From: Meandrina meandrites
Taxonomy: Eukaryota; Cnidaria; Anthozoa; Scleractinia; Meandrinidae
Length of the DNA stretch: 64,000 bases
Assembly: GCA_963693305.1 (NCBI GenBank)
Contig: OY855906.1
Span: forward strand, 18,498,161-18,562,160
Reading direction: 5' to 3'
Shown here in pieces: positions 1 through 64,000 of the stretch. Position 1 is the first letter of the stretch. Each line of letters starts with the position of its first letter. Made by a program: the position numbers and the translations under genes. The notes beneath the pieces are model-generated. The model was not told where the DNA came from, searched no databases, and saw only the letters and a program-made list of their open reading frames with translations.

Positions 1-612
1 GCAGCTGTGGTATGGATAGATTGTAAGTCAATGTTTCATAATATGGAAAAAAGCAAGAACTTGGGTAATTGAGGTAATTTTAACTTTGTTAATTTCTAAG
101 AGACTGTCTTTGAACAGCAACCTCACACTAAATTACAGTAATAATCAAAGGCACTTAAAGCCGTCTCGTGTTACTCTTTTTTCCATATTTTCGTGACACA
201 AGAACATTGGTTGATTTTTACGAAGATCATGAAAACTATATCTGCTATTTCCCACCACCATAATCACTATAAATAGAGCTGAACAGTAAATATCCTGTTA
301 AAACCTGCACCATTATTGTACGTGTTGTAAACAGAAATAATAATTCATTTTCAACTACTTTCCCAAAATCCATCACATTCAATAGTTCCACTGAAGATAA
401 CATGGTAGATATCAAAGCATGCTATTCTTTAAATAGGCAAAATAAAGCTGTTATTCTGATACATCCTATAAATGCACTTATTAAATCTATACGTCAAGAG
501 ACTACAAGACAAGACACTCCAAAGAGATTTTAGAGATTCATTCATCCACTGAGTATGCTAAGCGTGTAGCGTGACATGCACAACAACGTCAACGAAAACT
601 CAACAGGTCTAG

Positions 613-693
613 TCTGAAATGTCAGCTGTCTTCTCTTCCTTCCCGCCCGTCCTCTGAGGGGTAAGGAAGAGAAGATGGCTGACACTTCAGACT
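613..693. repeat. 30-bp-arm inverted repeat (hairpin)
   Basis: Positions 613-642 and 664-693 are reverse complements over 30 bp with about three mismatches, separated by 21 nt. Both arms contain the core CTTCTCTTCCTT/AAGGAAGAGAAG. It would form a stable hairpin in RNA or cruciform in DNA. No function is evident. Confidence 0.75.
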
Positions 694-1560
694 ATCTACA
701 GATCCATCTACTGACACCTTGTTGATAGACGTTTCTGATTTTCAAAGCTAAGAGAACTCATCAAATATAATTTCTCTCTTTCGGTAAAACATTGTATTAT
801 GCGTTTCTAACTAACCTGGTGTATTCTTTTTCTACGCGTTTTCTTGTTGCGTTACAATTAATTTTCATTGATAATCTCATACAATTTAAAGGTTAGAATG
901 TTATTTTAAAAACGTAAAGCTTGCCTGTATTTTACTTGATAGCTGCTGGCTGCAGCTCAAATATATCCAAAATTGAGAAGCGTTAAGCTAATGTAAGTAA
1001 TTTAACAAAAAATAGACTCTTCATCCTAAATACGTAACGTGTAGTCCTCTTTAGAACTTCATTCATCCACTAAAAGGGCTGTTGCCGCCGCTCTATAAAA
1101 GTTGTGTTATATTGTAGCGTGAAATTCACAACAAGATATATGAACCTACATCTAGTATCTCTTGACTTGGGTCAATCTTCGGTGTCAAAAAATATAAAAT
1201 TAATGTTAATTGCTTTGCGTTTCAGATAGACATTTCTGCTTGTCAATCCTAAAAAATCTCATCAAATATAATTTCTCTCTTTTGGTCATACATAATATTA
1301 GTCGTTTCTAACTAACGTGGTGTATTTTTTTTTCTTTAACCTCATCTATTTCAAAATCAAAACATTTCTTACAGCAACAACATTTCTGACAATTCTGACA
1401 AATCTGATCCTATTCATCACTTTTTATTATATTTTTGTAAAATTACACATACAATTAAACAACTACAACCCGCTTCAAAACAATGGAACAAAGCTAAACA
1501 ATGAAATGCAACTGTCAATAAACAGCACTCAGCGCATACTAAAATATATTTCACAAGAAA

Positions 1561-1790
1561 GTTAATACCACAGCCGATGAACGATAAACCATACACAACT
1601 AAAGAGCATGCAACACATACAATAGTATAACATTTTACAAAGCGCCAAATTAAAGTAAAGAAAGTTAATACCATAACCGATAAACGACAAACAACTAAAC
1701 AGCACGCAACACATACAATAATAGTATAACATTTTACAAACCACCAAATTAAAGTAAAGAAAGTTCATCCCACAATCGATAAACATAAAA
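1561..1790. repeat. Tandem repeat, about 100-bp period, 2.3 copies
   Basis: Units start at 1561, 1664 and 1763 (GTTAATACC, GTTAATACC, GTTCATCCC). All share ACATACAATA, AGTATAACATTTTACAAA and CCAAATTAAAGT. The third is partial. The antisense reading frames here are products of the repeat and are not taken as genes. Confidence 0.75.
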
Positions 1791-2476
1791 CACTAAATTT
1801 AAACCGTTTCCAGTGACCCTTAATCTAAAAATTTCTGTTTACTAAATCTAGTATAACAAAAACAACCTACCTCAAACGATACCCAAAAATAAACTCTTAA
1901 ATTGATGACAATTCACTCTGTCCAGTGAAAATTTCTAGTGTACTGTTTCTTACTCCTTTAAACTCAACCACAAACCTTATGTAAGAAATTTCACGAGATA
2001 TTACCCTGATCGAACATCTCCCCCACAGTCAAACAGTACACAATAAAACTACATCTGTTTTTAATTCTCCTCAATAAAATCTGTTAATCACATTCTTCAC
2101 ATTTTGTCGGTATTACAAAGTAAAACCACATTGACACCACCGTGCAACACCCAACATAGTGTACCCACATTTACAATTTACTCTATACCTTGTCACCCGC
2201 CTTAAAAATAAATACCTTAAAACTTTTCTTCGAGGAAAAACACATAATGTACCACAAATTTACCATAAATATATATCCATTGTCTTAACCTTGTTCACTT
2301 GTCACTTCGTGACCACACGTGAGATCTTACACGAAGTACTACTGTAAGCAAAAGCTCCCCACACCAACTTCTCGTGTTACCATGGTAACACGAGACTAAA
2401 ATGAGGCTGAATTACTTATAAAAAGAAACATCTCATGCGACGTATTTTTTTTCAAAATTTCTTTAAAGTGCACCTA

Positions 2477-2874
2477 CCGTAATGATTCGATTTCGCGCCC
2501 ACGGCTCTTATTTGTGACAGGGTGCTTATTCGGGACGGGGCGCTTATTTAATTTTTTGAGAAACAACCAAATGTTCAAAACAAAACTTTAATAAATATTA
2601 AAATAACTAACAATAACAGAAACAGTAACAGTAACAAATAGTTTAAAGATAAGTCACTTTTAAAAGAATTCTTCATTTAAGCAGTAAATATATACATGTA
2701 CAGTAAGGTGAATGTTCATGAGTTTATCTACAGTACCTAACAATATCAAAAACTGTAAGAATGGGGGCGCTTATTGGAATAGGGGCACTTATTTACAAAA
2801 ACACATTCGAATGGGGGTGCTTATTCGGAAGGGGGCGCTTATTGGATGGAGGGCGCTAAATCGAATTATTACGG
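2477..2874. mobile_element. Mariner-like MITE (TA target site)
   Basis: The inverted ends CCGTAATGATTCGATTT (2477 on) and AAATCGAATTATTACGG (ending 2874) match with one difference. Both ends abut a TA dinucleotide (2475-2476, 2875-2876). The interior carries repeated GGGGCGCTTATT-type segments and no transposase. The 398-bp length fits a Tc1/mariner-type MITE. Confidence 0.65.
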
Positions 2875-2876
2875 TA

Positions 2877-5800
2877 ACACCAAAATTTGTTTTTGCCAAA
2901 AAAAAATTATTGGACTGAGTAAAGTGTTTTGGCACAAAATTTTTTTGATATGGTTTAACTCTCAATTTTCTATGTCCTGTTGAAGTCAGGTTTTTGTGGT
3001 TTGCAACCACGCTAATGGAAGTCTGGCAAGAGTAAGCTTGTGCTGTCAAATCGAGAACAATGCTTGATAGCTCTCTTTGATTCCCTTTTGTAACCTTGGC
3101 ATTCCGAGATTTTCTGCAACAAAATTTTTATGATTTGGGCACTGTAGCCACCTCCGTTCAATTGAAACTGACAATGTCTTTCTCTTTGACTGATTCTTAG
3201 AAGAGCTTTGACTGGGAGTAGTAGGAAAATAATTTTATTACTGCTGAGAAAGCACAGTGATAGAAGCAGGACAGAATGCACTTGCATTTATCACATTATT
3301 TTTCTGTTTACCAATGGCCATGTTTTCAAAGCTTCAGCTGAATCTACTAAATAAGATTCTAGGCCGAGTCAAATCTCCCAGTCTTGACACTGGTTTTACT
3401 GTTCAGAAGATGTTTTTATGGGCACGGGGTGAATAACTCTTCTATCGACCTGAAATAAGAGACAGTGCATGGACTAAAAATGATTCAAGCCGCTAATGTC
3501 TAATGCGGCTTTGTTACACTTTTACTATAATTAATGCTTGAATTCACTATTTTAGAAAATCACTGCACTTAATCAAGTTAATTTAAATGAAGAGTTGCCA
3601 AATGATTGCATGAAATGATGCACATGAAGTGAATTGTGGCATGAATGTTTTGAAGCTCAGCGCTCGTGTCATGATGTGCATTAGTTGTTCGGTGGGGGTA
3701 TACTAATTGCGGGACTCAAAATACTCGCAGACTACAACTCCTCTAATATCTAATATCTACAGCTATTTTGAGAAAGGTTGGAAAAAGGCACACAAGTGCA
3801 CTTGAGATGACCGAAATGTAGTATGGGTAGAAGCAGAGAGCTACTGCATGTGCTGAATACTAATTTGAAATAACTACATCATAAATGCGAATTTGCATGT
3901 ATTTTTTCTCTTCAGACAGGTCAACAAGATATGATTGTCCTGCTGGATTTTAGAAGAATATTCCTAAATCAAAGACATGAGACAGTGGAAATATAGCTAC
4001 GGATAAAGCCCTTCTGAGAGGAAAGCAAATTCTCCATGATTGTGCAAAAATACAAACTTGTACATTTGCTCTAGGCCAATATGCAAAATTCCAGTGAATA
4101 CGCCGACCACCTTTCAGTCTTGTCACATGCACTTTGGTGCTTTTTTTCTGACAACCTTCCCTGAAATAGTTGTATATACAATGAGATTTCAAAGTGGAGA
4201 CTTGATCAACAGGGATTTGGTTTATTTTTATTGAACGACTTGCAGATAAATTAGACAATCTCTTTCAAACGAATTGATGAAAATACTGTTTTTATCAAAT
4301 TCAAGGTAAGTTTGTTGGCCACAAGCCAAGACGGTCCCTACAGAGCATTATTTTCTTGAGATCATTATTTATTTCCTGATTAGTAGAGCTACGTATATGT
4401 CCCTTGGAAGAAACTTATCGATTATTTTTACATCTATTTTGCAGAATGCAAAATAGGTGTTAAGTGAGTGAGCGAACTCGCTAGCTTGGTTGATTCTTTG
4501 GTCGTTTGTTTTTTCTTCCTTCCTGCCTGGGGTTGTAGACTTCTGTTTGTAATCCCGCTGATCGATGCATAACTTAACTTGATGATGAAATTTGAAAAAT
4601 GTCTTCAAATGTGCAACAAAGGAAAGGAAGGAAAGATAAAAGCATTGGAGCAGGTAGGGCTAGAATAAAACACTAAAACAGAACTGCTGGAGTTTACACA
4701 AGTTGAAACACACCAAGCATATGTGAAGCAGGGAAGTAATTTATGGACAAGAGTCTTGAATTGACCTGAAGTTTATTGTCATCAAAATCCAAGATCCTAT
4801 GGTAAACTGAAATAATCGATACAAAGGAAACACTAAGCTTAACCTAAATAATCAAACCTAACATTCCAGTGGGAATTTACTGCCCCAAGAACAAAATTGA
4901 TTTGTGCATTTGGCTTTAAAAATGCAAATACTTATTTCCACATCACAAAGGTCATTAGAGAAAGAAAATTATTTCAGGTTTTATGGGATTGTGCATAAGT
5001 CATACTTTCGATTGTCGGTAATCAAATACCTTTCAATAACTTTCACCATTCCTAGACCTGTTTCATTGAATATTGTTTTTATTAAAACGTTCTACTCTTC
5101 TTGAATAGGGCATACAAAGTCTTTTGTTATGTAAGCGTCTGTGTGCACAGTGGAGTGTTTTATTTTACCTCATTTTGACCAGACAAGGTTTTTGTCCTCC
5201 TGGCTAATGAAGCACACTATGATCAGTATTGTTCATACGGCCATTATTTTTCCAATGCGATGAATTGCATGAAACTTTATTGAGGTGGTGTGCAGTGCCT
5301 AATCTCTCTGTAAGATGTCGTAAATCAGAACCCTGCAATCCTTCTCCTCTGTTTCTTTAATGTTGTTGAATGAAATTTTCAGGTCTTGTTTACTGCTGTA
5401 GTTTGTTATTATTTCGGTATTCACTTTAAGGTGTTAGTCTAGATCAGAAATTCTCTTATTTGCGGCTTCAATGCTGTTTGCATTTGCCACGGGTAGGTTC
5501 TTAATGGATTCTTTCAGGTAATACTCAAGCTTCTCTTTACCTACTTGATAGTGTCTTTCACGGCATCAAGGTCTTCGTTAAATTTGTGTCAAAGTTTGTC
5601 CATATCTTCATGGATTTTAGCAAAGCCTTCTGACACAGCTGTCTTGAGGCAGTTGATAGAGTCTTTCAGTTATTGTAAGCTATCCAATGAAGTTGTTTTC
5701 TTCTTAGATTGATGGGCTTGAGCCTTTCTTGGTGCATTTTCTTCCTCCACTCATCGTTTTAAAGAGTGCATACCTTAAAAAACTGTCTTTCTTAATCCAA

Positions 5801-5955
5801 ATTCCATTTATCAGTCACATTTTGACAAGAATAGAAACCATTTCAGCACAGCATTATTCGAAGCAGCCGTTCACCATGATGCCAGGCCCAGTCTCTTAAA
5901 AGGGAGAGATAACATAAGGAACATGATACATGCACTTATGCGCACAAACATAAAC
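2877..5955. other. Long stretch with no recognised gene
   Basis: AT-rich sequence with scattered short frames of at most about 100 codons. None shows a recognisable domain, codon pattern or start context. No tRNA, rRNA or clear transposon ends were found. Confidence 0.5.
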
Positions 5956-5959
5956 ATTA

Positions 5960-6593
5960 AAGGAGAAGTTCACTCCAGAATGGCCATTTATTTTCTTTGC
6001 GCCAATAAAAAGGTTATACAAAAATATGTTATTCACCAAAATTTCAGCTTCCAACGAGCGCTAAATCCCTACGAAATCTTTCTCTAAAGTAGCCCAAAAT
6101 TCGACAACTGAACGCCGCCATCTTGGAGCTAGTAATGTATGCGTGACGTCAAGGAGTTCAGCCTGAAGTTTAGCGGGAAAATTTAAATACTTCAAACTCC
6201 TTGTTTCTTTGAAGTGGCTTTTGTTTGTCAAAATGCCTGTCTGAAAGGAAAGAAAGGTGAAAGGGTTTTTTGTATCTTTTGAAGCTCTGTTTGAGAAACA
6301 TGGAGCTGCACAAACAGGCATTTTGACAAACAAAAGCCACTTCAAAGAAACAAGGAGTTTCGAGTATTTAAATTTTCCCGCTAAAGTTCAGGCTGAACTC
6401 TTTGACGTCACGCATACATTACTAGCTCCAAGATGGCGGCGTTCAGTTGTCGAATTTTGGGCTACTTTAGAGAAAGATTTCGTAGGGATTTAGCGCTCGT
6501 TGGAAGCTGAAATTTTGGTGAATAACATATTTTTGTAGAAACTTTTTATTGGCGTAAAGAAAATAAATGGCCATTCTGGAGTGAACTTCTCCT
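5960..6593. mobile_element. Foldback MITE with about 300-bp inverted arms, TTAA target site
   Basis: The two halves are near-perfect reverse complements. AGGAGAAGTTCACTCC opens at 5960 and GGAGTGAACTTCTCCT closes at 6593, with a short loop near 6250-6310. TTAA flanks both sides (5956-5959, 6594-6597). Both arms contain TGACGTCA-like and AAGATGGCGGCG motifs. The reading frames at 6061-6345 (minus) and 6257-6493 (plus) are the same repeat read twice and are not genes. Confidence 0.8.
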
Positions 6594-6597
6594 TTAA

Positions 6598-7707
6598 AAC
6601 GCTCAAGCCTGGTTCTCATTTTCCATTGACATGCCTGTGACATAGTCGCCAGCAATGCCTGGGATACCGTTACGGGAAATGTGAACATTTATTGCCATAT
6701 TATCCATCCCAGGAATCGACCACCAGCTTGCCTGCAAGGTTGAGCTGAGTTCAACTTGTCAGAGAAACTGGTTAATGGTGAATAACATTTGAACATCATT
6801 GGTGGTGGTTGGCAACAAAATGTATTATGTAATAACTTGATTTATGAATTAGTTACCATATTTACCCATGTGCTATGCCCCTCCCTCCCCAATGTATAAT
6901 ATGCACCCTAATTTTGGAGTTTCTTTTGATGAAGAAATGAACATAAGAAAAAAGAAAGTGTACAAGCAAACAAACAAACAAAATAGTATGAAATGGATTT
7001 ATTTTGTCACCTTACTGAGTAATTACAACAATGTTTATTACCTTACATGCTACCAGCACTTGAAAACAAAACATTGATCTCAGAAGGTGTGCAAAGCCAC
7101 CTGTAGTGAAAGCAAACACAAATTTTCCTAGTTAAACAACGGTTATCATAACTACAAGTCTCTTTCTTGTATGGAGTTCTGAAAATATTCTCTGTTTTTG
7201 TATATTTTATTTTATTTTCTACTCATGCAACTATGTCTTGTGTTTACTAAAGTCTTTAAAATCAAAAAAAAAAAAAACAGAAAAAAAACCTCTGTACCAA
7301 ACAGTTCTCTTCCAGCATTAGGGTATCTTCTTTCCTCGGAGAGGCCAATGATTCATGATTGTAAATATTGATTATTACAGGCAATGTGATATGAGGGAGG
7401 AAACATTTCCTACCAGATATATTGAATATGAGACTGCTTGCTACTTAATCTGGAGATGGATTCAATTCCTTTTAGATGATGAATGACTTATGGTAGTTCA
7501 TGTGCTCAAACATCATGCATGAGGGTCCTTCGATGTGAAAGGACTTTGTCTTCTGAGAAATTATGTTCATCTCTGGCTCGGCATCATCTTTGTCATGCTA
7601 TGGACTTCATATTTTTTTCTCTGGAATAATGAGGAAGTTTGTAATGCCACTGACTGTGGGTCTCGAGTGTTGTAGCACATTGCTTCTCCCATGGTGGTTG
7701 GAAAGGT
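6598..7707. other. No gene seen; Maverick pre-insertion flank
   Basis: Non-coding sequence with an A-rich tract (about 7262-7290). It ends at GTATAG (7708-7713), the left copy of the Maverick target duplication. No features beyond low-complexity sequence were recognised. Confidence 0.5.
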
Positions 7708-7713
7708 GTATAG
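7708..7713. repeat. Maverick target-site duplication, left copy (GTATAG)
   Basis: GTATAG immediately precedes the left TIR and is repeated exactly at 33254-33259 after the right TIR. A 6-bp duplication is typical of Maverick integrase. Confidence 0.95.
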
Positions 7714-7920
7714 AGTAGTAAAGCCCCTTGGTTTAAGACCCGTCCAATAAGAGAAGAGTATTTTAGGCGACAGCCAATCATAAGGCCGGATTTGGGTCAC
7801 GTGACCTGACGTCATCATAAGTCACATGACCTGTGACGTCATATTTGCACTTTTTGACTGGGTTTAGGCCAGAACCAATCAGAGGAGTCAGAGAAGACAC
7901 GTGATCATTTGATTGACAAG
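7714..7920 (+). repeat. Maverick left terminal inverted repeat
   Basis: The 207 bp match the reverse complement of 33047-33253 with two substitutions (both G versus C). It carries two CACGTG E-boxes, two TGACGTCA (CRE/ATF) palindromes and two CCAAT motifs, so it may double as a promoter or enhancer. Weaker similarity, such as GACAAGTCCGG and CGCATGCGTA, continues inward to about 8015. Confidence 0.95.
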
Positions 7921-8022
7921 TTTTTAATGATTGACAGGTTTGTAAATACCCCAGGGGTTTTTTGACAACAAGACCGGGGGTCCTGCACGACAAGTCCGGT
8001 CTCACGCATGCGTAGTGAAACT

Positions 8023-8065
8023 GTGGGACTCAACTCCAATCAATACAATTGGAGTTGAGTCCCAC
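8023..8065. repeat. Perfect 18-bp hairpin inside the left TIR
   Basis: GTGGGACTCAACTCCAAT (8023-8040) and its exact reverse complement (8048-8065) flank a 7-nt loop. It lies about 100 bp inward of the TIR edge, mirroring a hairpin at the right end. The rest of 7921-8156 is non-coding subterminal sequence with two CGCATGCG palindromes. Confidence 0.85.
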
Positions 8066-8156
8066 GTGATATGATGTTCCTGGGGTTTGTTTATATATGT
8101 GTATCCAAGTCAAAGTTCTTATCCATGTGGTACTTTTTTTGACGCATGCGCAGTGT

Positions 8157-8465
8157 TCAATGTTCATCGACTTCGTCGATGCCTTGCAGTGGATGACCGT
8201 GAACATCACGGAAAGGTGGTTTTCTGGTACCGAAAAATCGCTCTTTGGCTATTTTCTTTGCTGAGGGGGGTTTGTGTTTGGTTGCCATGTTGTTTTTTAA
8301 CCACTGTAGTTGCTGTTCTATCTTCTTGAGCTCTTGTTTGATCTTTTGAAGCTCCTTCGGTGGATCCTCCGTTTCGAATAGTTCTGTGTAGCTGGGGGGT
8401 TGTTGCTCAGGTAATGTTACTGCGATGATTTTTGGTTGCGGTGGATTGGGTAACAAGTTTCCCAT
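8157..8465 (-). CDS. Small PPxY-motif, MGN-leading coiled-coil protein
   Basis: A 102-aa protein if the ATG at 8465 is used; the frame is open a little further upstream but only through a TTG. It begins MGNLLPNPP, so glycine 2 is exposed, although proline at position 6 makes myristoylation uncertain. PPSY at about residue 25 is a PPxY late-domain motif, known in several viral structural proteins as a ligand for Nedd4-type WW domains. A Lys/Glu/Gln-rich coiled coil follows (about residues 36-60) and then a basic tail. It is the leftmost gene, just inside the TIR hairpin, and is followed upstream by 8511-8756. Function is unknown; a virion or membrane-associated accessory role is an inference. 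Confidence 0.6.
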   Translation of the reverse strand: MGNLLPNPPQPKIIAVTLPEQQPPSYTELFETEDPPKELQKIKQELKKIEQQLQWLKNNMATKHKPPSAKKIAKERFFGTRKPPFRDVHGHPLQGIDEVDEH

Positions 8466-8510
8466 GATCAAAACACTTCACTGATGGTCTGTAGTATTTG
8501 TTGGTGTTCT

Positions 8511-8756
8511 TCAAAGGTTGTTTCCAAGTATTTTTTTACGTGAAATGTGTACACGTTTCTTCTTGTTTAAAAAGTGTTGGAGATCGTCCCTTTGATTTTT
8601 CAATTTCTGTTGATTATTTCTGATGGCTTCTAGTACGGCTTGTCTGTTTGGTTGATTTTGTAGTTTTTTTTCTATCCTTAGGTACTCGTCTGAATACTTT
8701 TGGATGATTTCTGAAATTTCCTCGTGGTAGGTCTGGATGGATCGCGAGATGGGCAT
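8511..8756 (-). CDS. Small coiled-coil protein
   Basis: An 81-aa protein rich in Gln, Asn, Lys and Glu, with heptad-like spacing over most of its length (about residues 8-66) and a basic end. No family was recognised. A TATA box on this strand (CTATAAATAG, 8794-8785) lies 29 nt upstream of the ATG. It is therefore the first gene of a two-gene minus-strand unit (8756-8157) driven by the left divergent promoter. Confidence 0.6.
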   Translation of the reverse strand: MPISRSIQTYHEEISEIIQKYSDEYLRIEKKLQNQPNRQAVLEAIRNNQQKLKNQRDDLQHFLNKKKRVHISRKKILGNNL

Positions 8757-8925
8757 GGTAATGAGAAGTGAATAGACTTCGCTGCTATTTATAGCCTGTT
8801 TTGTGTCATGTGACCTATGAAAAGGGGGGATACCCCCCCCATCCCCTCTGTTCTTCTTTTGTCACGTGATGGGTCTTTTTTGTATATAAAGAGCGCGATT
8901 TATTTCGTTTTCTCCGTTTTGCAAA
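8757..8925. promoter_or_regulatory. Left divergent promoter with two TATA boxes and kappaB-like element
   Basis: Minus-strand TATA at 8794-8785 and plus-strand TATATAAA at 8883-8890 face outward. Between them lie a G6-AT-A-C-run element (8819-8847) and a CACGTG E-box (about 8862). GGGATACCCC at 8827-8836 fits the kappaB consensus GGGRNWYYCC on both strands. An almost identical 28-bp block occurs in the promoter at 23203-23230. Confidence 0.75.
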
Positions 8926-9398
8926 ATGACTTTGCGTCGTAGTTTGAGGTTACAGGGTTTAGCGCCTGAGTTTGATGTATTTCAGGATCGTTGTTTTGTC
9001 TGCCTCCTCTGGTTGGATATCGACAACCTGTTACAGGCTACTCGATTGGAGTGTTGCGGTAAATTTCTCCATAAGCGCTGTGCTGAGATGTTGTCTGGAA
9101 CTAGGACTTGCGGTCATTGTAAAAGACCTAAAGAAGCTGCGAGTGTGTCTGGTCCACACTGGACGTTTGCCCTTGACCGTATTCAACATTTCCGTGATAA
9201 CCCAGAGGAAATGTATAACTTTCACTCGCCCGAGTCATATTCTTTCAGGGTGGTGAGTATTGTTTGTTGGTCTGCTTGAGTTGGGATTGTTTGTTGTTCT
9301 GATGGCTTTGTTGTTGTTTTTTTCAGTTACAGCATCCGTTTCATCCTGACTTGTGGAGTCAACTCTTAGTCATTGCCGAGCAAATGATCTTAAGATGA
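8926..9398 (+). CDS. RING-finger protein, two exons (8926-9252, 9327-9398)
   Basis: Exon 1 encodes a RING-like zinc-binding pattern: CFVC, then ECC, FLHKRC and CGHC (about residues 23-66). The C-x2-C, C, H-x2-C, C-x2-C spacing is typical of RING E3 ubiquitin ligases. A strong donor (GTGAGT at 9253) and acceptor (TTTTTTTCAG ending 9326) define a 74-nt intron in phase 0. Exon 2 reads to a TGA at 9396-9398. The same frame stays open beyond it to 9701, so the TGA may be a premature stop. TATATAAA lies 36 nt upstream of the ATG. Likely an early host-manipulation gene; the E3 role is inferred from the motif only. Confidence 0.7.
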
Positions 9399-9701
9399 AT
9401 CACTAACCGCGATCAGTGCGTCATCAAAGGATTGGTAGGGAGTCACGAAGAACTGGATGCCACCGATGAATTGCTCTTGGAGGAAATATTGGGTGCGTTC
9501 CTTAAGAGAGTTTTGTCGGAAGAATTGTATCCGAATATTATATTTGATTTGGATTACATACTTGACATGTCTGAAGGAGACGACGAAATAAGATTTTTTG
9601 GTGTATTTTTCGTTCGTTATCGTCGATATGGTGCTGCTAATACTGTTGTTGTTAATGCAGAAGTTGAATACGACGAGGAACATTCTGATTTTGAACTTTG
9701 A
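9399..9701 (+). pseudogene. Acidic continuation of RING exon 2 beyond an in-frame TGA
   Basis: The exon-2 frame continues after the TGA (9396-9398) for another 100 codons to a TGA at 9699-9701. The protein is acidic, with EELDATDELLLEE and an SEGDDE stretch, and ends in DEEHSDFEL. The composition and length look coding. I read it as the natural C-terminal part of the RING protein cut off by a point nonsense, or as an alternative exon. The only in-frame start is a TTG, which is unlikely to be used. Confidence 0.5.
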
Positions 9702-9715
9702 TTGTTTTTTTTTAG

Positions 9716-9894
9716 AATGGAATGTCACCCAACTGTTGGACATCCAAGTACCGTTGTTGCGATTTGAGTTAATGTATTGTTATGGACCTGGACTGATTAA
9801 TGATTGGTACCCTAGATGGGAGTCGCAAGATTTACGATTTGTAAAGACCGATTATTATTATTTTCGTGATTTGTTCTGGATTCGCGGAGAATAA
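9716..9894 (+). CDS. Third exon candidate of the left-arm gene
   Basis: A strong acceptor (TTTTTTTTTAG, ending 9715) is followed by a frame of about 59 codons rich in aromatics (for example YYYFRDLFWIRGE at the end) that closes with TAA at 9892-9894. No matching strong donor in the right phase was found in exon 2, so how it joins is unclear. It may be an alternative terminal exon of the 8926 gene, as in the array at 23398. No family was recognised. Confidence 0.45.
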
Positions 9895-9936
9895 GAGACA
9901 GACGCAAAGTTTCAAAGTTTCAAAGTTTTAATGTTC

Positions 9937-9942
9937 AATAAA
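9937..9942 (+). terminator. Poly(A) signal AATAAA for left-arm plus-strand genes
   Basis: AATAAA lies 43 nt after the last stop codon (9894), preceded by three CAAAGTTT repeats. Confidence 0.7.
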
Positions 9943-9958
9943 GTTTAACATGAATGAA

Positions 9959-10303
9959 TCAAAGTTTGAGTTTTTTCTTGGCTTGCATGATCTTCTTCAC
10001 CACTTTTTCAGTCTTTGTTTTTTTCCCCGGTAGCCTGTCGATAGCCTTGATCATCTTGTCGTCCGCTTTCCACTTGTCTTGTAGATTCTTGGCGCGACTT
10101 TAATCGATGTCGTGTCGTTTGGCAATGCGATCTAATCGATTGATACCCGGATCACCACGCTTCAATCGCTTTTCCAACTTTGTACCAGGTCCCATGTACT
10201 GATAACCCGGCCAATGAAACTCTATGCCGGTTTTTGCCAACCATTTCTGAATGTCGAATTGACCCCCTCGCTGCTTTCGTTTTCTACCTCTTTTCTTTGG
10301 CAT
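9959..10303 (-). pseudogene. Parvovirus-type phospholipase A2 domain protein, truncated by a stop
   Basis: Starting at the ATG at 10303 the protein has a basic leader, an RGG|Q processing-like site, then WPGYQYMGPGTKLEKRL and HD at the catalytic position. These are the Ca-binding GPG loop and HD motif of virion PLA2 domains, known from parvovirus VP1 and reported in adintoviruses, where they open endosomal membranes. A TAA at 10100-10102 interrupts the frame exactly where the HDxxY tyrosine is expected. The same frame continues to a TGA at 9959-9961 with a Lys-rich tail. It overlaps the upstream gene by 20 nt. The enzyme is probably inactive in this copy. Confidence 0.75.
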
Positions 10304-10697
10304 TTGTTTTCCTTCTGAGTCGTCCTTCTCTACTCCAATCTTCCCATCCAGGGAGAGGTTGTAACTTTTCCACTTCGGTTTTTTTTTTCGTCTGTTTTTT
10401 CTTGACCTTGGGTGTTGGTTCAACTGACTTTTCAGGTTCGGTTTTACTGCTTTTAACAGTTTGCTGGGTTTCTCCTCTACGTATCTTTTTGATGTAGACA
10501 CTAGTTTCGCGAGCCACGGGTTTCATTTTTGCTACAGCTATTCCATCTGGAATGTAGGGTGCCCTTGTCAACACATGCGTTTCGGCAGCTAATCTAGCAG
10601 CTTTGTTCAACAGAGCATTGTCTGTGATTTCCCCTTTATAGTATCTAACCAACTGTTCCATTTCTTTGGGATCTACCATTAAAAGCTCTCTGGCCAT
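10284..10697 (-). CDS. Small basic-tailed conserved protein, function unknown
   Basis: A 137-aa protein with an ordered-looking N-terminal half (about residues 8-60, helical, ending APYIPDGIAV) and a very Lys/Arg/Thr-rich, probably disordered C-terminal half. It overlaps the gene before it by 19 nt and the PLA2 gene after it by 20 nt, so it belongs to the packed minus-strand block. The tail suggests DNA or core binding. I do not recognise the family. Confidence 0.65.
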   Translation of the reverse strand: MARELLMVDPKEMEQLVRYYKGEITDNALLNKAARLAAETHVLTRAPYIPDGIAVAKMKPVARETSVYIKKIRRGETQQTVKSSKTEPEKSVEPTPKVKKKQTKKKTEVEKLQPLPGWEDWSREGRLRRKTNAKEKR

Positions 10698-11113
10698 AGT
10701 TCTCCGTATTGCTTTCTTTGATACTCCTCTAGCAGTTCTTCGTAGCAGCGTTGCCAGTAAAGTGCATCTGCTTGGTATTTTTTGATACTTTCCCTTATGT
10801 CTCTTTCTACCTCGGGTTGTCCTCTTTTTTCACAGTCCAAACAACAAGTGTATGTCTGACCTTCGGGAGTATTCCTTACCGTTTCGCTACATTCGTCACA
10901 CCAAAGACTGCGAGTGAGTGCACAGTAGTCGTGATGTTGTTGCCAGTATTTTTTCCTCCAATATTCTTTTTGATTCAAGGCTCCTTCTTCGTTTTCGATG
11001 CATTTTTGTAGTCCTGTCACCAAGGAACTGAGTACTTGTTTTACATTCTTTTTGGATGAGTCAGTCGCCTTTACTTTGGAGACGATGTCATTTACAAGCT
11101 CTCGTACAGACAT
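10679..11113 (-). CDS. Zinc-ribbon helical protein, function unknown
   Basis: A 144-aa protein with an N-terminal helix region, a four-cysteine ribbon (CDEC ... CCLDC, about residues 73-92) and flanking helices rich in Trp/Tyr/Gln (YWRKKYWQQ, YWQRCYEELLEEY) that look like a coiled coil. It overlaps the upstream ORF by 26 nt and the downstream ORF by 19 nt. No enzyme motif is seen. It is probably a structural or regulatory accessory of the late block. Confidence 0.65.
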   Translation of the reverse strand: MSVRELVNDIVSKVKATDSSKKNVKQVLSSLVTGLQKCIENEEGALNQKEYWRKKYWQQHHDYCALTRSLWCDECSETVRNTPEGQTYTCCLDCEKRGQPEVERDIRESIKKYQADALYWQRCYEELLEEYQRKQYGELWPESF

Positions 11114-11420
11114 GGTAAACGTGTTTTAATCCTTTCCAGAAACTTTCCCCTTTCTGTGACGTCAGAAGTGCTCTTCTTCGCTTCAGTGAATTTCTGCGTT
11201 TTCCCACTTCTCGCAAGGTTGTTTTATATCTTTTCAGCTTGGCAGTGCTGCTTGCATCCATGGGGATCTTTTTTTTTAGAAGGTTCAATACCAATTCGCT
11301 CACAGCGTTAATCTGATCGCCATTGGCATGTAGTAGCATTTCTTGACGTTTGTAGCGATTGGCTTCATTCAAGATTGATTGTAAAAAGGGACGTTGACGC
11401 TGTATGTGTTCCATGCTCAT
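11088..11420 (-). CDS. Small basic helical protein typical of Maverick late blocks
   Basis: The annotated start is the ATG at 11420; the frame opens from a GTG at 11438, and an ATG at 11414 is also possible. The protein of about 110 aa is helical and basic, with DQINAVSELVLNLLKKKIP in the middle and LREVGKRRNSLKRRRALL near the end. Similar small proteins recur in my memory of Maverick-type elements, but no function is established. It overlaps the next gene by 26 nt. Confidence 0.6.
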   Translation of the reverse strand: MSMEHIQRQRPFLQSILNEANRYKRQEMLLHANGDQINAVSELVLNLLKKKIPMDASSTAKLKRYKTTLREVGKRRNSLKRRRALLTSQKGESFWKGLKHVYHVCTRACK

Positions 11421-11446
11421 CGTAAAAACTGGGATCACCTTTTATT

Positions 11447-11647
11447 TCATCTTCTCTTATACCTTTTTCGTTTGTAGTATTTCACATTGTCTGCCACTCC
11501 TTTGGCAGCCTGTGCTCCCAATTTCGCACCTGCCGTGGCAAACGTAGGCGAAGGACCAGAAACAAACATGCTGACTGCTTCAGCTATTTTATCTATGAGA
11601 CGGGGTTTTCTTACGAATAATGCTCCTCCTCGTTTTCGTTTTCTCAT
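11447..11647 (-). CDS. Basic peptide with GG|A processing-like site
   Basis: A 66-aa peptide starting MRKRKRGGALF. A short basic leader ends in Gly-Gly-Ala, then an amphipathic segment (IDKIAEAVSMFVSG) and an Arg/Lys tail. The GG|A junction recalls maturation sites cut by adenain-type proteases in core and minor capsid precursors. It starts 8 nt after the stop of the pX-like gene. A virion core or membrane-active peptide is inferred. Confidence 0.6.
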   Translation of the reverse strand: MRKRKRGGALFVRKPRLIDKIAEAVSMFVSGPSPTFATAGAKLGAQAAKGVADNVKYYKRKRYKRR

Positions 11648-11655
11648 TCGTTTTC

Positions 11656-11889
11656 TTATTTTCGTTTCTTTTTTTTCTTGGCTTTCTTTTCGAGGGCTTT
11701 GAGTCCTTTTTGAACACCGTATCCAGCAGCAGCACTGACACCTCCTGCTGCAGCAGCTTTAGCAGCGGCCGTTATTAATGGAATGAGTGGAATGAGTGCA
11801 GCTGGTAATGCACCGCCTTTACGTAGTCTGCGACGACGACGAGGGGCTAGACTCCTCTGCCTCGAGTGTCTTCTAGCAACTGGTATCAT
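11656..11889 (-). CDS. pX/mu-like core protein precursor
   Basis: The ATG at 11889 is chosen; the longer frame opens only at a GTG. The protein is about 77 aa: an Arg-rich head with a run of five arginines, an RKGG|A processing-like site, a hydrophobic helix (LPAALIPLIPLITAAAK), an Ala/Gly stretch and a Lys tail. This order (Arg-rich, GG site, LIPLI helix) matches the adenovirus pX (mu precursor) layout, which has been reported for adintoviruses. It overlaps the SLATT-like gene by 17 nt. It probably condenses packaged DNA and is cleaved by the element's protease. Confidence 0.7.
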   Translation of the reverse strand: MIPVARRHSRQRSLAPRRRRRLRKGGALPAALIPLIPLITAAAKAAAAGGVSAAAGYGVQKGLKALEKKAKKKKKRK

Positions 11890-12391
11890 GTTGACTGTTC
11901 CATTTTGTTGTTGTGTTCTTACTTTTATTGAATTTTTCACGATAACGACTCATGCATTTGTCGGAGACGGGTGGTGAAAAGTCTGTGATGATGTCATCCA
12001 AAGTTTGCATCTTGATCAAGAACCCTTTCATTTCTTCCACGGGTAATCCGTTGGAATGGATGCGTAATTCAGTCAAGGTTTTGGCGTAGGTGGTGTAAGC
12101 GAATCGACACATTTCTACCTTTTCGGAGTAGTGTTTGTACTCGTTCCATCCTTTCACGATGATCCCTATGGCAGATAACGTGGCCATGACCAAAGTATCT
12201 TTGAGTACGGGTCCGACTATAGTACCAATCGCTAATATGACCAATGCCAATGCATTCAGTAAGCCGTTGCTCCATTTGAATCGATAGAACATATCGCAAT
12301 AACACCACCATTGTTTGTGGTAAAACGAATATTGCTGCTGCAATTCGTTTTTGGAAGTTTCCTCTACAGGTAAACGATCGGGTGTAGACAT
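11873..12391 (-). CDS. Two-TM SLATT-like membrane protein
   Basis: The start ATG at 12391 follows the previous stop by 2 nt (TGA-AG-ATG). The protein of about 172 aa has an aromatic/Cys-rich N-terminal part, two hydrophobic segments (ALALVILAIGTIVGPVL and LVMATLSAIGIIVKG, about residues 48-85) and a long helix with CRFAYTTYAKTL. This layout resembles the SLATT fold, a two-TM plus helix module often thought to form pores, but I cannot confirm homology. Membrane envelopment, entry or release are possible roles. Confidence 0.6.
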   Translation of the reverse strand: MSTPDRLPVEETSKNELQQQYSFYHKQWWCYCDMFYRFKWSNGLLNALALVILAIGTIVGPVLKDTLVMATLSAIGIIVKGWNEYKHYSEKVEMCRFAYTTYAKTLTELRIHSNGLPVEEMKGFLIKMQTLDDIITDFSPPVSDKCMSRYREKFNKSKNTTTKWNSQHDTSC

Positions 12392-12393
12392 CT

Positions 12394-13209
12394 TCACGGG
12401 TTGCTGAGCCGGGTGGAAGTTCTTCGTACAGTAGGTCTTCCGCTATCCTTATAAGTAGTAGTGATCGTGTTTGTAGTCGTGATGCCTGCTATTCGCCTTC
12501 CTCTGGAGGTTTGACGTTGATCGTTCAGGAGTAGTTCTAATTGTCTTTGGAGTTCTTCTTGATTCATGCGTGTCGCTCCCACACTATCGCCAGCGGTAGC
12601 AGTCGTTGTCGTGGCTCCTGTAGCTGTTGCACTCGTGGGTCCACTAGCTGTTATAGCTCTTGAGTGTGGTCGTTTTTCTGCGATTGACCGACGCGTCGTG
12701 GCAGTGGGACGCGTCGTAGTAGCAGTGACAGGTCTCGTGACAGTTGATGTGGTAGTAGGGGGAGGTCGTCTTGCGTTACCTCTTCCTACGCCAGCGGGTA
12801 TCAAAATAGGAATACGGGTACGTGTGGGTGCACTAGTGACGGGTTCTCGTATCGGGGATAAGGGGATTAATTCATCCCGTTGCCATAGATCAAGTACGTC
12901 ATCAGCGGTGACACCAGACTGGTTCATGGCTTCTTGTATGACATTTTGGGGTTGATTGAAGGTGTCTGCTAAATTATCAACGACCTCTTCTTCAGTGACA
13001 TTTAGCGGTGGGTCCCCGACTACACTCGTGTCCAAGGGGGCTGACCTGGGAGTAGAAGTAATTTGAGGTGTACCTACTCCGGCCGGAGCGATCGTAGCAA
13101 AGGCTGCCTGTACTCTAGCGGGAGTTATTCGTCCCGTTTGTTCTGCAGCCATACCTCGTTGACGTCTTAATTCGAAATCGTCTTCTGTGGGACTGTCGTA
13201 GGCTGACAT
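12394..13209 (-). CDS. Thr/Pro-rich disordered protein, possible minor virion protein
   Basis: A 271-aa protein. Residues about 1-120 are mixed, with acidic patches and a short helix (VVDNLADTF). Residues 125-215 are a Thr/Pro/Arg/Ala-rich disordered tract. A Gln/Leu helix (NQEELQRQLELLL, about 218-230) and a Thr-rich basic tail follow. The N-terminal 43 nt overlap the preceding gene, and it ends 2 nt before the SLATT-like start. The composition recalls cement or tail-like minor capsid proteins. Family not recognised. Confidence 0.65.
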   Translation of the reverse strand: MSAYDSPTEDDFELRRQRGMAAEQTGRITPARVQAAFATIAPAGVGTPQITSTPRSAPLDTSVVGDPPLNVTEEEVVDNLADTFNQPQNVIQEAMNQSGVTADDVLDLWQRDELIPLSPIREPVTSAPTRTRIPILIPAGVGRGNARRPPPTTTSTVTRPVTATTTRPTATTRRSIAEKRPHSRAITASGPTSATATGATTTTATAGDSVGATRMNQEELQRQLELLLNDQRQTSRGRRIAGITTTNTITTTYKDSGRPTVRRTSTRLSNP

Positions 13210-13397
13210 CTCCTCGTCCTCTTATACAAGATTTGAATCAATTCTGAGAAGTACGTTTCATTATATGCTCTGGTAAATCTGAACACTTGTGCGATCTGTC
13301 CCTTCTCGGCCAATGTAACCACCTGACGCATTGCACCATAATCCATATCACTCTCGCGCATACTCTTAAAATGTTCTCTACACACGATGAAAGGCAT
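13167..13397 (-). CDS. Small protein of unknown function downstream of the ATPase
   Basis: The ATG at 13397 follows the ATPase TGA by 2 nt (TGA-AG-ATG). The protein is about 76 aa with two helices, ends in a basic/Pro/Thr tail, and overlaps the next ORF by 43 nt. The sequence includes AEKGQIAQVFRF and FSELIQILYKR. No family was recognised. Confidence 0.6.
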   Translation of the reverse strand: MPFIVCREHFKSMRESDMDYGAMRQVVTLAEKGQIAQVFRFTRAYNETYFSELIQILYKRTRRCQPTTVPQKTISN

Positions 13398-13399
13398 CT

Positions 13400-14062
13400 T
13401 CACTGTTTAACATCTTCTCCCACTCTGTACAATCGCATGCATCCCTCATGTTTTAATAGATGACTCCAGAGTCGACGATCGTCGCTGCTTTTTGGATGTA
13501 AATCCAGTAGCATGTAACCAAAAGGACGTTCTGTGACTTTTGTGAACCGTTCCATCACTTCTTTCCAATGAGAGGGAAATGCTTGCAGTAGTAAATTTCT
13601 CATGCCTAGTTGATCTCTAGGGTTTTTGAAAGCAATCACATAATCTGCATTGCGAGAAATGGTTTTGGCGTATTTACCCGGGGGAAAGAGATCTTGACAA
13701 AGGTAGAATACTGTGATGTCGCGATGATGGGAATGCTTGGTGAATAGATCTAGGACACGTTTGTCATTACCTCCTTCTTCCATCAAATCGTCCATCACCA
13801 AAATACCTCCTTTTGGGAACCATTGGTTCAAGTCAGTTGTCTCCGGTATCCCTTCGTGGAATCGAACCCCAGCTTGTTTCATGATTTCGAAATTGGGTTG
13901 CCAAGCACCATAGCAGTATCTGACATTGGGTTCGATGTCATCGAACAATTCAGGATTGTTCAAAATCAGTTGGGTAGTGAATACGGTTTTCCCGCTCCCT
14001 GAGGGACCAGCAATCAAAATGCTGGAAGGTGAATTGAAGCGAAAAGCTTCCCCCATGGTCAT
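13400..14062 (-). CDS. ATP: FtsK/HerA-type genome-packaging ATPase
   Basis: A 220-aa protein. The Walker A motif GPSGSGKT lies near residue 19, and a hydrophobic strand plus DD (GILVMDDLMEEGG) forms Walker B near residue 90. The sensor region after it (DLFTKHSHHRDITVFYLCQDLF) fits the A32/FtsK-HerA family of DNA-packaging ATPases shared by Mavericks and large DNA viruses. The length is normal for the family. It acts at the procapsid to translocate the genome. It lies 39 nt after the protease stop and is intact in this copy. Confidence 0.92.
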   Translation of the reverse strand: MTMGEAFRFNSPSSILIAGPSGSGKTVFTTQLILNNPELFDDIEPNVRYCYGAWQPNFEIMKQAGVRFHEGIPETTDLNQWFPKGGILVMDDLMEEGGNDKRVLDLFTKHSHHRDITVFYLCQDLFPPGKYAKTISRNADYVIAFKNPRDQLGMRNLLLQAFPSHWKEVMERFTKVTERPFGYMLLDLHPKSSDDRRLWSHLLKHEGCMRLYRVGEDVKQ

Positions 14063-14101
14063 GACTCACACTGATCACTTCATTTTAGTTTTCAAACTCT
14101 T

Positions 14102-14674
14102 TTATTGCTTTAACAAATGTCTTACACCGCAATGGGAACGACTGCAATCTTGCGAATGCTTTAAAGTACATACCTCGCTCCATGCTAACTCTTTTTTGAT
14201 CAATTTCTTTAACATTTCTCCGATTTTGTGATCATTGTTAACGTAATTGTATTGCTTAAAACGTTTCGGAAAGTCTTGAGTTGTCTTTCCTTCGGCTCGA
14301 TCGATGAGATAAAACAAAGAATAATCACCACAACTCTTGCTATAGAGAGATTGTAGACTTCTTCCATTAAAGACGACATATTTCCAATGTTTTGTTAACC
14401 AATGTTGTAAAGGTTGAGCGGTCTCGTAAACGTCCAAAGGTAAGGCATAACTATCTATCACTTCGCATAGATTATCTTTGGTCCAAAGAGCGATCCAATG
14501 TCTTCCGGGTAATTCTCTAGGGTCTGTGTTGACGATGTATCCTCGGGGTTTGTTCTTGTCTGGTCTTTTTGGTAGCTCGTCGCAGGCCACTGTTCCGTAG
14601 AAGTACTGTCCTAAAGACGGGTGATGTTTCGCCAGAGTGTCCAACTGGATGTTGTTCAGTGCTACTTTTTCCAT
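14102..14674 (-). CDS. PRO: Adenain-like cysteine protease
   Basis: The ATG at 14674 is used; the frame opens six nt earlier at a GTG. The 190-aa protein has a catalytic His in GRHWIALW (about residue 64), an acidic partner in EVIDSYALP, a Gln in RSLQSLYS and the nucleophile Cys in SCGDYSLFYL (about residue 120). This is the C5/Ulp1-like fold used by adenoviruses and Mavericks to mature capsid precursors at Gly-Gly sites. It begins 10 nt after the MCP stop. Apparently intact. Confidence 0.92.
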   Translation of the reverse strand: MEKVALNNIQLDTLAKHHPSLGQYFYGTVACDELPKRPDKNKPRGYIVNTDPRELPGRHWIALWTKDNLCEVIDSYALPLDVYETAQPLQHWLTKHWKYVVFNGRSLQSLYSKSCGDYSLFYLIDRAEGKTTQDFPKRFKQYNYVNNDHKIGEMLKKLIKKELAWSEVCTLKHSQDCSRSHCGVRHLLKQ

Positions 14675-14684
14675 GTTCACCGCT

Positions 14685-16127
14685 TCAAGTCTTGATGGTC
14701 TGATACACGTTGTAGACGACTGACTTGTTATTATCGATTTCCATCAGATTTTCAAATTCTCCAAACAGGATGACGGTGAGATTTGGTTTTGAATCACTAC
14801 CAAATTCGAGGATCACCCTGAGGTCTCCAGCCAACCTGGGGTTCATTCGAGGACTGTCGATGCAACCATTGGCAACATTGTCGAAGACAAACAGCGTGCA
14901 GTTGGCATCTTTGTTTACCTGGGCAGCAGCATAACTGAGTTCATTGACTCCACCCCAATCTTTGGCTCGAACCATGTTTCCTCGTTGGTGACAGAAACAA
15001 CCCGTGGCTTGCAAGAAGCGGTAGTATCCTCTCATGTTCTTGCTCATGTTTGCTTGTTCCAATTCCAGTGGTTCATAGGGGTACTCTTCTCCTCTGATGA
15101 TCTGTCTGATTTCTGTCAAAGTTGATTTTTGAAAGACAAAGGGATCTTTTTGGTACTTTCCATTGAAGGCATCTGATTCCACTAAGACGACGATCAATCT
15201 GTTGGGGATTCGACCTTGGAACAAGTTATCGCACTCGTACCTCTTGTCATCTGCAGGTATATTGAAGGTGCAAATGTCACTTCTTACTGTAGGATACACT
15301 GCTAGGTTTCGTTGCATTCCAAGGGCTAAGTTCCTGTAGGTCGTCGGGTTCAATCTGACTTGACACAAGTAGAGTTTCACCTTCACCTCATCTTGGGTGA
15401 ATTTCAATTTTTCTCCTGCATCTCTTGCTAGACTGTTCATGAAGACCTCGGGGGAATTGAAGTACATGCGGATTGAAATCTGGATACCTGGTGGCAGGAA
15501 CTTTTGCAGTTGAAAAGCTTCTACATTGGGTTTGAAACGGAGAATGCGACGATTTCCAGCCAGCCAATATTCTCTTTGTTTCTTCATCTCATCGACGTTG
15601 TCTTGTTGATTTTTTGTCAGTTTTTGCCACTCGACGTGGTTGCCTGACTTGTCGATGTTGTCCGCTGTGAACTGTTTTGGGAAATCAATGGCATTGTACC
15701 ATCCTTGCGGTTGGAGTATGGTTTCTCCATCATCTCGATCGTAGTTGGTCAGGGTTTTGATGTAAGCTTTGTAGTGATAGGTGTCTGTTTGGGGACTGAT
15801 TAGGGTTCCATTGAAACGCACATTGATTTGCTTGAAGAGGGTGTGCGCCAAATTATTGGTCGGCCATATGGCTTTGTCTTTGTCTAGAGCAGCACCACTC
15901 GAATCCACCAGTTTCAATTCGATTTCGAAGAAACTACGGTTCAAGTCTATGTAGTCCTCGAGTTGATCGATTTCAAAATCCACGGGTTTTATACCACTCT
16001 GTGAAGGATTGATGGGTACGATTCGGTAACTGTCTACGCTGACATCTGTGTCTGGTACACTGAAGATATTTAGGTAAGGGTTTGTGACGGGTTGCGAGAC
16101 CGGGGTTCCATTGCTCATCATCATCAT
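14685..16127 (-). CDS. MCP: Major capsid protein (double jelly-roll type)
   Basis: A 480-aa intact protein. Its length, position beside protease and ATPase, and strand-rich sequence (for example FFEIELKLVDSSG, LFKQINVRFNGTLI, ISIRMYFNSPEVF) match the Maverick capsid protein that annotation pipelines often call F54H12.2-like. The start is one of four consecutive ATGs. The first forms an ATGA overlap with the stop of the preceding gene. It should form the pseudohexameric capsomers of the particle. Confidence 0.88.
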   Translation of the reverse strand: MMMMSNGTPVSQPVTNPYLNIFSVPDTDVSVDSYRIVPINPSQSGIKPVDFEIDQLEDYIDLNRSFFEIELKLVDSSGAALDKDKAIWPTNNLAHTLFKQINVRFNGTLISPQTDTYHYKAYIKTLTNYDRDDGETILQPQGWYNAIDFPKQFTADNIDKSGNHVEWQKLTKNQQDNVDEMKKQREYWLAGNRRILRFKPNVEAFQLQKFLPPGIQISIRMYFNSPEVFMNSLARDAGEKLKFTQDEVKVKLYLCQVRLNPTTYRNLALGMQRNLAVYPTVRSDICTFNIPADDKRYECDNLFQGRIPNRLIVVLVESDAFNGKYQKDPFVFQKSTLTEIRQIIRGEEYPYEPLELEQANMSKNMRGYYRFLQATGCFCHQRGNMVRAKDWGGVNELSYAAAQVNKDANCTLFVFDNVANGCIDSPRMNPRLAGDLRVILEFGSDSKPNLTVILFGEFENLMEIDNNKSVVYNVYQTIKT

Positions 16128-16354
16128 CTTCGTCCTCTTCGTTGTTGTCTGCGAGCTCTCTGCTTGTTTTTCCTCACTCTCTTCAAGTAAGCCGCTAACT
16201 CTCTGCTCATGCCAACGTTTTGACCTGGAATGCGACTTTGTACGATCTGACCACCTTTATGTACTCTCCGAAATCCTTCTCCGCGTTGCCCCCGAGAACG
16301 AATGGATTTCCTTCGAAACGAAGGACTCGAATAAATGGGTCTCATGGGTCTCAT
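16124..16354 (-). CDS. Small Arg-rich protein with GG|Q site
   Basis: A 76-aa protein, very basic, with an HKGG|Q processing-like site near residue 34 and a basic C-terminus (RRQQRRGRR). Its ATG overlaps the stop of the upstream gene (ATGA) and its own stop overlaps the MCP start (ATGA). Probably a DNA-binding core protein matured by the protease. No specific family was recognised. Confidence 0.6.
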   Translation of the reverse strand: MRPMRPIYSSPSFRRKSIRSRGQRGEGFRRVHKGGQIVQSRIPGQNVGMSRELAAYLKRVRKNKQRARRQQRRGRR

Positions 16355-16620
16355 TCTCCGAAAATGTCGTTCAATTTTCTCTTGACTGTTCTTACGGCTG
16401 CTTCTTCCACTTTACGTTTCACTGCTCTTTTCGCTCCTGCTTTCGCTGATCTAATGCGTCCTTTCACCCCGGTACCCTTCTTAAATCCACTTGCTGCTCC
16501 GCTCAAAGCTAATTTGGTGACATCTTTTAAAAATTTTTTGGTACCGATGGATGCTCCACCTTATTGCGTTCCTCCGGGACCGTCATCGGGACGATATCTA
16601 GTCAGACTTCCACCTCTCAT
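16351..16620 (-). pseudogene. Basic minor virion protein, interrupted by an in-frame TAA
   Basis: The frame runs 90 codons from the ATG at 16620 to the TGA at 16353-16351 with one in-frame TAA at 16563-16561. It starts MRGGS and has a second GG|T just before the stop. The rest is an Ala/Lys/Arg-rich amphipathic helix (KKFLKDVTKLALSGAASGF, then RAVKRKVEEAAVRTVKRKL). Its start overlaps the penton stop as ATGA, and its end overlaps the next start as ATGA. The layout recalls membrane-lytic minor capsid peptides. It is not captured as a long open frame because of the stop. Confidence 0.6.
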
Positions 16621-17672
16621 CCTCTCTTTCTAAAATGTAAGGTCACGATCGTATCACCTTCCCCAAAATCCACTAACTGACCTTTTGACTCCGCCACTTC
16701 TGTCTTTATAATGTCGATGACCTCGTTGCGTACGGGTATATAATGAATGTGCAGTGGTTCGAAGTAGTAGTTTCCTTCCCCAGTACGTTTATACTTGAAT
16801 TCCTTCAATAGATCTACCCTCTGGTTACCCACTATTCCACTGCCACCAACGTTAGAGTAAACGAAAAGGGAACGGTTTGTATAGCCAACCACGTTTTCGA
16901 ACCCTTTGTTTAGATTTGTGAATCTCCAATTCCTTGCTGGGCTGAGACTGGTTCTTTTTCCATACACTAAGAAAGGTGATTTATCATTTCAGATGTGCGT
17001 AGGGGTTATTTTTTGATCACCCTCTGTGTTGTAGATAAACTCCGATTTCAAGTTTTGACCCAGACTCCATGATGATGTCACTGGATCCTTCTCTATCCAT
17101 CCCATCTTTTCTGAAATTTCAGTATAAAAATCCAACTTGTAGTCGTCCCAACCGTCGGGTGTGTCCAACAGTAAGTTTCTATTGTCGACGATCAAGTCGT
17201 CTCCTTCCCACTTGAATTCGAAGGTCGTTCGTTTTCCGTCGACCAAGACAAATTTGTCTTGACCGTAATAATTATGGTAGTATTCGACCTTTTGCGACCA
17301 ATTGAAGATCAATGCTTTCATGAATTCTACCCCGTTACTGATGTTGTGAGCACCAGTAGAGATGTCTTTGAATTCAGTACTAACGTTGGTTGTTTGACTT
17401 TCGAATGGCGATCTGATGTTTTTGCCATCATCCGATGCCAAAACTGTGCGCCATTGCGCGTGGAATATAGGTTCATTTCTTCTTGTTTCGTGTTTGAAGA
17501 AGGTCAAATCAACAGAAGCATCTGGTACGCTTATACTGGTCAATCCGACTTCCCAACCGCTCCCGAGGATGAGTGGATCTGGCAAACGATTCTTGAAGCT
17601 GTTTGCTGCATTTTTTGGGAACTCTTTCTTATCAGAATGACTGGGTAGCGTCATGTAAAAGTCAGTAGTCAT
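16617..17672 (-). pseudogene. Penton-like minor capsid protein A, one in-frame stop
   Basis: A 352-codon frame from the ATG at 17672 to the TGA at 16617-16619, with one in-frame TGA at 16991-16989. Conserved landmarks are FPKNAANSFKNRLPDPLIL and GWEVGLTSISVP at the N-terminus, and IPVRNEVIDIIKTEV near the end. The same landmarks occur in the adjacent copy B. I assign it to the Maverick minor capsid (penton, single jelly-roll) family by position and pattern. The ATG overlaps copy B's stop by 11 nt. Confidence 0.65.
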
Positions 17673-18649
17673 GCTTGAAATCCAGTACTGCGTGAGTGAA
17701 TCCTTGATCAAAGTTTACCAGTTGGTCATCGAGTTCTGTGACTTGCACGTGTATAATGTCTAAAATTCTATTGCGCACAGGTACATATGCAAGTTGATCT
17801 ACCTCGTAGTGACTTTCATCTTCGGAGTAGGGAATCTCTCTCAAAAGAGTGGTCAGTTTACCACCAATGATACTCGGTTCTCCCACGTTACTGTTTACAT
17901 ACAACACTCGCTTGTATTGTCCATAAGCTTGCCTAAATGATTCATCCAGATTGATGAAATGCCAATTACAGAAGACGCTCAACCTCAGTCCGTCTGTGTC
18001 CCCTTCGTAAAAGGATTCTTCACCTGGGTCGTCTTGCTGAATAATATCATTGGCAGTGGGTATGAGATCATTGGGAAAGTCCTTCCTCAGGTTGTCAGAC
18101 AATAGGTAACTGTTCTCCAGTTCGGTATTCACTTTCACCCATCCCATTTTCCGTGCAAATTCAATGCCGAACTCTATTTTGGGGTATTTAGTACTGTCCC
18201 CTAAATAGATATTGGTATTGTCGATGATCAAGGTATCCTTGTCCAATTTGAACACTGGGTAGTACTTCTTGCCTTCGTTTGATTTGAGACTTGCATCGTC
18301 TTGTGTTTGGTTCTGTAATTTATGCATGTACGTGTCAACGATAGCTTTCATCAAATGCTTTCCAGTAGTGACATGACTTTTGATGTCGCTAGATTGCAAT
18401 GTGTTGTTCGCGCAGATCATCCCCGCTAGTATCATAGTTGACGTACCATGTGATGCGGCAGATGAACACGTCACTGAGAGTCAATTTGAGAGTGTTGTTA
18501 GGAAGTGTGATACTATGAAGTGCCACTTTCCATCCCTGGTCGTCGAATCGTAGCGGAAAAGGCAAACGGTTAAAAAAATGATTGGAGGAATTGTTAGGAA
18601 ACTCCGTATGATCGTAATCGCTTCTCACTCTGACGTAAAAGTGTCTCAT
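17662..18649 (-). pseudogene. Penton-like minor capsid protein B, frameshifted
   Basis: A paralogue of the downstream gene, with matching FPNNSSNHFFNRLPFPL and GWKVALHSITLP (N-terminus) and VPVRNRILDIIHVQV (C-terminus). The frame from the ATG at 18649 shifts near 18415, where the N-terminal frame runs to a stop and the rest continues in another frame to 17662. The ATG overlaps the integrase stop as ATGA. Two non-identical pentons could give vertex heterogeneity or a fibre/penton division of labour. This copy is probably non-functional. Confidence 0.65.
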
Positions 18650-19788
18650 TGTATCGTCTTCAATTCCGTCTTGTCGATCCAACTGTCGTACTTATCTGGC
18701 CAACCTTTCCAGTGCACCAGGACTTTATTGCCTTTTCGTTTGACGATCTTGTCGATTCTGAACAGATCGTCTTCTTCGGACATGTACACTTTTTGCAGAT
18801 CTTGTTTGTAGAAGGTTCCTTTTAGAGGTGTCCCATCAAATTCGTCGATCTTGTAGGTGGTCACAGGGGGTCCACGACTGACACTGCGAATCGTGAAGAT
18901 TTCTTCCGTCCAACCAGGAAGATAACTCTTGTCGAACGTACGATGCTTTTTGTTGAGTCTGACTTGATCACCCACTTTTAAGAGAGTTCTTTTTCTGGGT
19001 TTTTTCGCTTGAAATCTGTGAGCGTACAGTCGATTCCACACTTTGTGTTCATTTTGGATGGTCACTTTTTTGGGTGCCATGCCAATACTTCGATGAAAAG
19101 AAGCATTGTATCCCTTCACCAAATCTGGTAACACATTGATGTAAGTCAAGGTGTTTTTGACCGTGAAATAACGATACATGCGTTGTTTCAAAGTACGATT
19201 GAAACGTTCCACAATGCTAGCTTTCGTATCTCCAGCCGTGGAAAAGTGATTGATCTTTTTTCGTTTCATCAGATCCGCAAAGGTCTTATTGTAAAATTCT
19301 TTTCCATCATCCGTTTGCAAATTCTGAGGTGTCCTTCCTTTAGCGCGTTTTAGGATCTTTTTGAAGGCATCTGTCACTGCTTCGCCGGTCTTGTTTTTCA
19401 CGGGTTCGACCCATGCGTACTTGGACAAGACATCGATCACGTTCAAGAGATAACGGTTACCTTTGTTGTCTTTCGAAAGGGATTGGACTTCCACTAGATC
19501 TGCCACCCATTGTTGATCCATGTTGAACACCAGGACGGGCGTCGTTGTAAATCGTTTTCTTCTAGGTTTGTGAAGAGTATACCCCAAATCGCGTTCCAAA
19601 AGTTTTCGTGCTTTCCCCAAAGGAATCTTTTGAGCCTTGGCAAATCGTACCACACCCCCCAGACTCCCAGGCTTAGTCGGATCGTGATAGTCCGTCAAGA
19701 GCTTGAGGTTCTTCTTCTTCTCCTTCAGGTCCTTCTTAAGCTTGGGTTTCTTTGCCATGTCCTTCTTGACCTTTGGTTTCTTTGCCAT
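18646..19788 (-). CDS. INT: Retroviral-type integrase with C-terminal chromodomain
   Basis: The first ATG is at 19788; the frame opens at a TTG before it. The 380-aa protein has a Lys-rich N-terminus, then the rve core with D in WVADLVEV, D in TDDGKEF and E in ASIVERFNRTLK (about residues 97, 160 and 194). An SH3-like region and a chromodomain (VHWKGWPDKYDSWIDKTEL, about residues 335-380) follow. This is the standard Maverick integrase that joins TIR ends to a 6-bp staggered target. The chromodomain probably guides integration to marked chromatin. Intact. Confidence 0.95.
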   Translation of the reverse strand: MAKKPKVKKDMAKKPKLKKDLKEKKKNLKLLTDYHDPTKPGSLGGVVRFAKAQKIPLGKARKLLERDLGYTLHKPRRKRFTTTPVLVFNMDQQWVADLVEVQSLSKDNKGNRYLLNVIDVLSKYAWVEPVKNKTGEAVTDAFKKILKRAKGRTPQNLQTDDGKEFYNKTFADLMKRKKINHFSTAGDTKASIVERFNRTLKQRMYRYFTVKNTLTYINVLPDLVKGYNASFHRSIGMAPKKVTIQNEHKVWNRLYAHRFQAKKPRKRTLLKVGDQVRLNKKHRTFDKSYLPGWTEEIFTIRSVSRGPPVTTYKIDEFDGTPLKGTFYKQDLQKVYMSEEDDLFRIDKIVKRKGNKVLVHWKGWPDKYDSWIDKTELKTIQ

Positions 19789-20075
19789 TCGTTCGTCAGT
19801 TGCAATACGCAATGGTGAATCAAGTCTCCGTGCACTTGAACGAGTGATCGGAAGTCACTGAATGACGTGGGTCTGTACTTCAACCAAAGTATAAAGGGTA
19901 TCAATCGGAAGGGGTTGAGGGATACTTTCACCTCTTCGAATGTTTTTATAGGATCCGCATCAATGATGCAAGCAGCTAACAAACCCCTTAATTTATAAAA
20001 GTCATACATATTTTGACATAACGTACAGACTTGATCGAAATACAAGCGCGTTTGCATAAACGACACAGACTCCAT
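19725..20075 (-). CDS. Small protein upstream of and overlapping the integrase
   Basis: A 116-aa frame with a good ATG. The first ~95 residues look structured (CTLCQNMYDFYKLRGLLAACI, SLNPFRLIPFILWLKY), and the last part overlaps the integrase leader by 64 nt in another frame. It could be a separate small gene or a 5' part joined to the integrase by splicing. Not recognised. Confidence 0.5.
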   Translation of the reverse strand: MESVSFMQTRLYFDQVCTLCQNMYDFYKLRGLLAACIIDADPIKTFEEVKVSLNPFRLIPFILWLKYRPTSFSDFRSLVQVHGDLIHHCVLQLTNEWQRNQRSRRTWQRNPSLRRT

Positions 20076-20117
20076 CTCGGATGAAAATGAACATTTTAAT
20101 GAAAGATCAAGCTTTTT

Positions 20118-21363
20118 TTACATCTCATCTAACAAATCATGAGTTTGAAAACAGCTGTCAAAACGCTGGCATTCGTTACACACGGGCGACCAATCACGCG
20201 CTGAAAGATAATTCTTACATTGGTAATACTCAAAATCCTTCTCCGTTTTACATTTGTTGCACAGCAACATATCCATGGCATTGTCAAAACGCTCCTGCCA
20301 TCTATTGCTTTCTCTCCTCTGTTTCAGAACCAATCGCGGCAAATGATAACACAGTTCTTCGTAGGAGATAATCTTGGATGGAAACTCAATCTTCTGCTGT
20401 AACTCTTTTGACAACGTTGTCTGGAGGGTCTTCTTGGTTGCAAACGGTGCCAAAAGGGTCAGCATATTGTAATGCCCCCAAATGTCAATCCTATTGCCTG
20501 TGATGAAACAACTCTCCCACTCCCAATCAAACTCATTCCCTGTAGGAATTTTTTTAAATTTGAAAGCGCCGACATTTGATTTGTACATCCATTTTAGATT
20601 GTACCTTCCAAACAAATATCCCGTTTGATTTTCTTTCAGGATATGCATCACGTCTCCTCCCCATCGTGGTACGCGATAGATCAATTGCTCTTCGCTGATC
20701 ATTTCACTGTGCTGAACTGTGAGGCTATCGTCAAACAAGTACACCATTTTCCAACCTTTGTCAATGATCTCGGTCAGAGGTCGAGAGTTCAGATTGAACT
20801 CATTGGTAAGCAATTCGGTAACCTTGTCACTGTTGGTGTAAATGTTACGACTACCGAAAGTTCCTTTCTCATTGTTTGGATCGTTTTTCAGCACTTCGTT
20901 TCTCATGGCAGCAAGAATCTCGTCTTCGTCAGCGCTATGATCACCCAAGTAAGCTCTGTAGGTAGTGTTTAATTTCGGGTTGATCACATTACCATACCAA
21001 CCAATCTTTGGCTCTAACCAAAATGGACGATTGCCCCATACTCGTTTTCTTCTCTCGTGAAATCGGTCGGAAAAACACAACTCAGCACCTTCTCCGGGCA
21101 CGCGAGGACCAAACTCGCTGAAGGAATTAGCTTCTTCTTCAGGGATTTGCTGCAACGCTATTGCATCTATCATCGATGTTGCCATCCTCTTTTTTTTTTT
21201 GCTTGCCAAGCAATGCAGCTTCAAAATCTTGATACCAATGGTCCACGCACTGTTTGAACGTGTATCCCTTCGCAAATCCCCTTTTGAACCTCTCTGCCAA
21301 ATAGTCTTCGTCTGTAGAGAAATCACTTCGATTCAAATCGAGATAATAAGTCATTCCACTCAT
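20118..21363 (-). CDS. Large unknown protein with C-terminal zinc ribbon, frameshift at an A10 run
   Basis: The ATG at 21363 starts a clear frame that loses phase at a run of ten A (minus strand, about 21195-21186). The rest continues in another frame to 20118, together about 414 codons. Internal initiation at the ATG at 21185 is also possible. The C-terminus has CNKC ... C ... CNEC (about the last 60 residues), and the middle has strand-rich text such as YLFGRYNLKWMYKSNVGAF. It is the first gene of the long minus-strand block, behind a TATA box at 21404-21397. No family was recognised. It could be a replication or structural factor. Confidence 0.6.
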
Positions 21364-21637
21364 GACGAATGAATGAACTACTCTTCAATTCTTCCACTTA
21401 TATAGGTTTTGAGATCACGTGTCCCATAGGTCACCGAAATAGGGTGCCGAAATAGGCTGCCGAAAATGATTTCTGATTGGTCAACAAACTGGTTTGACGA
21501 GAAAAAACCGGATTTTAATTGACGCGAGTCGTCAAACAAGTTCATCTGCTGTCGTCATTTCAAAACACTATAAATGGAGAGACTCTTTCATTTCACTTTC
21601 ACTGGTGTCAACGACTCGTACAGAACACCTCGATTCG
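21364..21637. promoter_or_regulatory. Central divergent promoter
   Basis: Minus-strand TATATAAG at 21404-21397 lies 34 nt from the ATG at 21363. Plus-strand TATAAAT at 21569-21575 lies 63 nt from the ATG at 21638. A CACGTG E-box at about 21416 sits between them. The minus-strand side appears to serve the long structural block. Confidence 0.7.
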
Positions 21638-22527
21638 ATGGAATCCCCCTCGAGATATCAAATCAACGAAAATCCTCCTCCTCCACCGAAACCAAAACGC
21701 AAATACCAGCGAAAAAAGAAGCAGGAAAAGCCAATCCCTAAGAAACAAAAGAAAGGTGAGTCGACGGCAAGCATTCCTCCTAGGATGGAGTTTTTTTTCA
21801 CTATTTTTTTTTCATTTTCTTATAGAGTTTCATTCCCTGGGACAAATGGTGAAAGATGGTGAAAATATTGAGGTACAAGTTTTGGAAGAAGGTGAAATCG
21901 CATTTGACCCGGATCGATTTTTGGAAGAATTTAATTCACCAAAGTTGCCCTGTCCCCTACACGAGGATGTCATTGCAAGAAAAAGTAGCTAGCAATGGTT
22001 GGGAGTACTTCTCTTGCCCAGTGTACGATCAAGGTGTCTATTGCTTCGTGCTGACTGGAAAAGATAAAAGCCAAGAGTACCTAGAGAAACTACGTTGCTG
22101 GCGCATAGCGATGAGCTATTACAAGGACAACCTTAACAAAATGCTGTGCTATTGCAACCAAAGTTTGATGTTGTCGATCTCAAAGTCGAAAGACAACCCA
22201 AACAGGTTCTACTTGCGCTGCCGACGCAACAAATGTCGTTTCTTTCAATGGGCTGACCGATATCCCAGTGCTCGGAATAAAGCTTGGTTTGAAGGAAGAG
22301 AGTACTATGGGTCAGCGGATCCCCTCTACAAAGGTCAAGAAGTCAACAGGAACGACCCCCCAAGGGATGAGGCAATGTGGAAGCAATGTCAGGAGGAGGT
22401 GTTCTATTTGAAAGATGATAATATCATTAATCTCCCACCAGAGTTAACGGGTCAAAAATACAGCAAAGACATGGAAGGTCAATTGAGAAATCAATTGTAT
22501 TTCAAACGCATGTCAAATCCCATGTAA
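21638..22527 (+). pseudogene. GRF-type zinc-finger protein, two exons, frameshifted
   Basis: Exon 1 (21638-21755) encodes a Pro/Lys-rich basic leader. A 70-nt intron (GTGAGT at 21756; CTTATAG ending 21825) joins in phase 1 to exon 2. Exon 2 starts in one frame (acidic, LEEGEIAFDPDRFLEEF) and switches frame near 21950-21960, around a CCCC run, continuing to 22527. The second part holds the GRF pattern CYC ... FYLRC ... KCRFFQWAD (about 22150-22270). GRF fingers bind single-stranded nucleic acid in topoisomerase III, APE2 and NEIL3. A role in replication or repair of the element is plausible. AATAAA follows at 22541. Confidence 0.65.
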
Positions 22528-22540
22528 CTTTTTTCACATG

Positions 22541-22546
22541 AATAAA
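22541..22546 (+). terminator. Poly(A) signal AATAAA after the GRF gene
   Basis: AATAAA lies 14 nt after the stop codon, at the convergent junction with the minus-strand gene ending at 22551. Confidence 0.7.
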
Positions 22547-22550
22547 GAGT

Positions 22551-22808
22551 TCACAAAAACGACAACACGTGATTGCATCTGTTTAACGCTTGCTCGTGGG
22601 TGTTCCCCAAAAACACGGATTCCCATCGCCCGTCATCCACATAGCATCCATAGATAGCTCCACACTCCGTTTCTACGACAGTTCCTTTGGTCCAACGTTC
22701 CTTAAGTTCTCCTTCAATGACAATGTAAAATGACTCCAAACACCTTGCACACGCGTGCTTTCTTTCCAGGTAAAAATGACGCCGTTGACATTGCACGCAA
22801 GGTTCCAT
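22551..22808 (-). CDS. Small zinc-ribbon protein
   Basis: An 85-aa protein from the ATG at 22808: MEPCVQCQRRHFYL, then HACARC, giving two CxxC pairs in the first 23 residues, and a beta-rich remainder. A TTTTTTCAG acceptor lies directly before the ATG. With a weak donor (GTGTAG at 22854), a 44-nt intron could join it in frame to the ORF at 22855-23077 to form a 160-aa protein. Otherwise it begins 11 nt after that ORF's stop. Function unknown. Confidence 0.55.
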   Translation of the reverse strand: MEPCVQCQRRHFYLERKHACARCLESFYIVIEGELKERWTKGTVVETECGAIYGCYVDDGRWESVFLGNTHEQALNRCNHVLSFL

Positions 22809-22819
22809 GACTGAAAAAA

Positions 22820-23077
22820 TCAATAAAAATATTGAAACGAAAATACATCTACACTGAGATCTGTGAGTTTCTTATACAACCGCGTATGCAATCGCTCATC
22901 GTAATGCACGCGTAGTCTCGACAGCCTAAGACAGATTTTTTCCAATGTCCTATACCAACGCAATAACATTAAGAACCAAGGCGTACGACCATTCTCTTTA
23001 TGCATGTACAACAACGTTTCTACTTTCTTCCTCTGTCTTGTGCAATCTTTCGCAAGTCTACGTAAAGAAGGTAACAT
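22820..23077 (-). CDS. Small basic helical protein or 5' exon of the zinc-ribbon gene
   Basis: An 85-aa frame from the ATG at 23077, basic and helical (LRRLAKDCTRQRKKVETLL, MLLRWYRTLEKICLRLSRL). A minus-strand TATATAAG at 23171-23164 lies 87 nt upstream. It may end on its own stop (22822-22820) or be spliced at 22855 to the downstream zinc ribbon. No family was recognised. Confidence 0.5.
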   Translation of the reverse strand: MLPSLRRLAKDCTRQRKKVETLLYMHKENGRTPWFLMLLRWYRTLEKICLRLSRLRVHYDERLHTRLYKKLTDLSVDVFSFQYFY

Positions 23078-23397
23078 GACTCACTTCTCAGAACACGTGT
23101 TTGTCTTTCTCCTGACTGCACTCGCGTCAACAACAGAAGTGGTCTACTAACCAATCTGATTCCCTTATATATGAGAAAAGTGGATCACGTGACAAAATAG
23201 GAGAAAAGGGGGGATACCCCCCCATCCCCTTAGTAGACCACTCCTATCGATTTGATTGACACTACGCTGACGCGAGTGTGATCTGATTGGTTCATCTTAA
23301 ACGACGTTTCCTGATTGGTTAACGCATTTTATAAATTTAGCGCGGCAAACCGATTTTTTCACTTGCAAACATAGTTTGGTCTTGAGCGCTTTTCAGC
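23078..23397. promoter_or_regulatory. Right divergent promoter with kappaB-like element
   Basis: Minus-strand TATATAAG (23171-23164) and plus-strand TATAAAT (23330-23336) face outward. Between or near them lie CACGTG E-boxes (about 23094 and 23186), several ATTGG (inverted CCAAT) boxes and the 28-bp G-run/C-run block (23203-23230). GGGATACCCC (23211-23220) fits the kappaB consensus. TTTAGCGCGG (23337 on) is one base off an E2F site. Confidence 0.7.
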
Positions 23398-23862
23398 ATG
23401 GCTGAAAACAAGAGAAGTAAAGAGGAAGAGGACAAATCAGATGAAGAATTACTACAAGCGGTAGAAGAACTGGAAGAGGACTTGTCGTTAGCGAAGGCAG
23501 TCGATGAGGAAGAAGAGGTAATTATGAGTCATTGGGATATATTACCTGTAGAAATTCAAAGAAAAATTCAGTGGTTAGCCGTTCGCGAGCATGTGCACGA
23601 TAGGGTTCATTGGAAAGCATTAAACGCTATGTTCGATCCTTGCGACACATGTGATTTATTTTTACTGTATGAAGATGGTGATTTTGACAAAAAAGGAGAT
23701 TTCACCAGAGGAATAAGAACGTTCGTAGTGTCAAGATATCCCGCTTACTCCCTCACTCTACAATTGGATCGACCAATGCCTTGGTACCATCGACGATGTG
23801 TACCCATTGAATATGACGATACATACTTCGCTGAACAAGAACTCTCTAATTCAATCAGGTAA
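23398..23862 (+). CDS. Acidic leader exon (23398-23517) reading into module 1
   Basis: The ATG at 23398 opens 40 codons that are strongly acidic (KEEEDKSDEELL, EELEEDLSLAKAVDEEEE). A donor-like GAG|GTAATT at 23518 falls exactly between codons (phase 0). Unspliced, the frame reads straight into module 1 (23518-23862): HWDILPVEIQRKIQWLA, a CDTC pair and HRRC. Spliced, the leader can join any of eight downstream modules whose acceptors are all in phase 0. The constant N-terminal helix of the modules resembles the start of an F-box (LPxEIQxKI), but that is tentative. Confidence 0.75.
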   Translation: MAENKRSKEEEDKSDEELLQAVEELEEDLSLAKAVDEEEEVIMSHWDILPVEIQRKIQWLAVREHVHDRVHWKALNAMFDPCDTCDLFLLYEDGDFDKKGDFTRGIRTFVVSRYPAYSLTLQLDRPMPWYHRRCVPIEYDDTYFAEQELSNSIR

Positions 23863-24251
23863 AATCTCACTGGGATCGATTGCCATTGGAACTACAATTG
23901 ACGATACAATGGTTAGCAGACAAGATGCATGTGCGTGAACGATTGTATCATTCATTTCAAAGAGGTACGAGACCCCGATGGTGGCGTGGAGCGACTTCGT
24001 GGAATAGAGTACATTTATACATCTATACTTGCAATGTTTGCGGTTTATTTCTAGACCAATATAAGGACAGAATAGACGAACGCGGCGATATCCTAAAGGT
24101 TGAAAAAGGACTCCAAGCAAGAATCCGACGCGTTGTATTTTTAGGAGACACAATGCATGTACATTGCGCATCTGAGTATTGTGTAGTGCGTGATCTGACT
24201 ACTTATGAATGCGCCTTATGCGATGTCATTCACATTGGAAACCGACTATAA
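23859..24251 (+). CDS. Alternative terminal exon, module 2
   Basis: The acceptor ...TTCAATCAG ends at 23858. The exon reads in phase 0 to a TAA at 24249-24251: HWDRLPLELQLTIQWLADK, then CNVCGLF with YKDRIDERGDI and HVHC. This CxxC...HxxC zinc pattern recurs in most modules. The previous module's stop (23860-23862) sits just inside this exon. There is no donor at the 3' end, so it would be a last coding exon. Confidence 0.7.
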   Translation, partial: VKSHWDRLPLELQLTIQWLADKMHVRERLYHSFQRGTRPRWWRGATSWNRVHLYIYTCNVCGLFLDQYKDRIDERGDILKVEKGLQARIRRVVFLGDTMHVHCASEYCVVRDLTTYECALCDVIHIGNRL

Positions 24252-24263
24252 TGTTTTCCACAG

Positions 24264-24719
24264 ATTCAAAGCAGATGGGATCTCCTTCCACCGGAACTAC
24301 AGTGCAAGATCCAGTGGATGGCCGATCGTGCGCATGCTCGCGAACGACTACGAAAGTGGTGCGCAACGACCTACAGACCAAGTCACGGACATTATTACTA
24401 TGACATTTCCTATTACACCAATCGTTTACCGAAAAGAACCAACTGGGAATTCATTCATCTCTTATTCGTACATTGTAAAAAGTGCGGCTTGTATCGCAAT
24501 CATTACAAGAACAAAGTGAATGGTATCGGTGACATCGAATACCATGTGACTATGAAACTGCTTTGGCCAATTTGGGCAGTGGACAGTTTAGTAAGCCGAG
24601 ATATGAAAACCTACTATCACATAGGATGTTTGCCTGATGGTGATACCTTGAAGACAGAACGTTTCTATAAAGACACACCTGATTTATACGTTTGTTATTA
24701 TCCCGCTTTTGCAGTTTAG
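24264..24719 (+). CDS. Alternative terminal exon, module 3
   Basis: The acceptor TTTTCCACAG ends at 24263, phase 0. The exon reads IQSRWDLLPPELQCKIQWM with ADRAHARERL, then CKKCGLY with YKNKVNGIGDI and YHIGC, to a TAG at 24717-24719. The constant head is nearly identical at DNA level to modules 7-9, while the C-terminal half differs strongly. Confidence 0.75.
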   Translation: MQSRWDLLPPELQCKIQWMADRAHARERLRKWCATTYRPSHGHYYYDISYYTNRLPKRTNWEFIHLLFVHCKKCGLYRNHYKNKVNGIGDIEYHVTMKLLWPIWAVDSLVSRDMKTYYHIGCLPDGDTLKTERFYKDTPDLYVCYYPAFAV

Positions 24720-25215
24720 TCTATGGGATCTTTTGCCACCAGAGGTGCAGTCCAAGATCCATTGGATGGCCCAGCGTGCGCATGGTCACGAACGATTAAA
24801 CCGACAAATGCATAGTACTTACCTAGCTAGACGACCGCGATACTACAATACAGGCGAATATCAATGCAAAACGTCAAGCAACAGATGGAGAGATCCGCCT
24901 GTTTGCACGTGGAAAACCATCCATCATTGCCTCATTCATTGCTCCACATGCGGTTTGACGCATAAACATTACGAAGACAAAATAGACATCAGGGGTAACA
25001 TAAAATACGTTGAAACACTACTCCCACATGGACTAAGAAGACGTAGTCACTGTTTAGTAACCGAAGATGGTGTGACATTCAATCATCATGGATGTAAAAA
25101 AATCACTCGGCATTTGAGTACGGGTATGCAATTCGCTTTGATGGGCATGAACATAATGCAAACATTTCGTCCAAGGCAAAAGATGCTAACACAGAGTTAT
25201 TTCGCAGGTTACTGA
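24715..25215 (+). CDS. Alternative terminal exon, module 4
   Basis: The acceptor CGCTTTTGCAG ends at 24714, phase 0. The exon reads FSLWDLLPPEVQSKIHWM, AQRAHGHERLNRQ, then CSTCGLTHKHYEDKIDIRG and HHGC, to a TGA at 25213-25215. It is the longest module. The head has three unusual changes (Q for D, GH for AR) relative to the consensus. Confidence 0.75.
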   Translation, partial: FSLWDLLPPEVQSKIHWMAQRAHGHERLNRQMHSTYLARRPRYYNTGEYQCKTSSNRWRDPPVCTWKTIHHCLIHCSTCGLTHKHYEDKIDIRGNIKYVETLLPHGLRRRSHCLVTEDGVTFNHHGCKKITRHLSTGMQFALMGMNIMQTFRPRQKMLTQSYFAGY

Positions 25216-25522
25216 CAGTCTGTGGGATAGATTACCCCTCGAACTACAACAAAGAATTCAATGGATGGCAGACCATGAAATAACGAAACAACGATTGAAA
25301 CGCTTTGTATATGGTGGTATCCAAGGAAGATACCGCACGAACACTCCAGGTCTAGAGATGCATTACTATTCCACCTGGGAAAATATTCATGCGTGCATCT
25401 CCCACTGGTTCAAATTCAAAGCGGAACATAAAAACAGAGTAGAAACCAATCATAGAAAATGGGCTTCCTATATATTGAGTCAGTTTCCAAGATCATACAG
25501 TTTTCTCTACATTTACTTCTAG
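25208..25522 (+). CDS. Alternative terminal exon, module 5 (no zinc motif)
   Basis: The acceptor TTATTTCGCAG ends at 25207, phase 0. The exon reads VTDSLWDRLPLELQQRIQWM, ADHEITKQRLKRF and a short C-terminal part without CxxC or HxxC. The TAG stop (25520-25522) shares its AG with the acceptor of the next module. It is a shortened or specialised module. Confidence 0.7.
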   Translation, partial: VTDSLWDRLPLELQQRIQWMADHEITKQRLKRFVYGGIQGRYRTNTPGLEMHYYSTWENIHACISHWFKFKAEHKNRVETNHRKWASYILSQFPRSYSFLYIYF

Positions 25523-25813
25523 GTAAAAACCGACTTCAGTTACTGGGACCGCTTACCCTATGAAATTCAATGCATCATTCAATGGACAGCCGATCGTACA
25601 CATGCTCGCGAAAGACTAACACGAATGGTAACTGGAGGTATCGATCCTGTGCATCGATGTCTTTGGCAACGCCTCGACCCAGACCACGAATCCTACTATT
25701 ACAGCACTTGGGAAAAGATTCATACTCATTTAGCGAAGCGAATAGAGCGAATAGAGAAAGGATGGACGAACAGATGGATGAATAGAGTGCAAAGAACATA
25801 CTTCTGTAATTAA
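25523..25813 (+). CDS. Alternative terminal exon, module 6 (no zinc motif)
   Basis: The acceptor TTTACTTCTAG ends at 25522, phase 0. The exon reads VKTDFSYWDRLPYEIQCIIQW, TADRTHARERLTR, then a region resembling module 5 (YYYSTWEKIHTHL) lacking the zinc ligands, to a TAA at 25811-25813. Modules 5 and 6 look like a separate short subfamily. Confidence 0.7.
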   Translation, partial: VKTDFSYWDRLPYEIQCIIQWTADRTHARERLTRMVTGGIDPVHRCLWQRLDPDHESYYYSTWEKIHTHLAKRIERIEKGWTNRWMNRVQRTYFCN

Positions 25814-25833
25814 TTCAATCATTATCTTTGCAG

Positions 25834-26202
25834 AGTTTATGGGATCGCTTACCTCCAGAACTACAGTGCAAGATCCAATGGATGGCCGATCGTGCGCATG
25901 CTCGCGATCGATTGAACAGACAATTCCGTTCCGAATACGTAGCCAAACGAACGCGATATTACAATTTTCGCGAAATGAACCGATATCCCATTGGTACGTG
26001 GAAAAGAATTTATCATAACTCACCATTTTACAACTGCGATAACTGTGGACTTCATTACTTACACTACGCCGATAAACTAAACGATGTGGGTGACATCACC
26101 AAAGTAGAAACTTTTCTATATGCGTGGCCGAAGAGACTAACTGTTATGTTTTACACGAGAGATCGCATCTCATTCCTTCACATGGGATGTTTTATTACCT
26201 GA
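25834..26202 (+). CDS. Alternative terminal exon, module 7
   Basis: The acceptor TATCTTTGCAG ends at 25833, phase 0. The exon reads SLWDRLPPELQCKIQWM, ADRAHARDRLNRQ, CDNCGLHYLHYADKLNDVG and HMGC, to a stop at 26200-26202. The stop and the next acceptor are only 13 nt apart, so there is no room for a separate poly(A) site. Confidence 0.75.
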   Translation, partial: SLWDRLPPELQCKIQWMADRAHARDRLNRQFRSEYVAKRTRYYNFREMNRYPIGTWKRIYHNSPFYNCDNCGLHYLHYADKLNDVGDITKVETFLYAWPKRLTVMFYTRDRISFLHMGCFIT

Positions 26203-26215
26203 CTTTTATTCCTAG

Positions 26216-26659
26216 GTCAACCAAAGTTACTGGGATGTTTTACCACCGGAACTACAACGCAAGATCCAGTGGATGGCCGATCGCGCGGATGCTCGCGAAC
26301 GATTAAACAAGGAAATCCAACAAGAGCATCATATTCCTTTGGCTGCTCGTTTTTTCAATAGACCCTACGTCTTTCACCAATACCGATACTTCAATCAACT
26401 CCCACAAAAAACAACCACGAATTGGAATAGAATTCAATGTTTTTTCGCTCATTGCATGTTTTGCGGACTCACATTCCGACATTACAAAGACAAATTGGAT
26501 GAAAATGGTGACATAAAAAAAGTACACAGTCTACTTGTGTATTTCAGAGATAATCCCTATTACTGTCTGATGATGAAAGATAAGAACCACATTTACCATA
26601 GAGACTGTAGGAATGACTACTCAACTGATTGTCATTTCCATTTTCCAATGACTGACTGA
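26216..26659 (+). CDS. Alternative terminal exon, module 8
   Basis: The acceptor TTTTATTCCTAG ends at 26215, phase 0. The exon reads VNQSYWDVLPPELQRKIQWM, ADRADARERLNKE, CMFCGLTFRHYKDKLDENG and YHRDC, to a TGA at 26657-26659. Confidence 0.75.
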   Translation, partial: VNQSYWDVLPPELQRKIQWMADRADARERLNKEIQQEHHIPLAARFFNRPYVFHQYRYFNQLPQKTTTNWNRIQCFFAHCMFCGLTFRHYKDKLDENGDIKKVHSLLVYFRDNPYYCLMMKDKNHIYHRDCRNDYSTDCHFHFPMTD

Positions 26660-26674
26660 CTAAATTCTTCACAG

Positions 26675-27112
26675 GTCATCGACAGTCTGTGGGATCTTCT
26701 ACCCCCTGAAATTCAATGCAAGATCCAGTGGATGGCCGATCGCGCGCATGCTCGCGAACGATTAAACATGATATGGAGCCCGCATAGTTGGATCAACCAT
26801 TACTTTAATCGAAGCTGCTGTTATTGCGGTACCCTCATCGACGGATACCGCGGAAAACTGAACGAACAAGGAACCTTCATTTCTGTTCCCAAACGATTAC
26901 AACCGCATAAACGATACACGAACACTTTTCCAATCTTAAAGAAACAACAGGTGTCTTTTGGAATCTCCATGCATATGACTTGTCACTTTGACTTTCTCGA
27001 CAATAAAACCGTAACCTCATACATTGCTCCCACTCCCGACTTCAATCAACTTGCAGAAAAAATGAATGATGAACTCTTGCCCTGTGGATGGCCGCGGGTT
27101 TACGTCAATTAA
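26675..27112 (+). CDS. Alternative terminal exon, module 9
   Basis: The acceptor AATTCTTCACAG ends at 26674, phase 0. The exon reads VIDSLWDLLPPEIQCKIQWM, ADRAHARERLNMI, a CCYCGTLIDGYRGKLNEQG ribbon and MHMTC, to a TAA at 27110-27112. A further acceptor (TTTTTTTCCATAG, ending 27125) follows at once. Confidence 0.75.
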   Translation, partial: VIDSLWDLLPPEIQCKIQWMADRAHARERLNMIWSPHSWINHYFNRSCCYCGTLIDGYRGKLNEQGTFISVPKRLQPHKRYTNTFPILKKQQVSFGISMHMTCHFDFLDNKTVTSYIAPTPDFNQLAEKMNDELLPCGWPRVYVN

Positions 27113-27125
27113 TTTTTTTCCATAG

Positions 27126-27149
27126 ATCCAACGCGGATTCGACTTCCAT
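27126..27149 (+). other. Exon remnant after a tenth acceptor, cut by the piggyBac-like insertion
   Basis: After the acceptor ending 27125, the sequence ATCCAACGCGGATTC resembles the start of module 3 (ATTCAAAGCAGATGG). The insertion separates it from the polymerase sequence at 28716. It may be the original 5' end of the POLB exon, but the frames do not match without a further shift. Confidence 0.4.
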
Positions 27150-27153
27150 TTAA

Positions 27154-28711
27154 CCCATTGGCGCCTGTGCCGGCCGTAGCCGGCCGCGCGAAAACCACCC
27201 CCAAAATACCTGTGCCGGCCGTAGCCGGCCTTAAAAAGCACGTGTCCACAAATGCCCTTTCCCTCCCTCGCTGAGGTTTTTTGGGTTCTCCTATTGTTCT
27301 ATAGATAATAAAGGCAAATAAACCAATCAGAATCTGTTTTCTGCGCATATTTTTAGGGAACTCTTGGGGTCCTAGAAAGAAGGTTTTTTGTACTAATCCG
27401 TGCGTTCAAAATGTACAAGAAAGTCATGGCGCATCGCGGCTCTTGTTTACAAACTTTCAAAGCCTTGTTTTTCATTCTGAACGTGGAAAATTCCCTCTAA
27501 AATGAAAAGTAGAAACACCGATCAATTTTTAAGTGGTTCTAAACTGAAAAATCATCGATAACAGAGTGCTAAAACCTTGCTGATGAAGGATTCATCTTTC
27601 CTTCCACGGCCGTGAAGAGATGGTGTCATGGCACTTCAAATGCGTTTTGAATACAAATCACGGACTTGAACACAGACTTAATGAGGCTTCTCAAGACTTC
27701 TGAGAACAAAATGGTAATGTACATTATTGCTTCAAGTTTGGATGGAATTTTTAGAAGGATCGGTAAAGCCATTGAGTGAATAATTGACTGCCGAAGCCGT
27801 CCGCTAAAATTTAAACTTTCGCTTTGGCGTGAACAAGTGAATAATTAACTCTTGTATGCAGGATTGCACGGCTTTGAAATTTTCGATGTTTTGACGCTTT
27901 TCAATACATTTCTTGGCTTCTTCTTACCTAAAAATTAATTTGAAAGAAAGTTTCTTTCAAGTTTCTTTCATTTTTCCATCTTTAGTCCGGAATTTTAGGC
28001 TTTTGAAGCCGAACAGATTTGACACGCACATGTTGTTATCCAATACGCATTTTTAACCAAGACTTGCTTCAGTTGTTTATTTAGCCGCTTTGTTTTGAGT
28101 TGTGTTTAAAGATTTAGAAACTTACTACAGTGCTTCAGAAAATACAAAGGAGTATGTTTATTAACATTAAAAGTAAAGGAAAGCGTTGAAGGCGTTGCTA
28201 GTGTTAATTTTGTGCTAGGAATTCTGTAGTATTGTAAGCGATTTTACGCTGTTTCACGCCGCCGTGATTTGTAAATATTTTCCATCTTCTCGAATTACCG
28301 CTTTTCTGAACCAAGAAATTTCCTTAGTACTTTTGAATTAATGGCAGTAGCAGCTGTACAGAATGAAAACCTAACTTTTACCAAAGTATTTTACGATATT
28401 TGTAAGACTTTGAACAGATTCTCTGTGTTTTTCCGAGCTCCAAAAATGATGCGCAGAGGTGAAGAAAACTTAATCGCTGTCTTCAAGTTTGGTTTGGGAT
28501 CAATTTACGAAGGCTAATAAACTCTTTAAGTCATAAATTAGTCTTTCAACATGTCTAGTTGGAATAAAAGTTTACTTCAGGAACTAATCATTTGTCTGGA
28601 TTTACTGCGGATATGGTTTATTTTTTCTACTCGCACGCTTGCATTAAATGCCGTAAAAGAGCCAGGTATTTAGGGGTGGGTGCGCGCTAAAAACCTTCAG
28701 GCGTCAATGGG
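27154..28711. mobile_element. PiggyBac-like non-autonomous element inside the Maverick
   Basis: TTAA duplications (27150-27153, 28712-28715) flank inverted ends CCCATTGGCGCCTG (27154 on) and CAGGCGTCAATGGG (to 28711; one mismatch). CCC at the tip and TTAA targets are typical of piggyBac. The 1,558-bp interior has no transposase. Near the left end a 22-bp unit with the palindromic core GCCGGCCGTAGCCGGC is repeated (about 27166 and 27210). It separates the module array from the polymerase gene. Confidence 0.85.
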
Positions 28712-28715
28712 TTAA

Positions 28716-31700
28716 TGTGTCGTTGACAGACGATTAAGACGTTTTGGATTACGACACAGAAACTATACCACTCGCTTAGTCCAACGGGGTGGAGGTGTTG
28801 CTACCGTTCCCTTAGGGAGGAGAGAGAGACCCATCTTGCCCGGACAGATCGAAGAGGCACTGCAGCGTGCCATCAACGAACAAGTACTGACGGATGATGC
28901 TGTGCGAGGTAACGATCATTTACTCATCAACATCAACTCAAATCGTTTGAGAAATGCTTATCATTCACGACGAGTTCGCGTACGTGACTGGCGAACCAAT
29001 TCTTTACAAGCCAGACAAATATTGGAAGAAATAAGTAAAATGTTAAACTCCAATGAACAATTCAGAATGGATGACACCTTCAGTCTCAACATCAGTCACA
29101 TCCGTGATGATGCCGGTACAGATAAAAAGAGAGTGAAACCTGGTACCTATCAAATAGAGAAACTTTTACATAACAAGAAATCTGTCATCAAGATCAACAA
29201 CGACGACGAACTGTGTTGTGCCAGAGCCCTGGTCACCATGAAAGCTTACTGCGATCACGGTACACGCAGTCCTATCTACGTGGAGTTAAGAAAGGGGCGA
29301 AAAACGCAAACGCAACAAGCCAAAGAATTGCATCGACTTGCCAACGTACCAGAAGGTGCCTGCGGCCTCACTGAAATTCAACAATTCCAAACCCATCTCA
29401 GAGAGTATCAGATCGTCGTCGTCGTCTCGGTGGACCATGGATATCAAATCATATTCAAAGGACCCACCAAACCTCATGAGAAACGTCTCATCTTGATCAA
29501 ACATGGCGAACATTACCACGGATGCAATTCCCTCAAAGGTTTCTTCGGAAGGAACTTCTACTGCTTACATTGCGAAAAAGGATTTGATCACAATCGCCAA
29601 AAGGACCACGCGTGTCGAGGTAAACGATGCTACGCATGTCACCAAGCAACATGTCCAGATTTCCGCCGTGCTATCGCCGAGAAAACCAATGCCAGTTTGC
29701 CTTGTGAATCATGCGGAAGGAAGTTTTTTGGCGATACCTGTTTGAACCTGCACCGCACACACACAACAGAGGAAAAAAAAGCTGATCCGAAAAACAAAGA
29801 CAGTGTTTGTTGCAGACACAAAAAATGCAACGCATGCAACAAGACCCTCACCCAATTTGAGGCCAACACCCGTCACATTTGCGGCTACGCCGAATGCCCC
29901 TCCTGCAAAAGATACCTCAATCTCTATCAGCACCAATGTTTCATCCAAAACCCAAAAAAGTTAGAAGAGCAGAGAAAGAAGAGAAAACAAAGGAAAAGGA
30001 CAGCTGACGGTGTCACTGTCCACGAAGACCCCGATCCGCCCATCTTTGTCAGTTGGGATTCCGAAGCTCGTCAAGAAGAAGGCATTCACGTCCCCAATCT
30101 CATCTGCGCCATGACCGATCAGAGCGATGACCAATACCATTTCGAAGGAGAAACGTGCGTCACAGACTTCCTGGACTGGTTGAGAGCAATCGCAACAGAC
30201 GAGCAACCTGTCATTGCCATCGCACACAATTTTCAAGGGTACGATTCCCATTTCATCTTAGAGGAACTGTACAGACAAGCCATTTGCCCCGACCAAATCG
30301 TGAACGGAGCAAAAATTTTGTCCATGTCCCATGGTAACATCACTTTCAAAGACTCCATGTGCTTCCTGCAAATGCCACTGAGTTCGTTTCCCAAAGCCTT
30401 CGGACTAACCGAGCAGACCAAAGGGTTCTTCCCTCACTTCTTCAACAACCAAGAGAATCAAGACTACGTAGGACCCATACCTGCTCGCGATTACTATGAT
30501 CCCGAAGGAATGTCCAAAAGCAGAAAAGAAGAGTTTGAAAAGTGGTACGCCGAACGCCTCGCCGAAGACTATGAATTCAACTTTCAAGATGAACTGTTGG
30601 CGTATTGCCAATCAGATGTAAAACTACTCCACGAAGGATGCGAAGTGTTTCGCAATGAGTTCCAAGAAGTGGCAGGATTTGATCCCATGGAATGTTGCCT
30701 CACTATTGCTTCGGCATGCAATCTCTACTTCCGTACCAATTGCATGCTTGACAACACACTAGGATCCGAACCCGTGCGAGGGTGGCATGGTAAAGGCAAA
30801 CCACATTCCCACGCATCCCTAGAATGGTTGCATTATGTGAACCACACGCTACCCAGCTGCTCCTCCACCATAAGTGATCGCGTTGCTCATGCCAGAAACG
30901 GTGGAGAACGTAGAGTGCAAGTCGACAACCAGCGAATCTATGTGGACGGATACGACGAAAGAACCCACACTGTCTACGAATTCAACGGTTGCTATTTTCA
31001 CGGTTGTCCAACATGCTTCCCCGACAGAGACAAAAAACACGTGAAACTCAATGAACGCAGCATGTGAGATGTCTACGAAGAGACCCAAACTCGACTAAAA
31101 CGATTGCAAGACGCCGGTTACACAGTGATAGAGATGTGGGAATGTCAATGGAACGACATCAAATCTAAACACAAAGACATCAACGACTACGTCGAGTCGT
31201 TAGACTTGATCGAAAGGTTAGAACCGCGAGAGGCCTTCTTCGGGGGACGCACCAATGCTGTGAAACTCTATCACCAAGTCGAAGAAGGGGAAAAAATCCA
31301 CTACGTCGATTTCACATCCCTGTATCCCTACGTGAACAAAAACTGCGACTATCCTCTTGGCCATCCAACCATCTTGACCGAACCAGGTCACACCGACATT
31401 TCCCAGTTCTTTGGCTTAGCCAAGTGCACTGTGCTACCTCCCCGCGGATTGTATCATCCAGTCTTACCCTACCGAAGTGGAGGAAAATTGACCTTCCCCT
31501 TGTGTCGCACCTGCGTCGAAAAAGAACAACCCAAACTGCTGACCGAACGATCCCCTCTTTGCAACCACACGGCACAGAAACGACAACTCACCGGGACATG
31601 GTGCACACCAGAATTAGAAGAAGCCGTTCGGCAGGGTTACCACATCATCCACATACACGAAGTTTGGCATTTCAGCCAACGCACCAATGTCATGTTCAAA

Positions 31701-32652
31701 ACATACGTGAACACTTTCCTCAAGATGAAGCAAGAAGCCAGCGGATGGCCAAGTTGGGTTGGCAACGACGTCGACAAACAGACCGAATACCTCACGACCT
31801 ACGAACTGAAAGAAGGGATTCGACTTGATCCTAGCAAAATCGAAAAGAATCCCGGCAAACGATCCCTAGCCAAAATGATGCTGAATTCCTTCTGGGGAAA
31901 ATACGGTCAACAGAGTAACAAGTCCCAAGTAGAGGCTTTCACTTCCCCCAGTGCTTTTCACCACCTACTACAAGACGACACCAAACAAATCCACAACGTA
32001 CGAATCGTCAACGAAGAAATGATAGAAGTCGTGTACGACAACGTGATTGATTACGACCCAGTCCAAGTGAACATCAACATCTTTGTGGCTTGTTTCACCA
32101 CCTGCTGGGCACGTTTGAAACTGTATCGCGAAGGTCTCGACAAACTCAAACCCCAACAAACACTGTATTTCGACACTGACTCGATCATCTACAAAGCCAA
32201 AGAAGGAGAAACGAACTTGCCATTGGGTGATTTCCTGGGCGAATTCACCAACGAACTGGATGAAGGAGACTACATCGTAGAATTCGCTGCAGCTGGTCCA
32301 AAAAATTACACCTACAAGACCAAAAATGGAAAGATTTCGTGCAAAGTCCGAGGATTTTCACTCAATGCCAGAGGATCAGAACAACTGAACTTTGACATAC
32401 TGAAACAAAATGTGATCGACGAAGTCACAAGACCTCTCAAACTCAAAACGACAAATTCCCGTGTTCAATCCACATAAAATCACGTGCGACGCCAACAAAA
32501 AACAATTGAACACAGAGACGGAGATCAAACGCTACCAAGTCGTTTTCGACAAACGTGTGGTGGATCCAAGTACCTTCTATTCCTACCCCTACGGATACTT
32601 CGAATGCAACTATTGGGATCAACAAACTGCTGAATTGTTAATAGAACTTTAA
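28716..32652 (+). pseudogene. POLB: Protein-primed family B DNA polymerase, damaged
   Basis: The frame is open from 28716 without an ATG; the first start-like codon is a TTG at 28836. There is an in-frame TGA at 31065-31067 and a frame change near 32450, with the C-terminus ending at 32652. Order of parts: an N-terminal domain, a Cys/His-rich zinc region (about 29550-29940), exonuclease motifs SWDSEA, HNFQGYDSHF and YCQSDVKLL, then polymerase motif A (DFTSLYPYV), motif B (KMMLNSFWGKYG) and motif C (YFDTDSIIY). This is the Maverick replicase, which uses a terminal protein as primer. The N-terminal end may have been supplied by an upstream exon. This copy is not expected to give full-length enzyme. 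Confidence 0.93.
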
Positions 32653-32817
32653 ATGGGAGGACTGTTCAGCAAACTAGTCGATGACGATACCCCCGAACAT
32701 AGACAAAGCATCAAAGACTACAAAAGCAAGCATCCAAAACCTTACTCGTGGCATCGCGATGCCATGCTATACGGTACAAAGGAACAAATACCATTACTCA
32801 AGGACACCACGCATTAA
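32653..32817 (+). CDS. 54-aa predicted myristoylated protein
   Basis: The ATG directly abuts the polymerase stop (TAA-ATG). The protein begins MGGLFSKLVDDD; Gly2 and Ser6 fit the N-myristoylation pattern well. The remainder is hydrophilic (KDYKSKHPKPYSWHRDAML) and ends at a TAA at 32815-32817. It is the rightmost gene. The leftmost gene (8157-8465) also starts MG. Probably a small membrane-directed accessory protein. No family was recognised. Confidence 0.55.
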   Translation: MGGLFSKLVDDDTPEHRQSIKDYKSKHPKPYSWHRDAMLYGTKEQIPLLKDTTH

Positions 32818-33046
32818 TGCGCATGCGTACGAAAACATCGGATACCACATGGAGGACAAGACGAAGCGTGACAAACATATATATATAGAGAACTCGTCAC
32901 TTAACTCGATTAGTCACACGACATGTATCATGATATAGTCGTGTGACCCTAAGTGACCCTAACTCTTACGCATGCGCAACCCCGGACTTGTCGACAACGA
33001 CCCCCGGGGCTTGTAATTTTACCCCAGGGATCATGACGTCATTAAA
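32818..33046. other. Right subterminal non-coding region with hairpin
   Basis: No gene is seen. It contains an AT box (ACATATATATATAG, about 32875-32888), GCGCATGCGT and ACGCATGCGCA palindromes (about 32818 and 32969) and an inverted repeat (32913-32922 with 32938-32947, 10-bp perfect stem GTCACACGAC). The hairpin is about 100 bp inside the TIR, as on the left. Confidence 0.6.
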
Positions 33047-33253
33047 CTTGTCAATCAAATGATCACGTGTCTTCTCTGACTCCTCTGATTGGTTCTGGCC
33101 TAAACCCAGTCAAAAAGTGCAAATATGACGTCACAGGTCATGTGACTTATGATGACGTCAGGTCACGTGACCCAAATCCGGCCTTATGATTGGCTGTGGC
33201 CTAAAATACTCTTCTCTTATTGGAGGGGTCTTAAACCAAGGGGCTTTACTACT
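33047..33253 (-). repeat. Maverick right terminal inverted repeat
   Basis: Reverse complement of the left TIR with two mismatches. It ends ...CTTTACTACT before the GTATAG duplication. It contains the same E-box and TGACGTCA sites. Confidence 0.95.
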
Positions 33254-33259
33254 GTATAG
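33254..33259. repeat. Maverick target-site duplication, right copy (GTATAG)
   Basis: Identical to 7708-7713. It marks the exact right boundary of the element. Confidence 0.95.
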
Positions 33260-33530
33260 CAACATCAGAGTACAAGATTGGGACAAGTTGGTTGGCTGTC
33301 CCAGTGTATTGTACGTAAACATCCTTGGTGGCTAATGAATGTGCTGGAGCCGATTCCGTTCTGAAACTTGTTTTTATTCTGGCTGTTCTGGTCCAGGATC
33401 AAATTCTGGCTTTTGTTCTGGTTCAAAATTCTTGATAGTCCGGTGGCTTATCTCCTGAATTGTGCAACTTTTGTTAGAAGCACCAAACTTAGCAGGATTA
33501 CAAGCATTCACATACTAATCAATTCTTGAA

Positions 33531-34010
33531 ATAGTACTTACTTACTTATACCCTTTCGCTCCTGGTGGAGCATAGGTCCTCGGAAACAATTGCTCTCCAC
33601 CGTGATCTGTTCTGTGCTGACCTTTCCAACTGCCACCAGGTGTAGCCAGCATTTTTCGCCTCGTTGTCTACCGTCCTCCTCCAGCTGTTTCTGGGACGGC
33701 CTCTGCTCCTCTTCCCCTGTGGGTTCCATCTCAGTGCCTGCTTGGTGACATTGCAGTTAGGTTTCCTGAGAGTGTGCCCAATCCAACCCCACTTTCGCCT
33801 TCTTATCTGGATGTTGATCCTTTCCTGCTGAGTTGTTGTCCATAGTTCTTCATTTGTTATGACCTCTGGCCAGTGGATGCCCATGATGGACCTCAGGCAT
33901 TTGTTGATAAAGGTCTGCAGTTTGGTGGAGTTTGCTTTTGTTACTCTCCACGTTTCAGAGCCGTAAAGGAGGACCGACTTTACGTTGGTATTAAACAACA
34001 CCAATTTCCT
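33531..34010 (-). pseudogene. LINE ORF2 C-terminal fragment (RTE/CR1-like)
   Basis: The frame 33546-34004 holds LLYGSETWRVT, LRSIMGIHWPEVITNEELW, RRRKWGWIGHTLRKP and GKRSRGRPRNSWRRT. This is the familiar region after the reverse transcriptase in many non-LTR elements. A short TTAC repeat (33536-33548) at the 3' end looks like the element tail. 5'-truncated copy. Confidence 0.75.
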
Positions 34011-35569
34011 AATTTCAACTGGTAAGCAGCAAATGAAATTTTCAGCAAAGGGACCCCTTCCCCCCAGTAACCCATTAAAAAAAATACAGATATGAATGCT
34101 TTAAATTAGGCCTACAATTGTTAGAATTGTTATGTTTTGACCATCTTTTCTATGCTAATAATTTACTCAGTAATTATTTCATGGAAAAATATTTACTCTC
34201 TTGACAACCCCAGCATGCAGTTTACATGCTTTGGGGCTGTTTTCAAAATGGTGGGATGGTTTAGTTTGATTTTCGAACTTTTAGAAGAAGTCCCTGTTGA
34301 GGATTTTCTGCAAGAACAGCTTCTTCGCAGAGCAGATGATGAAGCAATTTTACTCCTTGCAGCCGCTTGGCCAAGCCGAAAAGAGCATGTTCGAACTAAG
34401 AACTTTTATGAAAATACTGTCCCTAACAACATACCGGGAGACTTCTGAAGTCACGTCTGTATGTCAAGGCAGACGGTTACAGTTCAGGAAGATTTGCTTT
34501 TGTTACACAACAACATACCTCTGTTTTCTGTTCATGGAGGAGGACAAGAAAGCAAGTGCTTCTGACATTGTGGATACTTCAAAATCCTGGATGTTTGTAG
34601 GGCAATGGTGTACAGAGTGTAGAGATGAGTTTGCAAAGGTATTGTCAGGCACCTGATGGATGAGTTCACCATGTTTCCTACTTTAAAAAAGCTCAGGTGG
34701 CAATGAATGCCTGGGAGATGCAGCTTCCCCCTGACCCCATTTCGAGGCAGAGAACATTTGACAGCTGGACAAAGACGGTACAATTTATTGCAAATGTCTA
34801 TTGGACTTCATAAGAACGGGTTTGGAAAACTTGAAACAATGATAGATACACAATATTTGTACTATTGAAGATGATTCTGATCATAATGACGATGATGAAG
34901 ATGATGACATCTTTCCACCAGGGGTAGGAGGAGTTGATAAGAGAAACATAACGAGACTGATCCCATAAACATAAATTTTATAAGTGGTTTATGTCGTTGA
35001 TACATTTTACCGAGTGTTTGATCTACCAAGCACCTCTCTGGATTTGCTTAAAATATCAACTCAAGGCTAGTCAGGGGTATTATAAATATCAAAATCAGTT
35101 TAGATAAGTCCCCCCACCGTTTTACAAAAAACAGAAATTAACTATGCAATGCAACTGGAGAGTCACAGATCTCTTTTTCAATACCAAACATGTTTTTGGT
35201 CTTGCTTGAAATATTAACAGTTTTGTATGACGTCATCTTGAGAAAAGATTTTGTGAAGCTCATCATAGAAGTTCCACTTCTTTTGATCATTTCCACTGAT
35301 TTTATTGTGGTTGACACAGGTAACCTAGCTTCCCTTCAGATGTTTCATTTTCATCTCACATTTTAGCACTGTAGAACACTCTCTTCTGTAACTTGTCGCT
35401 AATTTCTTCCCACAAAGTCTTGTTCTTTGTGTTTATATCTTTAAGTCTTTCTCTACATTCCGCATAACAGGAAATTAACAACGAAACAACAGCTGTGGAC
35501 CAGCGTACAGCACCTCTCGATTCGCCTTCGCCATCTTTACTTGACTGACTTGTTTCATGGTAGACTTTA
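34011..35569. other. Non-coding or decayed repeat sequence
   Basis: A plus-strand stretch (about 34230-34450) reads EVPVEDFLQEQLLRRADDEA and RKEHVRTKNFYENTVPNNIPG, which looks like a decayed transposase N-terminal region. I cannot assign it. The rest shows no gene. Confidence 0.35.
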
Positions 35570-37414
35570 TTTTACAATCCTGAAGGACGAGCTTGCTGCA
35601 ATGGCAAATATAGCAAGGGAGCTGAAGGAGGGTTTGAAAAAGTATCATTCCCATCGTGTTTCTGAGCTGTCAGAATGACTTGAGGCTTGATTTGATGATA
35701 ATTCCTGGAATCAAGAAGATTACAGTCAAGATTCAATGCATCTGTTCTATCACTGGCCGCTGTTATCCAAATTGTGTCACAGTTCTGAAGTGCTTTTACA
35801 CAAGACAAAGTTGCACTGATCACATCCTGTGAAGTCTCTTGTGTACAGGTAGGAATGTACTGGTTTGATGTCAAAAGGGATTCTTGACAAGGTGTCAGCA
35901 TATTTGTTTGCTTTTCCAGGCCTGTACTTTATCTCAAAATTGCAATCAGCTGGCCCTGAGACCAAGTGATGTCCCATTGAATTAAGTTTCGCTGTCAATA
36001 AGACACACGTCCATGTAAACTGTGAATGGTACTGCATAGTACAGATAATCCCTGATCTGCTCACAGATAGCCCATTTTAAAGCTAAAAATTCTAACTTTC
36101 TGGAATGAAGGTGATAATTTCTCCCTGTGGGAGTGAGAGTTCTAGACCCACATCCTATGACATGCATTTTACCCGACTGTCGCTGATAAAGCACTGTCCC
36201 CAGTCCTTCGTTTGACATATCTCTGTGCAGAACAAATGGGAGATCATAATCTGGATAATCATCGTAACCATGACCAATCCTTGAGAGTGATGCTCCTTCC
36301 TGTACAAGCATTAACCTAACTATTGTACGCTTTTCCTCGGTAAGTTCTTCAAAGTCAACAGCAGTAATGTAGCTACATGGCTGTTCTTCATAGTTATTGT
36401 CACCGCCTCTATCAGTACATTGTTCTTGTTTGTCAGCATTTGGAGATTCTGCTACATGCCCACTGGAAGAATTTGCCTCTTTTAACTTCACTTCAAGAGG
36501 GGTGACTGATTTCACATGCTGAAGATGTCCTGGTGCTGTTCTTCCTTTCAAAGTGATGTCATGCTTTGTTGGATTTTCCATGCGGATGTTAACTCGGCAA
36601 GTGGAACCCCCTGCTACAGTTACTTGCGTTTCTGGTATCTTGCGGCTGCTAGGCCAAGATTGGTTTTTGGTCAGCTTCAAACAACACCGGTATCTTGCTA
36701 ACTGGATGTACTGCACCACAACACTAAACAGTAATAGACTGTCCTCGGAGAATTACATTGTCTTGCTTCCTTGTCCCAACAGTAAACAGGTCCTTTGCAG
36801 GTGCAGATTTTATGAGCTGAACAAGGGCCTCCACCTTTTCTCGCTTAACACCAGTTAAACTTGATGAAAGCACATCCACCATCGATCAGTCAGCTCTCGC
36901 CTGAGCACCACATTCAGACTGCTTATGATCTCTTCAATTACATTAAATCCAACAATGGGCATATCCAGAGTATCCTTGGCAACCAAAAATGGTGCTTAAA
37001 TGTGGTAAAAGTCCTCAGTAAGGTTAAAAGTCAGTTCCACCCCACTCTCAGGGTAGGTCAGTTCCATTCGCTGCCTTCAAATCAAGCCCATGCCTGCCCA
37101 ACAATTCTGCTATGTCTTGAATGTCACAACCTGGACAACATTGCCTCGACCAACTTCACAAAATAAATTGACACTTGAGCTCCCATATCCCAAAGGGCCT
37201 CAGTCTCTATTCCATTTAGCAAACATTTGACACTACACTTCTTCCCCACAAGACGACTCACCTGTGCATGCTCCTGTGGGGACAAATGGCTCACACGTCT
37301 TGTCTCTGTTTTCTCTACACTTTCGCTCTTCTAACGATGATAAGGCCTGACAGTGTTTTATGTTGTCTCCGGTGTTTCTGTTGACATTTCCCTCAAACAG
37401 TAGGTAATAGCTTC
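35570..37414 (-). pseudogene. Gypsy-like retroelement relic (protease, RNase H)
   Basis: On the minus strand, a retropepsin-like text with LNGIETEALWDMGAQVS lies near 37150-37235. An RNase H region reads HRDMSNEGLGTVLYQRQSG ... RKLEFLALKWAICEQIRDYL (about 36060-36240), with YRPGKANKYADTLSRIP at about 35905-35960. Stops and frameshifts are frequent. The element continues on the far side of the Copia insertion (42447 on). Confidence 0.7.
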
Positions 37415-37419
37415 ACAAC

Positions 37420-37635
37420 TGTTGTTATTCCGAATGTATTTGACGGTCGTTATTTAAATTGTAATGTATTTCACAGGAATTGTTAATTCACTTTATCATT
37501 GGTTAAGGCGTTTTTCCTTTTGTTATCCAACAATTGTTTTTTCCATTCAAATTAGCATTTATATATGTGTTGTATTTTTCCTTTCTGTGTATAACCGTTT
37601 TCGAGATAAAGTTGTTCGACGCTGTAAAAACATTA
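37420..37635 (+). repeat. Copia 5' LTR
   Basis: Starts TGTTGTTATTCC and ends AAAACATTA at 37635, judged by the matching target duplication. It is 28 bp longer than the 3' LTR because of a segment near 37500-37530 that is absent there. Confidence 0.85.
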
Positions 37636-37649
37636 GGTTATGGGCCCAG
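37636..37649 (+). other. Copia primer-binding site for an initiator-tRNA fragment
   Basis: GGTTATGGGCCCAG directly follows the 5' LTR. It is complementary to the anticodon stem-loop of initiator tRNA-Met rather than its 3' end, the half-tRNA priming known for Drosophila copia. Confidence 0.75.
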
Positions 37650-37779
37650 GAGAGTGTGGTTTGCTCAAGTTGAAATTGAGATGATCAGCGTCTGTGATTG
37701 ATTGGATTTTCGAGCGTAGGATCGAGCAGGCTTTTGAATTTGTGACGGATTTATTTTTAAACGGTTGTGTGAATCAAAC

Positions 37780-38580
37780 ATGGAGGAAAAGTGGTCGATC
37801 GACAAACTCAACGGAAGCAACTGGAACACTTGGAAATTTCAAATGAAACATTTACTGCTGGCGAAAGGATTATGGGGCTTGGTAGATGGATCAGAAGTCC
37901 TTGCAGACGACACCACGACAGCGGTGCAAGCCCTTTTTCGATCGAGGCTACAAAAAGCGTTCTCAACAATTGTGTTGGCGATTGATAGTGCTCAGCTTTA
38001 CTTGATCACCTCAAGCGAAGAACCGAAGCAAGCGTGGGATGCGTTAAGGAAACATTTTGAACGAGAGACACTCGCGAACAAACTATTTTTAAAGAAGCAG
38101 TATTTTCATTCCGAGATGAAAGAGGGTACATCGGTGGAACAACATTTGAAGCACATGAAGGACATCACCGATAAACTAGCAGCAATTGGGGCACCCATTT
38201 CCAAGGAGGATCAAGTTGTGACTTTATTAGGAAGTTTACAGAGAAGTTTCGCAACCCTTGTCACTGCTATCCAAGCTAGAATGGATGGAGTTAGCCTGGA
38301 TTATGTCCAGCAAGCACTCATTCACGAAGAAATTAAGCAATCTGAGCTATCCGGTCAGTTATTAGAAGCTGAGTCAGCACTGACGGGGGCCTTCAGGAGA
38401 GATATGCCACGCGATCAGCCAACATGTTTTAGATGCGGTACTGTGGGCCATGTTTGCCGTGATTGTCCACGTAATCAGCCTACATGTTTTGGATGCGGTG
38501 ATGTGGGCCACATTCGCCGTTATTGTCCCAAGAAATTTAAATGGCACAAAGCAAAAATGGCCAAGAGTGACGAGCGCTGA
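37780..38580 (+). CDS. Copia Gag with two CCHC zinc knuckles
   Basis: From the ATG at 37780 (MEEKWSIDKLNGSNW) the protein has the UBN2/Gag capsid-like region (AWDALRKHFERETLANKL, VEQHLKHMKDITDKL). Two CCHC knuckles follow, CFRCGTVGHVCRDC and CFGCGDVGHIRRYC. It ends at a TGA (38578-38580). The frame continues open into pol, so that TGA is probably a mutation in a single gag-pol frame. Confidence 0.85.
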   Translation: MEEKWSIDKLNGSNWNTWKFQMKHLLLAKGLWGLVDGSEVLADDTTTAVQALFRSRLQKAFSTIVLAIDSAQLYLITSSEEPKQAWDALRKHFERETLANKLFLKKQYFHSEMKEGTSVEQHLKHMKDITDKLAAIGAPISKEDQVVTLLGSLQRSFATLVTAIQARMDGVSLDYVQQALIHEEIKQSELSGQLLEAESALTGAFRRDMPRDQPTCFRCGTVGHVCRDCPRNQPTCFGCGDVGHIRRYCPKKFKWHKAKMAKSDER

Positions 38581-39459
38581 CCAAAAAATTCTGACTTCGA
38601 AGGTGAAGATGTTTATGCTACTGCGTTTATGGCGTCTGTTGAGAGCGTGGAGTCTGCGGAGAAGAAATGTAGTCCATGGGTTATCGACTCGGGTGCATCA
38701 AGTCATATGATGAAAGCAAAGCACGTTATGGTGAATTTTCAGGAATTTGACAAGCCTGAAAATGTTGCGCTGGGTGGTGGTCGTGTTGTGAAAGCGTTGG
38801 GGTCTGGAAGCGTACAAATGAATATGCTGTTTGAAGCAACTGAATCCAAGAAAGCAGTTTTGTATGATGTGCTGTACGTGCCTAAACTCACTTGCAACCT
38901 TTTTTCTGTAAGAGCTGCAGTTGCTAAGGGCAACGCTGTAGAGTTTGGTCCGCAAAAATGTTGTATCTGGGATGAAAATGGAAAGCTTTGTGGAATGGGC
39001 TCACTGGCTGATAAACTCTATCAACTAGACTGTCAAGTTGTTCCTACTGCGGACACTGGGTACGCCTCAGTTGCGTCATCTCAAGGTAGCGACTTATGGC
39101 ATCAACGTCTTGGACATGTACATGAGCCACGCCTCAAGAAATGTGTGGAGAGTGAATCTGTACAAGGGATTGACATCAAGAAAATGACTGAACTGTCCTT
39201 CTGTGAAGGATGTTTGGCTGGGAAGATGTGTAGAAAACCGTTTCCCGCAGTGGGAGAGATCCGGTCGACACGGAGACTACAGCTTGTGCACAGTGACGTC
39301 TGCGGTCCAATGCACACGCCCTCGATTGGAGGAGCAAAGTATTTTGTTACGTTTATTGATGACTACACTCGGTACTGTGCTGTATACTTCATGAAACACA
39401 AGTCAGAAGTGTTTGATAAGTTTATAGAATTTGAAGCCTCAGTTACCAATGATGTCTGA
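38581..39459 (+). pseudogene. Copia pol part 1: protease and integrase N-terminal part
   Basis: In the same frame as gag. It holds the aspartic protease motif WVIDSGASSHMM, the GAG-pre-integrase zinc region (LWHQRLGHVHEPRLKKCVE, FCEGCLAGKM) and the start of the integrase core (LVHSDVCGPM, FVTFIDDYTRYCAVYFM). It is closed by an in-frame TGA at 39457-39459, after which the frame continues. Confidence 0.85.
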
Positions 39460-40860
39460 AAGGCAATAGGAACTTTGCGAACGGACAATGACGGCGAGTA
39501 TTTGTCTACTGAATTACAGAGCTATCTGAAAGAGAAAGGAATTAGACATGAACTGACAGTACCACACTCACCCCAACAGAATGGTGTAGCAGAAAGAATG
39601 AATCGGACTTTGGTCGAGTCAGCACGTTCGATGATTGCGCATGCGGCATTATCGAACATCTTTTGGGCTGAAGCCATCTCTACAGCTGCTTATGTGAGAA
39701 ACCGCCTTCCTATGACGGCGCTTAAAGAGAATGAAACTCCTTATGAGAGGTGGTATGGAAGGAAACCAGATGTGAGCCACTTACGTGTATTTGGGTGTAT
39801 GGCTTATGCCCACGTACCTGACAGTGAACAACGGAAGCTTGACAAGAAGTCGAAGAAGATGCGTTTCGTGGGCTACAGTTTAGCGTCAAAGGGATATCGA
39901 CTTTTTGATGAGACAAACCGAAAGATGTATATCCGGAGAGATGTGGAGTTCAATGAAAACGATTTCGGTCAGAAGCAAGCCATGACAACAGAGCCAGACC
40001 CAAGGTGCGAGGAAGCGAAGCAAAATGAGGTACCCCCTAGAAAAGATGAAGAAGGAGAACAAGGAGAAATGAAGAAATTAGAAGAAGACACGCTGGAAGA
40101 ACCTCGACAGTCTGTAAGAACACGAAAAGCACCAGTCAGATATGGCTATGATGAATACGCAGATACGGCAACTCACCACGTACATCATGTCGCCTATCAT
40201 CTTTCTGAGATTGACGAACCCACAACTATGCAAGAAGCAAGATTAAGTGATCACGCTGCAGAATGGAAAGTCGCTAGAGATTCAGAATACAATTTGCTGA
40301 TTGAAAACAAGACGTGGGAGTTGGTTGAATTAGCCCCAGGTCGGAAAGCTGTTGGGTGCAAATGGGTGTTTAAACTGAAACACGCTGGGGACGGTACAGT
40401 GGAACGATTCAAAGCACGCCTAGTGGCCAAGGGTTACGCCCAGAAATATGGAATTGACTATGATGAAACTTTTTCACCCGTAGTTCGTTTCTCTCCAATA
40501 CGTTTCTTGTTAGCGTTTGCAGTTCAGAATGATTTGCTGATTCACCAGATGGACGTAGAAACCGCTTTTCTCAATGGTAAACTCGATGAAGAAATTTACA
40601 TGCAGCAACCAGAAGGCTACATGAAGCCTGGGGAGGAGCATTTGGTATGCAAGCTAGAGAAGTTGCTGTATGGGTTAAAGCAGTCTTGTTGGAACAAAGC
40701 TTTTCGGGAATGTATTGAGAAGATTGGCTTCATTCAAGCCTCGGCAGATCCCTGTGTGTTCATCAGAAAGGATGCATTGACTATCATTGGAGTTCACGTT
40801 GATGATCTGATGATACTAGCTAGAAACATGACGGAGATAAGAGTGTCAAGGACAGCCTAA
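39460..40860 (+). pseudogene. Copia pol part 2: integrase end and reverse transcriptase
   Basis: It continues the integrase (RTDNDGEYLSTEL, HSPQQNGVAERMNRTL), then RVT_2 with KARLVAKGYAQKYGIDYDET, QMDVETAFLNGKLDEEIYM and the catalytic VDDL. It stops at a TAA (40858-40860) caused by a frame change. RNase H follows in another frame. Confidence 0.85.
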
Positions 40861-42234
40861 AGTTGCAGTTTAAGAGGAAGGACATGGGGGAGCTGCATTA
40901 CTATGTCGGAGCCTGTATTGTTCAAGATGTGAAAAACAAGCAAGTTCATGTTTATCAAGGGCAGTACACCGAAAAGATGCTCGAGAAGTATGGGCAAACA
41001 GAAGCGAAACCGGTGTCTACACCTGATTTGAACGTCAAGCTGCAAAAGGAAGATGGTTTTAGCAGACCGGTTGATGCGACCTCGTACCAGTCAATGGTTG
41101 GAAGCCTACTTTATGCTGCAATCGCAACTCGTCCAGACATCGCCCAAGCAATGGGAGTTGTCTCAAAGTTCTGTGCCAATCCTACACAAAATCATTTAAC
41201 AGCAGCAAAGCGGATCCTCAGATATCTGAAAGCAACTGCATATCTTGGTTTGAGTTACAAGAAGTGTGCTAATGGAAATTTGATCGGTTACTCAGATGCA
41301 GATTGGGTGGGAGATATAGATGACCGTCATTCCACTTCAGGAAACGTGTTCTCATTTGCGTGTGGAGCAGTGAGTTGGTTAAGCAAAAAACAGGCTACCG
41401 TTGCATTGTTGACAGCAGAAGCAGAGTATGTAGCCCTAAGTACGGCCACTCAGGAAGCAATTTGGCTTTGAAGGTTGTTGGCAGACGTAGGAGAACCTCC
41501 AGAGGGGCCAACTGAGATATATGAAGACAACCAAGGGGCTATTTCAATGGCTAAGAATCCCGTGGGCCATGCCAGAAACACGCACATCGATATACGTTAC
41601 CACTTCATTCGCAAAGGAGTACAGCAAAGCGGATCCTCAGATATCTGAAAGCAACTGCATATCTTGGTTTGAGTTACAAGAAGTGTGCTAATGGAAATTT
41701 GATCAGTTACTCAAAGCAACTGCATATCTTGGTTTGAGTTACAAGAAGTGTGCTAATGGAAATTTGATCGATTACTCAGATGCAGATTGGGTGGGAGATA
41801 TAGATGACCGTCATTCCACTTCAGGAAACGTGTTCTCATTTGCGTGTGGAGCAGTGAGTTGGTTAAGCAAAAAACAGGCTACCGTTGCATTGTTGACAGC
41901 AGAAGCAGAGTATGTAGCCCTAAGTACGGCCACTCAGGAAGCAATTTGGCTTTGAAGGTTGTTGGCAGACGTAGGAGAACCTCCAGAGGGGCCAACTGAG
42001 ATATATGAAGACAACCAAGGGGCTATTTCAATGGCTAAGAATCCCGTGGGCCATGCCAGAAACACGCACATCGATATACGTTACCACTTCATTCGCAAAG
42101 GAGTACAGGACGGAGCAATCGCCTTGAAATACATTGCTACTGACGAGATGATTGCTGACATCCTGACGAAATCTTTGCCTAAGCATCGCTTTCAGAAACT
42201 TGTTACTGAGCTAGGCATGAAAACTGTCAAATAA
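40861..42234 (+). pseudogene. Copia pol part 3: RT end and RNase H with internal duplication
   Basis: The frame from 40863 covers the RT thumb and RNase H (YSDADWVGDIDDRHSTSG, AEAEYVALSTATQEAIWL). Segment 41204-41622 is repeated from 41623 to about 42108, with an extra short repeat at about 41690-41755. Both copies carry the same in-frame TGA (41469-41471, 41953-41955), so the stop is older than the duplication. The C-terminus ends at 42234. Confidence 0.85.
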
Positions 42235-42253
42235 GCAACGTCAAAAGTGGGAG

Positions 42254-42441
42254 TGTTGTTATTCCGAAAGTATTTGACGGTTGTTATTTAAATTGTAATG
42301 TATTTCACAGGAATTGTTAATTCAGTTTATCATTAACAATTGTTTTTTCCATTCGAATTAGCATTTATATATGTGTTGTATTTTTCCTTTCTGTGTATAG
42401 CCGTTTTCGAGATAAAGTTGTTTGACGCTGTAAAAACATTA
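42254..42441 (+). repeat. Copia 3' LTR
   Basis: 188 bp, matching the 5' LTR with a few substitutions and a 28-bp gap. Followed by the target duplication ACAAC. Confidence 0.85.
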
Positions 42442-42446
42442 ACAAC

Positions 42447-42650
42447 TACTGCATTGCTTGAATTAGAAAATGCCCTCTTTGTTTCCACAGAACTTGCAGG
42501 CATGATGGGACTAGAGTGCTTCAGCTACACCCTGTCCCACTGATGCAGCCTCCTCTCGTTTGATCCCCTTCTACACCTGATTGCAAAATGATCTGTTGAA
42601 CCACACTTGACCAATAATCGCAGTTGTCCACACCTGCTAAACTGCGTGCA
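42447..42650 (-). pseudogene. Gypsy-like Gag nucleocapsid relic
   Basis: The minus strand reads a zinc-knuckle-like CGQLRLLVKCGSTDHFAIRC near 42575-42640. With the protease remnant beyond the Copia insertion, it marks one Gypsy-like element split by Copia. Confidence 0.5.
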
Positions 42651-42652
42651 TT

Positions 42653-43170
42653 TCATATGCTATGAGGAAACTGTGACTGGTTAGCAGATGCTACTGGGGC
42701 ACTGACCCTTTTAAAGGCTTCTTTCGGAGAGGCAAGGTTGGACGGCACTGCTTCCAGTGCTGTTACTGAAGTATTTGGCTTTTGGCCCTTACTACTGTCA
42801 CTTACTACTGTCACTCTTGGGTGCTTGACTTGAATTTGGCTGGGGTTGGACATCTTTGGGAGTTGACAAAAGGAATCCTGAAAAAAAGCTGGTTTGTCTT
42901 TATTTGGAGTGTAGATATTGCCCAGGGAAAACCACCTTTTATTTACTTTGATGTCACATATAATGAAGCGCCCTGATGGATCAATGAAAGTTTCTGAATT
43001 TGTAAATTGAAACTGTTGTTGAAAAGAAGGCATACTCCTGCTTCATTGCTACTATAGGTGCTAAGAATAGTTTGGTAGCCCCATTGTGAGGCCCATAAGT
43101 GATTTGAATTTTCAATACAGTGTACCTCTTGCAGCATATAAATCTTGAAAATTGTTTTCATCAAAGCCAA
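42653..43170 (-). pseudogene. LINE endonuclease fragment (L1/Tx1-like)
   Basis: Minus-strand text MLQEVHCIENSNHLWASQWG, then FIDPSGRFIICDIKVNKRWF and NIYTPNKDKPAFFQDSF. These are APE-type endonuclease segments of an L1-like ORF2, broken by frameshifts. They resemble the fragment at 44403-45040. Confidence 0.65.
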
Positions 43171-43496
43171 TTTAACACCTCTCTGTGTTTTACATTACCT
43201 CTAAGTCCCCTGTGAATATCCAACACTATTGCAAGTTGGAGTAGGCTCAGAAGGTTTGCGTGGTTTGACTTAAGAATTGGCTAATTTTCAAACAACTTTA
43301 ATCATGAGAAAACATCAACATTGCTGCCATCTTGTGAAGGTGTGCTCGTGCACTCACAATTTCATAATGCATTGCGATCTTAAAGCGTGACACGATGTCA
43401 CAACATCCGTAACCCTTCCCCCTGTTTACCATGTGGAAGATGCGAGGGTGTGAGGGGTTCCTCGAAATCCCTACTTGACACAAACGACTGTGGTCT

Positions 43497-44406
43497 TCAG
43501 TTAAGAATCATTTTAACTTCGATTACCACAGTCATCAATTCTTCGTAGGTAAGTGTGGCTCCACTGATAGTCTTCTTTAGACATCTCTTTACTGATCTCA
43601 CAAGTGTCTCAAATACTCCACCCCACCATGGTGCTTTCTCAAGGTTGAATGTCCACTTCATATGTTCCTTTGCAAAATGTTGCTTCACTCCAGGGTCATT
43701 CAGTATTCTTGTGATTTGTCGTGTAGTGGGCTTGATAGTTTTCCCATTGTCAGACACTACTGCTAAAGGTCTTCCTTGCCTCGCTGTAAATCTCCTAAAA
43801 CTTCTCAGGAATGCTTTGGTTGTCAGATCTGGTACGAGATGCAAATGGTAGCTCGGGTAACACAACATGTTTAGAGACAGATCCACACCTTCTGTTGAGG
43901 ACTGTATAGAGTGGGCCTGCATAGTCAACTCCGATATAGGTAAACAGTGGCTCCTCCTTTACTCTGAACTCTGGAAGAGGTGGCGGCAGCGGCACCTTGA
44001 ATGGTCCTCACTCAAGTTTTCGGCACACAACACACCGATGCAACAGCTTTCTCACGACCTGTCTGCCCTGAACGATCCAAAATCTTGATCTCAATTCAGT
44101 TAGGGTTGACTTCACACCACCATGCATTACTCGTTTGTGGCTTTCTCTTACAAAGAGGGATGTGATATGATGACTCTTGTTTAACAGAATTGAGTACTTT
44201 GTTGAAGAGGGTAACAAACATCCCATACATCTCACGATTCCATGCTCATCTGTGAATAGGCCAAACTGATGTGTCCAAATTTCAAATTTAGGATTCTTGC
44301 TCAAGGAACTCTGCATTTCCTTCATCCAAAGTGTTTCCGCTGCTGCTATATCTTGACTTGTCAGCTCTTTTTGCATTTGCACATTCTTCTGTAACTTTGA
44401 TTTCAT
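43497..44406 (-). pseudogene. BEL/Pao integrase fragment
   Basis: The N-terminal zinc-binding part (HKRVMHGGVKSTLTELRSRF, LLHRCVVCRKLE, 44008-44130) is followed by the integrase core (VVSDNGKTIKPTTRQI, HMKWTFNLEKAPWWGGVFE, 43500-43780). PWWGGxxE is characteristic of BEL/Pao integrases. Several frame changes. Confidence 0.75.
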
Positions 44407-45040
44407 GATAGCCTGCAGCTGATGAGGAAGAAATCAAGACGGCAAGATATTTCGGTGTTACACCTTCTCCAAGTGTATCGTGTTATGAGCGGATTTCGGT
44501 CACGCCAGACGTCGCCTACGTCAAGATTTATTTGAACTTTTCTTATTTCAGCCAATGCCTTTGTATGGGAGGTGCTGGCGTTGCCCCCTTGTTTGTCTAA
44601 CTCCACATTTAAAACCAAATTGAAATCTCTGCCCATGACAATATTGTCGCAATCAAAATCATGCATTTGATTTGTAATGTTTTGAAAGAAACAAGGGTCA
44701 TCCTTGTTCGGAGCGTAAAGATTAGCTAATGTGAAACATAGGTTGGCGGCTTTAATATGTAAGATAATAAAGCGGCCTCCTGGATCTATGTACTCCTTGC
44801 TTAATACAAAATTGAAATTGTTTTTAAATAGAATAGCCACAGCGGGTTTTCGACTACTGTTGCACCCAAAGAATGCTTTATAGCCCCATTTGTTTTGCCA
44901 CAGGTCTTGTTTTTCATTTGTGCAGTGCACTTCCTGTAGAAAGAAAACTTAGAAGTTTTTCTCTCTAAGCCATTGGAACGTTTCTTGACGTTTCGCTTCC
45001 CCTGATAAACCTCTCATGTTCAAAGAGCAAATATTTAAGA
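44403..45040 (-). pseudogene. LINE endonuclease fragment (L1/Tx1-like), second copy
   Basis: It begins near 45040 with ICSLNMRGLSGEAKRQETF, then (after a stop) LQEVHCTNEKQDLWQNKWG and LANLYAPNKDDPCFFQ, and includes the site motif GRDFNLVLN. It is the endonuclease of an inverted, truncated element lying head-to-head with the LINE at 45265. Confidence 0.7.
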
Positions 45041-45264
45041 AGTGTGATAGTGAAAACAATTATCCTGCTTTAGAATCCACTCAACCAAAACATAGCCGCC
45101 ATTAAATAGAGAGACTAATAATAGACCTATTGTGAACAATGTAAACAACATGTAGAAAAAGAACAAGAACAAACAAGGAGACTGGTGAGGAATGGCTGCC
45201 GAGTAGACGGCCTTTTAAAGCTCCTTGGGTTTCTCGAAATTTATCGCTCAAATTATCCTAACCT

Positions 45265-46158
45265 ATGGACAGCCCTTCACTATCTGGTAAAAGAAAAGTT
45301 AGTTTGATTTCACCTAACAGTGTTAAGTCTTCTCCGGCGGAAAAAAGGACACGAGAAGAAGAATTCTGCGAAGTTAGCGAGAACGACGAAGCGATTACCG
45401 CTCTTGACATGGCTGGAGACTTAGCCACGAAGATGGATTTGGCATTATCTAAGTTGGAGAAACTTGATACGATTGAAAAACGCCTGGACAGCGTGATTGC
45501 CTCTATCTCCAGCATTGAAGAAACTGTCGGCCGTCTCGATAAGGACGTTTTAACTTTGAAGAAGAAGACCAGTGACGCCGAGACGAGGGTCAACGAACTC
45601 AAGGAAGGGGCAAAATTTAATGAAACAGAACTTTCTGACGTCAAGTGCGACACTAAGAAAGCCCAGTTCGATACCGAAGAACTAAGAAAGCAAGTTCTGT
45701 ATCTGGAAGCCTATAGCAGGCGAGAGAACTTGAAGTTTGCTGGAATACCGGAAAATATTCCTGAAGGTCAACAGATGGAAAACACTAAAGAGCTAGTATA
45801 CGAGTTCCTGGAGAAAGAACTAAAAATTGCCAATCCGCGAGACCGTACTGAATTTCAAAGAATTCACCAGCTGGGGAAGCCGAGTTGGAAGGGTCCGCGA
45901 CTCATCATCGCCAGATTTCTGAGGTTTAGCGACCGAGAAGAAGTTTTGAGTCAAGCCCGCGCTAATCCGGGATTAAAAGAAAAAGATTTGTATGTGTACG
46001 ATGACCTGCCGAAGGATCTGTACGACTTGAGGAAGAAGCAAGTAGAAAAGTTAAAGCAAGCAAAGAAGAATGGTTTCTCTGCTCGCTTCAGCAAGTCACA
46101 ACCGGATAAACTTTTTGTAAATGGTAAACATATTGCTCCGGATGAACCTATTTCATAG
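45265..46158 (+). CDS. LINE ORF1 (L1-type RNA-binding protein)
   Basis: A 297-aa intact frame: basic N-terminus, a long coiled coil (about residues 60-150, LEKLDTIEKRLDSVIASI), then an RRM-like domain (YSRRENLKFAGIPENIPEG) and a C-terminal domain (GPRLIIARFLRFSDREEVL). This is the L1 ORF1p / Transposase_22 architecture, a trimeric RNA chaperone. Confidence 0.85.
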   Translation: MDSPSLSGKRKVSLISPNSVKSSPAEKRTREEEFCEVSENDEAITALDMAGDLATKMDLALSKLEKLDTIEKRLDSVIASISSIEETVGRLDKDVLTLKKKTSDAETRVNELKEGAKFNETELSDVKCDTKKAQFDTEELRKQVLYLEAYSRRENLKFAGIPENIPEGQQMENTKELVYEFLEKELKIANPRDRTEFQRIHQLGKPSWKGPRLIIARFLRFSDREEVLSQARANPGLKEKDLYVYDDLPKDLYDLRKKQVEKLKQAKKNGFSARFSKSQPDKLFVNGKHIAPDEPIS

Positions 46159-46606
46159 ATTTTCTGACGTTATTGTTTTTTGTTTTCTTTTTCTGCTATG
46201 ATAATTTCTTAATTTTGCCAGAAACAACTTTTGTTTCAATTCAAATTAGATAGCACCTAATAGAACACACCTCGTAGAATGATATGTTAATTAATAGGCT
46301 AGTCGAAATATGCTTTTGTAAATAAGAAGCCACCTCGATGGAGCATACCATCTAGCACGCCACTCGGTAAGAGTTAATAGGATGCCCACACATCGCGCTT
46401 TGGGGCTGTTGGTGAGTAGAATGTCCAAGTATATTATATGTGTTTTTTTTGTGTTGTAATTACTTCTTATATCTTTATTTATGTTCCTCCCTTTGGGGAA
46501 TCTTTGTTTACTTCGACCCTGTTATTTTAACTCGAACTGCGCATAGGTATGTTCTCTTTCGCCTTTACTCACTTATAATGTTCTTAGTCGTTGTCACTCT
46601 ATTCAC

Positions 46607-47416
46607 TTGTATTATTGTCAAAACTTCGAAGCGGCGGAGGTAGATTTTAAGATGGTTTCTTTGAATGCTCGAGGGATTCGTGACTTTTATAAGAGAAAAT
46701 CAATTTTTACTTGGATTGAAAAACAAAAAGCAGATATTGCGTTCCTACAAGAAACATACAGCACACCGGAAGTTGTCAGCGAATGGAAATTTCAGTACAG
46801 GGGACAAATGTTTTACTCTCACGGCTCCAACCACAGTAGAGGAGTTCTTGTACTTATTAGTGAGACACTTCAATTTGATGTAATATCTTTGAAAGAAGAT
46901 ATTCACGGCCGTTTTATCGCTATACAAGCTCTTGTCCAGGAAGCGCCCTTCTTATTACTTAATTTATACGCACCTACAAAATGCTCAGAGCAATGCGACT
47001 TTTTCGAAATAATATCAGTTCTGGAAGATATGAATACAGATTCCAGTTACAAAATCATATTGGGTGGTGATTTTAACGTTCATTTTAACTCGGCTCTTGA
47101 TAATTTAGGAGGAAGGATGGTTGCCAAATCTTCAGTCCAAAACATTAAAGAACTCATGCTCGCACATGATCTGGTTGATATATGGCGATTACAAAACCCC
47201 GAAACCAAGCAAGTCACCTGGTCTCAAAAAAACCCTCCCATCAAGCGTCGCTTAGACTACTGGCTTACAAGTGACTCTATTCAAGATTACATCTCTAAAA
47301 CTAATATTATTCCTGCAATTAAGTCAGACCATTCAGCCATAATCCTTAAACAGCTTCAAAGATCGTCCTTTTGGGCCATCGTACTGGAAATTCAACTCCA
47401 GTCTTCTCAACGATGA
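46607..47416 (+). pseudogene. LINE ORF2 endonuclease domain
   Basis: An APE-like endonuclease with SLNARGIRDFYKR, FLQETYST, LLNLYAPTK, GGDFNVHFN and SDHSAI in the expected order. The frame breaks at 47416 and resumes at 47430. Confidence 0.85.
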
Positions 47417-47429
47417 GGAATATGTTAGT

Positions 47430-49891
47430 ATGATAACATCACAATATCCTATTTGGCTTGCTGAATTTGCAGATGTCGTTGACAAACGTGTCTTATGGGA
47501 CCTAATTAAATACAGAATAAGACAAGTAACAATTCACTACAGTAAGAGTAAAAGCAAAAAACGCAAAGCTCGCTTGGCTGAAGCAGAAGAAAAAGTAAAA
47601 AATTGTGAAATGAAATATACCGTATCGCCGTCTGAAGATATCTCTGCAGAATTAGAGCGGTCGAAACAGGAATATGAGTCTCTCTATGACTATATTATTC
47701 AGGGTAAAATCATTCGATCTAAAGCAACCTGGTATGAGAAAGGTGAAAAAAATTGCCTCGAGCTATTGCTTTACGCCTTGAAAAGGTTCTACCGGATATT
47801 ATCAGCACCGACCAATATGCTTATATAAAAGGCAGAACAATATTCGATGCCACTCGAACCATTGATGATATAATGGAATATACCAAACTTACGAAAACGT
47901 CTGGTATTATGACTGTCTTCGATTTCGAAAAAGCTTTTGACTCGATCAGCTGGACTTTTTTGATCAAAACCTTGGAATCTTTTGGTTTTGGTGAGTCCTT
48001 TATAAACTGGGTTAAAACTCTTTATACCAATATTTCCAGTTGTGTACTGAACAATGGTTTTTCCACGCAGTTATTTGAGGTACAGAGAGGGGTTAGACTG
48101 GGAGACCCACTGTCTCCATACCTTTTTATTTTAGCCTTAGAGGTACTTCTCACAAATGTTCGAGATGATTGCAGAATAAGGGGTATTGTGATTGGAAACA
48201 AGGAAACTAAAGTTACAGCTTTTGCCGATGACCTGACTTCCTTTGTAAGAGACATCCCATCTTTTAAAATACTGTTAGATACTCTTGAGAGAATTGGAAC
48301 CTGTTCTGGGTTGAAGCTAAATAACGATAAGACGGAAGCTCTCTGGCTCGGTGACAATTCCAATAATGGTCAACTACCTAATATAGACGAAGACAAAGTT
48401 AACAAACCTATGAAAATCTTAGGTATTTACTTTACCTACGACTGGCGTAAGAAACAGGAACTCAATTTTGATGCAATTTTAACTTCTCTAAGCAAGACTT
48501 TAAACAGTTGGCAATGGAGAAATCTTTCCCTGTACGGAAAAATTCAAATAGTCAAAACGTTTGCTATTCCAAAATTTATGTTTCGAGCATCTATAATTCC
48601 TTTAAACAAAGATATCTTAAAGCAAGCTAACTCTATAATATATAAATTTGTTTGGAAAAACAAGGACAAAATTAAGCGTCTAGCCTTAATTAGCGATTAC
48701 GAATATGGAGGCCTATGAATGCCTCATATAGAATCAATGATCGATACCCAACGTATCCTTTGTCTCAAAAGTACGTTGACAAATATCCTAGCCCATGGAA
48801 ACACTTCCTTACCTATATCTTAAAGAACCAGGGCGGAAAATTCATCATGCACTGCAATTTTAGTGTGTCGGACTTACCAAGGGACTTACCTAAATTTTAT
48901 CTTGAATGCTTTGCTGCTTGGTGTAAGTTAGCACACAACAATATATTAACTGAGAAGCACGTTCTCAGCAAAATCCTATGGAATAATTGTTTTTTGAGAA
49001 TCAACAAAGAGACGGTCTTCAGTGAAAAATTGGTTTCTAAAGGTATTCTCTACATTGGCGATATCCTATCAGTGCAAGGCAAGCTTCAGCCATGGCTGTT
49101 TTTTAAAAATAAAGGGCTCGTGTTGAATGACTACTTACTATTGCTTGGCATTTATAATTCTTTCCCCGCCCCTTGGAAAAACATCTTAAAGTCTTCCGAT
49201 TCCACTCTAACTTGGCAAAGCATCGACCCAAAAGATCTGGATTACAGTATATACATAGATGGCGACAATGTGAAACTAGAACAACTCACCACGAAAAAAC
49301 TTTACTGGACACGGGTAACAAATATTCAAGTTCCCCCCTCTGCTCAACAAAAATTCAACAATTTATTTAATGGCCATGCTCTTGACTGGAAAAAAATTTA
49401 CATGGTTCCACACAAGGCAACCATAGACACAAAAACAAGAAGTTTTCAATATAAATTACTCAATCGCATTGTTTTTACCAACAAATCTCTGTTTAAGATG
49501 AAATTAGTCGATTCTCCTATGTGTACTTTTTGCGATCTCTTAGAGGAATCCCTCGAGCATCTCTTTTGTAACTGCAATTGTAGCAAAGAATTTTGGATGT
49601 CTGTTGTTTCTTGGCTAAATGGTGTAGGAATAGATTTAGATCTGTTAAATGAATGTGATATTCTTTTTGGTCTGTTACACACACGATCACACTGGCTTCT
49701 GCTTAATCACATTATTATGGGAAAACAAGTAATATGTCAAAGTCGTCTAAAAAATGTAAACCTTTACTAACTCATTTAAAAAACAAACTAAAGAGTATAG
49801 GAAGAATAGAATGCAACATTGCCATAAGAAACAATAGACAAGAAATACATCACAAAAAGTGGCACCCTCTAGTGAACATCAGTTTAATTTA
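47430..49891 (+). pseudogene. LINE ORF2 reverse transcriptase and C-terminus, internal deletion
   Basis: After the linker (KATWYEKGEKN, about 47745), the RT finger part seems deleted; sequence resumes at ADQ-like STDQYAYIKGR. Palm motifs DFEKAFDSISW, RGVRLGDPLSPYLF and FADDLTSF follow, then a Cys-rich C-terminus (CTFCDLLEESLEHLFCNC). Frame changes near 47790, 48715 and 49755. The ORF2 text ends at 49891 (TAA). Confidence 0.85.
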
Positions 49892-50872
49892 AATCGAAAA
49901 CAGAAGGAGAACACAGCGTTCTCCAAATCAGGCGGTAACCGGTAAAATTTACCGCTTGCAGCACCACTCTTTACCGCCTAACACCGCTTAGAAATGTTCA
50001 AATTCAACAGCTTAATAACAAAGTTATGCCAGTCGTTGCACCAATGCAGTTGTGATCAAAAATAACTGATAGAATAGGAAGAAAATAAACAGCAAAAAAT
50101 GCAATATTCACTTACAACTTTGTGCCAGTATTCTAATTCAATATTCTTTATTTCTCTCCACCTTCCAAATCTTTGGTTGCTGTTATCTTTCGAAAAAAGA
50201 CTACGTTTTGGCGGGCTTTCTTTACAATGATTCGGCAGCAATAGCTGCTCTCCTTTCATTTTGTCCGTTCTGTCCATTGACAATGAAAGAATTCACAAGG
50301 CAAATAGGTAAAAAATAATTTATTTTAAGTGAGAAGTATTACGGAGAAAATAAGCTTACGTGTAGTTGATTGCTAAGTTTACCGTAGCTCACGTGTGGTG
50401 AAGGGAAAGTCAGCTTTTGTTGTGAACTTCTTCTCATTAAGTTCGTAAGTGTTTAAAACGAAACCCAGACAGCAGGTTAAAAGAAGCGTCTAGAATACGA
50501 CCCTTCAGCGATGCCATTGTAAATGCTGAGTATTCGAAGCAAAGAGAAAAGTAGCTGTAGCGATTTATAGCAAAGATGAGACGAGAGCGCCGGTTCTTCA
50601 AGTACTCTCCTTTAAACACTGGAAGAAAATTTTATACAATTTTTTCTTATAGGATGTATAAAAAGACGACAGAACGGCCAGAAAAAGTTCTTGTAAAATA
50701 AAATTTGACCAGCATGTACACTAGAAAACAGCTGAGATTCACCAGTAGTTCTTTACCGGTTTGAAAAGTTCTTTTACCTGCTGTGCTGAAAACTAGGGAG
50801 AACCCTGGAACATCAGAACGTCAATCTTCAGTTCAGTTTTTTCCTCAACTATTTATTTATTTATCTGTCTAT

Positions 50873-50919
<47 letters not shown>

Positions 50920-52126
50920 TTCTTTTCATTACTTGGAATACAGTCTCCGACTTTGTGTAAATGTAAATGTAACGTAGTAGTTAACGTAGTAATGTCGATG
51001 TAAGTAAGTTTGTAAATGTAGTTGTATCTATGTAGCGTAAGTAAGTTAATGTTAGTTTTATGTACCTAGTGTCTGTAAAAAAATGTTATTCAATAAAAAA
51101 AAGGTTTGATAAAAAAAACAAAAAACAAAAAAAACAAAACAAAACAAGAACAAACAATGAAGAGGGCAATAGCCATTGATAATTAACACGTATACCTGAA
51201 CCTTACGCGGGACTAACATAATTACGACAGTAATTAAAACGGAACTTCAGAGTTATGGGCGTGCAGAATGATTGTAGCTTTAACCGCAAAGCGGAAAGCA
51301 AGATTTAAATGCTAATTCGAGACGCAACCAAAATAAAAAAAAATAATGTAGTGTCCAAAGGATACGGGAAAAAAAATTAACAAGTTTGTGAGGACTGATC
51401 TTGTAAAGGACTGTTCATATAGTGCCTCCTTGTCTTGATGTTGAGCAAGTTCTTCTGAAATTGGGGGCGATTAATCACCATGTACAATATGACTGGCTTC
51501 AACATTCGATTGCCATTTTTTAGGAATTTTGTCAAACATATTTCTTTCATTGACTAGTAGCCGGTCGCCAATGATCGCCGCCTTGGTACCTTCGGTTCCC
51601 CTTCCTTTTTTGAGCGCTGGAATTAATATAACATAACATAACATAAATCTTAATAAAAACACAAGAAAGAGCCAAGTAAAGGTAAGTTATTACTAAAAAA
51701 AACAACAACAATGACGTGTATAAAATTTACCTGAACATAAGTGGGAATAGTTTTTCATCTTCGTCACTGCTTCCATCTGTGGCAAAGCAATATGGGCTGT
51801 TTTTTAATAATGCTACCACATGCTCTGCTCAGGGGAGCAAGTGCTTCCTTTACTATGGCAGTTGTTTTTGTCCTAATGGTAAGAATTAAAAAAGTTTACA
51901 TTTTTCAGTCAATTATGGAAATTGATTGAACGTAAATTCAAATATTTTAAAAGTAATTTTAGTCCATACAGATCTTTGTTAAATATTTCATCAGGCTTAA
52001 ACAGCATTTTGAACTAGTTTCCAGTGCTGTCATGTTACCTTGCACAGCTAAATTTTGAAGCAATATCCGAGTCAGGGAACATCTGTTTGAAAAGAGCTCC
52101 AGCATGGTCGGCAGCACTCAAGGGTA
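49892..52126. other. No gene; (ATTT)n and A-rich tracts
   Basis: Contains a (TTTA)n microsatellite at about 50849-50920 and an A-rich tract (51090-51150) that may be the LINE tail. Nothing coding was recognised. Confidence 0.5.
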
Positions 52127-52992
52127 CCGTATTTACCAGAGTATAAGTCGATCCCGTGTATAAGTCGACCCCCTATTTTTGAGGCCATAAACTAACATTT
52201 CGTTTCTGGGTAAGAATCTTCCTGGAAAACTAACCCTGTGTTTCTTAGAATTTCCTTTCATGTAGAGGTACTTAATGAAAAAGTCATGGCAAGTTTCAAT
52301 GTGAAGTTTATTATCGTGCTTACGCGAGCGTTTTTGCAACACATGTTTATTAGGCATTTTGTCCATAATTTTTGAAACAGGCTTAAAAAATCAAACGCAC
52401 TAATCAGAAACGAACCTTTGTAATTGTGGAGAGATAGTAGTGGCTTTAAAAGACAAGCAAAACACCAAGTTACACCAAAAACCTTTGAAAATGACTCGAT
52501 AAACAAAGTGCCAAGCTTGCTCAGGGTACTTGGTAACCAAGCTACAAAATTGGTGAAGTACTGGTAACTAATAACTACATATGCTTGCATCATGCCAGGT
52601 TACTAAGTAGCGAAGTTCGAAGCGAGAAAGATCATGCAGAAAGATGTTTTTCTCTAGTGGATTTTACAGCTTTATGGAAACTGTCAGCCCTTTATTGAAA
52701 CCTTGTGACAGTGAGTCTCTACAGCATTCAGGTTTATATTAAGCTGACAAATCGTAAGGAATTCCAACTTGAACTGCTAATTTAACGACACGGCAAGGCG
52801 AAAGGACATTGTAACCTGTACTGTTGTTTACACGATGGTTGATAACATATAAAAACAATTGTTATGCTAATTGTGCAGAATTTATTTAACTGGTGCTTGG
52901 GTTGAAAATTTTGACCCATGTATAAGTCAAGGGCGATTTTTTAGACCGATTTTGAGATAAAAAAAGGTCGACTTATACACGGGTAAATATGG
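52127..52992. mobile_element. MITE with TA target site and CCGTATTTACC ends
   Basis: Inverted ends CCGTATTTACC (52127 on) and GGTAAATATGG (to 52992; one mismatch), each flanked by TA. Subterminal GTATAAGTCGA repeats occur in both orientations. No transposase. Tc1/mariner-like MITE. Confidence 0.7.
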
Positions 52993-54257
52993 TATGTTGT
53001 GCTCAACAAGGAAGCTGGTGAATAGCATCTCTGATTTGATTTGCTGAGTTAAAAGAAACAAAAAACACCATTTTTAAAAAATGTTTAAAGGAAATTTAGA
53101 CCAAAAAACACTTTCAAAGCTCGAAAAACTGCTCCAAAACTCTGTGCATAATTGCAAATTGGTGCAACCATTGCCGTTTTATCACTTTTACCCCTGATGA
53201 AGGCTGTAGTTTCAGCAAAAATGTTGGGGTATTAAAATTGTTTTTACAACATTTCAATTTTCAAGATACGTTTAAGTGTCATTGTTAAGTGGCTTGGGTA
53301 CGTAGTCTTGTACTCCCATTTCCTTTCATCTAACAACAAGTTTACTGATTTTAAACCATTCTCATATTAAGATAAACACTTTTTCTGAACCAATCCCTTG
53401 AAAATATTTGATATTTCTCTTGTTGTATACAGCTTTGCTGAAATGCTACACATGAGTTAATTTAAAAAACTGCACCTTTATAATAAAAAATGCATGGTAG
53501 AAATTTTGAGTTTAATTTTGTCAATAATGTTCTTGTTGAATCTAGTGTTATAAAAATGAATGTTGCAGTGTTTACTATTAATATAGCTTGAGATCAGGTA
53601 CAAGTGTTGGAGGCATTTATTAACTAATCTTTTAATGTGTTCCTTTCGTTTCTTCGAGACTGGCTTCCATCCCAGTCCTCTACATAGTACTTAGGCCACA
53701 GCCAGGTAGCTTTCAATGTGTTTATACCAAGGCCAGTTCCATATTTATCAAACATCCACTGAGTATGAACTGGAACAAGATGACCAATACTCCAGACTGT
53801 GCATGAAACTTCATCACAGAAAAGGACAACTGCTGTGAAGTAATCATGGCTCATTTGTTGCAGTGATATGAAATATAGAAAACCTTGAAGCACACTCTCT
53901 CAACTTGATTACTATGAAGCTTCGTAATCAATTTAGGGTTTCCTGAATCCCCCTTGATTGCATCTACCATAAACATGAAACCATGCAAGACAAGTTTAGA
54001 GTCTTTTCTAGTTAGTCTGTTGAAAAAGTCCTTATCTTTTGGCCTGTCTTCTAGGGTCCATTTCCCTATGTGCTTCTTTAGGCATCCAGCTTTGAGATCA
54101 GACACTTATGCTTTGAAGTATCTGAAAATTGCACTTGATGGCTGTAGATCTGAGATTTTTGTTTGGGATGTTACTCGATGAAATTGCTAAGTCTAAAAGC
54201 AGTGACTGCAAATGTTGCACTCCATTATTTTTCAAATGGAGAGGCTCAAGAACTTTA

Positions 54258-55275
54258 TTGTAATGAGTACCAACGAGAGGCTCAATTTCCTGTCTTGACT
54301 TCTTGCTTGCAATGAACTGAGTAACTTTACTTCTCTGGCTGGACTTGGCAAGGTTGAGAGATATCTTATCCTTGAACTTTGAACCCTGCTTAGCCATGTC
54401 CAGTCTTTGTCGGTATGGCCAAGATTTCCCCTTGCAATTTGGCATGTTCCATATTTGCCATCTAATGTGGTGTAATCTGCCTTTGATACATTGGCAAAGC
54501 TTGAAAAATAACTGGCAGAATTGCGAAGTTCTCCATTAAAGAAACAAAAATTTCATGTCAGAGGGAGCCAATTGAAAAGTTCTACCATCACCAGCTGGTA
54601 AGCTTTCAAACATTCATCAAAGTATTTTAAATACTTTGATTCTTCATCTGACAGTGATTTATGGTGCCTTCATTTTGCATTCCTTCATTGCATAAACTAT
54701 TGTTTACATGAATGGTCAGCTGCATGGCTGAGACATCCCTTGTCTACAACCAATAGCAACACAGCCCTTCAACTTCTTTATCGCAATGAGTACCGAAGAG
54801 AGGCTCAATTTCCTGTCTTGACTTCTTGCTTGCAATGAACTGAGTAACTTAACTTCTCTGGGTGGACTTGGCAAGGTTGGGAGATATCTTATCGTTGAAC
54901 TTTGAACCCTGTTAGCCATATCCAGTCTTTGTCAGCATGGCCAAGATTTCCCCTTGCAATTTGGCACGTTCCAAATTTGCCATTTAATGTGGTGTAAACT
55001 GCCTTTGATACATTGGCAAAGCTTAAAAAATAACTGGCAGAATCGCGAAGTTCTCCATTAAGGAAACAAAGAAATTTCATGTCAGAGGGAGCCAATTGAA
55101 AAGTTCTACCATCACCAGCTGGTAAGCTTTCAAACATTCATCAAAGTATTTTAAATACTTTGACCCTTTATCTGACAGTGATTTATGGTGCCTTCATTTT
55201 ACATTCCTTCATTACATAAACTATTGTTTACATGAATGGTCAGCTGCATGGCTGAGACATCCCTTGTCTACATGC
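54258..55275. repeat. Direct tandem duplication, offset about 523 bp
   Basis: The segment starting CTCAATTTCCTGTCTTGACT at 54281 is repeated at 54804 with about 95% identity by eye through AGACATCCCTTGTCTAC. The region is minus-strand relic sequence of unknown origin next to a Gypsy integrase. The first copy ends near 54742, the second near 55275. Confidence 0.7.
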
Positions 55276-55771
55276 ATTGTTCTGTTGAATCTCTCACATT
55301 GTGCATTACTTTTGGGGGTGGCAAGGTGTGGTGCGTGATTTCTTGATCCCATAAAGTCTGCATAGTTCTGGTCTGAATGAATTCTAAGGGGAATTCCATA
55401 GCTGAGAAACCATTCTTTCACTAGGACTTTGGCTGTTGTAGTAGCTTTCTGATCTCTTTGTGAAGACATCCGTCATAACAAGAACATTCTCTCTTTCATC
55501 AGCTGCTGGTTCAAGGACTGTGAAATCTATCGCTAGAATTTCAAGTGGTTCCCATGGGTGGTCAAATCCTAATGATTGGCATCTTTGATAAGGTACACCA
55601 TTCACAGTTCTTGATCCATTTCTCTACATCTGAGTACATTCTAGGGCAATAACATTCTCGGATCAGGTTAAGACTTCTCTCTAATCCTTGATGTCCCATC
55701 CTAGTGTGCATGAGACCATTTTGTCTTGGACAGAAAGCTTGGGAAAAGGTAACCGTGGCCAAACAACACAA
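55221..55771 (-). pseudogene. Gypsy integrase fragment
   Basis: The zinc-binding H2C2 part (HTRMGHQGLERSLNLIRECY, CEWCTLSKMP) is followed by PLEILAIDFTVLEPAADE, RDQKATTTAKVLVKEWFL, IHSDQN and NAQCERFNRTMH. Several frame changes. Nearby, 55780-56060 on the opposite strand reads RTIRKPAYLKDL, a Gypsy integrase-tail pattern, so the region is rearranged. Confidence 0.75.
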
Positions 55772-56219
55772 TGAAGAAAAGTCCTATGAAGATGAGAGAC
55801 TGAGAGTTGACCTTATCAAAGGAATGGAGTAGACCCGAATGAACAGCCCACCCCATCAAGACCGCTGGAACAGACTTCCAGTTCTCCACCAGCAATGACT
55901 AAGAACAAGGATAAGGTCCCAGCCGAGGCTAACAGGCCACCTGAGACACCTAGTGCAAACCAGCGACTGATGGAACAGCAAATGCCACCTACTGTTGCAT
56001 CGCAATGTCCTTAGCGAACCATCAGAAAACCTGCCTATCTTAAGGACTTGAGGAAACGTTTTAATTCGTCTTGTTAGTTTTGTAGTTTTTATTTTTTTAG
56101 AAAAATAATTGTAAAGCGCCTTAGAACTTTAGTATATAAGTTTTTATATAAATTATTTCTTTCTTGTGAAGAACGTATTTCGTAGAGCGCTCAACTCATT
56201 AAAATGAGGAGCAGTGACA

Positions 56220-58330
56220 ATAACTTCACAAGAGATCAGGCTTCAGGAGTAATCATCGTTTTATTGCAACAGCTCTGTTTCGTATGGACCAAAATAATAA
56301 GGTCCACACTCATCAGGCAACTTCAACGACTGACCATTAAATCATTTATTTGGCAGTTAAATGCGAACATTTGAATGGTTTCTATGGCAAATGCGTTACA
56401 TTCAAGCTTATTGGAAACTAATCGAATGGTTTCTAGGTAACAGATGCATTATAAACAAGGTGTTATATCTTAATTACGTTACTCTAAAGTTCTGAAGTAC
56501 TTATCGGTTTCTGTGGGGGCATGAACTTGCTAATTCGTTTCGTCTGTTAAGGCTACACAGCCCTTTTTTACAAATGATAATCAATTTTTCATGCAAACAA
56601 AGATTACACTTTTTGCTAACGTTGCTGTAGGGGTTACATTTCGTTAAAACTTTCCATTTGATTTGAAACGGTTTCTTTGCATCCTGCAGATTCCAAACAT
56701 GTTTAGACAGTTCTGTTTCGTTTCTTCATTTTGAGTGTCGACAGGATGTCTGATGATTTCTGTAATGTTCCTTAAAGTTTGTTGCCAGTCCCACGTAAGT
56801 CTCAGTTGTTGTCTCGGTGGTTACTGTGGCTTGATAAATGACGTTTGTTTGAAGGCATTTTCCTTCGAGTGGGCAATCTGGTTTCTTTCTGCAATTACAG
56901 GTGTTGGGTTGCTGCGTTGGTGTATTTTTTTGAAAGGATGTTTTTGTTGTGTGACGAGATGATTGATTTCATGTTTTGCATGCATGAGTAGCTCAGCTTA
57001 AGTGTGTGTCTGTTGAAAATCTTGTGGAGCGGATGGTTCTTTGGAAAGAATTTGTTGACGATGTGAAGGAACTTTCTACCAAGGTTAGTTTAACGTTTGA
57101 AGCAAAAAGTGGGTTGTACCATGTGATGTTTCTTGTTCGCTTTCTTCTGTTTCTCGGAGGTGGCTCTGGTGAAGGGTTGTATGTTAGCTTGTGGTCATAT
57201 CCACTTTCTTTGAGTGCTTGTTGGTAAGGGGTGATGGATTCGTCAAATACTTCTTTGCTGGATGAGATGTTAGTTAGCCTTTTGTTAATGTTGAGTGGGA
57301 TGTTTTTCAGCAATGCTGGGGGGTGGTTGCTCTGTCGGTGGACGTACAATATTTTGTTATTGGGCTTCATGTATGGCTTGTAGTTTCCATTAGTGAGGTT
57401 GAAGGTTATGTCAAGAAAGTTAACAATCTTTTTGTTGGCGTCAATTGTGATCTTAAGGCCATTTGATTTAAACACATTGCTGACTTCTTGTTTGGTCTTT
57501 TCAATTTCCTTCAGAGTGGCTTTGCAAACTGCTAGGCCTTCGTCATGGTACAGGCCAACTTCATCTTTGAATTTGGATGCGATTAAGGACAACATGTAAG
57601 CTCCTATTAACTCACACGTTTCCGCTCCGTCGTATGAGCCCATTGTGACATCAAACATGTCGTTTGTATTCTTCTTGGTCCATGGAGAGTTTTGGTGGTA
57701 AAGGAGGGACTTTTTCGCGTGGATGATGATATGGCGGTCTTGTTGGGTGATGGTAGTGAATCTTGAGGCGTACTCTAATGCATTCAGTAATAGGTCTTCA
57801 GAAATCGATGGATAGAAATCGCACACGTCAAAGGTGATAAATGCGTGTTTATCCTTTTCTGGAATTGCTTTAAACCATTCCATGGTGTTGCTAGTACTTT
57901 TCCACAGATTCACTTTAGTCGCTTGGATAATTTCTTTGTTTATGTGGTCGAGGATGTTTTTACTGATGATGCCAATTTCAGATTTGCTTGGGTTGATAAG
58001 TCTGCAGGTTGGGTTGTTTACGAAATCTGGTTTGTGGTCTTTCAGTGTTATGAATGAGGCCCTCGGTCGTCAAGTTTAAGTTTTTCCGCAATTTTCTTGT
58101 CTTTTAAAGTTATCATGTCCGGCACTTTGGGGTTCGTCGTCTTGTAGCTTTTCGTTACGTTTTTGTCTACAAGTGTCACATAGTCCTTGGCTTCGGTCTT
58201 GTAATAGTTGGTTGTTTTGTCTGCTTTCACGAAGATGTTTTTCTCTTCTCTTATTTCCTTGACATCTTTACTGAGCTTTTTCTGATTATTATTATTTGCG
58301 CAGTAGGGCACAACAGACTAAGGACATTTT
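56220..58330 (-). mobile_element. Penelope-like element with GIY-YIG remnant
   Basis: The minus strand holds an RT (FDVCDFYPSISEDLLLNALE, MGSYDGAETCELIGAYML, YHDEGLAVCK) at 56993-57913 with an N-terminal part at 58048-58311 (FVKADKTTNYYK). After it come [17 protein letters not shown] and a Cys-rich GIY-YIG-like region ([22 protein letters not shown]; about 56760-56900). The usual YxDD-type catalytic motif reads YHDE here, so it is inactive. A hammerhead ribozyme lies at its 3' end. Confidence 0.8.
56263..56321 (-). ncRNA. Hammerhead ribozyme (Penelope-type)
   Basis: Read on the minus strand: GTTGC, CTGATGA, GTGTGGACC, loop, GGTCCATAC, GAAA, CAGAGCTG, TT, GCAAT. Stem I GUUGC/GCAAU (5 bp, one wobble), conserved core CUGAUGA and GAAA, stem II 9 bp with one G-U, a minimal stem III CAG/CUG, and a UH cleavage site before GCAAU. 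Hammerheads with short stem III are known from Penelope-like elements. Confidence 0.8.
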
Positions 58331-59975
58331 GATAGCAACTGGACTTGACAAATGTTTAGCGAACATTGACTGTGTGATTATAGAGATCATTTTAAATCTT
58401 GATCTTTTAAGAATTGTTTCGATTCCCAAACAAAGGGAGATATTACGTGACTAGTGCATTTTAGTTACATACGTCATATCCGTAATGTATTCTTATCATG
58501 TTACGTGGTCATGTGTGATCAGTTGAATACATTACGACTTCAACACAGACAAAGTGTGTAATTCATTATGTATTCAGTTTTCAGTTCACACATGCGCAAC
58601 ATAGTGATAGAATTACCCAAGGGACACTTGTCACTACTTAGTATCTTAGCAACTAAAAGCAGGTTCGAAAATCAAGTGCTCAGTTTAATGTCCGCTAAAA
58701 ACCTGTTTCGACTCCGATTGAACACATGGCGGCCTCAAGATTGATCTCGCCGCTTCGCTGCTTACACATGAATGTGCTGCTCGAGGACAAATTGCTACGC
58801 TGTGTAGACAAAACACCAAAACCTTTAACTGTTTTGAAAGTAGGCTTATCGTTACAATGAATATTTTGTAAACAGACTGGCCATTAACATTTCAGCGTGA
58901 CATATGTCTGGCTATCTTCGACATCTTTGCGCAAAAGCTATCGGACCTGTTGTGCAGTCATGAAAAGCCACGCAGTAAAAGTCTGTTTGTTAACTCGGTG
59001 AACGTTTATTACGCTCAAGTGAAAGTTTCACAAAAGATGGAAGAATCGATGGCAATATTTGCAGTGAATGTTTCATCTTTCAGTTCACATTCAACAAAAA
59101 CTCGGTAGAGTTGTGATTATGCAAATACATAAGCTTCTTCCAGTTGTTTATTTAACATTTGAGCGTGACAGCAGTCCGTCTATTTTCGCGCTTCGCGAAT
59201 AATAATGCGAAGTCACGAAAAGGCTCAAAGTAAAAGTTACTGTCTGAACGTTTATTATGATTGACTAAAAGTCTCACAGAAGATGAAGAAATTGATGTCA
59301 ATATTTGCAGGGAATGTGTGATCTTTTAGTTCACATGCAACAAAATGCCGACAGAGTTGTGATTATGCAAATGTCGGCTTCCTCCAAGCCAGTTGTTTGT
59401 TTCGACTAGAATTTTTGACTCGCTTGTGGTCTTTGCGGATAACAATTAAAGCTGTTTTTCGATGTGCATTTTCGTGAAATATTAAACATGAATGCATCAG
59501 ACAAATTCAAACATTTGAGTATTCACTCTTCCCACCTATTTGCGGTGTTACAATAGCGGCGACTCTAAAATGTAAACAGTGGCAAAGCCACTTCCTCCTT
59601 TGCCATTCAGCATTGTAGTTCCTTTGACCGGCATTTTCTTTTTTGAGATTTTTGACCATTTTTGGCTGCAAAAGGTTTTAGCGTCTTATCATTCTTTGAT
59701 TATATGAAGAATTGTGAGAAACAGCTGAAACAGATTCGTGAAACATCATCGCGCCGATTGTTTACACATAGGCGCTTGCTTAGATTCGCCGTCAGATAAC
59801 AAAAACTTCAGTGCCAGAAAGATTTCGCTACCATTTGAACCGATAAGAGGCTAGATTTCAACTTCTTGCATATTTTCGTAAGTTTTTGCAGGTACACACC
59901 AAAAACATGAGGTTTTAACTTATTTCAACCGCTTGCTTGTTCTTGCGGCGCAAGAATTAACTTCTTTCGCCTCTT
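58331..59975. other. No gene seen
   Basis: AT-rich non-coding sequence with two loosely similar blocks (about 58910-59110 and 59160-59360; shared AGTTGTGATTATGCAAAT) suggesting an old duplication. No open frame with recognisable content. Confidence 0.5.
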
Positions 59976-59980
59976 CTAAC

Positions 59981-60451
59981 AGGGTTCGCACAGTCTTGAA
60001 AAGTCCTTGAATTTTGGGGGGAGTCCTTGAAAAGTCCTTGAATTCCATTTTTCCTTGAAAAGTCCTTGAATTTCTGTGTAAGTCCTTGAAAAGTCCTTGA
60101 ATTTTCTTCAACTTTAAAAATAGTGGCGTCGAAACCAAATTGCTTTGCATAGACTATGGTATTCTTTTCCTGTGTAAATTAAAGCACCTTCAAACTCTAA
60201 AACACGAGTGTAAAAGCAGCCAATAACGAGAAAAGACAAGAATGTAGAGAAGGAGATGGAGCAAACACATTTATAGCATTTAAATACCATAAAGAATGTA
60301 GAGAAGGAGATGGAGCAAACACATTTACAGCATTTATATAACATCTGTTAAATTACCTCCCTGGTAGGGGGTCCTTGAAAATTCAATTTGGTCCTTGAAT
60401 AGTCCTTGAAAAGTCCTGGAAAAATGGTTACGATTTTTTGTACGAACCCTG
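59981..60451. mobile_element. MITE with CAGGGTTCG ends and GTCCTTGAA repeats
   Basis: Ends CAGGGTTCGCACA (59981) and TGTACGAACCCTG (to 60451) are inverted repeats flanked by TCTAA (59976-59980 and 60452-60456). The interior has many copies of AGTCCTTGAAA and a 58-bp tandem duplication (about 60238-60352). Non-autonomous; superfamily uncertain. Confidence 0.7.
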
Positions 60452-60866
60452 TCTAATGCGTTTGTTCTGTGCATTAAAATGGCTTCCGGCTATTCTTCGA
60501 AAGACATGTATGCACTAAATGTAACGTCAACCTTACCACTGGAAATATTTTCAATGCTTGGAACGCAAAAACCGGTTTTGAAAATAAGTCCCGAGTTGAG
60601 ACTCGCAATGGGACGTGATGTAAAAAGCATTGAACGTTACTAAGATACAAGGCTCATAAATATGCACAAACCCCACTTGAGTGGGGTTTGCTGAATTACA
60701 CACTTTGTCCGTGTTGAAGTCGTCATGAAAGCGTGCTGAGAACATAACAATCTGCTGCCATTCCTTGTGTCAATTGATACGATACGATAACATGGCTCAG
60801 ATCAGGTGGTACTGGAGTTGCTATGTTGTCTGTGAACACTTCAAATTTAGAACCAAGAAGGTATGT

Positions 60867-62523
60867 TCAAAATTTATCAGTTACTTCCCATTTCATTGCT
60901 AGCAATTCAAGCTTCATGGAGCTGTAATTTCGTGGGTTCTTTTCACTTGGCCTCAATCGTCTGCTGGCATAAGCAATGACCTTGTGCTGACTATCCTGAT
61001 CTTTGGATAAGACTGCCCCAAGTCCTTCATGACTGGCGTCTGTTTCCACAAAGAATGGCTTGCTGTTGTGCGCAAATCCAGTCAATTTCATCTTCAATGC
61101 ATCAAATGCTGTTTGACATTCAGAATCCCACCTCTTCACAAATGGGACTGTCCACTTTCAACTCATGCAGGCAGTTGTTAACTAATTGGTGGGGTGATCC
61201 GGCAATCCTTGCAAAGTCTTTGACAAATCTGCAATAGTAACTGAAAAATCCAAGAAATGATCTCAATTCCTTGACAGTTGTTGGTGGTTTCCATTCTGAT
61301 GCAGTTTGTGTCTTCTCAGGATCTGTTGTGATACCATCAGAAGAGATCTGATGACCAACATACGTGACTTCACATTAAAGGAAGTGACAGTTCTCTGGTT
61401 TAAGCTTTAATCCATGTTCTTGGAGTCTTGTGAAAACTTTCTCATCACAGGTTTTGGATTGCACAATGATGTTGTCAAGATACATGAGCAGTATCTGAAA
61501 TATGTAGTCATTCAAGCAGGTTTGCATAAGTCTCTGGAAGGTCGCAGGGCTGTTGGTCAATCCTGTGGGCATCCTGTTGTACTCGGAGATTCCAAACTGT
61601 GTTTTGAAGGCAGTCTTGTGTCTGTCCTTTTCATCCATGGCAAGCTGATTGAATCCGTTTGCTAAATCCATGGTTGAGAACCGCATTGCACCTCCAATGA
61701 CATCAATTCATTCTTCAATTCTTGGTAAGGGAAACTGATCTCTCACTGTCTTGGAGTTCAGATGTCTGTAATCAATGCATAGCCTCAGGGATCCATTTTT
61801 CTTCCTGACTAGCACAATAGCTGCAGCCTAAGGACTATGGTCTTCTCCAATAATGTTGTTATCCCAGAGCCTTGGAATGTGGTCCTTTGCCTCTTAAAAA
61901 TGGTTTGGTGGTATTCTTCTGTAAGGCTGTGCAACTGGTACTTGATCAATTGTCGGAATCTTGTGCTTGACTGTCTCTATTTATCCAAGGCCATTCTCAT
62001 TCTCTGTGAAGACACTTGCATGCTTCTGGAACAGAGTTTCTGTACATTTGACAAATCAATTGTACAAGTGAAGGGTTGCCTTTGTTCTTGCTCGGTTGTG
62101 GATTTTCTGACGAACACCATATATTCATTTATTGAAACTCTCAAAGTCAACAGTGTTTTTAGCATCCATAAAATCATTTATCTCATGAAGTACTCCTATT
62201 CTTTTGTGGGACTGAAGCCAGACCTCTTCATCAGTGATGTTCACAACTCTTACATGAAGTTGCCCATTAACTACATGACTAACCGTATTTATGAAAGTAA
62301 GGTTTCCTGGAGTTTGTACCCTTAATGGCTCCACAAGGGCATCTGGTTGTTCTGACAAAAGAAACATCTGGCTGCCATTTTTACAAGGTTCTTGCAGTTG
62401 GGTGATGATGTTCATTCCTATCATGCAGGCGTCTTGCAGGCGTCTATTTCCTAAGTTAGTTATTCCCGCTTTTTTGAGCAATTGTTTATAGTCTGAATCC
62501 GCATCGTTAAAAATAAATCTCAA
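60867..62523 (-). pseudogene. Gypsy pol relic: RT and RNase H start
   Basis: Minus-strand RT text STMDLANGFNQLAMDEKDR, FGISEYNRMPTGLTNSPATF and YLDNI (catalytic YxDD degraded) at 61375-61690. The RNase H start is FFVETDASHEGLGAVLSKD and SSMKLELLAMKWEVT (60867-61065). Further upstream text (62125-62523) looks like the pre-RT region. Many stops. Confidence 0.8.
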
Positions 62524-63176
62524 AATGCGCTTGTTGTTTCTCTAGTTTTTCTGAGTCTCAAGTTTTTCTGAATCTCAAGTATGAATGCCTTGTATAGTCG
62601 TATCAAAGTGTCACTGGAGAGAAGTTTACCAAATCTCGTCATTACACTGAATTGATTGTTGATCTTCTTACAAGTGGTAGCAAGGTGTTCCCTGATGCTC
62701 ATTTCATCATCCAAGGTCATGCCAAGCAGTTCAATGGAATTCTCTACCAGAAAAGAGAACTTGTAATCAGTTTTTCCCAGGACCATAGCTTCATGTTTAT
62801 CAGGATTTACAATCATACCGTTATTGGTGTACCACATGTTGGCAGTATTCAATTCATGAAGAATACGCTTGGCTAGCTCCGCAGGGTCGTTATTGGAGTC
62901 GTACAATTGTTCGTCATCTGCATAAGCATTCAGTTTTACAGATTTTATGTGGAAGAACAAGTCATTTATGAAAAAAAGAAGACTGCCTTGTGGCACACCC
63001 CGCTTGATCTCTTTCCAATTTGAAAATCTGTCACCTATCTTGACACGTTGTGTCCTACTACTTAAGTAATCTTTTAAGAGCTTACAACAAGTGTCGCTAA
63101 GGCGATAAGACTTCATTTTAGCAATATGAAACACGTGTGGTATAGTATCAAAGGCCTTTGACAAGTCCATAGACAC
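62520..63176 (-). pseudogene. LINE reverse transcriptase fragment (Jockey/CR1-like)
   Basis: RT palm motifs MDLSKAFDTIPH, GVPQGSLLFFINDLF and NAYADDEQLY, followed by NPDKHEAMVLG and LLGMTLDDEMSIREHL. A 218-codon frame, truncated at both ends. Confidence 0.8.
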
Positions 63177-63316
63177 AACAGTTACAATTTCCTTGTTGTC
63201 ATGACTTTGTTTCCAGTCTTCACTTAGCTGGATCAGCGCTTTCTCACAACTGTAGTTTTGTTTTCTGTATCTTAACCACCCACAGTCACAGGATACTTCA
63301 ATGGAACCAAGCTATT

Positions 63317-63541
63317 TTGCAACCGGCACAGCTTCAAATATATGCTGATGCAGTCTCCTTAAAGGGAGCCGCATTGAATAATCGCTTCGGATTTATTGAT
63401 GGAACTGTCTGGCCAATTTGCAGGCCCACGGAGCACCAAAGTGTGGTGTATAATGGCCATAAACGTGTCCATGCGCTTAAGTTTCAGTCAATTGCTCTTC
63501 CAAATGGACTCATTGCTAACATGTACGGCCCTGTTGGTTAG
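63317..63541 (+). pseudogene. PIF/Harbinger transposase fragment
   Basis: RFGFIDGTVWPICRPTEHQ followed by VVYNGHKRVHALKFQSIALP and NGLIANMYGPV matches the DDE_Tnp_4 (HARBI1-like) catalytic region around the first Asp. It ends at GTTG|GTTAGT, which may be a truncated end or a splice donor. Confidence 0.75.
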
Positions 63542-63796
63542 TATATTTTGTACTCCAGTATCTTGTTTTTGAAAGGGCGTATCCCCCTCTTTGCACAAAA
63601 AATGCAGTACATATGTGGGATAATTGGTAACAGAGGGAGCCCCCCTGAAGCAAATCCAGGCTACATCATTGTTTTGAATGTCAGTCAACCAACTACTTTA
63701 TAGTCATTTTTTTAAGTAAGAAAATTACATTTTTGCTCACCATTTTTGAGTTATTTTTTCAAAAAAATAACTCTTAGTCGGCGCGATGAACCGTGT

Positions 63797-63809
63797 AGTC
63801 AGTCAGTCA

Positions 63810-63834
<25 letters not shown>
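63797..63834. repeat. (AGTC)n microsatellite
   Basis: About nine uninterrupted AGTC units, then an imperfect AAGTC. Confidence 0.9.
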
Positions 63835-63843
<9 letters not shown>

Positions 63844-64000
63844 GAAGTATGTTTGTTTGTCACACCAATCAGGTTTGAGGTACTATATCAGAACCAATTA
63901 AATTGCAGTTTATAAAGGGAAAGTAATTTGACACAGTTGTAAGCAAGCGATTTCATTCGAAGATTTTCGATTTGTAGGAGGCGGAATCGGTGAGTTGTGA

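Follow-up and report, generated by a model that had tools for sequence, protein, structure and literature searches.

Putative alternative terminal exons in the first intron of the DNA polymerase gene of a coral Polinton/Maverick element

In adenoviruses, pTP and the polymerase both start from one short common coding exon. The adenovirus E2B region gives the polymerase mRNA and the mRNA of another protein by alternative splicing within one unit (PMC9499273), in the E4 region many mRNAs result from splicing of one shared 5′ leader exon to various 3′ splice sites (PMC7851563), Polintons are regarded as connected to adenoviruses (PMC6431247), and an integrase with a C-terminal chromodomain is a trait of adintoviruses (PMC11071296). 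We analyzed a Polinton/Maverick element from the stony coral Meandrina meandrites, contained in a 64,000-nt stretch of DNA (the whole of which we call the window), and propose, with a probability of roughly 0.83, that the first intron of its polymerase gene (PolB) carries alternative terminal exons, so that a leader would be spliced either to PolB or to one of a series of modules.

Adenoviral shared-leader splicing appears to be the closest analogue of this arrangement. As in E2B (pTP and DNA polymerase), the polymerase mRNA and other mRNAs would come from one alternatively spliced unit, and as in E4, one leader faces several 3′ splice sites, both likenesses being known in the element from sequence alone: a single exon with an ATG and a donor is in phase with several acceptors, and a phase-0 acceptor before PolB, together with the likeness of the leader and the PolB exon (exon 10) to other PolB proteins, points to the replicative polymerase as one of the outputs. 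Unlike E2B, the coral element has about nine small tandem putative terminal exons between leader and polymerase, these exons are mutually paralogous and differ as blocks between copies, and the leader has 40 codons. Unlike E4, the leader would encode a shared N-terminus with the start codon, and the final option would be the replicative polymerase.

The element has in common with Polintons/Mavericks and adintoviruses its TIRs, 6-bp target duplication, rve integrase with chromodomain, and PolB; in the parts of that literature covered by the search, neither a split PolB nor a terminal-exon array is described. The TIR arms (7709-7923 and 33044-33258) are 215 nt each and 99% complementary, and the duplication GTATAG lies at 7708-7713 and 33254-33259, the element ends and the duplication having been read by eye. 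The integrase matches rve (E=4.9e-14) and Chromo, both above the Pfam cut-off, as does DNA_pol_B_2 in both open PolB pieces of the window. For the packaging ATPase, adenovirus-type protease and jelly-roll capsid protein of Polintons, Pox_A32 (E=0.0077) and Peptidase_C5 (E=0.004) both fall under their cut-offs. The nearest named match of PolB is from Oculina patagonica. A 480-aa protein, which we take to be capsid-like from gene order, matches no Pfam family at E≤0.01. A further intron with consensus borders is seen at 21756-21825 of the window. The module array is present in five copies of the element, namely that of the window and L009, L010, L011 and L012, and its features are as follows, with the basis of each in parentheses.

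7714-33253, strand not assigned: Polinton/Maverick element (TIRs, target duplication, integrase, PolB)
23330-23339, + strand: TATA-like element, 68 nt 5′ of the leader ATG (sequence)
23398-23517, + strand: leader exon, 40 codons, acidic, probable PolB N-terminus (ORF, copy comparison)
23518-23523, + strand: candidate splice donor GAG/GTAATT, phase 0 (consensus score, copies)
23518-23862, + strand: module 1, in one open frame with the unspliced leader (ORF); in L010 and L012 a 2-nt deletion leads to an early stop
23859-24251, + strand: module 2, acceptor ends 23858 (ORF, copies)
24264-24719, + strand: module 3, acceptor ends 24263 (ORF, copies); early stop in L010
24715-25215, + strand: module 4, acceptor ends 24714 (ORF, copies); the copies fall into two alleles that are 83% alike overall
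25208-25522, + strand: module 5, acceptor ends 25207 (ORF, copies, splice score)
25523-25813, + strand: module 6, acceptor ends 25522 (ORF, copies)
25834-26202, + strand: module 7, acceptor ends 25833 (ORF, copies); body replaced in L011
26216-26659, + strand: module 8, acceptor ends 26215 (ORF, copies); upstream sequence differs in L011, phase 0 retained
26675-27112, + strand: module 9, acceptor ends 26674 (ORF, copies)
27113-27125, + strand: candidate PolB acceptor TTTTTTTCCATAG, phase 0, 13 nt past the module 9 stop (window and L009-L012)
27126-27153, + strand: first 28 nt of the PolB exon, broken at TTAA in the window copy (copy comparison)
27154-28715, strand not assigned: TTAA-flanked insertion of 1.56 kb with inverted ends CCCATTGGCGCC / CCCATTGACGCC, absent from 4/4 other copies
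28716-32477, + strand: remaining PolB exon (DNA_pol_B_2), with an in-frame TGA at 31065-31067 in the window copy

An initial annotation of the window had described the 40-codon acidic leader and its phase-0 donor, and both are confirmed in the letters at these coordinates. The donor ranks first of the 162 GTs in the region by a self-written score, which uses a general-knowledge consensus and is not trained on the host. Its GT is kept in 5/5 copies, with L012 reading GTAACT. Leader dN/dS is 0.21, 0.15 and 0.10 for the window against L009, L012 and L011, respectively, and the L010 leader is identical. The TATA-like string TATAAATTTA recurs identically in L009, L010 and L012, and L011 is without that exact string.

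Eight acceptors, ending at 23858, 24263, 24714, 25207, 25522, 25833, 26215 and 26674, precede modules 2-9. As the initial annotation had claimed, all of them set the WD-LPxE frame in phase 0 (12, 12, 9, 15, 21, 6, 15 and 15 nt before the W), and each module has a stop of its own near the next acceptor, at distances of -4, 12, -5, -8, 0, 20, 13 and 15 nt. Its statement that no module ends in a donor holds at the module ends, but GTAAAA directly follows the module 2 and module 6 acceptors and ranks 2 and 7 among GTs by the same general-knowledge consensus; likewise, the contents of its range 23398-27112 are correct, but the range stops short of the next acceptor, ending at 27125, which is that of PolB. 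Among 185 AGs, the eight acceptors rank 15, 12, 1, 45, 2, 3, 4 and 8 by a general-knowledge consensus not trained on the host, that of module 5 being the weakest. In a blind test of phase, the best-scoring AG within 42 nt upstream of the W was taken and its phase recorded. Seven of the eight window modules gave phase 0, the miss being module 5 (P=2.1e-4 at the control rate of 0.229, or 630/2755, found at codons of the element's other ORFs; P=2.6e-3 at a rate of 1/3), and a second control, inside module bodies, gave phase 0 in 186/791. The other copies, which are close and not independent, gave 6/7 (L009), 8/8 (L010), 8/8 (L011) and 7/7 (L012), with one module each of L009 and L012 unscored, and a decayed, divergent element, L014, gave 2/2.

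The search of other Maverick copies suggested with the initial annotation recovered the leader and module layout in four further copies and also in L014. Among the matches listed from a genome-wide search with module 9 are only the five arrays and the places of L013 and L014, and all intact arrays are five close copies in one genome, L014 being the only divergent array. No in-frame ATG lies between the W and the in-frame stop before it in 40/40 acceptor modules (modules 2-9 in five copies), and the ATG-less stretch before WD-LPxE is constrained as protein: pN/pS of the W..W segment is 0.20 in frame vs 1.22 and 1.85 in the shifted frames. This constraint bears on the possibility that every module is an independent gene, transcribed from a promoter of its own and translated from the internal ATG within ..QWMADRAHARERL.., with WD-LPxE left untranslated. 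Modules 3, 4, 5, 7, 8 and 9 do carry that Met, the database ORFs P0001, P0002 and P0004 begin at it, and two TATA-like strings precede the acceptors ending at 24714 and 25522 by 48 and 53 nt. However, amino-acid constraint extends to the part upstream of the Met, a residue absent from modules 2 and 6 (WLAD and WTAD), spacers of ≤20 nt leave scant room for promoters, and both the phase-0 acceptors and L014 would be left unaccounted for; we regard separate module genes as very unlikely.

The same copies speak to whether the array consists of decaying tandem duplicates, such that only the leader with module 1 and PolB count and the acceptors are relics or chance. Premature stops affect 3/45 modules, the C-terminus of module 5 is altered in L012, and modules 1 and 5 evolve fast relative to L011, their dN/dS of 1.28 and 0.91 indicating loose constraint in places. 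Set against this, 42/45 modules are without a premature stop, indels are all multiples of three in 5/8 copy-module comparisons with indels (the replaced module 7 of L011 excluded), the ATG-less part is under constraint, every acceptor distance (6-21 nt) is divisible by three, and the replaced cassette of L011 brings a different acceptor that is again in phase 0. We consider decay of this kind hardly tenable as an account of the array. Where modules differ between copies, they do so as blocks whose borders coincide with the repeated acceptor/N-terminal segment or lie next to it.

In L014, whose capsid-like protein is 53-56% identical to that of the window, a leader, a donor, an intron and two phase-0 modules are found: the TATA string TATATAAAG lies 42 nt before the leader ATG, leader and donor read MSELSDEMLNTHMNEFEEE/GTAAGC, and the module acceptors are ..TTTTTTTAG and ..TTGTTTTAG. 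Its first module contains a nonsense codon and its second a W to C change, and PolB was not found in L014 or in the adjoining L027. The recurrence of the leader is pertinent to spliced-leader (SL) trans-splicing, by which a polycistronic transcript might be split with an SL exon at each acceptor. An operon is resolved that way in the cnidarian Hydra, and in its RFC140-flp operon, as in the element, an acceptor behind a polypyrimidine tract lies 3′ of another gene's stop, whereas there the SL is joined in trans and the gene has its own ATG, which in the element would come from the cis leader (PMC3273482). The tandem ORFs, each with an acceptor before it, are operon-like. The SL would nevertheless have to provide a phase-0 ATG every time, and immediately 5′ of the array stands a cis leader with a donor. 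This leader is similar to the N-termini of unspliced PolB and, again with a good donor, is found in L014 as well. Moreover, the host is an anthozoan, and SL trans-splicing is not known from anthozoans. Taken together, we find the trans-splicing account highly improbable.

L013 holds a single module-related ORF, which has an ATG of its own and a TATA-like string; no acceptor was seen there, and its protein has one match in protein searches. No module match better than E=2.5 was found in 12 ten-kb stretches beside capsid-like matches, which cover part of the 85 capsid-like matches, and none better than E=1.8 in L027, L029, L030 and L031. For the family-B PolB (L015), a strong donor is seen, as is a stretch resembling an intron upstream of the ATG; the phases of its small ATG leader and acceptor misfit a simple coding leader.

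A phase-0 acceptor precedes PolB in 5/5 copies, and in L009-L012 this counterpart of 27125 opens directly into PolB. Because of the insertion, a 2-nt difference beside it and the in-frame TGA, the window copy is predicted to be unable to make an intact PolB by leader splicing; the L009 PolB exon has an in-frame stop further downstream. AATAAA at 27307/27317 was considered as the shared 3′ end of the array and dropped because it lies inside the insertion, which has no counterpart in the other copies. No poly(A) signal could be assigned to the unit in the other copies, there being no AATAAA within ~600 nt 3′ of module 9 in L009, L010 and L012. The string is present inside module 9 of the window, L009, L010 and L012.

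In two related families PolB is a single unbroken ORF. The first ATG of exon 10 is at residue 10, with a conserved F.F.L motif upstream, and its alignment to the PolB of other families starts at residue 5 (5/7), 4 (L022) or 2 (L020), always before that ATG, with a score reached by 0/1000 shuffles in 6/7 cases and by 3/1000 in L022. The leaders were compared with PolB N-termini outside family D (L020, L021), using 2000 shuffles and P values uncorrected for 18 comparisons: the window leader gave P≤0.007 in 5/6 (L022, 0.093), the L011 leader P≤0.011 in 5/6 (L022, 0.21), and the L014 leader P≤0.012 in 4/6 (L026, 0.039; L022, 0.21), the likeness being short and acidic. Based on the unbroken ORF in two families and these leader-like N-termini, we consider it most likely that the leader is PolB's own first exon and that the modules are alternative terminal exons in PolB's first intron. 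Alternatively, the modules could be spliced from the leader while the family A PolB uses another promoter and ATG, for which the ATG at codon 10 of the PolB exon would serve; since the conserved F.F.L motif precedes that ATG, the module 9 stop is just 13 nt from the acceptor, and the leader resembles PolB N-termini, we judge a separate PolB start unlikely.

In the preferred reading, in which PolB and modules share the leader, exon 1 would comprise the TATA box, the ATG, the acidic leader and the phase-0 donor, and would be the split-off N-terminus of PolB. The first intron, ~3.6 kb in the window, would hold eight tandem alternative terminal exons, each consisting of an AG preceded by a tract that is pyrimidine-rich to a varying degree, a phase-0 coding start without ATG, a body, and a stop at or before the next acceptor, and the last acceptor would open the PolB body. 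Module 1, the ninth ORF, would be read when the donor stays unused, and its reading through intron retention is plausible; in 2/5 copies the module has a 2-nt deletion and an early stop. With a shared promoter, start codon and choice of acceptor, one unit may thus yield either PolB or any of about nine small proteins, which would carry PolB's acidic tail in common. The repeated acceptor/N-terminal segment is also the likely homology for movement of whole cassettes between copies. The copies, the fossil lineage, the constrained ATG-less N-termini and the leader-like PolB N-termini of other families give good support to the earlier proposal of one unit and acceptor choice, while its nine proteins become about ten products and its unit becomes the PolB gene. 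We infer from these comparisons that the splicing takes place, that module proteins are made and that cassettes are exchanged.

The modules share a conserved WD-x-LPxE-x-Q segment near the start, followed by a variable body, and 7/9 contain CxxC. A module structure model has a mean pLDDT of 53.5 and is confident only at the N-terminal helix. PHROGs gave no match for ten proteins, and no relative of the module alignment or of the capsid-like protein was found among viral contigs. Protein searches with the modules returned seven matches, apparently ORFs from this genome or a close one. Two ideas on origin and kind were discarded: the F-box, which an LPxEL..KI pattern had suggested, has no Pfam match at E≤1 in the nine modules and the leader, and derivation from the PolB N-terminus is unsupported in the four modules tried (shuffle P 0.11-0.73). 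Our guess is that the module proteins are variable effectors, that is, fast-changing accessory proteins acting against the host or rival elements.

Should the model hold, annotating such genes one ORF at a time misreads them; several module database entries begin at an internal Met. The model would explain in testable form how many variable proteins could be encoded by a compact virus-like element without many promoters, and would place adenovirus-style shared-leader splicing within the Polinton/Maverick lineage, which bears on whether adenoviruses inherited the strategy. PolB output and accessory output are predicted to compete for one donor. More tentatively, and at somewhat less than an even chance, the first intron of PolB may be a bank of exchangeable cassettes, in which the repeated acceptor/N-terminal segment would let terminal exons be swapped whole and in frame between copies; the promoter, leader and donor held in common with PolB would serve either replication or one of many rapidly exchanged small proteins, and splicing would couple the choice to replicate or to deploy.

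The element in the window is a Polinton/Maverick, because it carries TIRs, a 6-bp duplication, an rve integrase with a chromodomain, and PolB. The initial annotation had predicted a leader exon joined in phase 0 to any of several terminal modules, and the sequence bears out where it placed the leader with its donor, each of the eight acceptors, the reading phases and the stop codons. The features concerned are:

23398–23517: 40-codon acidic leader exon, donor GAG|GTAATT, followed by modules 1–9 (acceptors open modules 2–9)
21756–21825: second intron, consensus borders AAG|GTGAGT .. TTCTTATAG, in the GRF zinc-finger gene (21638–22527)
27154–28715: 1.56-kb insertion in the window PolB exon, flanked by TTAA and with inverted ends, missing in the other four copies

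Using a simple general consensus score, not trained on the host, the leader donor ranks first among the 162 GTs of the array region, and four acceptors hold ranks 1–4 of its 185 AGs, with the others at 8, 12, 15 and 45. Module stops in the window lie −8 to 20 nt from the next acceptor. In a blind phase test, the best-scoring AG at most 42 nt from W (the first Trp of the WD-LPxE motif) was taken without hand choice, and gave phase 0 in seven of eight window modules; the controls gave 630/2755 for codons of other element ORFs and 186/791 inside module bodies (P = 2.1e-4 at the other-ORF rate, 2.6e-3 at a rate of one third). Given the consensus intron at 21756–21825, host splicing is apparently used at another site of the element as well. 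Downstream of this intron, the GRF gene has a second frame change without obvious cause.

Across the 14-codon W-to-W segment of window modules 2–9, pN/pS is 0.20 in frame versus 1.22 and 1.85 when the frame is shifted. None of the 40 acceptor modules has an in-frame ATG upstream of W, as far back as the nearest in-frame stop. Judged from sequence, this stretch is translated as protein, yet it is ATG-less, so its start codon has to be supplied by another part of the transcript's source sequence. For the leader, dN/dS is 0.10–0.21 against three copies, and the fourth is identical; module constraint is looser (against L011: module 1, 1.28; module 5, 0.91; module 6, 0.18).

Five array copies, that of the window and L009–L012, are present in the genome, which spans 551 Mb in 56 contigs. 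Acceptor-to-W distances are the same across copies for the modules compared, a set without L009 module 4 and L012 module 5; the latter is open and has an altered C-terminus. Premature stops are absent from 42 of the 45 modules, the exceptions being L010 module 3 and, through a 2-nt deletion, module 1 in both L010 and L012. L010 and L009 are 97–100% alike in all 60-nt bins except 24750–25230 (module 4), where they fall to 72–92% and L010 matches L011 and L012 at 92–100%. In L011 the module 7 body (about 25910–26199) is unrelated, and the module 8 acceptor also differs. At 60-nt-bin resolution, block borders lie at or next to the acceptor/N-terminal segment that recurs along the array (D1 and D4 repeats), a pattern that looks like cassette exchange or conversion.

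A divergent element, L014, adjoins a capsid-like gene with 53–56% identity to that of the window and is laid out as TATATAAAG, a 19-codon leader MSELSDEMLNTHMNEFEEE, donor GAG|GTAAGC, an intron and two modules, both in phase 0 behind pyrimidine-rich acceptors; its array is decayed. At L013:3977-4483 lies a single module relative that has an ATG of its own as well as a TATA-like string; ORFs with acidic runs are close by. This relative possibly represents the unspliced ancestral state.

In L009–L012, the acceptor TTTTTTTCCATAG comes 13 nt after the module 9 stop and leads at once into PolB in phase 0 (in L009 with an in-frame stop farther downstream). The window also has this acceptor, ending at 27125, but its PolB exon is broken 28 nt farther on by the 1562-bp insertion, which we take to be piggyBac-like in looks. 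In families C (L018/L019) and D (L020/L021) of the same genome, PolB is a single open ORF after a TATA string, with its own acidic N-terminus, and an NCBI-named Oculina patagonica protein (P0010) resembles family C PolB. Exon 10, the PolB body after the last acceptor, aligns with seven unspliced-type PolB N-terminal regions from ahead of its first ATG, the score being reached by 0/1000 shuffles in six and by 3/1000 for L022. Both leaders were compared with six PolB N-termini from outside family D.

Leader similarity to PolB N-termini (P, 2000 shuffles, uncorrected)
Window leader: P0009 0.003; P0010 0.001; P0011 0.007; L022 0.093; L026 0; P0014 0.0005
L014 leader: P0009 0; P0010 0; P0011 0.001; L022 0.21; L026 0.039; P0014 0.012

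The leader resembles PolB N-termini. The simplest reading is that an intron split PolB between its acidic tail (the leader) and its body (exon 10), and that alternative terminal exons, the modules, came to fill this intron. In the family-B PolB of L015 (reverse strand, about 7340–7905), a strong donor, CAG|GTAAGTTT, follows a 5-codon ATG leader; there are two more ATG-plus-donor strings, and an acceptor of unfitting phase directly before the PolB ATG. Shared-leader splicing, as proposed for this array, is known from adenovirus E4 and E2 (PMC7851563; PMC9499273). In the literature searched, which takes in only a minority of subscription-journal papers, neither a split PolB nor a terminal-exon array of this kind came up for Polintons.

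Elsewhere in the element, a CACGTG-plus-TATA segment occurs in two opposed copies (8843–8889 and 23165–23211, 72% complementary), perhaps shared promoters of two element genes. On the left side, a small cysteine-rich ORF (8926–9279), RING-like by eye, has no match in PHROGs.

The segment common to the modules, WD-x-LPxE-x-Q..IQW, is predicted as a helix, confidently for residues 1–38, and seven of nine modules contain CxxC. The modules gave no family match at curated cut-offs, and the five searched in PHROGs gave none there. Because the modules vary, and on that ground only, our guess is that their products are most likely accessory proteins varying against the host or rivals.
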